IMG/VR virus record: IMGVR_UViG_3300035187_001625
Span: 1-33,575 of that record
Direction: 5' to 3' (one strand)
Source of the DNA: a virus
Length of the DNA stretch: 33,575 nucleotides
Shown here: positions 1 to 33,575 of the stretch, piece by piece
How the letters are laid out: each line of letters opens with the position of its first letter
Numbering within the stretch: position 1 is the stretch's first letter
Translations under genes and position numbers: made by a program
The notes under the pieces: generated by a model
What the model was told of the DNA's origin: nothing
Seen by the model: the letters and a program-made list of their open reading frames with translations, nothing else
The model's database searches: none

Positions 1-1016
1 CCGCCTCTGGAAATTGGCAATAATCCCGACCAGCCCATCGTAATGCTTGTTGCTTGCAGTAAAGCTGTTAACGGTGTACCGCCCAATGTAATTGTGACGT
101 TACTATCACTAACAGAAGTTAAGGCAGCGGGCGTATAAGGCGCGCCAAACGATGTCCAACCTAATTGACCAGCACCATTTGTTGTAATGGCTTGACCATT
201 TGTACCGTCAACCTGAGGCCAGCTCAATCCATCTAATACTATACTTCCTACAGTATTAGGTGTAATGACAATGTTCCCTCCAATGTCAGTGGAGCTAATT
301 GTGTTGCCATTAATATTGATATTGTCAACTTGCAACTCAGATAGGTTGTAAAGCTTATCGGTAGAGTCAAGAGAAGCATTTGTGCTTTGCACCCAGTAAG
401 TTCCATCGCTTCTCAAAATCTTATTAGCGGGGCTTGCGGAAGGCAATAGTGTGATGTCAATTTGCAATTGCTGAAAGGTAATCGGGCTTGTACCAATAAC
501 GAAAGGACCTTGTGAGTTTTCTTGAAACACCAAGCCTGCATTAATTAAGCCTTGAGTAATTGCAACAACACCTAAGTAAACAATTTCAGATGACTGATTA
601 TAATCGTCAGCTCTAGTCAAAACCCAGTTAGTTGATGCGCTACCAATATTGCTGACAACGTAGATGCCATTTTGGAATGTGCTTGTCTGGTTTTTGACTA
701 ATACACGGTCGCCTGCAACTAGAGTAATGCCATCTATGGCTAGTACTGCTTGTGCGCCTGCATTGGTGAGTGTTGCACCAACACCTGCTGTGCCGTTACT
801 ATAGGTTGCATTTAACAAAGCAACTGTTGCGACCCTACAGTTTGTGTAAGTAGTAAAGCCTTGAGCATTTAATATGTATTGCAGTACATCTACTAAATAA
901 TATTTAAATGTTGTGCCGTTAACGGATTGCGTTGTATTTAATGGATTGGTTGCTGGGAACTCTACGTCACCATTTGGCAAGCCACCATTAGAGAGCTGAC
1001 TAATTGGAATCGACAT
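1..1016 (-). CDS. Tail fibre protein, N-terminal part (runs off the left end)
   Basis: The frame is open from an ATG at 1016 down to position 1 (338 complete codons) and has no stop inside the window. It begins MSIPISQLSNGG. The middle carries a segment recurrent in phage tail fibres (VLVKNQT...NGIYVV...WVLTRADDYNQ, then GTSPITFQQ), and the last residues read LLPISRGG, the usual start of a GGTG-type fibre linker. The ribosome-binding site is AGGCGG, six bases before the ATG. It is the last gene of the leftward late block, 10 bp after its neighbour. Its C-terminal end is probably the partial gene at 33300-33575. A role in host binding is inferred from family and position. Confidence 0.82.
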   Translation of the reverse strand, partial: MSIPISQLSNGGLPNGDVEFPATNPLNTTQSVNGTTFKYYLVDVLQYILNAQGFTTYTNCRVATVALLNATYSNGTAGVGATLTNAGAQAVLAIDGITLVAGDRVLVKNQTSTFQNGIYVVSNIGSASTNWVLTRADDYNQSSEIVYLGVVAITQGLINAGLVFQENSQGPFVIGTSPITFQQLQIDITLLPSASPANKILRSDGTYWVQSTNASLDSTDKLYNLSELQVDNININGNTISSTDIGGNIVITPNTVGSIVLDGLSWPQVDGTNGQAITTNGAGQLGWTSFGAPYTPAALTSVSDSNVTITLGGTPLTALLQATSITMGWSGLLPISRG

Positions 1017-1026
1017 GTCTCACCGC

Positions 1027-1395
1027 CTAATTTTGGTAGTTTTGTATCACTTGGAATTGCACTGATACTAAAGCGCCACCTGTGTCATTAGTAATTAAAC
1101 TTATTGTATCACCCGCTTTTACCTGCAAAGCCGGAGGATTCAAAACTGACGCAGAAGAACCAAAAGCACCAGCAGGCACAGCAGCGGTTCCTGTTGTGCT
1201 AACAAACACGTTTTTTCCGGACTGGTAACTAAATATTGCAATCCATTTAGGATAATTGTCAGGCACGGTTATGCTTTGTGCTACAGTTGCAGCTAATAAG
1301 CCGTTCTGGATGTCGGCGCTTGGTTGTATGCCGTAACCATTTATACCTGTGACACTTCCGTTGATATCTCGTATAACGTTGTATTTTGTAGACAT
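1027..1395 (-). CDS. Small virion/tail-associated protein, function unknown
   Basis: This 122-residue protein begins MSTKYNVIRDINGSV and is rich in Ser, Thr, Ala, Val and Gly, with alternating hydrophobic strands that suggest an all-beta fold. No signal peptide or membrane segment is visible. It lies between the large tail protein gene (9 bp away) and the N-terminal fibre gene (10 bp away), so it is almost certainly part of the tail region of the late operon. I do not recognise a family. A fibre-associated or small receptor-binding protein is a reasonable guess from position only. Confidence 0.7.
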   Translation of the reverse strand: MSTKYNVIRDINGSVTGINGYGIQPSADIQNGLLAATVAQSITVPDNYPKWIAIFSYQSGKNVFVSTTGTAAVPAGAFGSSASVLNPPALQVKAGDTISLITNDTGGALVSVQFQVIQNYQN

Positions 1396-1404
1396 GTTGA
1401 TTCC

Positions 1405-3555
1405 TTAATTTTGTATACCTAAACGTGCGTCAGCCAACCATTGAAAAGTCATTTGACTATTACCTACAAGCCCTACACTATTCCATGTAAACCAAAAGCC
1501 ACCAGCTGATGAGGTTATTGACTGCATATTTCTATCTGTACCAGCACTATCGGTTAAACATGCTGGAGTTGCATTAGCTGTTGAATAAATCCTTAGATTT
1601 TCAGTTGCATTGCCATTGGTAGCAAAAGGTATTTTTCTTTTGGGTGTCTTGTAAAATACCGTTGTTCCAGGGCAAGACGCTGTATTAAATCCGTTTGGAA
1701 ATATAAAACAACTTGCGCCAATGGTTGTTACGCTAGGCTGAACCCCTAAGCTGTAACTTTTTTCATAAAACTGTTGCAATCCTAACAAATTCTCGCCAAA
1801 ACTTGTTGCTGCGGGGCTTGTTGGTATGTAGCCAGCGTTCAACGTGCAATACTCAAAGGTGCATGTTGTTCCAGCGGTTAACTTACTAACGCTTATTACA
1901 ATCGCACAATATTTAGCTGTAGTACTTGGGGTGGTATTAGCTTCCTGCCAGCCAGAAAAATTATAAGTTGGAACATTTGCAGTTTTTAAATTAGCAGTAG
2001 CTGCGCCTAGGTTTCCTCGCGGTAATTCAGTCCAGTTGCCATGAACACCACCGCCACCAACTGTTGCAACACCTGTTGTATTGTTAACGGCGCTAACAAG
2101 GCTATAAAAATTTGAACTCTTCAGGTCAGGTAAAGTTGCATCCGCCGTCCAATAAATACTTACGTTTGCTATTACATCGGTAGCAGATGCCGCAGCGCCC
2201 CCGGCTTTTAATTGCACGCACAACGGAGTACTTAAAATTGTTTGCGCCCTTGCGCCTTCAAAATACTTGATAATTGCAAAACTAGTGTCTGCTGCATTAT
2301 TTACAATCATTCCAGATGACCCAAAAGTACACGCAAATGCACTATTTACATTTTGAAACACAATTGTTTCATCTGCAACATAACGTGATAATCCAGGCGT
2401 ATTTGAAACTGCTGCGACCGTTGTTCCTAATTCTTGGCAAGGATTTATAGGCCAATTCCAACCCAAGGTGTAACTAGGAATAGGTTTGTACTCTAGTTGC
2501 GGCTTGTAATACCAAAACTTTGCGTTTGTTTGCTGGGCATTGGTTTCTTGTACGTTTGTAACTAAAGATGATGCGTTTTGAACCGTGCATCCAAACACGC
2601 TGGTTAATTGCATAATTACACCAGATGGCACAGTCATAACCATGTCTACAAAACCAGTTGCGGGCGGGTTCGTATTGGTCACGTCAATCAATACTGGCGC
2701 GTTACTCACACCGGCAAGCAAAGAAAATTTATTATTGTTTAGGGTTAGTCCATTTAACACTTGTCTAGAGTTAGATGTGCTTGTGATGTAATCAATCGTA
2801 ACCGTAACAGATTGCGTGCTGTTACATTTTGCTAACACAGCAACGCTTAGGTAGTTGTTTTCAAAAACCCTTGGTGAATAGGCTAATCTTTGCGTAAGTT
2901 TAATTGGCGCCACACCTGCCGCGCTTTCAATCTGCAAAGCATAACTAGGGTTAGTGGTTTCACTGGTGGTTAACTCTAGCTGACTTAACTTAAGGCTACC
3001 TGAGCCAGCGTAAGACAATGACCAGCCGGGTGCTACGTCGATACTGCCATTGCCGCTAACATTAATCTCGTGGTAAGTTTGCCCAACATCATTTATAAAG
3101 TTAACTGTAGAAAACTGCGGGTTGCTAAATAAATTGTATGATGATTCAAAAACATCAGTAGGCGAGGAACCTTGTGTTAAACTAGGCGGCCAACCTTGCC
3201 TTGTAAATTGCAACACAGAGCCTTGTATATTTGGGTCACCACTCCATACTCTGATGAAATAATATTCGATGTTTCCTTGGGCGTCATAAGGGTAAAGGAA
3301 AGGTATTATGTCATCGCCAGTATCGTCTATAAACGTGCCAACGCTTGATAAAACTAACGTTGAACCAAGGTTGGTGTAGTCCCAAGTATTGTTTACGAGG
3401 GATTGTTTAAATACGTCTTTAGGCACTGTAAATGCTGGGTCGCTAAAGAACTGAACATAGCCTCCAGCCAACGGAAAGCCAGTGTCTTTATTAACAAAGT
3501 ACTCTTGCAATGGAAAGCATGCAATGTACAAAGAATTGGGTGCTGGTGTCGCCAT
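1405..3555 (-). CDS. Large tail fibre/tailspike-like protein
   Basis: This 716-residue protein begins MATPAPNSLYIACFPLQ. Its first 130 or so residues (PLAGGYVQFFSDPAFTVP, then IEYYFIRVWSGDP) resemble an N-terminal virion-attachment region seen in tail proteins of other podoviruses. The rest is Ser/Thr/Asn-rich and beta-prone, as expected for a trimeric fibre or spike. I see no catalytic motif for a depolymerase. The ribosome-binding site is AAAGGA, six bases before the ATG. It follows the ejection-protein genes, the usual place for tail adhesins in P22-like phages. Adhesin function is inferred; the enzymatic state is unknown. Confidence 0.75.
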   Translation of the reverse strand: MATPAPNSLYIACFPLQEYFVNKDTGFPLAGGYVQFFSDPAFTVPKDVFKQSLVNNTWDYTNLGSTLVLSSVGTFIDDTGDDIIPFLYPYDAQGNIEYYFIRVWSGDPNIQGSVLQFTRQGWPPSLTQGSSPTDVFESSYNLFSNPQFSTVNFINDVGQTYHEINVSGNGSIDVAPGWSLSYAGSGSLKLSQLELTTSETTNPSYALQIESAAGVAPIKLTQRLAYSPRVFENNYLSVAVLAKCNSTQSVTVTIDYITSTSNSRQVLNGLTLNNNKFSLLAGVSNAPVLIDVTNTNPPATGFVDMVMTVPSGVIMQLTSVFGCTVQNASSLVTNVQETNAQQTNAKFWYYKPQLEYKPIPSYTLGWNWPINPCQELGTTVAAVSNTPGLSRYVADETIVFQNVNSAFACTFGSSGMIVNNAADTSFAIIKYFEGARAQTILSTPLCVQLKAGGAAASATDVIANVSIYWTADATLPDLKSSNFYSLVSAVNNTTGVATVGGGGVHGNWTELPRGNLGAATANLKTANVPTYNFSGWQEANTTPSTTAKYCAIVISVSKLTAGTTCTFEYCTLNAGYIPTSPAATSFGENLLGLQQFYEKSYSLGVQPSVTTIGASCFIFPNGFNTASCPGTTVFYKTPKRKIPFATNGNATENLRIYSTANATPACLTDSAGTDRNMQSITSSAGGFWFTWNSVGLVGNSQMTFQWLADARLGIQN

Positions 3556-3610
3556 ATTAAGTCCTTTTTTTTCTTTAAAACATTATGCTATTAGTTCGTT
3601 AGCAATACAA

Positions 3611-5200
3611 TTATTTGCTACCAATTTTGAAAGCCTCGCCCCCTATCAGGCCACCCAATCCAGTTGCAGCAGCTCCAAGAGTGACATTTTTTAATTTAGT
3701 AGCTTGGGATACTTTTTTCTCTAATTTTGGCTTGTTTTTTAATGCTTCTTTATAATTTTTTGTTCTTTGGGCTAGGTCTTTTTCAGCTTGCAAATAAGGC
3801 TCTAAGATTTCATCTCTAGCTACCAAACCTTCGCTTGTCTTAGCATGCTGCCCAATTGCTGCTTTTCTTAACTCGGGATTGCTTTTTACTAAATCCCTAA
3901 AAATTTTTTTACCTGCTGTAAGCCCTGTAATTTCTTTTAAAAAATTACTTGGAGATTTGCCTTCTTTTAGCATATTCCAATATATACTTGTTTTATAAAT
4001 TGGCGCATATTCGTCAGCATATTTTTTATTTATTTTTTTGATGTTTTCCAAAGATTCACCATACCCAGCATCTTTAATTACATCACCTAGTTCATTTGCC
4101 ATTTTGTTGTATTTTTGAGAGGCGACTTCATAAATAGCCCTTTCATCCGGGGTTAAATCAACGCCCTTTGCTCTCGCTTTTCCCATGGCTCTTTGGGCTA
4201 ATCTAGTTAATGAACGATAATTATCAAACAATGTATTAGCTTTTCGAACATCGGGAATAATTTGCCTGTTTACTTTGTATGCCTGCTCTTCAGGCTCCAT
4301 CCCAACACCAAATAATTCCGAAAAAGTTGGTTCTTTTTGCATTTGTTCGATAATATTACTAGCCTGCTCTTGATGTGTTGGCATAGTTATTTCTTTATCT
4401 TGATTTAAAGACTTAAATTCTTGGTATTCTTTTCCTAATGATGCCTGCTTTTCAGTCAGTTTTTCATTGGCTAATTTAAAAATATTTTCTTCGTGTGTTA
4501 AAGTCCTGCCTTCCTCTGGCGCAAATTTGTTTGGTAATAATTCATTTGTTAAGTTTTGCTCCGCATTTGCAATATTTTGCAATTCCTGTTGATATGCGGG
4601 CAGATTTTTAACTGATGCGTAGCCTTCTTTAGCGCCTTTAATGATTGGCTTGACTATTTGTTTTCCTGCGCTTAGCCCCGCTTTCAAGGCCGGCCCTATT
4701 ACTTCTGGCAATGCTGCCCCGCCGTATCCTTCAGATATCGACTCCGGGGTGCTTTTGCCTTGTAATTTATAGTATAAAGCAGGAAGAGTTCCTCTATTAA
4801 TTATGTTGGCCAAGGCTCCCGCGCCTTTCGCTAAACGCAAAGCGGGCAACGCAAAAGGAAGCACGTTTTCAGTGGCTCCAGTTACAAACTTTTCATAACC
4901 AGTTGGCTCTGTAGTCACGCCTAACGCTTGGCGTATTTTCCATGGCTCAGCTTCTTTAGAAATTAATCCTGTTGTTTTGCCAATGTTTTGTATAACATTT
5001 CCCAATCCCTGAGCTTCCGCGGATACCGCTCTTTGCCAAAGCGGTTTTAATTGTTCCTTAGGAACGCCCTGGCCGCCCAATTGCTTATATTGCGCAATAA
5101 GTTGTTTATCAGGCAGTCCAGATAAATTTTTCTGCCTTTCAAGAAGCTTATTTCTTGCAGCAATCAATTCTTCATCTGACATTTCATTGGGATTTCTCAT
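3611..5200 (-). CDS. Putative ejection (internal virion) protein
   Basis: This 529-residue protein starts MRNPNEMSDEELIAARNKL. It is Lys/Glu/Ala/Gln-rich with long helical, coiled-coil-prone stretches between about 190 and 430 and again from 460 to 500. It ends in a glycine/alanine hydrophobic segment (AAATGLGGLIGG) that could insert in or cross a membrane. It is third in a row of three genes (232, 698 and 529 residues) lying between the gp10-like gene and the fibre genes, where P22 and relatives carry the proteins ejected ahead of the DNA. No lysozyme motif is evident. The role rests on order and composition, not on a recognised domain. Confidence 0.6.
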   Translation of the reverse strand: MRNPNEMSDEELIAARNKLLERQKNLSGLPDKQLIAQYKQLGGQGVPKEQLKPLWQRAVSAEAQGLGNVIQNIGKTTGLISKEAEPWKIRQALGVTTEPTGYEKFVTGATENVLPFALPALRLAKGAGALANIINRGTLPALYYKLQGKSTPESISEGYGGAALPEVIGPALKAGLSAGKQIVKPIIKGAKEGYASVKNLPAYQQELQNIANAEQNLTNELLPNKFAPEEGRTLTHEENIFKLANEKLTEKQASLGKEYQEFKSLNQDKEITMPTHQEQASNIIEQMQKEPTFSELFGVGMEPEEQAYKVNRQIIPDVRKANTLFDNYRSLTRLAQRAMGKARAKGVDLTPDERAIYEVASQKYNKMANELGDVIKDAGYGESLENIKKINKKYADEYAPIYKTSIYWNMLKEGKSPSNFLKEITGLTAGKKIFRDLVKSNPELRKAAIGQHAKTSEGLVARDEILEPYLQAEKDLAQRTKNYKEALKNKPKLEKKVSQATKLKNVTLGAAATGLGGLIGGEAFKIGSK

Positions 5201-5210
5201 AACTTAATCC

Positions 5211-7307
5211 TTAAAGTATTCCGCGTTTGCGCATCTCTGTTTCAAGCGAATTTAATTCATCTGATACTTTGGTCGCTTTAGCAGAATCAATTTTATTTTT
5301 AAAATTAGCGTTATCGGCAAAAACAAAAAAACCTCTCAAAATATCTGTTTCTTGTTTTAATGTATTAACAAAAGACAAGTAATTTTGTTTTGCTGTATCT
5401 GGTGACGCGCTCCAAGATGTAGGATTGGTTAACAGCTTAAGTTGTTTTGTTTCTGTTGGCTGTATGCTTGCTCCATAAAACATCCTAACTTGTTTTGCTA
5501 ATAATTCAGCCTGTTTTGCGGCATTAGAATATCTTTGATATTCTGAAGAATCTAAACTGAGCCCGCTTTTAAGTTGCTCTGTAGTCAATGCGCCTTTGCC
5601 AAAAATGCCACTATATTTTACCAAGTCATCGACGTTTAGATTATTAATTGTTTGGTCAATTTGTCTTGCAGCAACAAGCTTGGCTCTTTGGCTTGGGTCT
5701 GTGGCAACCTTGTTGATGTCGCCTTGAATTGTTTTGATTGCTATCTGCTGGTCTTCTGGTGTGGCAAATTTAGTTTTTGTACCCGGAACATATCCAGCCT
5801 GAGCATCATAATAATCAGAAAGAGCTAATCCGACCTTACCCAACCCTTTTCTTTTTTGTATTTCTAAAGACTGCCTGCGCAAGTCATTAGTTTCTTTTTG
5901 TGCCTCTAATTTGCCTTTGCCAATCTCTAATTTTTGTTTTTGTACGTCTCTTGCTAATTGTTCATTTTCTGACATTACTTTGGCTTGCTCATCAAAATCT
6001 TTAACTTCTTGGCTATCTTTTCCGTATGTTTCAACTAAATTATTTCTAAAAACACTTCTACCTGCTGGTGTATTTAAAACAGCGGCTGTAATTTTTGTTG
6101 GCATACCGCCGCTTGGCAACGTGCCAGGCAATTGCTGCATTGTTGTCTTAGTCGCGCCACTTGGTAATGTTTCGGTGGTGATAACGCGATTGCGTGGAAA
6201 ATCATTAAACTGCTTAACACCAATATTTGGGAACTGCTGTTTTAGCTCTTGTCTAAAATCAGGACGTTCTAAATACAGTTTATCTTCTGCCGCATAAACA
6301 GGATTGGCTCCGGCTGCGTTATATCCGGCTTGTTGTAACTGTTGAGCATAGGGCTGCGGCTGTTGTGGCTGCTCCATGGCAGGCTGTGCAACTGGCATCT
6401 CCATGACTGGCTCTTCAGGTCTTTGTAAATACGATGGTGCCTCTTGTGCTAATTGCATGGCTTGTGTAATTGGAGCTTGGCCTTCTGACGGCATTTGCGC
6501 CCCTAAACTAGCAGTAACCTCTGGGCTAAGTGCTCCAAATAACGCGTCATAGGCTTGTCTTTGCACCGGAGCCTGTAAAGAAGTTAAGCTGCCGCCTGGA
6601 AGAGAGGCTTCTTGTAACTTACGCGCAATTTCTTGTTGAGTTAATTTGTTTGATAATTCAAATGGCGTATACCTTAATCCTATGTTTGGTTGCTGCATTG
6701 GTGTATAAGCAGCCTGTCCTAAAGCTTCAGCATAGGAAGGAGCTTGTTGTTGTGGTGCCATGCTTGATAAGTAATCTGGCATTTCTGCGCCCAACAAAGA
6801 TTGCGACAAGCTTTCCATTGGTTGTTCAGGGTGAGCTTGTGCGGTCGCTTGTGCTGCTAATTGCTGCGCTTGTTGTGTAGGTAAGCCCTGATTACGATAT
6901 TCTTCAAGCAATTTATCATAAGTTCTTTGACGGTCTATTTGACGCTTTAACTGGTCATTTACCATGCGTTGATGCGCCTGCGACAATCCAGCGCCAGATA
7001 ATTGTGAGCGCATTAACTCAGGATAGAATTTATTAACCATGCCTTGATGTTGCAAATTAGCTAATGCTTGGTCGTAAGATGTCTTTGCCATGGGTTCAGC
7101 ATACTTTTCTTGTACGCCTAGTATTTTGTTTCTTAGCTGATTAGACAATAACTGTTGCGCTAACTGTCTAGGATAGCCTTGTACGTTTTCAAGATTACTG
7201 CGAAACCCTTGCATCATAGCTTGACCCAAATCAGGTACGGCTCCCGCTTCTTCGGCGGTGCCTCTAATTTGGCTTGGTATGCCTGGTAAATTAAATCCTA
7301 TTGCCAT
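5211..7307 (-). CDS. Putative ejection (internal virion) protein, Gln-rich
   Basis: This 698-residue protein starts MAIGFNLPGIPSQIRG. It has extreme glutamine content in the first half, including Pro/Gln-rich linkers around 290-330, and a helical, charged second half. P22 gp16/gp20-type DNA-transfer proteins are similarly long, helical and Gln/Ala-rich. Its start overlaps the stop of the upstream gene by one base (TAATG), which suggests translational coupling. There is no signal peptide. It probably enters the cell envelope with the genome; this is inferred from the composition and the position between the gp10-like and fibre genes. Confidence 0.62.
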   Translation of the reverse strand: MAIGFNLPGIPSQIRGTAEEAGAVPDLGQAMMQGFRSNLENVQGYPRQLAQQLLSNQLRNKILGVQEKYAEPMAKTSYDQALANLQHQGMVNKFYPELMRSQLSGAGLSQAHQRMVNDQLKRQIDRQRTYDKLLEEYRNQGLPTQQAQQLAAQATAQAHPEQPMESLSQSLLGAEMPDYLSSMAPQQQAPSYAEALGQAAYTPMQQPNIGLRYTPFELSNKLTQQEIARKLQEASLPGGSLTSLQAPVQRQAYDALFGALSPEVTASLGAQMPSEGQAPITQAMQLAQEAPSYLQRPEEPVMEMPVAQPAMEQPQQPQPYAQQLQQAGYNAAGANPVYAAEDKLYLERPDFRQELKQQFPNIGVKQFNDFPRNRVITTETLPSGATKTTMQQLPGTLPSGGMPTKITAAVLNTPAGRSVFRNNLVETYGKDSQEVKDFDEQAKVMSENEQLARDVQKQKLEIGKGKLEAQKETNDLRRQSLEIQKRKGLGKVGLALSDYYDAQAGYVPGTKTKFATPEDQQIAIKTIQGDINKVATDPSQRAKLVAARQIDQTINNLNVDDLVKYSGIFGKGALTTEQLKSGLSLDSSEYQRYSNAAKQAELLAKQVRMFYGASIQPTETKQLKLLTNPTSWSASPDTAKQNYLSFVNTLKQETDILRGFFVFADNANFKNKIDSAKATKVSDELNSLETEMRKRGIL

Positions 7308-8005
7308 TATTTACCCCCCATGATTGAACCAAAAAGACTTCCTAAAGGATTAGCAAACAAAGTGCCTAAGCCGCCAAATAGCTGACCTATGCCTTGACCG
7401 CGTTGTTGATTACGCATGGCTTTTTCCATGGCTGCATATTGACCCTGCTGTCCTAGCAAGCTTCCAAGCATGTTGCCATAACCTGTGCTTGCATCATAAC
7501 CCATCTGGTTGATGCCACTCATGCCTTGTAAGCCAGTGCCATACAAACCCATCATGCGACCCATGTAATCACCAAAATCTTTTTGGCTCAAGGTTCCTGC
7601 AACGTCTGCTGCCTGTAATTGTGCCTGTGGCGTTCCAGTCATGCCGCCCGCTGCGGCTTGGTTACCTGCTGCGCCCAAAGCTTGTTTGAGTGCGGATTGG
7701 AAGCCGGGGCTTTGTTGATAACCACCAGCTAACCTATTGTAAACATCACCTGTCGAGCCGGTTAGTTGTCCGTATTGGCCCATGAGCTGACCTAAAGCGT
7801 TTTGTCCTGCGCCCATGTAAGGTTGATAGTAGGGTTGCATTGCTCCAGGTATTTGATTCAAATATTTGTTGGCTTCTTTTGATATACCGGGACCGCCACC
7901 AAATAAATTATACAGCCCACCACCAATACCGGCGGCACCTGCTCCCATGCCGAACATGTTTAATAATTTGGTTAATGCTTCGTTAGACATTTGATTCTGT
8001 GCCAT
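7307..8005 (-). CDS. Glycine-rich ejection-type virion protein
   Basis: This 232-residue protein has an N-terminal Gly/Ala hydrophobic segment (MFGMGAGAAGIGGGLYNLFGGG, roughly residues 18-39). It then has Gly/Gln/Met/Tyr-rich repeats (QGMSGINQMGYDASTGYG) and a second Gly-rich hydrophobic end (GQLFGGLGTLFANPLGSLFG). This layout is typical of small podovirus internal proteins thought to help form the DNA-translocation channel (T7 gp14-like or P22 gp7-like roles). It overlaps the next gene by one base, which links it to the larger ejection proteins. The assignment is by character and order. Confidence 0.6.
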   Translation of the reverse strand: MAQNQMSNEALTKLLNMFGMGAGAAGIGGGLYNLFGGGPGISKEANKYLNQIPGAMQPYYQPYMGAGQNALGQLMGQYGQLTGSTGDVYNRLAGGYQQSPGFQSALKQALGAAGNQAAAGGMTGTPQAQLQAADVAGTLSQKDFGDYMGRMMGLYGTGLQGMSGINQMGYDASTGYGNMLGSLLGQQGQYAAMEKAMRNQQRGQGIGQLFGGLGTLFANPLGSLFGSIMGGK

Positions 8006-8014
8006 GATATTTCC

Positions 8015-8344
8015 TTAAGGTGTGTAAGGCAGTACTTTAAATTGTGGTACGCCGCCAATATTAATTGCAACTTTAACTTGATTAACAGTTGTGTCATAAA
8101 CCATCGTACCATAAGCGCATGTATTTCTACCCTGTATATCAACATTGTTTTGTATTGCATTTATTTCAGCTGTTGTAAGGGAGGGCAAAACAACTCCTTC
8201 GTTGCCAAATAATCTTTGTAAATTGGTTATTAACACTTGACGGAAAGTGGATTCATCATCAGTAGGGTAGCCTTTCTCGTCTACCATCTCACCCATGTGT
8301 AGATTAGGTATTCTTGTTACATTTCTATCGCTAACAGTAGTCAT
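8015..8344 (-). CDS. Conserved-looking small virion protein, function unknown
   Basis: This 109-residue protein begins MTTVSDRNVTRIPNLHMGE. A middle part (STFRQVLITNLQRLFGNEG, then VVLPSLTTAEINAIQ) is followed by a beta-rich C-terminus (TMVYDTTVNQVKVAINIGG) that resembles the short 'generates a value from a template' ends of tail-related proteins. Its ATG overlaps the stop of the gp10-like gene (ATGA), so the two are probably made in fixed proportion. Position suggests a tail hub, needle or head-completion part. I do not recognise the family. Confidence 0.6.
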   Translation of the reverse strand: MTTVSDRNVTRIPNLHMGEMVDEKGYPTDDESTFRQVLITNLQRLFGNEGVVLPSLTTAEINAIQNNVDIQGRNTCAYGTMVYDTTVNQVKVAINIGGVPQFKVLPYTP

Positions 8345-9972
8345 TGATATATCTCCAATACACCATCAGTGCAAACAAAACGCCCAAAGCCACTAAATCG
8401 AAGTTGAAACGTTGCATCATTTACTATACCCAACCTTTGGTAAATAAACCGCGACTTTCTGTGTCCGGTAGGATTCATGTTCAAACGCCATCTAGAGCCA
8501 AAGGACTCGCCACCATCTCTAGAGATGCTTAAGTCAACAGCTTCAGAATAATTTACAACACTAGTTGTCTGGGAGAATGTGGCTTCTATACCAATACCTA
8601 CGCCTAATTCTGTTGTTATATCAACATAGGCTTCTGTTGCAATAATTTGACTCTGTGACGGTGTTTGTACAGGTATTATGGTCTTAATATTCTTTTGGCC
8701 ATTTTCGATAGTAAAGCCTAAACTTTTAGCAATAAAATAACGCTGCGTTGGTAATCTAACCGGAGGTGTTATCCGAATCCGAGGTATTTCTTTGGGCCCG
8801 CGAACTGTGTAATTAGCATCAGTATATTGTGTTCCAAAACGGTACACATCCCCGCCTTTTAGTGATACAAAGTAATAATCGTTGTTAAAAAATACCACCT
8901 GTCTTGCTATGTGATAATTTAAGTTTTCATCGGAAACATTAAAAAACAATCCGGTATTAAAATCGTAAGCATAGCTAATATTGTCATCAATAAAAGTAAA
9001 CTGATAAATCATGTGACCATCTTGTCTAAACAAAAACCCAGTACAGCTTGAGGGGTTTGTTAGATTAGACAAAACATAATCAATGCCATCCGTTGAAATC
9101 ATTTTAGTTTGGCTGCCTGTAGCATACATGATAACTGGACCAGACTGCTCATTAACTGCAAGCCAAACAATTAGATTATCAAGCTCCGCAACACTGGATG
9201 CATTTAAACAACCATAGTCAACGTTATACGTGGTACCTCTCTGATAAGGGAATAATGCTGCGCCAACATCCTGCCAACTTTCAGTAACGTTCGTGCCCAT
9301 CACAAGTAAGTTATTACCACCGCCTGGAACTGGAACCGCTGCTTGCATCCGTGTTGGTTTAGTTTGAATTGAACCAACTAACTCCGGATTAGATGCGCCT
9401 TTGGGCCAGCTAAAAGCATTATTAAAGCCAGACAAAATCCAGTAGTTAGTATTTTGACAAGCTAAAAGAAATCTTCCGTTTTGAAATGCAATGTACCCAG
9501 GGTTGCTGTAAGTTGTGTAATCGTAGTCGTTAGCTCCCAAGCCATTTGGTATTTTTGTTATTGGGCCGTCAGTACTCCAATTGTAAACATAGATGTATGC
9601 TCCATCCGTCACACAGATTTGTGCGTTGTTGTTTTCAGCAATATAAACATCGCCTTCAAAAGTATCCAGTGTTCCTCTAGCAAATGATTCTAATTGGCCT
9701 GTAACTGGGTTGCTGCTTATTTTGTAAAAAGCGTTCCCGATAACCGCTACCATTAGCTGGCCATTGAAAGTCGTGTAAATACCTCTACCCACTTTTTCGC
9801 TATTCAGCTCCAAAGCAGTGGTGTAGCCTGCGTATGGCACTAAAAAGTCATCACTTACAATAAAATTCCAGGTTTGTTCTTGGGATATTTTTGGGTAACG
9901 TCCAAAGTTAGAGCCACCAACAATTTTTAGCGGAACTTCTTGTACTTGTTGTACTGCATTTGGTGCAGGCAT
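8341..9972 (-). CDS. P22 gp10-like packaged-DNA stabilisation / tail hub protein
   Basis: This protein has about 543 residues from the ATG at 9972; a longer frame starts at a GTG at 9978, but GGGG sits six bases before the ATG. The overall layout fits P22 gp10 (about 470 residues): an N-terminal NFIVSDDFLVPYAGYTTAL segment, a beta-propeller-like body (VYIAENNNAQICVTDGAYIYVYNW, TNYWILSGF) and an end reading DLSISRDGGESFG...RLGIVNDATFQLRFSG. That end corresponds to the gp10 C-terminal region with the arrangement 'S.DG..+G ... R.G....FQLR'. It closes the connector beneath the gp4-like adaptor. It follows gp4-like directly, as in P22. Confidence 0.8.
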   Translation of the reverse strand: MPAPNAVQQVQEVPLKIVGGSNFGRYPKISQEQTWNFIVSDDFLVPYAGYTTALELNSEKVGRGIYTTFNGQLMVAVIGNAFYKISSNPVTGQLESFARGTLDTFEGDVYIAENNNAQICVTDGAYIYVYNWSTDGPITKIPNGLGANDYDYTTYSNPGYIAFQNGRFLLACQNTNYWILSGFNNAFSWPKGASNPELVGSIQTKPTRMQAAVPVPGGGNNLLVMGTNVTESWQDVGAALFPYQRGTTYNVDYGCLNASSVAELDNLIVWLAVNEQSGPVIMYATGSQTKMISTDGIDYVLSNLTNPSSCTGFLFRQDGHMIYQFTFIDDNISYAYDFNTGLFFNVSDENLNYHIARQVVFFNNDYYFVSLKGGDVYRFGTQYTDANYTVRGPKEIPRIRITPPVRLPTQRYFIAKSLGFTIENGQKNIKTIIPVQTPSQSQIIATEAYVDITTELGVGIGIEATFSQTTSVVNYSEAVDLSISRDGGESFGSRWRLNMNPTGHRKSRFIYQRLGIVNDATFQLRFSGFGRFVCTDGVLEIYQ

Positions 9973-10008
9973 AAACACCCCATATAGTTCAATAAACTAA
10001 CAAAATAA

Positions 10009-10713
10009 CTAAAAAGGAAACCAACCTTTGGAAAGATTGATGGCTTGCCAGTCCCAAGGTGATTGACCTGAGAAGAATGTAAGCTTTTGCAAGGATAAGT
10101 CTGCTGGACTTACATCCAAAATCTTTTCTTCCATCTCACGCAACTTGGATTTTGATTCATCTGGAAAAGTTGCGCCATAGTCAGAGCAAATGTATTCAGC
10201 CAGCTGATAACGCAAAAATTCTATGTAAAAAGCATCATAGTAAAGCGTCAGGTCGGTATCTAAAGTAACATCTGTAAACCCAAACTTTCCACTTAACTTT
10301 AAAATGTAATCACCTTGCGGCAGGAAGTACAAATAAATTCTTGAGCCGCCTTTCTCTCTTTCTACGCGGTATGAAAACGGCAGCGCTTGAATGTCATCAA
10401 TCCTTGCTGTATCGAAAAATTGCTTTCTGGTTAGTTCCGCCATGGGATAGCGCACAACACCGATATTGTATGTCATGGCATCCACATAAAGTAAGTTTTC
10501 GATAAAGTACTCCTCAACGCCTGCTTGAAGTGTTAGCGAGTCACGTTTGAAGTATGGTATTTCTCTTAAATCAGTACTTTTAAATTGCAATAAAGCGTTC
10601 AGTAAGAACAAACCATCGTCGATTTGTTCTCCTGAAACTGTTTGTAATTGCCGACTAACTATTTGAGACAGATAGTACGCCCTAGTAATCAACATCCGTG
10701 CTGTGTAAGCCAT
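10009..10713 (-). CDS. P22 gp4-like head-tail adaptor
   Basis: This 234-residue protein begins MAYTARMLITRAYYLSQIV and continues LFLLNALLQFKSTDL. That is the helical N-terminal pattern of gp4-type tail accessory factors, in which a short helix pair spaces out 'the number of samples' before a beta domain. It is longer than P22 gp4 (166 residues). The middle (RVEREKGGSRIYLYFLPQGDYI) is beta-rich, and YYDAFYIEFLRYQLAEYICSDYG is a helix typical of these adaptors. It lies immediately before the gp10-like gene, the same order as in P22. It should dock on the portal ring after packaging. Confidence 0.75.
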   Translation of the reverse strand: MAYTARMLITRAYYLSQIVSRQLQTVSGEQIDDGLFLLNALLQFKSTDLREIPYFKRDSLTLQAGVEEYFIENLLYVDAMTYNIGVVRYPMAELTRKQFFDTARIDDIQALPFSYRVEREKGGSRIYLYFLPQGDYILKLSGKFGFTDVTLDTDLTLYYDAFYIEFLRYQLAEYICSDYGATFPDESKSKLREMEEKILDVSPADLSLQKLTFFSGQSPWDWQAINLSKGWFPF

Positions 10714-10732
10714 AATATCTGTCCCCTTTTAA

Positions 10733-11485
10733 TTAGATAGCAAATTGGTAGCCGCCAACATTGATAGCAGCAGCGGCAGCTCCGTTACTTACTTTGTAGC
10801 TAACTTTTGGGTCACCAGAAGCTAATTGTGCTATTACCAAGCTTTGGCTAGAAACGACCACAGCAGCAACCTGACCGGTAATTGTTACCGCATCGCCTGT
10901 TCCGCCTGCTGGCTGTAATTTCAAGGTTTGACTTGCAGCAGCAGGTGTCAACGCTGAATCAATAAACACAGGGGTGCTCGCAACGGCAGGAACAAAAGCA
11001 CTTAAATCAATTGCAGTGTAAGAAGTTGCATTACCAGCAGTGATTGCAGTAGCTTGAGGTGCGTCATACATAAAGGTGCGCCAGCTTGACTTGTCGTCAG
11101 TCCAGTAACCTTTCAGGAATGTAGAGCCTGCGCCTGTAGCAACATAACCAATCAAAGCATAGGCGCTGTAACCATAAGGTAAGTATGGGGTAGCTGATAA
11201 AGAAATCATTGCGCCAACTACGCCGGCACCTGTTGGGCTAGAAACTAAATACACGTAGTATAAAGAACTAGCTGCTAAAGAGCCTGTGTCTAAGCCATTT
11301 AAGCCGTTAACAGCGGCATTAATAGTAACACTTTCGTCTAAGTTAATTTGGAAAGTTTTAGTAGAATCTAAAATACTTCCAACAGCTACATCTAACTTTG
11401 TGTTAGGGGTTGTAGCATTGTTACTCAAGCCTAGGCCGTAAGCGTAAGGGAAGAGCGCCTGATTAAATGATTTGTAAACAGTCAT
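10733..11485 (-). CDS. Structural protein downstream of coat gene, function unknown
   Basis: This 250-residue protein starts MTVYKSFNQALFPYAYGLG. It is very rich in Ala, Ser, Val, Gly and Thr, with a low charge density and many short hydrophobic strands, in keeping with an all-beta virion protein. It sits between the coat gene and the gp4-like gene with a 47-bp gap after coat that contains a small hairpin. The ribosome-binding site is AGAGGA. It could be a head decoration protein or a second minor capsid part; neither can be decided from the sequence. Confidence 0.68.
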   Translation of the reverse strand: MTVYKSFNQALFPYAYGLGLSNNATTPNTKLDVAVGSILDSTKTFQINLDESVTINAAVNGLNGLDTGSLAASSLYYVYLVSSPTGAGVVGAMISLSATPYLPYGYSAYALIGYVATGAGSTFLKGYWTDDKSSWRTFMYDAPQATAITAGNATSYTAIDLSAFVPAVASTPVFIDSALTPAAASQTLKLQPAGGTGDAVTITGQVAAVVVSSQSLVIAQLASGDPKVSYKVSNGAAAAAINVGGYQFAI

Positions 11486-11511
11486 AATATTATCCTCTTA
11501 AGTTAAGGTGA

Positions 11512-11525
11512 GCGGCTAATGCCGC
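11512..11525. other. Small GC hairpin between coat and next gene
   Basis: GCGGC at 11512-11516 and GCCGC at 11521-11525 form a perfect 5-bp stem with a 4-base loop. No T run follows on the minus strand, so it is not a classical terminator. It could stabilise the 3' end of the coat message or give partial attenuation. Confidence 0.4.
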
Positions 11526-11532
11526 CCTAAGC

Positions 11533-12864
11533 TTATAATGGAAATGCGTAACGTAATGAGTTTTCAGCAACCAAGGTTGAGCCGTAAATCACGTCACGAA
11601 CGTAAGCGCGATTGTTTAAACCGAACTGAGAACCAAAGTAATGGCGAATAGATGCGCCAGAATCTGGGTCAACAGTGCTTACGGTGGTGTATGGAGACTC
11701 ATCTGGTAGACGTGGCATAGCTAAGTAGAACTGGTCGCCAGACATCAAGATACCTGCTCTATGACTTGGCACTGGAGTAACAGTCATGCCAGCTTGGATT
11801 GCTACGTTTAAGTTTTGGTTTTGGTTGCCAGCAGATACTAAACCAACATCATTGATGGTTTGTAATTGCACAGTAACACTGTTACCAGAACTTGCAGCAT
11901 CAGCAATTGCACGGAACTGAACTGGCTGCTGGCAAGGTTGATGACCAATAAAAGTCAAGAATCTTAAATTTGGTTTTCCAGAAACGCCATCATTAAACTG
12001 GAACAAATCTCCAGCTTTAACAGCGTTAGCATCGTTACCAACAGAAGCATCAACACTAAAAGTAATGCTAGTAATGTTTGCGCCAGTAGGGTCATTTACT
12101 GATACTACAGTCATGACATTAGCAGGTGCAGCAGCTTCAGCAATGCTTCCTGATACGTGAACTGGTAATAGGTTTGACTCATACCAATCAGCGCCAGCAA
12201 ATTTACCTAAAGTCCAGCTAGTAGCTAAGTCATTGTTTCTGTCCATAGCGAATTGGTTTAAACCGCTACCTACGATTGCTGGAATGTTAGCAACTGGCAG
12301 AATAGCGCACATTTTATGTGTAGCTGCACCAAAATCTTGGAAGTTAGCAACAGATTGCGCCAATTGTGTAAAGCTGTTAATTGGGGTAATTCCATCGCCA
12401 TAGAAACGGAAAGGACCAGACTTGTACTGGGTTACGCCTAAATTAGCAGATTGTGGGTCGTTTACAGTTACGCCTGACACAAAGTTTTTAAGAATGTCAG
12501 ACTCAACGTTTGTTCCTAGCTCTTTCATTGCAGCCATACCAAAGCGGTCCATGTATGTTTCTACATTGAAAATAAATTGCTGGTCGGTATACCCTTGTGA
12601 CACGTTAGCAGCTTGTGAGCAAATTAATGATTGCACGCGTTGAACAGAAGGCTGTTGAGTGATAATAAGACCAGGATAAGAAATAAATCGTGGGGTTGTA
12701 TCGAAGGTTACAGTGTCACCTAAGTTACTTGGTGCTGTTTTGTTAAAGTCTTTAAACTTTTTGTTAGCTAAAGAAATACCTACGAAGCTATTTAATAACC
12801 AAGCAAGCTCTGCTTTTTGATAGGTTTGTACTGTTTGAAGTACGTTGACTGGTGTAGCTGGCAT
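11533..12864 (-). CDS. Major capsid (coat) protein
   Basis: This 443-residue protein begins MPATPVNVLQTVQTYQKAE. Features fitting a P22 gp5-type HK97-fold coat are the early segment LAWLLNSFVGISLANKKFKDF, an extended-loop-like stretch (NLGDTVTFDTTPRFISYPG), the conserved-looking helix NVETYMDRFGMAAMKELGTNVESDILKN near residues 100-130, and a C-terminal SQFGLNNRAYVRDVIYGS. Length fits (P22 gp5 is 430). It follows the scaffold gene and precedes the gp4/gp10-like genes, as expected. Its ribosome-binding site (CGGAG) lies in the downstream arm of the inverted repeat at 12875-12908. Confidence 0.82.
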   Translation of the reverse strand: MPATPVNVLQTVQTYQKAELAWLLNSFVGISLANKKFKDFNKTAPSNLGDTVTFDTTPRFISYPGLIITQQPSVQRVQSLICSQAANVSQGYTDQQFIFNVETYMDRFGMAAMKELGTNVESDILKNFVSGVTVNDPQSANLGVTQYKSGPFRFYGDGITPINSFTQLAQSVANFQDFGAATHKMCAILPVANIPAIVGSGLNQFAMDRNNDLATSWTLGKFAGADWYESNLLPVHVSGSIAEAAAPANVMTVVSVNDPTGANITSITFSVDASVGNDANAVKAGDLFQFNDGVSGKPNLRFLTFIGHQPCQQPVQFRAIADAASSGNSVTVQLQTINDVGLVSAGNQNQNLNVAIQAGMTVTPVPSHRAGILMSGDQFYLAMPRLPDESPYTTVSTVDPDSGASIRHYFGSQFGLNNRAYVRDVIYGSTLVAENSLRYAFPL

Positions 12865-12874
12865 AATTGCACTC

Positions 12875-12908
12875 TCCGGTTAAAATAATGAATCATCTTT
12901 CAACCGGA
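12875..12908 (-). promoter_or_regulatory. Inverted repeat overlapping the coat ribosome-binding site
   Basis: TCCGGTT (12875-12881) and AACCGGA (12902-12908) are perfect 7-bp arms with a 20-base AT-rich loop. On the minus-strand message the downstream arm AACCGGA runs into the GGAG of the coat ribosome-binding site, so folding would partly hide it. There is no T tract after it. Translational tuning or a processing site between scaffold and coat is possible. Confidence 0.45.
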
Positions 12909-12926
12909 AAGGACAACGTTAGACGG

Positions 12927-13649
12927 TTAGCCTTTGAACATCTTTCTAAAATCAGACACCGACATACTACCGTTATCCATTCCGGCACTTGTCGAAGGTT
13001 TTAGTTGGGAGTATGGGTCTCTTGCTTGTGCTTCTTCAGCTTTTGCCTGCTGATTCTGCTTAATGCTTGCTGATAACTTCTGCAAGTTTTTTTGTGCAAG
13101 ATAAGGCTGTGATTGGATATCAGACAAAATCTGTGACAACTTGTATGGATTATCCAAAACCTCTTTCATTATTTCGCCAGTATTTTCAAAGTCATTTACC
13201 ATGCCGATAAACGCATGAATTCTTGGGTCGTTATAATTCAATTGGTTAAGCTCTTGTTCTAACCCTGGATATTGTTGCTCGGCAACTTCCATCTTTTGCA
13301 CAAAGCTATTAACCATCTGCTGTTGCTTTAGTTCTGCTAATTGTGATTGGATGTGTTCTTGTGTTGCCTGAGTAGCTTTTTCTTGAATCATGCGCTCAAT
13401 ATCTTCTTGGCTAAACTGCTGCATACCTCCAAGACTTTGCCCTTGTGGTTGCTGCTGTTGCTGTTGTTGCGCTTGTAATTCTTGCATAGCTGCTAATCTT
13501 CCTTTTTCATAAGCTCGTTCTCGTTCCCTTTTGACAACATCATTCATCTGTATTTGATTAAATCTAGGTGCTTGAACATCGTCAACAGGAGCAGATACTT
13601 GCTCTTGTACTTCAGGATTATTTTCAACAATATCTTTTACTTCTTCCAT
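12927..13649 (-). CDS. Capsid scaffolding protein
   Basis: This 240-residue protein is highly charged and Gln-rich, with a poly-Gln tract near residues 61-67. It is predicted helical and coiled-coil over about 80-200, and has a basic, phenylalanine-containing end (SVSDFRKMFKG) resembling the coat-binding tails of scaffold proteins. It lacks a protease motif. It lies directly before the coat gene. The ribosome-binding site is GAGGG, four bases before the ATG. It should direct procapsid assembly and be removed before or during packaging, as P22 gp8 is; sequence similarity to gp8 is not evident. Confidence 0.75.
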   Translation of the reverse strand: MEEVKDIVENNPEVQEQVSAPVDDVQAPRFNQIQMNDVVKRERERAYEKGRLAAMQELQAQQQQQQQPQGQSLGGMQQFSQEDIERMIQEKATQATQEHIQSQLAELKQQQMVNSFVQKMEVAEQQYPGLEQELNQLNYNDPRIHAFIGMVNDFENTGEIMKEVLDNPYKLSQILSDIQSQPYLAQKNLQKLSASIKQNQQAKAEEAQARDPYSQLKPSTSAGMDNGSMSVSDFRKMFKG

Positions 13650-13674
13650 AAAACCCTCGTTTTTTGACTTCTGT

Positions 13675-13685
13675 CGGTGTCACCG
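13675..13685. repeat. 11-bp palindrome in scaffold leader
   Basis: CGGTGTCACCG is a perfect palindrome around one central base. It lies 26 bases before the scaffold start codon, inside the message leader predicted from the promoter at 13748-13777. Confidence 0.35.
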
Positions 13686-13747
13686 TAATCCAATACTTTA
13701 CGCTGTATAGTAGCGCCCAAGTTGTCGTTTGGGAACGTAATAAGCTA

Positions 13748-13777
13748 ATTATTCACTATAGAAACATTTTGTGTCAA
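13748..13777 (-). promoter_or_regulatory. Probable sigma-70 promoter for scaffold/coat genes
   Basis: On the minus strand, TTGACA (13777-13772) is followed after 18 bp by AATAAT (13753-13748). The -35 is perfect and the -10 matches five of six. It would give a leader of about 90 bases before the scaffold ATG. The palindrome at 13788-13805 lies 10 bp upstream of the -35, where an activator or repressor could act. Confidence 0.5.
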
Positions 13778-13787
13778 GCACTTGCGA

Positions 13788-13805
13788 ATGTTTCACTTGA
13801 AACAT
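13788..13805. repeat. parS-like 18-bp palindrome
   Basis: ATGTTTCACTTGAAACAT has perfect 8-bp arms around a 2-bp centre. Its inner 16 bases differ at one position from the bacterial parS consensus TGTTTCACGTGAAACA. It lies in a 193-bp gene-free gap. No parA or parB gene is present in the window, so any partition role would need a host ParB. The alternative is an operator of the adjacent late promoter. Confidence 0.6.
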
Positions 13806-13808
13806 CTA

Positions 13809-13836
13809 CTGTTCGTGATTCGCGAACCTCGAACAG
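13809..13836. repeat. Inverted repeat with an internal TTCGCGAA palindrome
   Basis: CTGTTCG (13809-13815) and CGAACAG (13830-13836) are perfect arms. The loop holds the 8-bp palindrome TTCGCGAA (13819-13826). The heptamer GCGAATG also occurs twice, at 13784-13790 and 13836-13842, flanking the cluster. No T run follows on either strand, so it is not an obvious terminator. Confidence 0.5.
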
Positions 13837-13842
13837 CGAATG

Positions 13843-13980
13843 TTATTTCTTTTTCTTTTTAGATAAGCCTGCTTCAGACAAGGCTATGGCAATCGCTTGA
13901 TTTTTCGGCTTGCCGCTTTTTATTTCTGTCTTTATATTTTCAGATACAACTTTGCGGCTTTTACCTGATTTCAGCGGCAT
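13843..13980 (-). CDS. Small basic phage protein (DUF6496-like)
   Basis: This 45-residue protein begins [19 protein letters not shown]. It continues with an [19 protein letters not shown] segment and a run of five lysines at the end. The pattern 'MPLKSGKS+K.+S.NI+TE...GKP..QA+AIAL..AG' is a widespread small phage/plasmid protein, which I associate with DUF6496. Its function is unknown; the charge suggests nucleic-acid or virion association. Its ATG lies 10 bp inside the end of the upstream gene. It is the last of the small genes before the scaffold promoter gap. Confidence 0.8.
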
Positions 13981-14192
13981 GATTTTTTTCCTTTGGCTTT
14001 CATTGCTTTAGATTCGTCCTTGCGGGCTTTCTTTTCCATGCCAACTTCGCCATAACTTGCTCCGATTGCTCTTTTTTTGGAATAACCGGCCTTTTCCATA
14101 ACTTTAACATTATGAGACATACCTTTAGGGGTGGCGGCTGCTTTGCCTTTTACAAGCATGCCTTTTTTTATTTCTTTTTTTACTTGTTTCAT
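13971..14192 (-). CDS. Small lysine-rich protein, function unknown
   Basis: This protein has 73 residues from the ATG at 14192 ([12 protein letters not shown]). A start six bases earlier, at 14198, is possible but leaves AAGGGG only two bases away, whereas from 14192 the spacing is eight. This ATG overlaps the upstream stop as ATGA. About one third of residues are Lys or Arg. The centre [20 protein letters not shown] resembles the 'G.S...A...A' helix seen in small phage head-region proteins. It overlaps the next gene by 10 bp. It is likely a DNA- or virion-associated protein; this is inferred from charge only. Confidence 0.65.
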
Positions 14193-14341
14193 TTGCATTT
14201 CCCCTTCATCATTTTTTTCATCATGGATTTATCTTCTTTGACATCTTTCTTTTCAGATTTTTTAATCATCTTAGAAATAAGTTTTTTGTCTTGTGCCACA
14301 TCCATATGTTTTACTGATTTTGCAGGTGCTTTCTTTTTCAT
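14189..14341 (-). CDS. Very small lysine/methionine-rich protein
   Basis: This 50-residue protein begins MKKKAPAKSVKHMDVAQDKK and ends [11 protein letters not shown]. It is below common length cut-offs but has all the signs of a gene: it starts two bases after the stop of the upstream gene, its stop overlaps the next start (ATGA), and it lies in a tight run of small minus-strand genes. The middle KLISKMIKKSEKKDVKEDKS is an amphipathic charged helix. No family is recognised. Confidence 0.6.
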   Translation of the reverse strand: MKKKAPAKSVKHMDVAQDKKLISKMIKKSEKKDVKEDKSMMKKMMKGKCK

Positions 14342-14343
14342 GA

Positions 14344-14619
14344 TTAGCTTCCAGGGTAAGTTTCAGAATATATATAATTACGCTCTTCGCTTAAAATTTC
14401 AACCATTGATGCAAGGCCCAAATCAGAAACACCCATTAGGGCGGTAGATTGCTCAATAACTTCCATTTCAGGCTCAAAATAATCAAATATTACAAGCGCT
14501 ATAGCGCGCTCAAACATGCCATTTGGTTTCCATATCCACCAGTTAGCAACAGGCTGCACGTCTGTTACGCGCGGCAATACAATGTCAGAACCGCTTTCGT
14601 CCTTGAGCAACGTCTTCAT
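14344..14619 (-). CDS. Small protein in portal-scaffold interval, function unknown
   Basis: This protein has 91 residues from the ATG at 14619, with AGGA eight bases upstream. The stop of the preceding gene overlaps this start (TGATG). It begins MKTLLKDESGSDIVLPRV and holds a hydrophobic region WWIWKPNGMFERAIALVIFDYF. It ends with acidic and tyrosine-rich residues. A mixed alpha/beta soluble protein seems likely. It is co-transcribed with portal and the other small genes, so a head-assembly or head-modification role is possible, but nothing in the sequence proves it. Confidence 0.6.
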   Translation of the reverse strand: MKTLLKDESGSDIVLPRVTDVQPVANWWIWKPNGMFERAIALVIFDYFEPEMEVIEQSTALMGVSDLGLASMVEILSEERNYIYSETYPGS

Positions 14620-14792
14620 CAATCTTTCCTGAATAAGTCAGAAACAATTTTGTTTCTCTCGTCCTTAGATGCGCCGCTTGTAACTTTATACATGGTTTGC
14701 ATAATTTCACTTCGAGTGTAACCATCGCGTTTCATTTTTTCTACGCCGCCAGGCTGTGTAATATGGTGTTCAGTGATTTTATATTTGCTCAT
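14619..14792 (-). CDS. Small protein after portal, function unknown
   Basis: This 57-residue protein begins MSKYKITEHHITQPGGVEKM. It continues KRDGYTRSEIMQTMYKVTSG and ends in a charged tail. The part GVEKMKRDGYTRSEIMQTMYK has a small helix-turn-helix-like look, but it is too short to call a DNA-binding domain. It lies nine bases after the 119-residue gene and overlaps the next start by TGATG, a strong sign of a translated, coupled gene. Confidence 0.65.
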   Translation of the reverse strand: MSKYKITEHHITQPGGVEKMKRDGYTRSEIMQTMYKVTSGASKDERNKIVSDLFRKD

Positions 14793-14801
14793 TTTATGTC
14801 C

Positions 14802-15161
14802 TTATAGGTTATAAAAAGATTTTTGTTGATTGTGTAAGTACTTGGCATGCTGCGTTGATGCTTCTGGGCTTTCAAATATCCCAAAATGCTTTCCAGTTTT
14901 TTTAAAATGCGCTACAGCTTCTCTTTCTGATAATATTTTGCCGTCATCAGTTACTCTAGGTATCAAATATTCATTACCATCTAAATTAACACCCATAGAA
15001 TAAGCAGTGCTCGTGCCACCTTTTGGGTTTTTTACTAAAGGGCGATTATAAATATCAATATTTCCAGGCTTAACCATTCCAGGAAAACCTCTTTCAGGAA
15101 CAATTGGATTTACCCCATAACCATACATTCCTTGCAGTATTTTATTCAGAAGACTGTGCAC
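14802..15161 (-). CDS. Phage virion-associated domain protein
   Basis: This 119-residue protein starts at a GTG (15161) with GGAG six bases upstream, inside the end of the portal gene (20-bp overlap). It contains the recurrent phage segment GNIDIYNRPLVKNPKGGTST, then NEYLIPRVTDDGKILSEREA, then HFGIFESPEASTQHAKYLHN. The same block appears in many phages, alone or fused to internal virion proteins, and has no known activity. Its location next to portal argues for a virion or packaging role. No membrane segment or metal-binding motif is visible. Confidence 0.75.
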   Translation of the reverse strand: MHSLLNKILQGMYGYGVNPIVPERGFPGMVKPGNIDIYNRPLVKNPKGGTSTAYSMGVNLDGNEYLIPRVTDDGKILSEREAVAHFKKTGKHFGIFESPEASTQHAKYLHNQQKSFYNL

Positions 15162-17295
15162 TTTGCTCTCCGACTAACTCTTTCATGCCTTTTTGTATAT
15201 CTATGTCATGCGCTTGTGCGCGCTGATTGACCTCAGCCATTTTAGCCGCTGACTCTAATGCATGCACCTCAAGACTGGTTTGCGACTCCTCAAGACGTAC
15301 TGCACTGTCTATTTGAGCTTGCGACACTTTTGCTTCAGCTTCAAGTATTTTTGCATCGGCAAGTTCTTTTTCAGTGCTTAAGCGCGCAATTTCAAACTGA
15401 TTTTCAATTTGATTTTGTTGGGCTTGTGTTTGCACTTTCATCATCTCAGCTTGTGCGCGTATCATTTGTGGGTTTTGCATCATAGCTTGTTGCTGCATTT
15501 GCATGGCTTGTTGCTGTTGCTGGGCCTGCTCTTGTAAGAACGGCTCTACAGCTTCTTGAAGTCTATCTGCGCCATAGATGGTTAGGTTGCTAATAAGAAT
15601 CTTTAAGCCCGATGGACTATTAATAAATTGCCCGAACTGTGGCGATGCATTCATTAATGCAATAATTTGCTCTAAGGCACGGTTTTTCTGTACTTGGAAG
15701 TTTACGCCAGCTTCAATGTTTACTTTAACAGACCTGTCGCCATAGTTAAGTACTGGCTGGCCTTCCATGTTAACGTCCTGATAATACTGTTCGCCAGCGC
15801 TATCTACTAAAGGTAGTGTGCGCTTACCTACCAGGTATTTAGGTATCAAATCAACAATGATGTTGCCTACTTGCGTTAAGCCTTGCAGATACCCTACGAT
15901 GTAAGGCATAGCAGCGGCATTCCCTTGCGTAGCGGATTCAATTACCGCTTTCCCTGAAATCCTAGTTTCATCTTTACCAACATTTGACGCATACGAGCCT
16001 AGAATAGTTTGTGTGGTCGGGTCAGTCACCTGGAATGCGCCCATGATTTCTGGTGGAGCACCAACGTTAACCACTTCTCTAATTGGGTCTGGGATTGGTT
16101 TGTTCGGGTCGTTTTCACTATAGGCATTTACGACAACGGTATTAGCACGCTGCACGTTGTTTAATGCTTCAATGTAGTCTTTTTCTTGAGGTATAGCTTC
16201 TTTTTTGATAATAAATTTGTGCTGTATTTGGTTTTCCAAGAAGTTTGCCAATGAAATACCGGCAAAGTTTTTTAAATCTTGAATGCCTTTAGCGTGATAA
16301 ACATAAGGTCTTGTCATCTGGAAGGTGTTGTTCGATGTACCTTCGGTTAACACAATAGAATGCCCATCAAAAAAAACGTACGGCAAATAAGTGTAATCGG
16401 TTTCTTCAAACTCCAGCACTTGGTTTTCAATTAAGCGATAACGAACTATCTTCTCTAGCATTGTCCATCGGGGTTTGCCAACAACAACCGGTAGCTGCTC
16501 AATGTAACCTTGCTCCTGCCAGTGCTCCGCCATGCGCTCATAATCTTTCATGGTCATGGTTCTACCGTCAGCTAATTGCACAATTCTTCGTTTGTATTTG
16601 CGTTTTTCAAAGTAATCACAGACTAAAATAATTTTTTTGTCTTCCACGTTTGCGTATGACCAGTTAAAACCTTCAATGCTTCTAGCAAAATCTACGCCCT
16701 TTAAATCAGCGTCTGGATAATCGCGTTCAAAATCTTTAACGGTCATCGGGAAAAGCTCAAAACAGTATTGCCCATCGCCTTTGTGTGGTGTACGTGCTGC
16801 CGGGTCAAATCCACAAAGCGTTGGGTCAAATACGCGACTTAAATAAATTTGCTGATGAAAGCTCATAGGACTAGAGTAATCAGTCCATACTTTAGCAACA
16901 CTAAACCCACCAGATAATAAATCTTTGTAAGTATCCCAAGAAAATGAGTCTTTGTTGGCTGTATAAGTTACGTGGCGAATATGGTCTTCAGTAATCTTGA
17001 GTACTTCTGAGGGTATTTGCACGCCTTCAGCAGGTGAAACAGTGATGCTAGGCTCATTTTGAGCAAACTCACCAAGTAATCTTGATATATAAGCTTCCAG
17101 AATGTTAAATTCTAGTACTGGTCTTTGTAGCTGAATCATAGCAGAGCGTTTTTGCTCGTTAATTGATTCCTTAAAGATGTATTTACGGAATTCGTGGTAA
17201 CGCTTGTAGTTTTTTTCAAAGTACTTATAAGCCATACCAATATCATCCTTGATACGCTCTAAGTTCTCATGAGCGGTTTTATTCACCTGAGCCAT
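15142..17295 (-). CDS. Portal protein, P22 type
   Basis: This 717-residue protein is close to the 725 of P22 gp1. It starts MAQVNKTAHENLERIKDDIG. It has the P22-type early motif QRPVLEFNILEAYISRLLGEFAQNEP and the region TGATRISGKAV-like DETRISGKAVIESATQGN, followed by a C-terminal Gln-rich barrel helix (QAQQQQQAMQMQQQAMMQ) around residues 590-620. That long helical end matches the barrel seen in P22-like portals that protrudes into the head. It overlaps terL by 17 bp. It forms the dodecameric DNA gate and binds terminase and the gp4-like adaptor. Confidence 0.9.
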   Translation of the reverse strand: MAQVNKTAHENLERIKDDIGMAYKYFEKNYKRYHEFRKYIFKESINEQKRSAMIQLQRPVLEFNILEAYISRLLGEFAQNEPSITVSPAEGVQIPSEVLKITEDHIRHVTYTANKDSFSWDTYKDLLSGGFSVAKVWTDYSSPMSFHQQIYLSRVFDPTLCGFDPAARTPHKGDGQYCFELFPMTVKDFERDYPDADLKGVDFARSIEGFNWSYANVEDKKIILVCDYFEKRKYKRRIVQLADGRTMTMKDYERMAEHWQEQGYIEQLPVVVGKPRWTMLEKIVRYRLIENQVLEFEETDYTYLPYVFFDGHSIVLTEGTSNNTFQMTRPYVYHAKGIQDLKNFAGISLANFLENQIQHKFIIKKEAIPQEKDYIEALNNVQRANTVVVNAYSENDPNKPIPDPIREVVNVGAPPEIMGAFQVTDPTTQTILGSYASNVGKDETRISGKAVIESATQGNAAAMPYIVGYLQGLTQVGNIIVDLIPKYLVGKRTLPLVDSAGEQYYQDVNMEGQPVLNYGDRSVKVNIEAGVNFQVQKNRALEQIIALMNASPQFGQFINSPSGLKILISNLTIYGADRLQEAVEPFLQEQAQQQQQAMQMQQQAMMQNPQMIRAQAEMMKVQTQAQQNQIENQFEIARLSTEKELADAKILEAEAKVSQAQIDSAVRLEESQTSLEVHALESAAKMAEVNQRAQAHDIDIQKGMKELVGEQSAQSSE

Positions 17296-18847
17296 AGATT
17301 ATTCCTCGTGCTTCTATTTGTGCCATTTGCGTTCTTAAAATTGTACCAGCAATTTGTTTAGATTGTGTAAAATTTATTATTGCGCTTACAGGCTGTGCGA
17401 ATGTTAAGCATATGCTGTCCGCACAATCACTTGAGCGTACGCCGCGTTTTTTCATGTCTTCTTTTTTCTCCATGACTAAACGAGAGTTGCTGTCTATGCG
17501 ATATCGCACACCACATAAGTCACTATGTAATTCATCGCTATCTGGTATTTTGACCGGACCATCCATTAACCAGGCTTTAAGCTCTGCCCACATTTCAGCG
17601 CGCTTATTGTTATACTTGTATTGGTTTAATGGTGAACTTCCAGCGTTAACGCCTACTACAATACTATCGTGACCTAATTCCTTCAAACGGTCAACAATAC
17701 CAGCACCTAAGCCGCCTACGTCTACAAATACTTTTGCCGGGCGTTCTTCCATGATAATACGATGAACCATTCCTGTGATTTCCATGGTGTCTTTTTTAAC
17801 GTGGGTTTCAAGCTTGTACGCAATGCGTCCACGCCTGCGGATAATAGCTGTCCTATCAGAGCCAAAACGAGCTGGGTCAACCCCAATGAGCAAAGGGCCA
17901 ACATAGTCATTGTAATTAGATTTGCGTGCTTGCATGACAAGCTCTGTGTCAATGAACGTATCTTCGCCAGATAATTGGAAAGATTCTGCCGCACAACATG
18001 GGTACTCTTGCATGAATGACCGTTCACCGTCTGCTCCATTTACGCTAAACTCCACTATTTTATTTCTGCGCCACATTATTTGTTCGGGGGTAAGATTGTA
18101 TTGCTCTGCCAAACGCTCTTCTTCTATGGTCATCAGGAAGCCTTCTGGTAGTGGTAATACATATTCTTCTTGCCAATACCATGGCACAAACACAGCAATA
18201 AATTCCGATTCCCCGGCTTCTGCTTTTTGCCACATCTGATGAAAAAAATTACCAACGCCGTTAGCTGTGGATTCTAATATAATTTCAGTGTTAATGGCAT
18301 TGGGCACCGCCTGAAAAATACCTTTTGCATGTTCACTAGCATGCGCCCAGAATGCTGCTTCAGAGCCATGTAGTAGCTGGATTGTTGCTGAACGTCCTGT
18401 TGCTTGGTTTTCTGCGGTACCTAGTTTGTAACCGCTGTCTAGTTTTCCAAAAATTAATTCTTTGGCGTTAGACGTGGTTACTTCAGGCTTAACCAGTACT
18501 GGCGTATTTTCATAATAACGTTGCGCCATTTTGTATAAGTTTTGTGTAGCGTCCATGGCATGAGTTAGTATGAAAGCTTGTGTACCGTGACGGTGTATTA
18601 CTTGATGATAAAATCTTGCGCCAATGTAAGTAGAAACGCCTTGTTGTCGTCCTTTTAAAATAACGGCTCTTACTTTACCAGTTTTTTGTCGTTGCTCTTC
18701 TAATTTGGAATGTATGTAAAGTTGTGCGCGATTAAGCTGAAAAGGTTCTATTTTTCCATCCTTGGCTCGTATTTTTAAACATTTGGAAGCAAAATGCTGA
18801 AAATTATCTTTAAGTTTTTGTCTTATGGCTCTTTCTCGTTCATCCAT
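17279..18847 (-). CDS. terL: Terminase large subunit
   Basis: This 522-residue ATPase/nuclease has a Walker A GRQQGVST at 66-73 and a Walker B-like HGSEAAFW with the acidic residue at E163. The coupling motif ILESTANG is at 190-197. The RNase H-like nuclease has D324 (GVDPARFGSD), D376 (FVDVGGLGAG) and a late Asp in SSDCADSICL. All key residues appear intact. The start ATG has only a weak ribosome-binding site. It overlaps portal by 17 bp, but the small subunit lies about 2 kb away across a plus-strand island. The fit to P22/Sf6-like headful terminases is by neighbours. Confidence 0.92.
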   Translation of the reverse strand: MDERERAIRQKLKDNFQHFASKCLKIRAKDGKIEPFQLNRAQLYIHSKLEEQRQKTGKVRAVILKGRQQGVSTYIGARFYHQVIHRHGTQAFILTHAMDATQNLYKMAQRYYENTPVLVKPEVTTSNAKELIFGKLDSGYKLGTAENQATGRSATIQLLHGSEAAFWAHASEHAKGIFQAVPNAINTEIILESTANGVGNFFHQMWQKAEAGESEFIAVFVPWYWQEEYVLPLPEGFLMTIEEERLAEQYNLTPEQIMWRRNKIVEFSVNGADGERSFMQEYPCCAAESFQLSGEDTFIDTELVMQARKSNYNDYVGPLLIGVDPARFGSDRTAIIRRRGRIAYKLETHVKKDTMEITGMVHRIIMEERPAKVFVDVGGLGAGIVDRLKELGHDSIVVGVNAGSSPLNQYKYNNKRAEMWAELKAWLMDGPVKIPDSDELHSDLCGVRYRIDSNSRLVMEKKEDMKKRGVRSSDCADSICLTFAQPVSAIINFTQSKQIAGTILRTQMAQIEARGIIYGSGE

Positions 18848-18902
18848 GGCGATATTTTAGTTAGTCTGTTATTATCTGAATTCTAAATAAAAAGGAGTGA
18901 AT
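18848..18902. promoter_or_regulatory. Divergent interval between terL and plus-strand island
   Basis: Only 55 bp separate the terL start from the first island gene. On the plus strand a weak candidate promoter is TTAGTC, 17 bp, TAAATA, followed by AAGGAG for the next gene. On the minus strand I see only poor matches, so terL may depend on a phage- or host-encoded activator or on a promoter further upstream. Confidence in any single box is low. Confidence 0.3.
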
Positions 18903-19193
18903 ATGACAGAAGATTTAAGGCAAGACATGACAAAATTTGTCACTATTATGATGATAAAAAACTTTGAGTGTATTGAAGAGTTCTTAGTGGAATATCATAT
19001 TCCAGAAGATGATTGTCATGAAGTGTTTTTTAAATGCGCGGAAGCATTAATTAATTCAATGTTTGTAACATTGCTTGACAACACAGATGATGATGTAAGA
19101 GATAACGTTGCTGGTGAATTTTTAGGGTACATGTCTAAGTTTAGTCGGGAGTATTTTTCCTCTAAAAAAGCAGGGGTTTATCGTGAGCACTAA
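18903..19193 (+). CDS. Acidic helical protein, function unknown
   Basis: This protein has 96 residues from the ATG at 18903 (MTEDLRQDMTKF). A GTG in frame at 18897 overlaps the AAGGAG ribosome-binding site and is not the likely start. It is acidic and probably all helical, with a Cys/Phe-rich middle (DDCHEVFFKCAEALINSMFV). It is the first gene of the plus-strand thymidine kinase island, convergent with nothing and divergent from terL, and its end overlaps the next gene by 11 bp. I recognise no family. Confidence 0.65.
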   Translation: MTEDLRQDMTKFVTIMMIKNFECIEEFLVEYHIPEDDCHEVFFKCAEALINSMFVTLLDNTDDDVRDNVAGEFLGYMSKFSREYFSSKKAGVYREH

Positions 19194-19425
19194 AAACATT
19201 AATGACTTGTATGATGAGTTTTACAAACACATAGACAATCTTTATACAATAACCGCTGAAACCAACCCTAAATTATACAACACAAGAGATGCAGACGACT
19301 TAAGCCAGATACTTTTAATCATGAACACCATGCTACCTAATTGGTTAATGTTGTGTAAAGAAGCTAAGCGGTTAGCTGCATTAAGAAAAGCGGAACATGA
19401 CGCACTTGATTATCTTGCTTATTAA
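19183..19425 (+). CDS. Small helical protein, function unknown
   Basis: This 80-residue protein starts at a GTG (19183) with AGGGG about eight bases upstream, inside the end of its neighbour. It begins MSTKNINDLYDEFYKHIDNL. The body is helical and mildly acidic, with a hydrophobic patch ILLIMNTMLPNWLMLCKEA. It ends with an amphipathic RLAALRKAEHDALDYLAY. It is coupled to the preceding gene by overlap and lies 27 bp before the thymidine kinase. It may act in early take-over, but no function can be assigned. Confidence 0.65.
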   Translation: MSTKNINDLYDEFYKHIDNLYTITAETNPKLYNTRDADDLSQILLIMNTMLPNWLMLCKEAKRLAALRKAEHDALDYLAY

Positions 19426-19452
19426 ACTTGTTAATTGTGCGCATGAGGCAAT

Positions 19453-19995
19453 ATGAAATTATACTTTTACTATAGCGCTATGAATGCCGGAAAGAGCACT
19501 AGTCTTATACAGGCTGCGCATAACTATGAGGAAAGGGGGATGCGTGTACTCACGCTCATCCCTGCTGTTGTCGGAAGAACAAGAATAGAATCGCGGATAG
19601 GGTTAACAAGAGATGCAATTGTGTACGATGGAAACAGTTTGGATGCTAGTTTGTTTGATGGCGTGTCATGTGTCTTTGTTGATGAGTCGCAGTTTCTTAC
19701 CAAGAGCCAGGTTATCTTCTTGGCTGGTGTTGTCGATACTTTTGATATTCCAGTGCTGTGTTATGGTTTGCGCACTGATTTCATGGGAGAACCTTTCGAA
19801 GGTAGTAAGTACCTATTATCATTGGCAGATGAAATCATAGAGATTAAAACCATCTGCTCTTGTAGTAAGAAAGCCACGATGAACATCAGAATAGACGCTG
19901 ATGGGAAGCGTATTGACGAAGGCGACCAAGTTCAAATAGGCAGAGAAGAAAGTTATGTTTCTGTTTGTCGGGCTGATTTTTTTAAAACTAAATAA
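19453..19995 (+). CDS. tdk: Thymidine kinase (type II)
   Basis: This 180-residue enzyme phosphorylates thymidine with ATP to dTMP, salvaging nucleoside for phage DNA. The P-loop SAMNAGKST is at 8-16, the Walker B VFVDESQF with D77 and E78, and the conserved CYGLRTDFMGEPFEGS lasso region at 103-118. The structural zinc site keeps C135, C137 and C172, but the fourth ligand, His in E. coli Tdk (CRKHY), is Asp here (CRADF, D175). Overall similarity to E. coli Tdk is clear (YFYYSAMNAGKST, DIPVLCYGLRTDF, EGDQV.IG..E.YVSVCR). It is shorter than the 205-residue E. coli protein at the C-terminus. Confidence 0.95.
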   Translation: MKLYFYYSAMNAGKSTSLIQAAHNYEERGMRVLTLIPAVVGRTRIESRIGLTRDAIVYDGNSLDASLFDGVSCVFVDESQFLTKSQVIFLAGVVDTFDIPVLCYGLRTDFMGEPFEGSKYLLSLADEIIEIKTICSCSKKATMNIRIDADGKRIDEGDQVQIGREESYVSVCRADFFKTK

Positions 19996-20005
19996 GGGGA
20001 AAACA

Positions 20006-20194
20006 ATGGATGATAGAACAGAAGAAGTGATTAAGTGCGCTATAGAGCATTTCACATCAGAGCAACACGAAATGACAAACAGGATTTGTGAAGCGGTTAA
20101 GCAAATTACTGCCGTACTTGATTCTATTTGCCTTGATATTGAAGAAATAAAGCGAAATTACATCCAGAATAGCCGAATACATAATCCAGAATGA
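20006..20194 (+). CDS. Small acidic coiled-coil-like protein
   Basis: This protein has 62 residues from the ATG at 20006, chosen because AAGGGGA lies six bases upstream; a longer frame extends into the tdk end without a ribosome-binding site. It begins MDDRTEEVIKCAIEHFTSEQ. The rest is helical with heptad-like hydrophobics (ICEAVKQITAVLDSICLDIE). It lies 10 bp after tdk and is the last gene of the island. The family is unknown. Confidence 0.65.
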   Translation: MDDRTEEVIKCAIEHFTSEQHEMTNRICEAVKQITAVLDSICLDIEEIKRNYIQNSRIHNPE

Positions 20195-20209
20195 ACGAAC
20201 TGTATGCTT

Positions 20210-20270
20210 GGACAAAGCTTTGCAGTACATCCTGCTCAAGCTATGCTTTCGAAGCTACGCATCGTTGTCC
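20210..20270. repeat. Structured region after the tdk island
   Basis: GGACAA (20210-20215) and TTGTCC (20265-20270) close a region that contains GCAG/CTGC (20223-20235) and GCTT/AAGC hairpins. It follows the last island gene by 15 bases and could end or process that transcript, although no T run follows. Its right part holds, in reverse orientation, the 23-bp motif also found at 22405-22426 and 23330-23352. Confidence 0.5.
20235..20257 (-). repeat. Repeated intergenic motif, copy A
   Basis: Read on the minus strand it is TAGCTTCGAAAGCAT followed by AGCTTGAG. It differs from copy C at three of 23 positions. All three copies lie between genes. Confidence 0.6.
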
Positions 20271-20495
20271 GTATTAGAGTAATGATGGCGGTGATAATAA
20301 AAAGAACAGTGTTTTGGGCAAGTAGAATTTTGGGTGGGGATTTTTTGTAAGATGTTTTTTAATTAAACATTGTTTTGATATTTGAAAATTATAGCTAGGC
20401 AAAAATAGGGGGTACTATAAATATAAATTTTAATTTCAAAAGGGCAATCGTTTTTCTACAGACATTTCCATTCAGTCTCATTTCTACAAATTGCA
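20271..20495. other. AT-rich stretch without a gene
   Basis: No frame here has both a start with a ribosome-binding site and a credible length. An in-frame 22-codon ORF at 20282-20350 has only a weak GAG upstream. It contains a short inverted repeat ATGTTT/AAACAT near 20351-20370 and the octamer TTTCTACA twice, at about 20453 and 20481. A packaging or origin signal is possible but not shown. Confidence 0.5.
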
Positions 20496-20522
20496 CAAAA
20501 ATAAACAGGGATTATCTCCCTG
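20496..20522 (-). terminator. Intrinsic terminator for the 26-residue gene
   Basis: On the minus strand CAGGGA, a 5-base loop and TCCCTG form a perfect 6-bp stem, followed by TTTATTTTTG. It is 21 bases after the stop of the small gene. On the plus strand no T tract follows, so it acts one way. Confidence 0.75.
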
Positions 20523-20543
20523 CCATCTCTATGTCATTCTTAT

Positions 20544-20624
20544 CTAGCTTGCTATATCGTGAGCAATCATCATAATCATTGCGCCGCACCACATCATGCC
20601 AAGCACTTGAGCTAATGTTAACAT
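20544..20624 (-). CDS. 26-residue hydrophobic, Met-rich membrane peptide
   Basis: The frame starts MLTLAQVLGMMWCGAMIMM and ends with IAHDIAS. Residues 3-20 are hydrophobic enough for one membrane-spanning helix, with six methionines plus one Trp and one Cys. An excellent ribosome-binding site (AGGAG, five bases before the ATG) is preceded by a consensus promoter at 20662-20690. A clear terminator follows, so this is a complete one-gene transcription unit. No relative is recognised. Candidate roles are membrane modulation, superinfection exclusion or lysis control. It could also be a regulatory RNA that happens to carry a short frame. Confidence 0.65.
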   Translation of the reverse strand: MLTLAQVLGMMWCGAMIMMIAHDIAS

Positions 20625-20661
20625 ATCATCTCCTGTAATTGCTTTATCATCTAATGACAAC

Positions 20662-20690
20662 ATTATATAACTACCGTTAACACGTGTCAA
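20662..20690 (-). promoter_or_regulatory. Perfect sigma-70 promoter (P1)
   Basis: TTGACA (20690-20685), exactly 17 bp, then TATAAT (20667-20662) on the minus strand. Both boxes match the consensus completely. Transcription should start near 20655 and run about 30 bases before the 26-residue gene. The 16-bp near-palindrome GTTAACACGTGTCAAC (plus strand, 20676-20691) covers the -35, so a regulator probably binds here. Confidence 0.85.
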
Positions 20691-20691
20691 C
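20676..20691. promoter_or_regulatory. Operator-like palindrome over the P1 -35 box
   Basis: GTTAACACGTGTCAAC is a palindrome except for one pair. The undecamer CACGTGTTRAC within it also occurs next to the -35 of the early promoter at 21726. The shared sequence suggests a common regulator. Confidence 0.5.
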
Positions 20692-20833
20692 ACTTATCAA
20701 TCATTATTAGCACAATATCTTTATTGTTGTCCGAGATGTGTCTGCTAACTATTATCCCCGACCAACCAAATATCCGACCTCCTAGGAAGCTCTACAAGCG
20801 ATTATCTCATACTAGGTAATACATTTACTCAAG

Positions 20834-20860
20834 AAACAAAAAAAGCCCGCTATGGGCTTC
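20834..20860 (-). terminator. Intrinsic terminator after terS
   Basis: AGCCC, a 5-base loop and GGGCT (20844-20858) followed on the minus strand by TTTTTTTG. It lies about 20 bases after the terS stop. It separates terS transcription from the small gene unit downstream. Between it and P1 (20691-20833) I see no gene. Confidence 0.85.
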
Positions 20861-20876
20861 TATGTCGTTCGTTGCA

Positions 20877-21299
20877 TTATTCTAGTTCTTTTAGTGCATC
20901 TTCGTGTTTAACTGTGACTGTTTGCTCGATAGTTTGCTTATCGCCATAAACTTTCGGAATTAACTTACACGCAATCCATTTCCTAGTATCAGCTATCAAT
21001 CTCTGTGATTGCGAATAACCACTATCTACTCGTTTATTTCCTTTATCATCTTCATAATACAACTTTTCAGACGCAATTTTATCCAATTCATCAACCATTC
21101 TTTGTGCTTGTACTTGCTTAGCTCTTGCGTATTTGCCCGAAAATGCTTCATCTTTCCACAACCAATCATAAATTGTATTAACTGGCGGTAAATCATACTT
21201 TTCGACTAATTTTTCCAAACTATCTGTATGTGTAGCAACAATTGAGCATATTTTATCAGCTAATTCTTGTTGAAACTCCGATAGTTCTTTTTTTAGCAT
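20877..21299 (-). CDS. terS: Terminase small subunit (Sf6 gp1-like)
   Basis: This protein has 140 residues, the same length as Sf6 gp1, to which the layout matches: an N-terminal DNA-binding part (ELADKICSIVATHTDSLEKL, then PPVNTIYDWLWKDEAFSGKYARAKQVQAQRM) and the closing DTRKWIACKLIPKVYGDKQ. It recognises the packaging start site and stimulates TerL. The ribosome-binding site is AAAGGA, seven bases before the ATG, and the gene lies two bases after the zinc-finger gene. It is unusual in being about 2 kb from terL, with an oppositely oriented island between, and in the early part of the genome. The pac site is often in this gene in relatives. Confidence 0.88.
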   Translation of the reverse strand: MLKKELSEFQQELADKICSIVATHTDSLEKLVEKYDLPPVNTIYDWLWKDEAFSGKYARAKQVQAQRMVDELDKIASEKLYYEDDKGNKRVDSGYSQSQRLIADTRKWIACKLIPKVYGDKQTIEQTVTVKHEDALKELE

Positions 21300-21301
21300 G
21301 A

Positions 21302-21571
21302 CTAATCCTTTTTCTTAAATCTTGATTTCTTAGTAGATTCGGATTGCGAAGCATTGAAGACAGCGTCTGAGCTTAACAACGCTACTTCTTCTTTATTTTC
21401 GTTCACTTCAACAGCTTGCTTAACTTCAGCTTGTTTATCGCTTTCAAACTGCTCTTGCTCTTCAACTTCCAAGTATCCTGTTCCCTGGCACTCAAAACAG
21501 CGTTTCATTAAGCACCCTAGCGCTCTAACTTTCTTTTGTCCTCTGCAAGCATCACATCTTACATACGCCAT
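21302..21571 (-). CDS. Zinc-finger protein with DnaJ-type Cys repeats
   Basis: This 89-residue protein has two Cys pairs: C6-x2-C9 followed by RG, and C25-x2-C28 followed by QGTG. These resemble the CxxCxGxG repeats of the DnaJ zinc domain, and one more Cys (C20) lies between. The second half is acidic, low-complexity and ends RFKKKD. GGGGA and a short spacer precede the ATG. It is co-transcribed with terS (2-bp gap). Possible roles are a zinc ribbon adaptor for terminase or an early regulator; neither is shown. Confidence 0.7.
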   Translation of the reverse strand: MAYVRCDACRGQKKVRALGCLMKRCFECQGTGYLEVEEQEQFESDKQAEVKQAVEVNENKEEVALLSSDAVFNASQSESTKKSRFKKKD

Positions 21572-21716
21572 CTTATCCCCAAAATCTGTTTATAAGTTTG
21601 TGTATAACGTTAACATCATTAGTTAAATCATACACATCTTGACTTGATAACTCTTTATACGATTAGTTCATGATAACACGCAACAATAATATTTACAAAA
21701 TATCTAAATATTTGAT
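21572..21716. promoter_or_regulatory. Leader/promoter interval of the terS operon
   Basis: No gene is visible. On the minus strand, TTGTAA, 17 bp, TATCAT (about 21700 to 21672) is a plausible promoter for the zinc-finger and terS genes. A second candidate, TTGCGT, 18 bp, TATAAA, lies downstream of it. The stretch is AT-rich and sits back-to-back with the early plus-strand promoter. Confidence 0.4.
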
Positions 21717-21731
21717 TGTCACGTGTTGACA
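21717..21731. promoter_or_regulatory. Inverted repeat at the early promoter -35
   Basis: TGTCACGTGTTGACA has perfect 5-bp arms (TGTCA/TGACA), and its right arm is part of the -35. The core CACGTGTTRAC is shared with promoter P1. Confidence 0.5.
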
Positions 21732-21754
21732 TAGTAAACTAGTTTTACTATAAT
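21726..21754 (+). promoter_or_regulatory. Perfect sigma-70 promoter (P2) for the early plus-strand operon
   Basis: TTGACA (21726-21731), 17 bp, TATAAT (21749-21754). Both boxes are perfect. The spacer is itself an operator-like palindrome (21732-21750). Transcription should start near 21761 and serve the genes from 21797. Confidence 0.9.
21732..21750. promoter_or_regulatory. Cro-type operator candidate O1
   Basis: TAGTAAACTAGTTTTACTA is a near-palindrome with TAGTAAA and TTTACTA half-sites around CTAG. It fills the spacer of P2. The minus-strand version at 26751-26769 matches at 15 of 19 positions, and the copy at 26782-26800 at 16 of 19. Confidence 0.65.
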
Positions 21755-21796
21755 GCATACATAACGACAACATTATAAAACAATTAAGGAGATATC

Positions 21797-22048
21797 ATGA
21801 ACGCAATACTTGTTAAAACATTAGCAGCAACAGACACAAAAGGGCTACGTTACAAAGCTTCAACGCCTAACGGCCAATCACTTACTATTAGCTTCAATAG
21901 CGAATTAGATTACAAAGATAACATGGCCTTAGCTGCTCAATTGTTAGCAACAGAATTAAACTGGTCTCATGAATTCTATGGCGCAACTCTTAACCCTGAT
22001 GCCATGGTGTTCGTTCCAGCAAACGACTATCACAATTTTAAAGTGTAA
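21797..22048 (+). CDS. First early-operon protein, function unknown
   Basis: This 83-residue protein begins MNAILVKTLAATDTKGLRYK and is followed by STPNGQSLTISFNSELDYKD. It looks like a small alpha/beta protein and has no membrane segment. The ribosome-binding site is AAGGAG, six bases before the ATG. As the first gene behind the strongest promoter in the window it should be among the earliest and most abundant products, a usual place for host take-over or anti-defence proteins. That role is inferred from position only. Confidence 0.75.
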   Translation: MNAILVKTLAATDTKGLRYKASTPNGQSLTISFNSELDYKDNMALAAQLLATELNWSHEFYGATLNPDAMVFVPANDYHNFKV

Positions 22049-22087
22049 TCTTGCGGGCTACGGCCTACCATTATAAAACAATATAAA

Positions 22088-22100
22088 GGGGCATAGCCCC
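22088..22100. other. GGGGC hairpin between early genes
   Basis: GGGGC, ATA and GCCCC form a perfect 5-bp stem 40 bases after the first early gene. It is followed on the plus strand by ACATGGG rather than T residues, so it is not a typical terminator. It may reduce downstream expression or protect the upstream message. Confidence 0.45.
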
Positions 22101-22116
22101 ACATGGGAGAAGAGAG

Positions 22117-22323
22117 ATGGTGACTAAACATGATGAGAAATTAGGAACTTATATTGAGATTCGTTGGTGCGTGGCTGATGTCCATACATTGGGTTTTGAT
22201 TTAACTGATGAACAAGCTATTCAAGTATTGCAAATTGCTAAAAAAAACCATGATGCAAGCATTGGCATAAACTGGGAGTTTCTTGAAGACATAGCATGCA
22301 ATGTCAAAAGAAATGTTTATTAG
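22117..22323 (+). CDS. Small early protein, function unknown
   Basis: This 68-residue protein begins MVTKHDEKLGTYIEIRWCVA. It continues DVHTLGFDLTDEQAIQVLQI, then AKKNHDASIGINWEFLEDIA. The central 'LTDEQA..VL.......HDA..G.NW..L...I' resembles a short protein seen in plasmids and phages of Proteobacteria, with no known role. An AG-rich sequence, GGAGAAGAG, precedes the ATG. Confidence 0.7.
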   Translation: MVTKHDEKLGTYIEIRWCVADVHTLGFDLTDEQAIQVLQIAKKNHDASIGINWEFLEDIACNVKRNVY

Positions 22324-22359
22324 TGGAACAATCCAAATAATGTTAAGTTTATCTAACAC

Positions 22360-22387
22360 TTGACAATCAATAACAATCATATACAAT
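22360..22387 (+). promoter_or_regulatory. Secondary early promoter
   Basis: TTGACA (22360-22365), 16 bp, TACAAT (22382-22387). The -35 is perfect and the -10 matches five of six. It would give a leader of about 45 bases carrying the hairpin at 22402-22427. No O1-like operator is present. Confidence 0.65.
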
Positions 22388-22401
22388 ATATACAAACAAT
22401 T

Positions 22402-22427
22402 GCTCAGCATCAAAAGATTGCTTGAGC
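22402..22427 (+). repeat. Leader hairpin holding repeated motif copy B
   Basis: GCTCAGCATC pairs with GATTGCTTGAGC around an AAAA loop, with two single-base bulges. The motif part (22405-22426) matches copy C at 23330 with two mismatches and one gap. It lies 13 bases before the next start codon, upstream of its AGGGG. Confidence 0.6.
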
Positions 22428-22440
22428 GTAGGGGCTTAAC

Positions 22441-22674
22441 ATGAATATGACAGACATACACGATATGTTTCACGAATACTTAGACGCTACTAATTTACAA
22501 ATTTTCATCGAGGACATGGAGTTTATCCCATCGGAAGTTTTACTTAAATTCCCGAAAGCTTACGATAAACTTTTCGATGCTTGGTTTGACAGGCAAGAAA
22601 TAACATGGGTAAACACAATTGACGATGACGGTTACTTTAAACTCATGCCATCGCCCGATGATTACGATATTTAA
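22441..22674 (+). CDS. Acidic early protein, function unknown
   Basis: This 77-residue protein begins MNMTDIHDMFHEYLDATNLQ and is strongly acidic (a C-terminal run DDDGYFKLMPSPDDYDI). An acidic, small, early protein next to a secondary promoter could be a DNA mimic or a protein inhibitor, but that is a guess. The start is set by AGGGG six bases upstream. Confidence 0.7.
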   Translation: MNMTDIHDMFHEYLDATNLQIFIEDMEFIPSEVLLKFPKAYDKLFDAWFDRQEITWVNTIDDDGYFKLMPSPDDYDI

Positions 22675-22692
22675 TAACAACAAAGGAATAAT

Positions 22693-22884
22693 ATGGATAC
22701 TAAACACTTAATAAATAACGCTTTAATCCAATTCGCCTACGCTATTGGCTGCGTTGATACAATAAAAACGGAGATAGAACAAAACAATAAGATATCAACT
22801 CAAACAATCGACAATCTACGAGACCATCTCGATACTTACATCGATGACTTAATTTTAATGAAAAGACATTGCGGGAATGAATAA
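22693..22884 (+). CDS. Small helical early protein, function unknown
   Basis: This 63-residue protein begins MDTKHLINNALIQFAYAIGC. It is predicted as two or three helices with acidic surfaces. An AAAGGA ribosome-binding site lies six bases before the ATG. Its end touches the start of the next gene (the stop overlaps a possible earlier start at 22877). Confidence 0.7.
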   Translation: MDTKHLINNALIQFAYAIGCVDTIKTEIEQNNKISTQTIDNLRDHLDTYIDDLILMKRHCGNE

Positions 22885-22885
22885 T

Positions 22886-23080
22886 ATGCAACTTTTTACA
22901 GTTAAACAATTTGCTGAACGCTGGCCATACTTAACTTATGGCGGTTTGCGCTACAAGATTTTTAACCAATATGATAACGGTCTGTTTGCGTCAGGTGCAA
23001 TCATCAAAGACGGTAAAAAAGTCCTAATTGACGAAGATAAATTCTTCGCCTGGTTAAAACTACGCAGTAAAAACGATTAA
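22886..23080 (+). CDS. Excisionase/AlpA-like winged-helix DNA-binding protein
   Basis: This protein has 64 residues from the ATG at 22886 (MQLFTVKQFAERWPYLTYGG). An ATG at 22877 is also in frame but its GGGA is directly adjacent, so the later start is preferred. The pattern 'FTVKQFAERWPYLTYGGLRYKIF...GAIIKDGKKVLIDEDKFFAWL' is that of small winged-helix excisionase-type proteins, with a recognition helix near 14-27 and a wing strand at about 42-52. No integrase is present, so it is more likely a transcription or replication regulator. Confidence 0.7.
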   Translation: MQLFTVKQFAERWPYLTYGGLRYKIFNQYDNGLFASGAIIKDGKKVLIDEDKFFAWLKLRSKND

Positions 23081-23104
23081 TTACAACAAAACAAGGGGAA
23101 AACA

Positions 23105-23326
23105 ATGAACTATTTGATTATCAACAAAAAAAACGTGCTTGAGTTTGTGTATAGCATAGATTTAGACGCATTTATTAAAACAGTGCTTGCTGATAGTGAT
23201 GTACATCTACAATCAGTATCAAAGTGCGGTGATAGTATTTACGTCAATGGGCATGACTATTTAGCACAAAAACATAATTTACAAAAACCTGGGTTAATTA
23301 CGGACAAACAGGAAAACCCATTTTAA
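23105..23326 (+). CDS. Small early protein, function unknown
   Basis: This 73-residue protein begins MNYLIINKKNVLEFVYSIDL. It is mixed alpha/beta, with an SIYVNGHDYLAQKHNL segment and a polar C-terminus. AAGGGGA lies six bases before the ATG. It is the last gene before the motif copy C and the terminator at 23382-23413. Confidence 0.7.
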   Translation: MNYLIINKKNVLEFVYSIDLDAFIKTVLADSDVHLQSVSKCGDSIYVNGHDYLAQKHNLQKPGLITDKQENPF

Positions 23327-23329
23327 GCG

Positions 23330-23352
23330 CAGCATCGAAAGCATCGCTTGAG
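23330..23352 (+). repeat. Repeated intergenic motif, copy C
   Basis: CAGCATCGAAAGCAT followed by CGCTTGAG, three bases after the stop of the preceding gene. AAGCG (23325-23329) can pair with CGCTT (23345-23349), giving a 5-bp stem. Confidence 0.6.
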
Positions 23353-23381
23353 TATAAAGCAGTTACAGAGTTTTTATTACC

Positions 23382-23413
23382 AACCCTAGGGCTTTGTACT
23401 ACCTTGGGGTTTT
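23382..23413 (+). terminator. Intrinsic terminator in the early operon
   Basis: AACCCTAGG pairs with CCTTGGGGTT across an 11-base loop (one bulge, one G-T pair) and ends in TTTT. It splits the early operon: the next gene starts 57 bases later, so that gene is read by leakage, antitermination or its own promoter. Confidence 0.7.
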
Positions 23414-23469
23414 ATTGCAACCTACACCCTTTAAAATCGTTTTTAGAGGGTATAAACAGGGATATACAC

Positions 23470-23886
23470 ATGACAGAACAATACTACCGCTCACCAATTG
23501 ACAAACTAGTCACCGAATCGGGACTAAAAGCAACTTTAATTGCTGCAAAAATGGGCATAAAATACCACAGAATGGTCGCATTGCGTAGACTGAAAGAAGT
23601 TGAGCAAGCAGAAATAAAGCTTTGTGAACAAGCTATAGCAGATATTAAAGCCGGTAAACTGCCGCGCAAAAGTTCAAGCAAACCCAAAATTGCTAAAGTT
23701 GAGAGTGTACCCACCATCAAACCAAAAACTGAAATTGTCATTGCGAATAGAGGCGAACTCATGGCCTTTATACTTGGTGAAGCAATGGCGCTTATAAATC
23801 GAGTTGTTTTAGCGCAAGAGCATGACGCTACTGTTGAGCGTCTCAACATGCTCTGCAATAAGCTAATGTTCATCAGTAGTCGTTAG
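23470..23886 (+). CDS. Basic helical protein, possibly DNA-binding
   Basis: This protein has 138 residues from the ATG at 23470 (MTEQYYRSPIDKLVTE). A longer frame begins at a TTG at 23404, inside the terminator, and is rejected. AGGGAT lies eight bases upstream. Residues 8-45 (SGLKATLIAAKMGIKYHRMV...) have the rhythm of a helix-turn-helix. A Lys/Pro-rich linker follows at 58-85, and then a helical C-terminus. The last 14 bp overlap the end of the helicase gene on the other strand. No family is recognised; a late regulator or antiterminator is possible. Confidence 0.65.
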   Translation: MTEQYYRSPIDKLVTESGLKATLIAAKMGIKYHRMVALRRLKEVEQAEIKLCEQAIADIKAGKLPRKSSSKPKIAKVESVPTIKPKTEIVIANRGELMAFILGEAMALINRVVLAQEHDATVERLNMLCNKLMFISSR

Positions 23887-25216
23887 GTGATTTTTTGTTC
23901 ATCTGCTTAAGTGAATAATAACCAAAAACATTCCCGAAAAGCCCAGCGTTGAAATTAGTGACTAATGTAAATTCTGGGCAAAACCTGCTTTTACGACAAG
24001 CCAAAACAAACAGATTTTTATAGTCTCTTTGCCAATCATCGCTGTTAACGTGTAATTCAGGTCGGTCAATCCCGAAGAAGTACCCACTTGATGTTCCTGC
24101 GCCTGTACTCTGCACCTCATCCGTGAGCTGTGGACATCTATCATTTGGCGGTCTATCGGCCGGGGTTCGATTAGAATGCATTAGATTAATAATCACGCAT
24201 TTCAATTCAATAGCCAGGTTAGCCAGCTCAGACGCAATAAACTTATACTTAAGGTCATCACGGTCAAACTTGCGTCTAGTGTCAATCTTAGTCATGTAAT
24301 CGATAACAATTACACTAACAGGATTTTGTGCTGCCTCAATTCTTGCGTAGTTGCAAATGTATTCTAAATCTGTAGATTTGGGCGATGTAAACGCATCACA
24401 GATTTTGTAGTCCATTGCCATAAGTTTAGCAAAGGCATCGTGCTTTTGTTCGTCACTTAAGCACTCATAGATGCGATTACCTTTTAGCGCTGTATGGCGC
24501 TGTATAATTTGTTCGATTGGCATTTCAAGACTAAAAAACAATCCCCTGGTGCCTGGGTTAGCTGTAAGAATTGCATCAAAAAGATAAATACTGAAAAACG
24601 TTTTACCCATTCGTGGCTGAGCAATAAAAGACGCGAGACTGCCTGGCATGAAACCACCCCCGATAAAGTTATCAAGGTTGGTGCCTGTTTTAATTTTAGT
24701 ATTTTGTTTAGGGTTGTTTATCAGCTCTGACACTGCATCTTGCACGCTAAGTAAGCCTGATTTTTGATTAACCTCAAAGTTAACGATATCAGCAAGACCG
24801 CTTGATAATTCTTGTAACGCCTCTAATTCGTCATTGTTTTTACTCACGCGCTGTAAAAGGCCATTAGTATCATTAACTTTTTTTGTAAGCGTGTAAGTGT
24901 TTATAAGCTTGTCTATGTCAGTGTCATAGAGCAAATAAACATTTTGCATTGAATCCTGAATAAAGCTATGCAGAAGCACGTGCATGCCGGTATCTAAGCG
25001 ATAATGCACAAGAAGCTCAATCACATCATAAGGTTGTTTGGTGCTATGGCAATTATAAACATAGATGTATAGCTCACGATGAATTGGCTTGTAAAAATAC
25101 TCTGGCTTTACTCGCAGAAAGCAAAGCTCTTTCATTTTGTCATCAACATTGCTTGATGTTAAACAGATTAAAATCTTACGCTCTAACTCATGATTATTCT
25201 GCACAATAATCTCCAT
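23873..25216 (-). CDS. Replicative DNA helicase, DnaB type
   Basis: This 447-residue protein has an N-terminal DnaB-N-like helical domain (about 5-110, NNHELERKILICLTSSNV) and a RecA-like motor domain from about 155. The P-loop has the unusual sequence AQPRMGKT (199-206), with K205 and T206. Catalytic Glu is in FFSLEM (E231), Walker B in VSVIVIDYM (D306), and the late basic cluster CRKSRF (408-413) would supply the arginine finger. It unwinds the phage fork as a hexameric ring. Its ATG overlaps the end of the initiator-like gene by 23 bp, indicating paired expression. There is no phage primase in view, so host DnaG is probably used. Confidence 0.9.
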   Translation of the reverse strand: MEIIVQNNHELERKILICLTSSNVDDKMKELCFLRVKPEYFYKPIHRELYIYVYNCHSTKQPYDVIELLVHYRLDTGMHVLLHSFIQDSMQNVYLLYDTDIDKLINTYTLTKKVNDTNGLLQRVSKNNDELEALQELSSGLADIVNFEVNQKSGLLSVQDAVSELINNPKQNTKIKTGTNLDNFIGGGFMPGSLASFIAQPRMGKTFFSIYLFDAILTANPGTRGLFFSLEMPIEQIIQRHTALKGNRIYECLSDEQKHDAFAKLMAMDYKICDAFTSPKSTDLEYICNYARIEAAQNPVSVIVIDYMTKIDTRRKFDRDDLKYKFIASELANLAIELKCVIINLMHSNRTPADRPPNDRCPQLTDEVQSTGAGTSSGYFFGIDRPELHVNSDDWQRDYKNLFVLACRKSRFCPEFTLVTNFNAGLFGNVFGYYSLKQMNKKSPNDY

Positions 25217-25988
25217 TGTAAAAGCTTTTAATATTGTCTATACGAATTAAATTAATAAGACTGTTTCTTTTTTTGTAGCCTGATTTAGTTGTATAAGCTT
25301 TTGTCATCCAGGGCGCAAGGTCTCTAATGCCTTCAAAGTATTTCGCCAATGCCTCAGAAGTGAGTGGCACGCCTTTAATGTCTGGCCATTCTTTTTTTAA
25401 TCGCTTTATTGCTGCGCTCAATTTGTTGGTGACATGTTTAACCTTTGGCATGTCAAACATTATCTCATGATAAACATCTAAAACTTCAGTGACAACTTCG
25501 GGCGTTTCGGATGAAACGCTAGTAGTATTTGTTTTATTATCTGGTTTTATATCTGGTATAGTTGTGCCCTTTTCTACATATCGATGTGCCCTTTCGAACA
25601 TATCGATGTGCCCTGTGGGGCATATGGCCTTGAAGGCTTCTCCCAGTAGGTTTAAGTATTTAGGATTTACAAGCTGATTAAAATATAAATATGCTTTTGG
25701 GGTCAAAGCGTACCAAACAGTTCTGTCATATTTTGTTTGGTTGTAATTGCCTTTAATCATAAGCCCATCTTTAATGGCTTTATCGATAATGTTTCTTACT
25801 ATTTTTTTTGTGAAATAAGGGAAAAGTTCTGTGAATGCGTCTAAGGTGTTGTATGTCCAGCAGTAACCGTCATGTATGTTGCGCGTGTTAGCTAGATTAG
25901 TATGCGTCCAATACGCCATGTTTTGTAAAAAGATTGCAGTATTAACGCCAAATTCTTTTGCAATTGCTGGACAAAATTGATGCAGCAT
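25194..25988 (-). CDS. Replication initiator / helicase-loader-like protein
   Basis: This protein has 264 residues from the ATG at 25988 (AAAGGA eight bases upstream). An earlier in-frame start at 26048 lies in the leader hairpins and is not used. N-terminal residues 1-115 form a winged-helix type domain (FCPAIAKEFGVNTAIFLQN, then YWTYNT-like YCWTYNTLDAFTELFPYFTKK). A polar linker follows at about 140-170 and then a helical C-terminal domain. The layout is that of phage replication proteins of the O/DnaD kind that open the origin and load helicase. The gene directly precedes dnaB-like helicase. The exact family is not certain. Confidence 0.7.
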   Translation of the reverse strand: MLHQFCPAIAKEFGVNTAIFLQNMAYWTHTNLANTRNIHDGYCWTYNTLDAFTELFPYFTKKIVRNIIDKAIKDGLMIKGNYNQTKYDRTVWYALTPKAYLYFNQLVNPKYLNLLGEAFKAICPTGHIDMFERAHRYVEKGTTIPDIKPDNKTNTTSVSSETPEVVTEVLDVYHEIMFDMPKVKHVTNKLSAAIKRLKKEWPDIKGVPLTSEALAKYFEGIRDLAPWMTKAYTTKSGYKKRNSLINLIRIDNIKSFYNGDYCAE

Positions 25989-26024
25989 AATATAATTCCT
26001 TTTGTGAAAAGTTGTATGAAACAA

Positions 26025-26060
26025 TCCCGATTGCAGTCGGGAAAGCATGGATGCTTTTTT
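26025..26060 (+). terminator. Tandem hairpins with T run in the initiator leader
   Basis: TCCCGA/TCGGGA (26025-26042) is followed at once by AAGCAT-GG-ATGCTT (26043-26056) and a run of T to 26060 on the plus strand. It would stop plus-strand (antisense) transcripts entering the initiator and helicase genes. In the minus-strand message the same hairpins form the leader of the initiator gene and could affect its translation. Confidence 0.5.
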
Positions 26061-26217
26061 ATTACAACATAGTATATCCTTTTTGTTTGCTAAAATATTG
26101 ATATTACTAAAAATTTAGTTATACTAACTTTGCATCTAAAATCTCTAAATACAACAAGCTTAAGAAAATCCTTTGTCAGTTTAGCGTGCCTGAATCTCCC
26201 TCAAGCACGCTTTTAAT
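26061..26217. promoter_or_regulatory. AT-rich palindromic interval, candidate origin or promoter
   Basis: There is no gene. It holds ACTAAA-AA-TTTAGT (26106-26119), AGTTA-TAC-TAACT (26117-26129), a good minus-strand -10 (TATACT, 26076-26071) without a clear -35, and the perfect 7-bp arms AGCGTGC/GCACGCT (26183-26211) followed by TTTT on the plus strand. Lying beside the initiator gene, it could be its binding site. Confidence 0.4.
26183..26214 (+). terminator. Possible plus-strand terminator
   Basis: AGCGTGC and GCACGCT are perfect arms over a 15-base loop, followed by TTTTAATC. It faces the same way as the tandem hairpins at 26025-26060. Confidence 0.4.
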
Positions 26218-26487
26218 CTATCTGGTTATTATCAGTTTATAACATGGCATGCATTCGAAGCCTGTTTCATCATCAAGGCATTTAATAAACCCCTTTGCCG
26301 ATAATTTGTTTAAACACTCCTCGACAACATCATTATCAATGCCTGCAAACTTAGAAAGTTTTATCAATGACACGCGTACTATCTGCTCGTCATCGCACAT
26401 GTCAGACAAGCCGATTAACACTAGCTTTTCTAAACTTGTTATGGTGTCGGGGTGCTGTCTCATCGACCACGCTAAAGCTTTTATCAT
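26218..26487 (-). CDS. Winged-helix protein, replication-protein-O N-domain-like
   Basis: This 89-residue protein begins MIKALAWSMRQHPDTITSLE. The core 'SLEKLVLIGLSDMCDDEQIVRVSLIKLSKFAGIDNDVVEECLNKLSAKGFI' is a winged helix of the kind used by phage O-type proteins and by plasmid replication regulators: a helix, a turn, the recognition helix near 45-58 and a wing. It lies five bases after cro in the same operon, with AAGGAG eight bases before the ATG. It may regulate replication genes or bind the origin with the initiator. Confidence 0.7.
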   Translation of the reverse strand: MIKALAWSMRQHPDTITSLEKLVLIGLSDMCDDEQIVRVSLIKLSKFAGIDNDVVEECLNKLSAKGFIKCLDDETGFECMPCYKLIITR

Positions 26488-26492
26488 AGTTA

Positions 26493-26723
26493 TTACTCCT
26501 TGTTGTTGTTATTATTATTCCTTTCACGATTGCGCTTAATGCTGTGCATGTTTTCCGCGTCAGCTTTAAGTACGCCGTCACTAAGTCTTTCGAGGTTTAA
26601 TTGATGCACCCATGGCACATGCTTTTTTTTGCGCCAATATTGTATCGCTTGTGGTGTAATGTTTAGCTCTTTGGCTAGCTCGTAGTAACTTTTATAGTAC
26701 CGCATTACTTCATCTAATGTCAT
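26493..26723 (-). CDS. cro: Cro-like repressor (P22 Cro family)
   Basis: This 76-residue protein has a helix-turn-helix at about residues 12-35 (YYELAKELNITPQAIQYWRKK), followed by HVPWVHQLNLERLSDGVLKA, the layout of P22 Cro. The last residues are an asparagine run (NNNNNNKE), coded by GTT/GTC-type triplet repeats, that is unlikely to be structured. Its own promoter (26747-26775) carries an operator in the spacer, which suggests autoregulation. The same operator occurs in the early promoter at 21726. No CI-type gene is nearby, so it probably times early genes in a lytic phage or one that has lost its lysogeny module. Confidence 0.78.
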   Translation of the reverse strand: MTLDEVMRYYKSYYELAKELNITPQAIQYWRKKKHVPWVHQLNLERLSDGVLKADAENMHSIKRNRERNNNNNNKE

Positions 26724-26746
26724 TTTCTACTCCTTTTTTATCATCT

Positions 26747-26775
26747 ATCATAGACAAACCAGTTTACTTTTACAA
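26747..26775 (-). promoter_or_regulatory. cro promoter with operator in the spacer
   Basis: TTGTAA (26775-26770), 17 bp, TATGAT (26752-26747) on the minus strand. The spacer reads AAGTAAACTGGTTTGTC, aligned base for base with the spacer of P2. The ribosome-binding site AGGAG (26734-26730) follows. Confidence 0.7.
26751..26769. promoter_or_regulatory. Cro-type operator candidate O2
   Basis: On the minus strand it reads AAGTAAACTGGTTTGTCTA, matching O1 at 15 of 19 positions and lying in the same register between -35 and -10. Confidence 0.6.
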
Positions 26776-26781
26776 GCTTTA

Positions 26782-26800
26782 TGTTAAACTAATTTTACTA
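26782..26800. promoter_or_regulatory. Cro-type operator candidate O3, upstream of yqaJ
   Basis: TGTTAAACTAATTTTACTA matches O1 at 16 of 19 positions. It lies 17 bp before the yqaJ start. The plus-strand promoter it would control is less clear; TTTACT, 16 bp, TAAACT (26763-26790) is the best candidate and overlaps O3. Confidence 0.55.
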
Positions 26801-26816
26801 AAACAAGGAGACGAAA

Positions 26817-27641
26817 ATGATAACCGAAAAACAGAAATCGGCTAGACGGAAAGGCATTGGTGGTAGCGACGTTCCCATTATCATGGGCTATTCATCATTT
26901 AAAACACCTGTGCAACTTTGGCTAGAAAAACGTGGCGAACTTATATTTGATGAGTCACAAAGCCCGCAAGCCTATTGGGGTTCAATGCTTGAGAATATAG
27001 TGCGTGAAGAATTTGTTAAACGCAATAACTTAACTGTTGAACAACCTGACACAATTTATCACCCCAAATACGAATACATGCTTGGCAACTTAGATGGTTT
27101 TATTCCAGATGAAAATGCCGTTCTTGAGATTAAGACAGCTAATGCATTCACTGCTCATGAATGGGGTCAGAAAGACCAAGAGATACCGAAACGCTATGTA
27201 TTGCAGATAGCGTATTACTGTATGCTAAAAAACGCTCCTAAGGCTTACTGTGCGGTTTTAATCGGTGGTCAGGATTACCGTGAGTATGTCTATGAGCGCA
27301 ACGAATGGCTAGAAGACGAAATCCTTGAGGCATGTCATAAATTCTGGGGTATGGTGCAATCGGGCGAACAACCTGAGGCAGCTAATGAAGACATGAAGTA
27401 TTTATACAAAGCTGCATTGGATAAGTCTATTGTTTACAATCGAGATAGCCTTGATGCAATTACAAAGCTCACTGAAATTAAACAAAACGAAAACTTACTT
27501 AAGTTTCAGCGTCTTGAGCAAGAGTTAATTATTAAAAATTACATGCAAGACAGCGAATACATGGTGGACAACGACGGCAAAGTACTAGTTAGTTGGAAAG
27601 CAAATAATCGTGGCAACAGAACATTTTTGATTAAGGATTAG
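26817..27641 (+). CDS. YqaJ-type viral exonuclease
   Basis: This 274-residue protein is a 5'-3' double-strand exonuclease that partners the annealing protein downstream (lambda Exo role). It carries G15-G16-S17-D18, E59 (MLEN), D93 (NLDG), the E104-x-K106 signature (LEIKTAN) and Q130 (VLQIAYY), in order, so the PD-(D/E)XK core is complete. A strong AAGGAG precedes the ATG. Its stop is immediately before the bet start. It is controlled by the cro-yqaJ divergent operator region. It prepares DNA ends for recombination-dependent replication and concatemer formation. Confidence 0.9.
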   Translation: MITEKQKSARRKGIGGSDVPIIMGYSSFKTPVQLWLEKRGELIFDESQSPQAYWGSMLENIVREEFVKRNNLTVEQPDTIYHPKYEYMLGNLDGFIPDENAVLEIKTANAFTAHEWGQKDQEIPKRYVLQIAYYCMLKNAPKAYCAVLIGGQDYREYVYERNEWLEDEILEACHKFWGMVQSGEQPEAANEDMKYLYKAALDKSIVYNRDSLDAITKLTEIKQNENLLKFQRLEQELIIKNYMQDSEYMVDNDGKVLVSWKANNRGNRTFLIKD

Positions 27642-28544
27642 ATGATGAGCACAAAACCTGTTTTAGATTGGGATAACGAACAAGTTCTAAATGATATTAG
27701 AGCTGTATGCCCTGCGCAATTAACTAAAGCCGAGTTTACAACCTTTATTAATACTTGTCGTTCGATGAATCTAAACCCATTTACAAAAGAAATTTATTGT
27801 TTGAAGAATGGCACGGCAGCTATGCAAATTATTGTTGCTCGTGACGGTTATCGTAAAGTTGCGCAACGTGAAGCTGAGTATGATTATCATCAAACAGATG
27901 CCGTTTACTCTAATGACAAGTTCCGTGTCTATCATGGCGAAGTTGAGCATGAGTATGATTTAACTGACAGAGGTTGCATTATAGGTGCTTATTGTACAGT
28001 TAAACGAAGGTCATCAAGTAAATCAATGTATGCCTATGTTGAGCTTAAGGAATATGACTTAAAACGTAGTTTGTGGACAACCAAGCCGGCGACTATGATT
28101 AAAAAAGTTGCTGAAGCACATGCGTTACGCATGGCGTTTCAAGATGTTTTTATCGGCACCTATGACAAAGATGAGTTACCAGAAGATATGACTGAAGAGT
28201 CTGCTGTAAAACCATCTAAAGCACCAGATGCAATGATTACAGAAGAACAGGTTGAGCGTATTGATAGTTTAATGCAGCTTGCGGACATGAGCTTTGAGCG
28301 GATATTATTAGGCATTGAAAAAATCTATAAGAAAAAAGAATTGCACGAGCTTACAGAAGCAGACGCAAAAGACTTTATTCGGCGCTTGGAACTAAGGGTT
28401 AAAAATGATATCAATAAAGCAGAAGATACTAGCGTGGAGGATAAAGCAGCTTACGAAGAAGATAAACAAAACAAAGTGTCCGAGGCAGTACGCGATATTG
28501 GAAATCAAGCGACTGACAATACAAATCAATTTACTGAGATATAA
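27642..28544 (+). CDS. bet: Recombination annealing protein, Bet/RecT family
   Basis: This 300-residue protein has the RecT/Bet family N-terminal part: CPAQLTKAEFTTFINTCRSM, then NLNPFTKEIYCLK, MQIIVARDGYRKVAQREAEY, and a conserved WTTKPATMIKKVAEAHALRMAF near residues 147-170. The C-terminal 100 residues are charged and variable, as usual. It promotes annealing of complementary single strands after YqaJ resection. The ATG immediately follows the YqaJ stop; a second ATG is one codon later. The acidic tail may contact SSB or other partners. It is slightly longer than lambda Bet (261). Confidence 0.9.
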   Translation: MMSTKPVLDWDNEQVLNDIRAVCPAQLTKAEFTTFINTCRSMNLNPFTKEIYCLKNGTAAMQIIVARDGYRKVAQREAEYDYHQTDAVYSNDKFRVYHGEVEHEYDLTDRGCIIGAYCTVKRRSSSKSMYAYVELKEYDLKRSLWTTKPATMIKKVAEAHALRMAFQDVFIGTYDKDELPEDMTEESAVKPSKAPDAMITEEQVERIDSLMQLADMSFERILLGIEKIYKKKELHELTEADAKDFIRRLELRVKNDINKAEDTSVEDKAAYEEDKQNKVSEAVRDIGNQATDNTNQFTEI

Positions 28545-28549
28545 TAAAA

Positions 28550-28948
28550 ATGAATCGAGTAAGCTTAATCGGGGTTATAGGTTTCAAGGAGTCAAAAGTT
28601 TTATCAAACGGCACAAAGCTAACTAAGCTATCAATTGCGCATCGTGAGACATACAAAGACAAGGAAGGCGTAAAACAGGAAAAGACAACCTGGATTAACG
28701 TTAAGGCGTTTCAAAAGATTGCTGAAATTATGGAGCAATATGGCGACGTTGGGAGTTTGGTACTTGTGGAAGGGAAGCTGCAAGTAAATAAGTTTACCGA
28801 CAAAGATGGAAAAGAGAATAGTTTGATGGAAATTCTTGTCAATGAATTCAAAGTATTAAAAAAATCTGACAAATCTAGTAGCCCAAAAGCAGAGAATCGT
28901 GGTAATTTAAAAGAGCCGGGGTTTCTCGATGATGATATTCCCTGGTAA
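28550..28948 (+). CDS. ssb: Single-stranded DNA-binding protein
   Basis: This 132-residue OB-fold protein begins MNRVSLIGVIGFKESKVL. It has the family signatures SIAHRETYKDKEG, TTWINVKAFQKIAEI and LVLVEGKLQVNKFTDKDGKE. The last residues FLDDDIPW form the acidic tip (bacterial SSB: DDDIPF) that recruits other enzymes; here Phe is replaced by Trp. Five bases separate it from bet, giving a YqaJ-Bet-SSB recombination operon. The ATG lacks a strong ribosome-binding site and translation may be coupled to bet. Confidence 0.92.
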   Translation: MNRVSLIGVIGFKESKVLSNGTKLTKLSIAHRETYKDKEGVKQEKTTWINVKAFQKIAEIMEQYGDVGSLVLVEGKLQVNKFTDKDGKENSLMEILVNEFKVLKKSDKSSSPKAENRGNLKEPGFLDDDIPW

Positions 28949-28961
28949 TCGTCCAAGCACG

Positions 28962-28992
28962 CCGCTGTGTTCTCCATCACGGCGGTTTATTT
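28962..28992 (+). terminator. Intrinsic terminator after ssb
   Basis: CCGCTGTG pairs with CACGGCGG (8 bp, one G-T) over an 8-base loop and ends with TTTATTT. It overlaps the end of the VRR-NUC gene read in the other direction. Confidence 0.75.
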
Positions 28993-29325
28993 CATATACT
29001 CAACTATACAATCTATAGCTTCATCAGCTCCCCAGCATACACGCGCTTGATACCCTTGCTCTAGTAATCTTTGTATAAATTCCGATTGTGCTGGTGTGGG
29101 TTTATTCTTTCCCCACTTGAGCTCGATAAACAGGCCGTGGTAGCCATTTGAGCTGTAGGGTACAAAGATGTCAGGCACACCTGCTCGCAACCCCATACGC
29201 ACCAGCAAGCGCCCTAAAATCGGACTACGTTTAGCTTCGTTGGGAATGCTAAATGCTAGGTCTTTTAGTATTGGATGCAGTTTCAAATATTGAAAAAGTT
29301 TAATTTGCTCGTCACGCTCTGCCAT
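28987..29325 (-). CDS. VRR-NUC domain nuclease
   Basis: This protein has 112 residues from the ATG at 29325 (MAERDEQIKLFQYLK), preceded by AGGGA. A longer frame from 29385 lacks this site. The VRR-NUC core is complete: D52 in RAGVPDIFV, E68-x-K70 in FIELKWGKNKP and Q80 in PAQSEFI, followed by QGYQARVCWGADEA. Stand-alone phage VRR-NUC proteins are Holliday-junction-type resolvases or nucleases. Its place after the lysis genes but opposite the recombination operon fits a late role in resolving replication intermediates before packaging. Confidence 0.88.
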   Translation of the reverse strand: MAERDEQIKLFQYLKLHPILKDLAFSIPNEAKRSPILGRLLVRMGLRAGVPDIFVPYSSNGYHGLFIELKWGKNKPTPAQSEFIQRLLEQGYQARVCWGADEAIDCIVEYMK

Positions 29326-29390
29326 AGACTTCCCTGTTATGATATTATAATTGGGTTGTGAAAAAGTCATCATTGTATGGAACACAACTT

Positions 29391-29418
29391 GGGCAGGTTC
29401 ACTCCTTGTTTCCTGCCC
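29391..29418. repeat. Inverted repeat between endolysin and nuclease genes
   Basis: GGGCAGG (29391-29397) and CCTGCCC (29412-29418) are perfect arms with a 14-base loop, in a 107-bp gap. There is no T run on either strand, so it may be a processing site or a weak terminator. Confidence 0.5.
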
Positions 29419-29432
29419 TCTAACCTTCTAAA

Positions 29433-29972
29433 TTAACTTATAGCTCTTGCATGCCATCCTTTTAAAAACTTCATTAATTCTGGGTTTCCTAAAGTCAATT
29501 TACGATAAAATATGATGCACTCGAAACGTAATAGGGTTAGTAGTACGCTACTTGTTGCTTTGTTAATTGCGCTTAGGGTGCCTTGGCCTATAACACCATC
29601 TACAGCAAGCTCATAGCCTAAATGATTTAAAGCCTGTTGGAGTAACTTAGCTGCTTGTTTACCACCCATGTTAACGGTCATGTCAAAAAACTTGGCAGCC
29701 ACTTCGTCATCTTCAATGTAAATACACTTATTGGCTAGCCAGAACTGCTCGTAATATATTTTCTTGGCTTGGTTTTCGGAAAGGTTTTTAATATCATTCG
29801 CATCAACATCGCCGTCATTATCAACATCAACCCAATTATTAGTTTTATAAATGCTTTTAAGAAAGCGCAAGCTAATACCATAATTAGTTGCGCCACCTGC
29901 ATCGCCTTTAACCTCATTGTAACCGCCCTCGTGTTTTAGTGTTTTTTTTATTGCGTATTCAAAGTTAGCCAT
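29433..29972 (-). CDS. Endolysin, glycoside hydrolase family 108
   Basis: This 179-residue muramidase cuts the peptidoglycan glycan strand. The family-108 N-terminus has KHEGGY with catalytic E15 (residues 13-18), then GDAGGATNYGIS. A loop with calcium-binding character, DVDNDGDVDAND (49-60), is inserted before the helix SENQAKKIYYEQFW. Residues 100-175 (NMGGKQAAKLLQQALNHLG and onwards) form the peptidoglycan-binding end found with this family. There is no signal peptide or SAR anchor, so a holin is needed for export. It overlaps the upstream DUF1353 gene by 8 bp. Confidence 0.9.
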   Translation of the reverse strand: MANFEYAIKKTLKHEGGYNEVKGDAGGATNYGISLRFLKSIYKTNNWVDVDNDGDVDANDIKNLSENQAKKIYYEQFWLANKCIYIEDDEVAAKFFDMTVNMGGKQAAKLLQQALNHLGYELAVDGVIGQGTLSAINKATSSVLLTLLRFECIIFYRKLTLGNPELMKFLKGWHARAIS

Positions 29973-30507
29973 GATGTTTGTTTTCCTTTTTGTACTTATG
30001 CTCCATTTCTTCTTGAATAACGGTGTCTGAGCATGTGTTATTATTAAAATACGAGCTTCCGAATAACCTTACGGCCAAATACATTTTTAAGCTTGTGAAT
30101 AAAGAGTTTTGCTCATAGCGTAATAATGAAAAAAAAATGTCATCAATATCTTTGCGTGATAAGTTATTGCTGCAAAGGTACATGTAATCGTGCCAAATTG
30201 CAGGATATACAAAACTTGACTTGTAAGGAGCCTCGATGAACCAAAGCGCTTGGGGTATGCTAGCAAAGTCAGTACGAAAGTATGCTGGTATCTCCATACG
30301 TTTTTTGTCAACTGTGTATATGGCTTCCTCGGTTATCATGTAGTCGTAGTTATCATAAGGAAACAATGGGCTTTTCTCCAAAATTTCCACGTCATGTGTT
30401 TTGATGTCGCGTAAAGTTATGGATAGTCCAAAGTAAATTACAGCAACAAAACCGAATGTTACCAGCAAAGCATTTCTTACTTTATAATTAAATATTTTTT
30501 GTTTCAT
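29965..30507 (-). CDS. DUF1353 membrane protein in the lysis cassette
   Basis: This protein has 180 residues from the ATG at 30507 (MKQKIFNYKVRNALLV). A single membrane segment is near residues 14-32. It is followed by the DUF1353 core with YFRTDFASIPQALWFI, a short gap, YPAIWHDYMYLCSN and a helical end. DUF1353 proteins are common next to phage endolysins; the conserved FRTDFAS...HD residues suggest a hydrolytic or metal site, but the activity is not known. Here an N-terminal membrane anchor is added. It overlaps the endolysin and the small gene upstream. Confidence 0.82.
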   Translation of the reverse strand: MKQKIFNYKVRNALLVTFGFVAVIYFGLSITLRDIKTHDVEILEKSPLFPYDNYDYMITEEAIYTVDKKRMEIPAYFRTDFASIPQALWFIEAPYKSSFVYPAIWHDYMYLCSNNLSRKDIDDIFFSLLRYEQNSLFTSLKMYLAVRLFGSSYFNNNTCSDTVIQEEMEHKYKKENKHHG

Positions 30508-30694
30508 ATTTTCGCCTATAGCCATTTCCAAAAAATGGTTTTATCTTTGATTTGCTATTTAGGTTATCCAAACTTTGTAACATTAACAACAACGACCAAT
30601 AATAAGCATGGATTGCTAGTATTATAAAACACCAAAAGATATTTTTTTTGGACATAAGTTTGTTATTGTTGTGCTTAATCATAGCTTTATACAT
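30488..30694 (-). CDS. Putative small membrane protein, holin candidate
   Basis: This protein has up to 68 residues, with one hydrophobic segment (FWCFIILAIHAYYWSLLLML, about residues 20-39) and a polar, basic C-terminal half. The start is uncertain: ATGs at 30694 and 30682 have poorly spaced ribosome-binding sites (AAGGA), and one at 30655 has none. It overlaps the DUF1353 start by about 20 bp and is the first gene after the tail-block terminator. Its place before DUF1353 and endolysin makes it the best holin candidate in the window, but similarity to known holins is not visible. Confidence 0.45.
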   Translation of the reverse strand: MYKAMIKHNNNKLMSKKNIFWCFIILAIHAYYWSLLLMLQSLDNLNSKSKIKPFFGNGYRRKYETKNI

Positions 30695-30713
30695 CCTTGC
30701 ATTAAACTACGGT

Positions 30714-30741
30714 TAAAAAAAAGCCCCAATTAAGGGGCCTT
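30714..30741 (-). terminator. Strong terminator between tail genes and lysis genes
   Basis: GGCCCC and GGGGC with flanking A-T pairs form a 7- to 8-bp stem around TTAATT, followed on the minus strand by TTTTTTTTAA. It ends the fibre/P63C/tail transcript immediately after the stop at 30745. The lysis genes therefore need read-through or their own promoter, which I cannot identify. Confidence 0.85.
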
Positions 30742-30744
30742 ATA

Positions 30745-31431
30745 TTATGGTGTAAGCGTCAGCGCCTGCCACGCAAACACAGAAGCTCCTGGGTCTCCAG
30801 AGCAAAGCACGGTAATTGTGTTAGCGCTAGGTGTTACTTTTTGAATCGATACAGCATTAGCGCTCGATTGAATAGCAACGAAAGCTAAATCTGTAGCAGC
30901 CGCACCAGTTGCTGTAATAGTTACAGTTGCAGAGCCGCCAGCTTCTGTATGTTTGTTAGCAAACTTAACAACTGCCGCAGGTTGCAAAGCAGTAGCGAGT
31001 TTTGCTTTGGTTACAGCAGCATTAATGATTTTAGTTGTAGTCACAGCATCAGCTGCAATTGTTAATGCGCCCGATGATGCTATTGTCGCATCTCCAGACA
31101 TTGAAACTGCTGTGGCTACTCCCGCTGCGTTTCCCACCAAAATATTAGCATTAGCTAAAGGCAAAGTGGTGCTAGAAGCAACAAGACTCCAATTTCCAGA
31201 GCTGTAACTGATTTCAAGCCATGCGACTTGTACGCTGATAGCGCTTGGGGAGGATTTGATGGTGACTAAAGCCATATCAGATTCTTTTAAGCTTGCGCCA
31301 TCTTGCTGTGCTTTGTTCAAATAACCTGCTGTAGTTACAGTAGCCAAAGTATCATTTGTGTCAATGTAAACGATACGTGGTGTAACGCCTACAAGTCCAG
31401 TTACGTTTGCTACAATGTTTAAAATTGCCAT
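30745..31431 (-). CDS. Tail fibre-like structural protein
   Basis: This protein has 228 residues from the ATG at 31431 (AAAGGA six bases upstream); a longer frame from 31479 enters the P63C gene. It begins MAILNIVANVTGLVGVTPRI. The middle carries the phage fibre block ILVGNAAGVATAVSMSGDAT, then IASSGALTIAADAVTTTKI, a motif repeated in many tail fibres of aquatic phages. The C-terminus is Ala/Val/Thr-rich and beta. It is probably a second fibre or a capsid/tail decoration. It is the last gene before the strong terminator. Confidence 0.75.
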   Translation of the reverse strand: MAILNIVANVTGLVGVTPRIVYIDTNDTLATVTTAGYLNKAQQDGASLKESDMALVTIKSSPSAISVQVAWLEISYSSGNWSLVASSTTLPLANANILVGNAAGVATAVSMSGDATIASSGALTIAADAVTTTKIINAAVTKAKLATALQPAAVVKFANKHTEAGGSATVTITATGAAATDLAFVAIQSSANAVSIQKVTPSANTITVLCSGDPGASVFAWQALTLTP

Positions 31432-31441
31432 GATTTGTCCT

Positions 31442-32350
31442 TTAGAGTATGTTTTTTTTAGGTGCCACGCTGTCGACAAGTGACAAAAATTTATTCCATC
31501 CCCATCCTTGCGACAATGCCAATCTTTGCAATGTTAGTATAGTTTGCATATGATTACTTAGCAACGGATGGCCGACATCATTAGTTAACCACTGATGCAT
31601 CTTTGTTTTAGTAGTATCCGGGGTTCTAGTTTTTAGTTCTTCCAGTACTTCCGCACCCAGTCTTGAGTAGATAATATCGTTAGTATAATGCCCAACGCAT
31701 GAATATTTATTTTTTGACGTTGAGAATTCTGGCCAGCTTTTAAGTTTATAAATATTTTCGTAGTATTCATCTGGAAATCTTTTGCACCACGCAGTTAGCT
31801 CTTTAGTCAGTATCTTATTAAAATAAGCCTCAAGCGCATCACGAGGACGAATTTGTTGATAACCAGTTGCCTCATCGATTAAACCGATAATGCCCACGGT
31901 GGCAAGTGACTGTATAATAAGTGAGCTGATCTCCGCCATTCTGAGCTGTGTGCTTGTTAATTTACCATCTTTTTCAGCTTTTATGTATAATTCACAAACA
32001 GAAGGAATAACTTCTGCTCTATATCCATAATTTTTGTACCCATTTAACCCGATGTACTCTATTGATTTGATCATCTCAAGCGTAGACTGCGTTAGATAGG
32101 GCTTAAGTCGACCAGACTCTAAAAATGGTGGTATAGCATGACCTTCTTCATCTTTTTTCCTAGAGCCTCTAGATGGTCTTTCAAACGCATCGAAAATGGA
32201 TTTATGAGTAATTATTCTTCTTCCATCGTCTAACACAACACATGGCAGCTCTTTACCCATAATTTTAATTACACCCTGATGTGTAGCTTTTGGCGTCCAC
32301 CTAGCTTCCGCGCCTTTTTTTGCAAGCAAATTAATGTTAGGATTGGTCAT
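31442..32350 (-). CDS. P63C-domain protein
   Basis: This 302-residue protein has an N-terminal AntA-like region (KIMGKELPCVVLDDGRRIIT, then SRGSRKKDEEGHAIPPFL) and the P63C domain at the C-terminus: FPDEYYENIYKLKSWPEF, VGHYTNDIIYSRLGAEVLEELK, then MHQWLTNDVGHPLLSNHMQT. The activity of this family is unknown; members occur in phages and in regulatory contexts. Here it lies among tail genes but has a private promoter with an inverted repeat (32391-32419), so it may be made at a different time from its neighbours. A strong AAAGGAG precedes the ATG. Confidence 0.85.
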   Translation of the reverse strand: MTNPNINLLAKKGAEARWTPKATHQGVIKIMGKELPCVVLDDGRRIITHKSIFDAFERPSRGSRKKDEEGHAIPPFLESGRLKPYLTQSTLEMIKSIEYIGLNGYKNYGYRAEVIPSVCELYIKAEKDGKLTSTQLRMAEISSLIIQSLATVGIIGLIDEATGYQQIRPRDALEAYFNKILTKELTAWCKRFPDEYYENIYKLKSWPEFSTSKNKYSCVGHYTNDIIYSRLGAEVLEELKTRTPDTTKTKMHQWLTNDVGHPLLSNHMQTILTLQRLALSQGWGWNKFLSLVDSVAPKKNIL

Positions 32351-32390
32351 AAATATCTCCTTTAATTATTCGGGTTTAATCAAAAGAGAT

Positions 32391-32419
32391 ATTATAGGCA
32401 TCTTTCAGCGAGATGCCTA
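32391..32419 (-). promoter_or_regulatory. Palindromic promoter of the P63C gene
   Basis: On the minus strand TAGGCA (32419-32414), 17 bp, TATAAT (32396-32391). The -10 is perfect and the -35 matches four of six. The perfect 9-bp inverted repeat TAGGCATCT-N7-AGATGCCTA (32395-32419) contains the -35 in one arm and touches the -10 with the other. The stem could also act as a hairpin, with TTTTTT on the plus strand. Confidence 0.6.
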
Positions 32420-32420
32420 G

Positions 32421-32582
32421 CTATTTTTTCTTTCTTGCTGCTTTTAAGTTATCAACCAAGTTCGGGTAGGGACGACCTGCAGCTTTTGCAGATGCCTTAG
32501 CGATTGCTTTTTTCTTAGGTGATAATGGTTTAGGTTTGCCTAATTTTGTGGGCCTAGGCTTGTCCCAGATTTCTTTTTTCAT
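32421..32582 (-). CDS. Small basic phage protein near tail genes
   Basis: This 53-residue protein begins MKKEIWDKPRPTKLGKPKPL and continues with Lys/Ala repeats, then AAGRPYPNLVDNLKAARKKK. The pattern '.EIWDKPRP.KLGKPK.LSP.KK..AK..AKAAGRPYPNLVDN' is a familiar short phage protein of unknown role. Its ATG overlaps the stop of the upstream gene (ATGA), and its stop lies two bases before the promoter palindrome. It is below the length cut-off of many gene finders. Confidence 0.78.
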   Translation of the reverse strand: MKKEIWDKPRPTKLGKPKPLSPKKKAIAKASAKAAGRPYPNLVDNLKAARKKK

Positions 32583-32848
32583 CTGCAATCCCATTTCTTA
32601 AGAGCCAATGCTTTGCGTGTTGGGCGACCTTTTTCGTCTTTCATAGGTCCTTTAACGCCAGACATACGACTACAGAACGAAGACCGTCTAGCCGCCTTTT
32701 TAGGGCTTTTAGCAGCAGCCTTAGCACTGACTGGAGCTTGTAAGTTTCCGCCTGTTGCAGCGTTATATTTGCGCCTTCCAGCAGCAGACAACCCGCCTTC
32801 TGGATTTTTGTCCTTTTTAGTCATAACTACTGACGGTTTCTTTTTCAT
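32579..32848 (-). CDS. Small basic protein, DUF6321-like
   Basis: This protein has 89 residues from the ATG at 32848, which overlaps the preceding stop (ATGA); a GTG three codons earlier is less likely. The pattern KNPEGGLSAAGRRKYNAATG, followed by a Lys/Ala linker, then SRMSGVKGPMKDEKGRPTRK and ALALKKWDC, matches a widespread phage family of unknown function, which I associate with DUF6321. It is strongly basic and may bind nucleic acid or stabilise virion proteins. Confidence 0.78.
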   Translation of the reverse strand: MKKKPSVVMTKKDKNPEGGLSAAGRRKYNAATGGNLQAPVSAKAAAKSPKKAARRSSFCSRMSGVKGPMKDEKGRPTRKALALKKWDCR

Positions 32849-33300
32849 GATGGCCACACTATTTTTGGAAGACTTAAAACAAATTCATCTTCGTTGGGAA
32901 TTTCTCCCCCCGCATCAATTGCCATGTATTCAATGTAAACATGCTCCAAAAGTTGGTCACGCCATGCCACGAAGGCATCGGCTTCGGCTTTCCATTGGAT
33001 ATTGCTGCTTACAGCATAACTAATAATGCTATTAACGCTAGAATAGCCTCGACTTTGAGCTGCGGCCAATAGTAAGTCATTAACTTTTCTATCGATATCG
33101 AATTTAAAAGTTTCTACGTCGTATTGATGTTGGTATTGTGGGATTTCAGCTTCAAGTTCTGCCTCAGTTGGCTGTGCAATGTCAGGAACCGCCCAATATT
33201 TAATGACAATAGGACAATCTTGAGTGTCTTGGCCAAATTGAATATTGTTTAATTCAACTTGACTGGGGTATTTAATTTTACAAACATCTACGATATTCAT
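32845..33300 (-). CDS. Tail fibre assembly chaperone-like protein
   Basis: This 151-residue protein begins MNIVDVCKIKYPSQVELNNI. The centre VIKYWAVPDIAQPTEAELEA followed by a long helical part (SRGYSSVNSIISYAVSSNIQ, then WKAEADAFVAWRDQLLEHVY) is the architecture of phage fibre-assembly helpers, with a beta N-terminus and a helical C-terminus. Its ATG overlaps the stop of the fibre gene by one base (TAATG). This neighbour, just after a fibre C-terminus, is the main support. Confidence 0.72.
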   Translation of the reverse strand: MNIVDVCKIKYPSQVELNNIQFGQDTQDCPIVIKYWAVPDIAQPTEAELEAEIPQYQHQYDVETFKFDIDRKVNDLLLAAAQSRGYSSVNSIISYAVSSNIQWKAEADAFVAWRDQLLEHVYIEYMAIDAGGEIPNEDEFVLSLPKIVWPS

Positions 33301-33575
33301 TATCTAACTCTCCTTGCATAAATTGCGCCAAAGGCACTTAATCCAGCAGTATCAAAACTTGCATTAACAGTTAAGTAAATAGTTGTGCTGCTTGCTACAG
33401 TATATCTGATTGTTGGGACTACAGACCCCAAAGACAGAGGAATGCCTGTAAGTAAGTTTGTGTAATCGGTGGCACGATATAATGCATCATTCAAAGTTGC
33501 TGAAACAGTATTGAACCCAGCAGTTCTGTAACCCAATCTTGTAGATAGAGATGCAGGAGAATATTGAATTTGCCC
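33300..33575 (-). CDS. Tail fibre protein, C-terminal part (enters from the right end)
   Basis: The frame is open from position 33575 (GQIQYSPASLSTRLGY) to the stop at 33300 and gives 91 residues. It ends SFDTAGLSAFGAIYARRVR, a typical fibre C-terminus. There is no proper start codon in the window: the first possible one is a TTG at 33536 without a ribosome-binding site. It is most simply the end of the gene that leaves the window at position 1, with the fibre linker GGTGQ spanning the join. Confidence 0.75.
   Translation of the reverse strand, partial: GQIQYSPASLSTRLGYRTAGFNTVSATLNDALYRATDYTNLLTGIPLSLGSVVPTIRYTVASSTTIYLTVNASFDTAGLSAFGAIYARRVR

Follow-up and report, generated by a model that had tools for sequence, protein, structure and literature searches.

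A selected 26-codon membrane-peptide gene in a putative exchangeable cassette between phage terminase genes

The virus record analysed here (the window, 33,575 bases) carries, between its terS and terL genes, a 26-codon gene with a promoter and a terminator of its own. At the level of sequence, the encoded peptide is shown to be kept by purifying selection in two phages. We think it probable, though far from certain, that the gene belongs to a moron-like, exchangeable early cassette of an apparently integrase-free phage of ~37 kb, and that its product is a single-pass membrane helix whose target would be a membrane protein, either one of the host or one of an incoming phage.

A compact transcription unit

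The preliminary description had placed a perfect promoter, a ribosome site, a 26-codon frame and a T-tailed hairpin within 195 bp. All of these are present on the minus strand (20690-20496), where the unit and its upstream boundary read as follows.

20662 to 20690, minus strand: predicted promoter TTGACA-17-TATAAT, matching the consensus at 12 of 12 positions
20690 to 20685, minus strand: -35 element TTGACA
20667 to 20662, minus strand: -10 element TATAAT, 17 bases from the -35
20625 to 20655, minus strand: predicted 5' leader including an AGGAG ribosome site (20634-20630)
20544 to 20624, minus strand: 26-codon gene MLTLAQVLGMMWCGAMIMMIAHDIAS, assigned from its homologue in contig L113 and coding-like codon use; start ATG 20624-20622, stop TAG 20546-20544
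20512 to 20543, minus strand: untranslated fossil of the 3' end of a 65-codon gene; the old frame, beginning at 20550, reads KLDKNDIEMAGR and stop
20496 to 20524, minus strand: intrinsic terminator of the unit, GGCAGGGAGATAATCCCTGTT + TATTTTTG; hairpin 20524-20504, then a T tail
20841 to 20861, minus strand: terminator behind terS, AGAAGCCCATAGCGGGCTTTT + TTTG

For a window of this composition, 0.016 perfect TTGACA-17-TATAAT promoters are expected; the actual number is two, one in the unit and one at the divergent early promoter (21726). The hairpin that ends the unit folds with -14 kcal/mol (z = -4.2), and the terminator behind terS is predicted to insulate the unit from upstream transcription. 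Two attributes of a moron are seen here: a promoter of its own, recognised from sequence only (sigma70 consensus, 20690-20662, with the same type in relatives), and a terminator of its own together with insulation (hairpins 20524-20504 and, upstream, 20861-20841).

The promoter at 21726 lies on the plus strand and precedes early small genes. Its leader (ATAAAACAATTAAGGAGATATCATG) is resembled by that of the unit and by the leaders of the relatives' units. The unit lies on the strand of the late genes, and its early-type promoter and leader, flanked by terminators on both sides, suggest early expression apart from the late operon. Promoter-like sites on the plus strand inside the unit, sought as a check for the antisense RNA of a type I toxin, match at 9 of 12 positions at most, which is the chance level. 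A near-palindromic 16-mer, GTTAACACGTGTCAAC (20676-20691), spans the -35 of the unit promoter, and a version with three mismatches spans the -35 of the divergent early promoter (21715-21730). The 16-mer is a possible operator; by itself it is not significant.

The peptide and its frame

At 26 codons the gene is too short for routine gene finders, which normally skip genes of this size. The peptide contains 6 Met among its 26 residues and almost no charge. Its best 19-residue Kyte-Doolittle window scores 1.81, and a single membrane helix is predicted at about residues 2-21. Silent codons are chosen in a coding-like manner, much as in the phage's own genes: among 1882 open stretches of non-coding sequence, only 0.7% attain the log-odds of 4.4. 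Chance alone keeps about 20% of 25-codon frames open, and of 149 short frames taken at random from the window, 10 are as hydrophobic as the peptide. Taken alone, the window provides moderate evidence for a real frame. The GC content of the frame, a further property considered for morons, is 43% over only 81 bases, against 39.6% for the window.

Upstream of the ATG the frame continues open, reaching 49 codons when counted from a GTG at 20693. Starts giving 39 or 49 residues were rejected: they lie before the predicted transcription start, and in L113 a stop breaks the extension, in favour of the start that gives 26 residues.

Pfam, NCBIfam and PHROGs returned no family match for the peptide, holins and known exclusion proteins included, and searches of a phage collection and the PDB were likewise without a match. 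The NCBIfam hit to MmpA (E 0.16) falls far short of the cut-off and is a generic helix match. A likeness to CydX seen by eye was also discarded, its pairwise score being equalled by 38% of shuffles.

A diverged copy under purifying selection

The peptide had been described as lacking a recognised relative, which no longer holds. L113 is a 17.7 kb phage contig that was assigned to a Flavobacterium bin; where its DNA can be aligned with the window, identity is mostly about 80-84%. It contains the terS end, a TerL 93% identical at the protein level and, at the same place as in the window, a unit of the same build: a TTGACA-17-TATAAT promoter of its own, a GGAG ribosome site and then the peptide MLSIAQVLGMMWCGAMIMMIAHDIAS, with a hairpin immediately past the stop. 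The two peptides share 24 of 26 residues.

Across the frame, nine bases differ between L113 and the window. Seven of these differences are silent, the synonymous bias for which a search of related phages had been proposed, and two are conservative (T3S, L4I). Over the full frame omega is about 0.04, and a count of amino acid changes this low has P = 0.0007. The search pattern that led to L113 fixes codons 10-16, so the test was rerun without them; with 5 silent and 2 changed positions in 18 codons, omega is 0.08 and P = 0.01. The test thus compares two distinct peptide sequences with nine differences, seven of them outside the search pattern. The two other forward frames suffer 9 changes each and contain stops in L113. 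A conserved frame whose overlapping frames are broken points to a real gene, and the earlier claim of a Met-rich membrane peptide stands on firmer ground.

The preliminary description had also raised a small RNA with an incidental frame. A short predicted transcript between a strong promoter and terminator would suit a regulatory RNA, but 7 of the 9 differences in L113 cluster at third codon positions and spare the protein, relatives replace the entire middle of the RNA by longer genes, and Rfam gives no match for the unit. We regard this reading as highly improbable.

Three further degenerate scans of viral contigs with parts of the peptide recovered only the window's own haplotype and chance matches. 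Across 298 further genomes of the genus to which the L113 bin is assigned, the peptide core is absent. The Flavobacterium group does not typically use promoters and ribosome sites of the E. coli type. Together, the atypical signals and the missing core make the Flavobacterium label of L113 doubtful.

Different genes within a fixed frame

Two contigs from other metagenomes (L002, L004) match the window exactly along 1,209 bases, which shows that the arrangement is not an assembly error. A third, L003, is identical until it ends inside the unit promoter (window about 20672). Such an end would fit a sampled population with different genes behind a shared promoter.

Other relatives carry other genes at the site. 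L005 and L008 (TerL about 99% identical) and L028 (82%) hold a gene of 64-65 codons, 78-92% conserved, between the kept type of promoter and leader and the terminator. L006 has an 80-codon and L007 an 83-codon gene, both with promoter and terminator. The same promoter type stands at the same place in all five and in L113; similar hairpins end the unit in L005, L028, L006, L007 and L113, and an equivalent hairpin follows terS in L005, L006, L007, L008, L028 and L113. Promoter, leader and terminator kept around differing genes point to a fixed frame for gene exchange. In gapped alignment, the 64-65-, 80- and 83-codon genes are 25% identical, and their products are predicted to be soluble. The 65-codon product has a predicted fold of two helices and four strands (pLDDT 83), for which the best viral match (E 7e-4) carries no name or function. 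It had been reasoned that relatives keeping the RNA while breaking the frame would speak against the peptide. L005, L008 and L028 do keep the RNA ends, around a different, intact gene; the frame itself is kept in L113.

Beyond the peptide stop, the DNA of the window spells the last codons of the 65-codon gene of L005, L008 and L028, out of frame and with the old stop codon inside the terminator loop. No such tail follows the peptide stop in L113. We take the cassette of the window to be a recombinant of an L113-like peptide gene and L005-like flanks, with the short match AAGCTAG marking the joint. Recombination would have placed the peptide gene in a cassette that once held the 65-codon gene.

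The fossil could also be read the other way, with the whole unit a broken remnant of the 65-codon gene and the Met-rich helix an out-of-frame product. A second frame, YVNISSSAWHDVVRRNDYDDCSRYSKLDKNDIEMAGR, is indeed open and runs into the old C-terminal codons. In L113, however, the second frame is interrupted by a stop and altered at 9 places, whereas the peptide frame is altered at 2. Codon use in the second frame does not look coding (log-odds -2.6, versus +5.9 for the peptide frame), it lacks a start with a ribosome site, and the middle of the unit has no significant match to the 65-codon gene. As far as sequence allows, the L113 copy refutes the remnant, which we find hardly credible.

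Genomic context

The window encodes terminase, portal, capsid and connector proteins as well as a DnaB-like helicase, a replication initiator, a YqaJ exonuclease, RecT, SSB, a thymidine kinase and a GH108 endolysin. By terminase, its nearest cultured relatives are Pseudoalteromonas phage H6/1 (51%) and a Vibrio phage (50%). RecT, the YqaJ exonuclease and SSB are enzymes suited to swaps of the kind proposed above, and the RecT system would be a plausible route. A tyrosine or serine integrase was found neither in the window nor in four relatives (two of 37-39 kb and two shorter; the records are possibly incomplete). The phage is probably virulent.

In 15 more distant contigs (TerL 58-69% identical), terS and terL lie less than 150 bases apart, while in the group of the window and in others the gap holds small accessory genes. 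Like a moron, the unit lies between genes that are adjacent in relatives, but the insert here is a 2 kb block with further genes. Since the insert between terS and terL is such a block of 2-3 kb, the unit itself need not be the inserted piece.

The part between the unit and terL also differs between phages: it holds a thymidine kinase in the window (19453-19995), an inverted kinase in L007 (about 9243-9773), and a DNA-methylase-like frame in L113 (974-1348) and apparently in L008 (about 2140-2665). In L040, the terS-terL gap contains a different membrane peptide of 35 residues, MIDAYITILSLISLTSITAIFVGIALKLLSAKSKK, with a ribosome site and its frame at gap offset 601. In L077-L085, L074, L076 and L094, TerL is interrupted at about residue 71, its two segments lying some 490-800 bases from each other; an intron, an intein or another insert would produce such a pattern.

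Discussion

In the scheme we propose, host RNA polymerase would transcribe the unit early, alongside the divergent early operon and without depending on the late operon around it. The peptide would insert into the inner membrane as one helix and there bind one particular membrane protein, belonging either to the host or to a competing phage, instead of merely perturbing the bilayer. A specific helix-helix contact is suggested by the near-total conservation, which includes polar and small residues within the helix (Q6, W12, G14 and the small-residue face A5-xxx-G9-xxx-C13) as well as H22 and D23 at the end of the peptide. We judge the most likely function to be modulation of a membrane complex of the host, or of a defence bound to the membrane, followed by exclusion of a second phage. 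Either of the roles suggested in the preliminary description, alteration of the host membrane or blocking of a second phage, may still apply.

In the latter case, an early inner-membrane peptide would block DNA entry or the receptor-side channel of related phages. Its small size and membrane location, the strong independent promoter and the exchange of genes at one site would all fit. Against this, the peptide has no sequence or family link to known exclusion proteins, and the soluble products predicted for the alternative genes (64-83 codons) indicate that the site is not devoted to membrane exclusion. Superinfection exclusion as the explanation of the unit is therefore rather unlikely.

A short hydrophobic helix also calls to mind a small holin, a pinholin or a single-gene lysis peptide. 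However, the endolysin gene (29433-29972) is about 9 kb away, so the peptide gene lies outside the lysis cassette; a strong early-type promoter would mean early lysis, no holin family is matched, and a separate one-helix frame by the endolysin could serve. We judge a lysis peptide very unlikely. The separate frame (30488-30694, 68 codons, one membrane helix, near the GH108 endolysin) is a candidate lysis protein.

Our preferred reading, an early cassette acting on a membrane protein, has several known counterparts. Phage morons, as described in PMC7067206 (citing Juhala et al. 2000 and Cumby et al. 2012), are accessory genes that temperate phages carry as self-contained units; the term is defined for prophages, from which morons are expressed during lysogeny. 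The unit shares with them its own promoter and terminator, a place between genes adjacent in other relatives, and variable content. It differs in that no integrase was found in its phage and in combining an early-type promoter with the late-gene strand. Gp11 of the staphylococcal phage PhiNM1 binds host MurG and DivIC and stops cell division (PMC11237401). Like the peptide, it is a small membrane protein of a phage, and the peptide would share its early timing; the host is of another type, and the likeness is one of kind, with no homology claimed. On the host side, CydX (cytochrome bd) and MgrB (PhoQ) are single-helix regulators of membrane complexes (PMC8404706). The peptide is comparably short, is predicted to be single-pass in the inner membrane, and may likewise act by helix-helix contact, but its resemblance to CydX is at chance level, and neither Pfam nor NCBIfam gives a match. 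Phage genes for small proteins of under 100 residues are mostly of unknown function (PMC11323111). The peptide belongs to this size class, and stands apart from such genes generally in having only 26 residues and a complete transcription unit of its own.

More speculatively, and with less confidence than we place in the cassette itself, the site could be an exchange socket of an integrase-free phage group, in which early counter-host genes (of 64-65, 80, 83 and 26 codons) are swapped whole within a fixed promoter/leader and terminator. The 26-residue helix might then represent a new minimal class of inhibitor directed against one host membrane complex or membrane-bound defence.

Taken together, the second, diverged copy indicates that selection acts on the protein of a 26-codon gene that gene finders normally pass over and that is equipped with a promoter and a terminator of its own; the peptide is small enough for direct synthesis and test. 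The site would mark a socket of swapped small early genes, which may thus be mined for anti-host and counter-defence functions.
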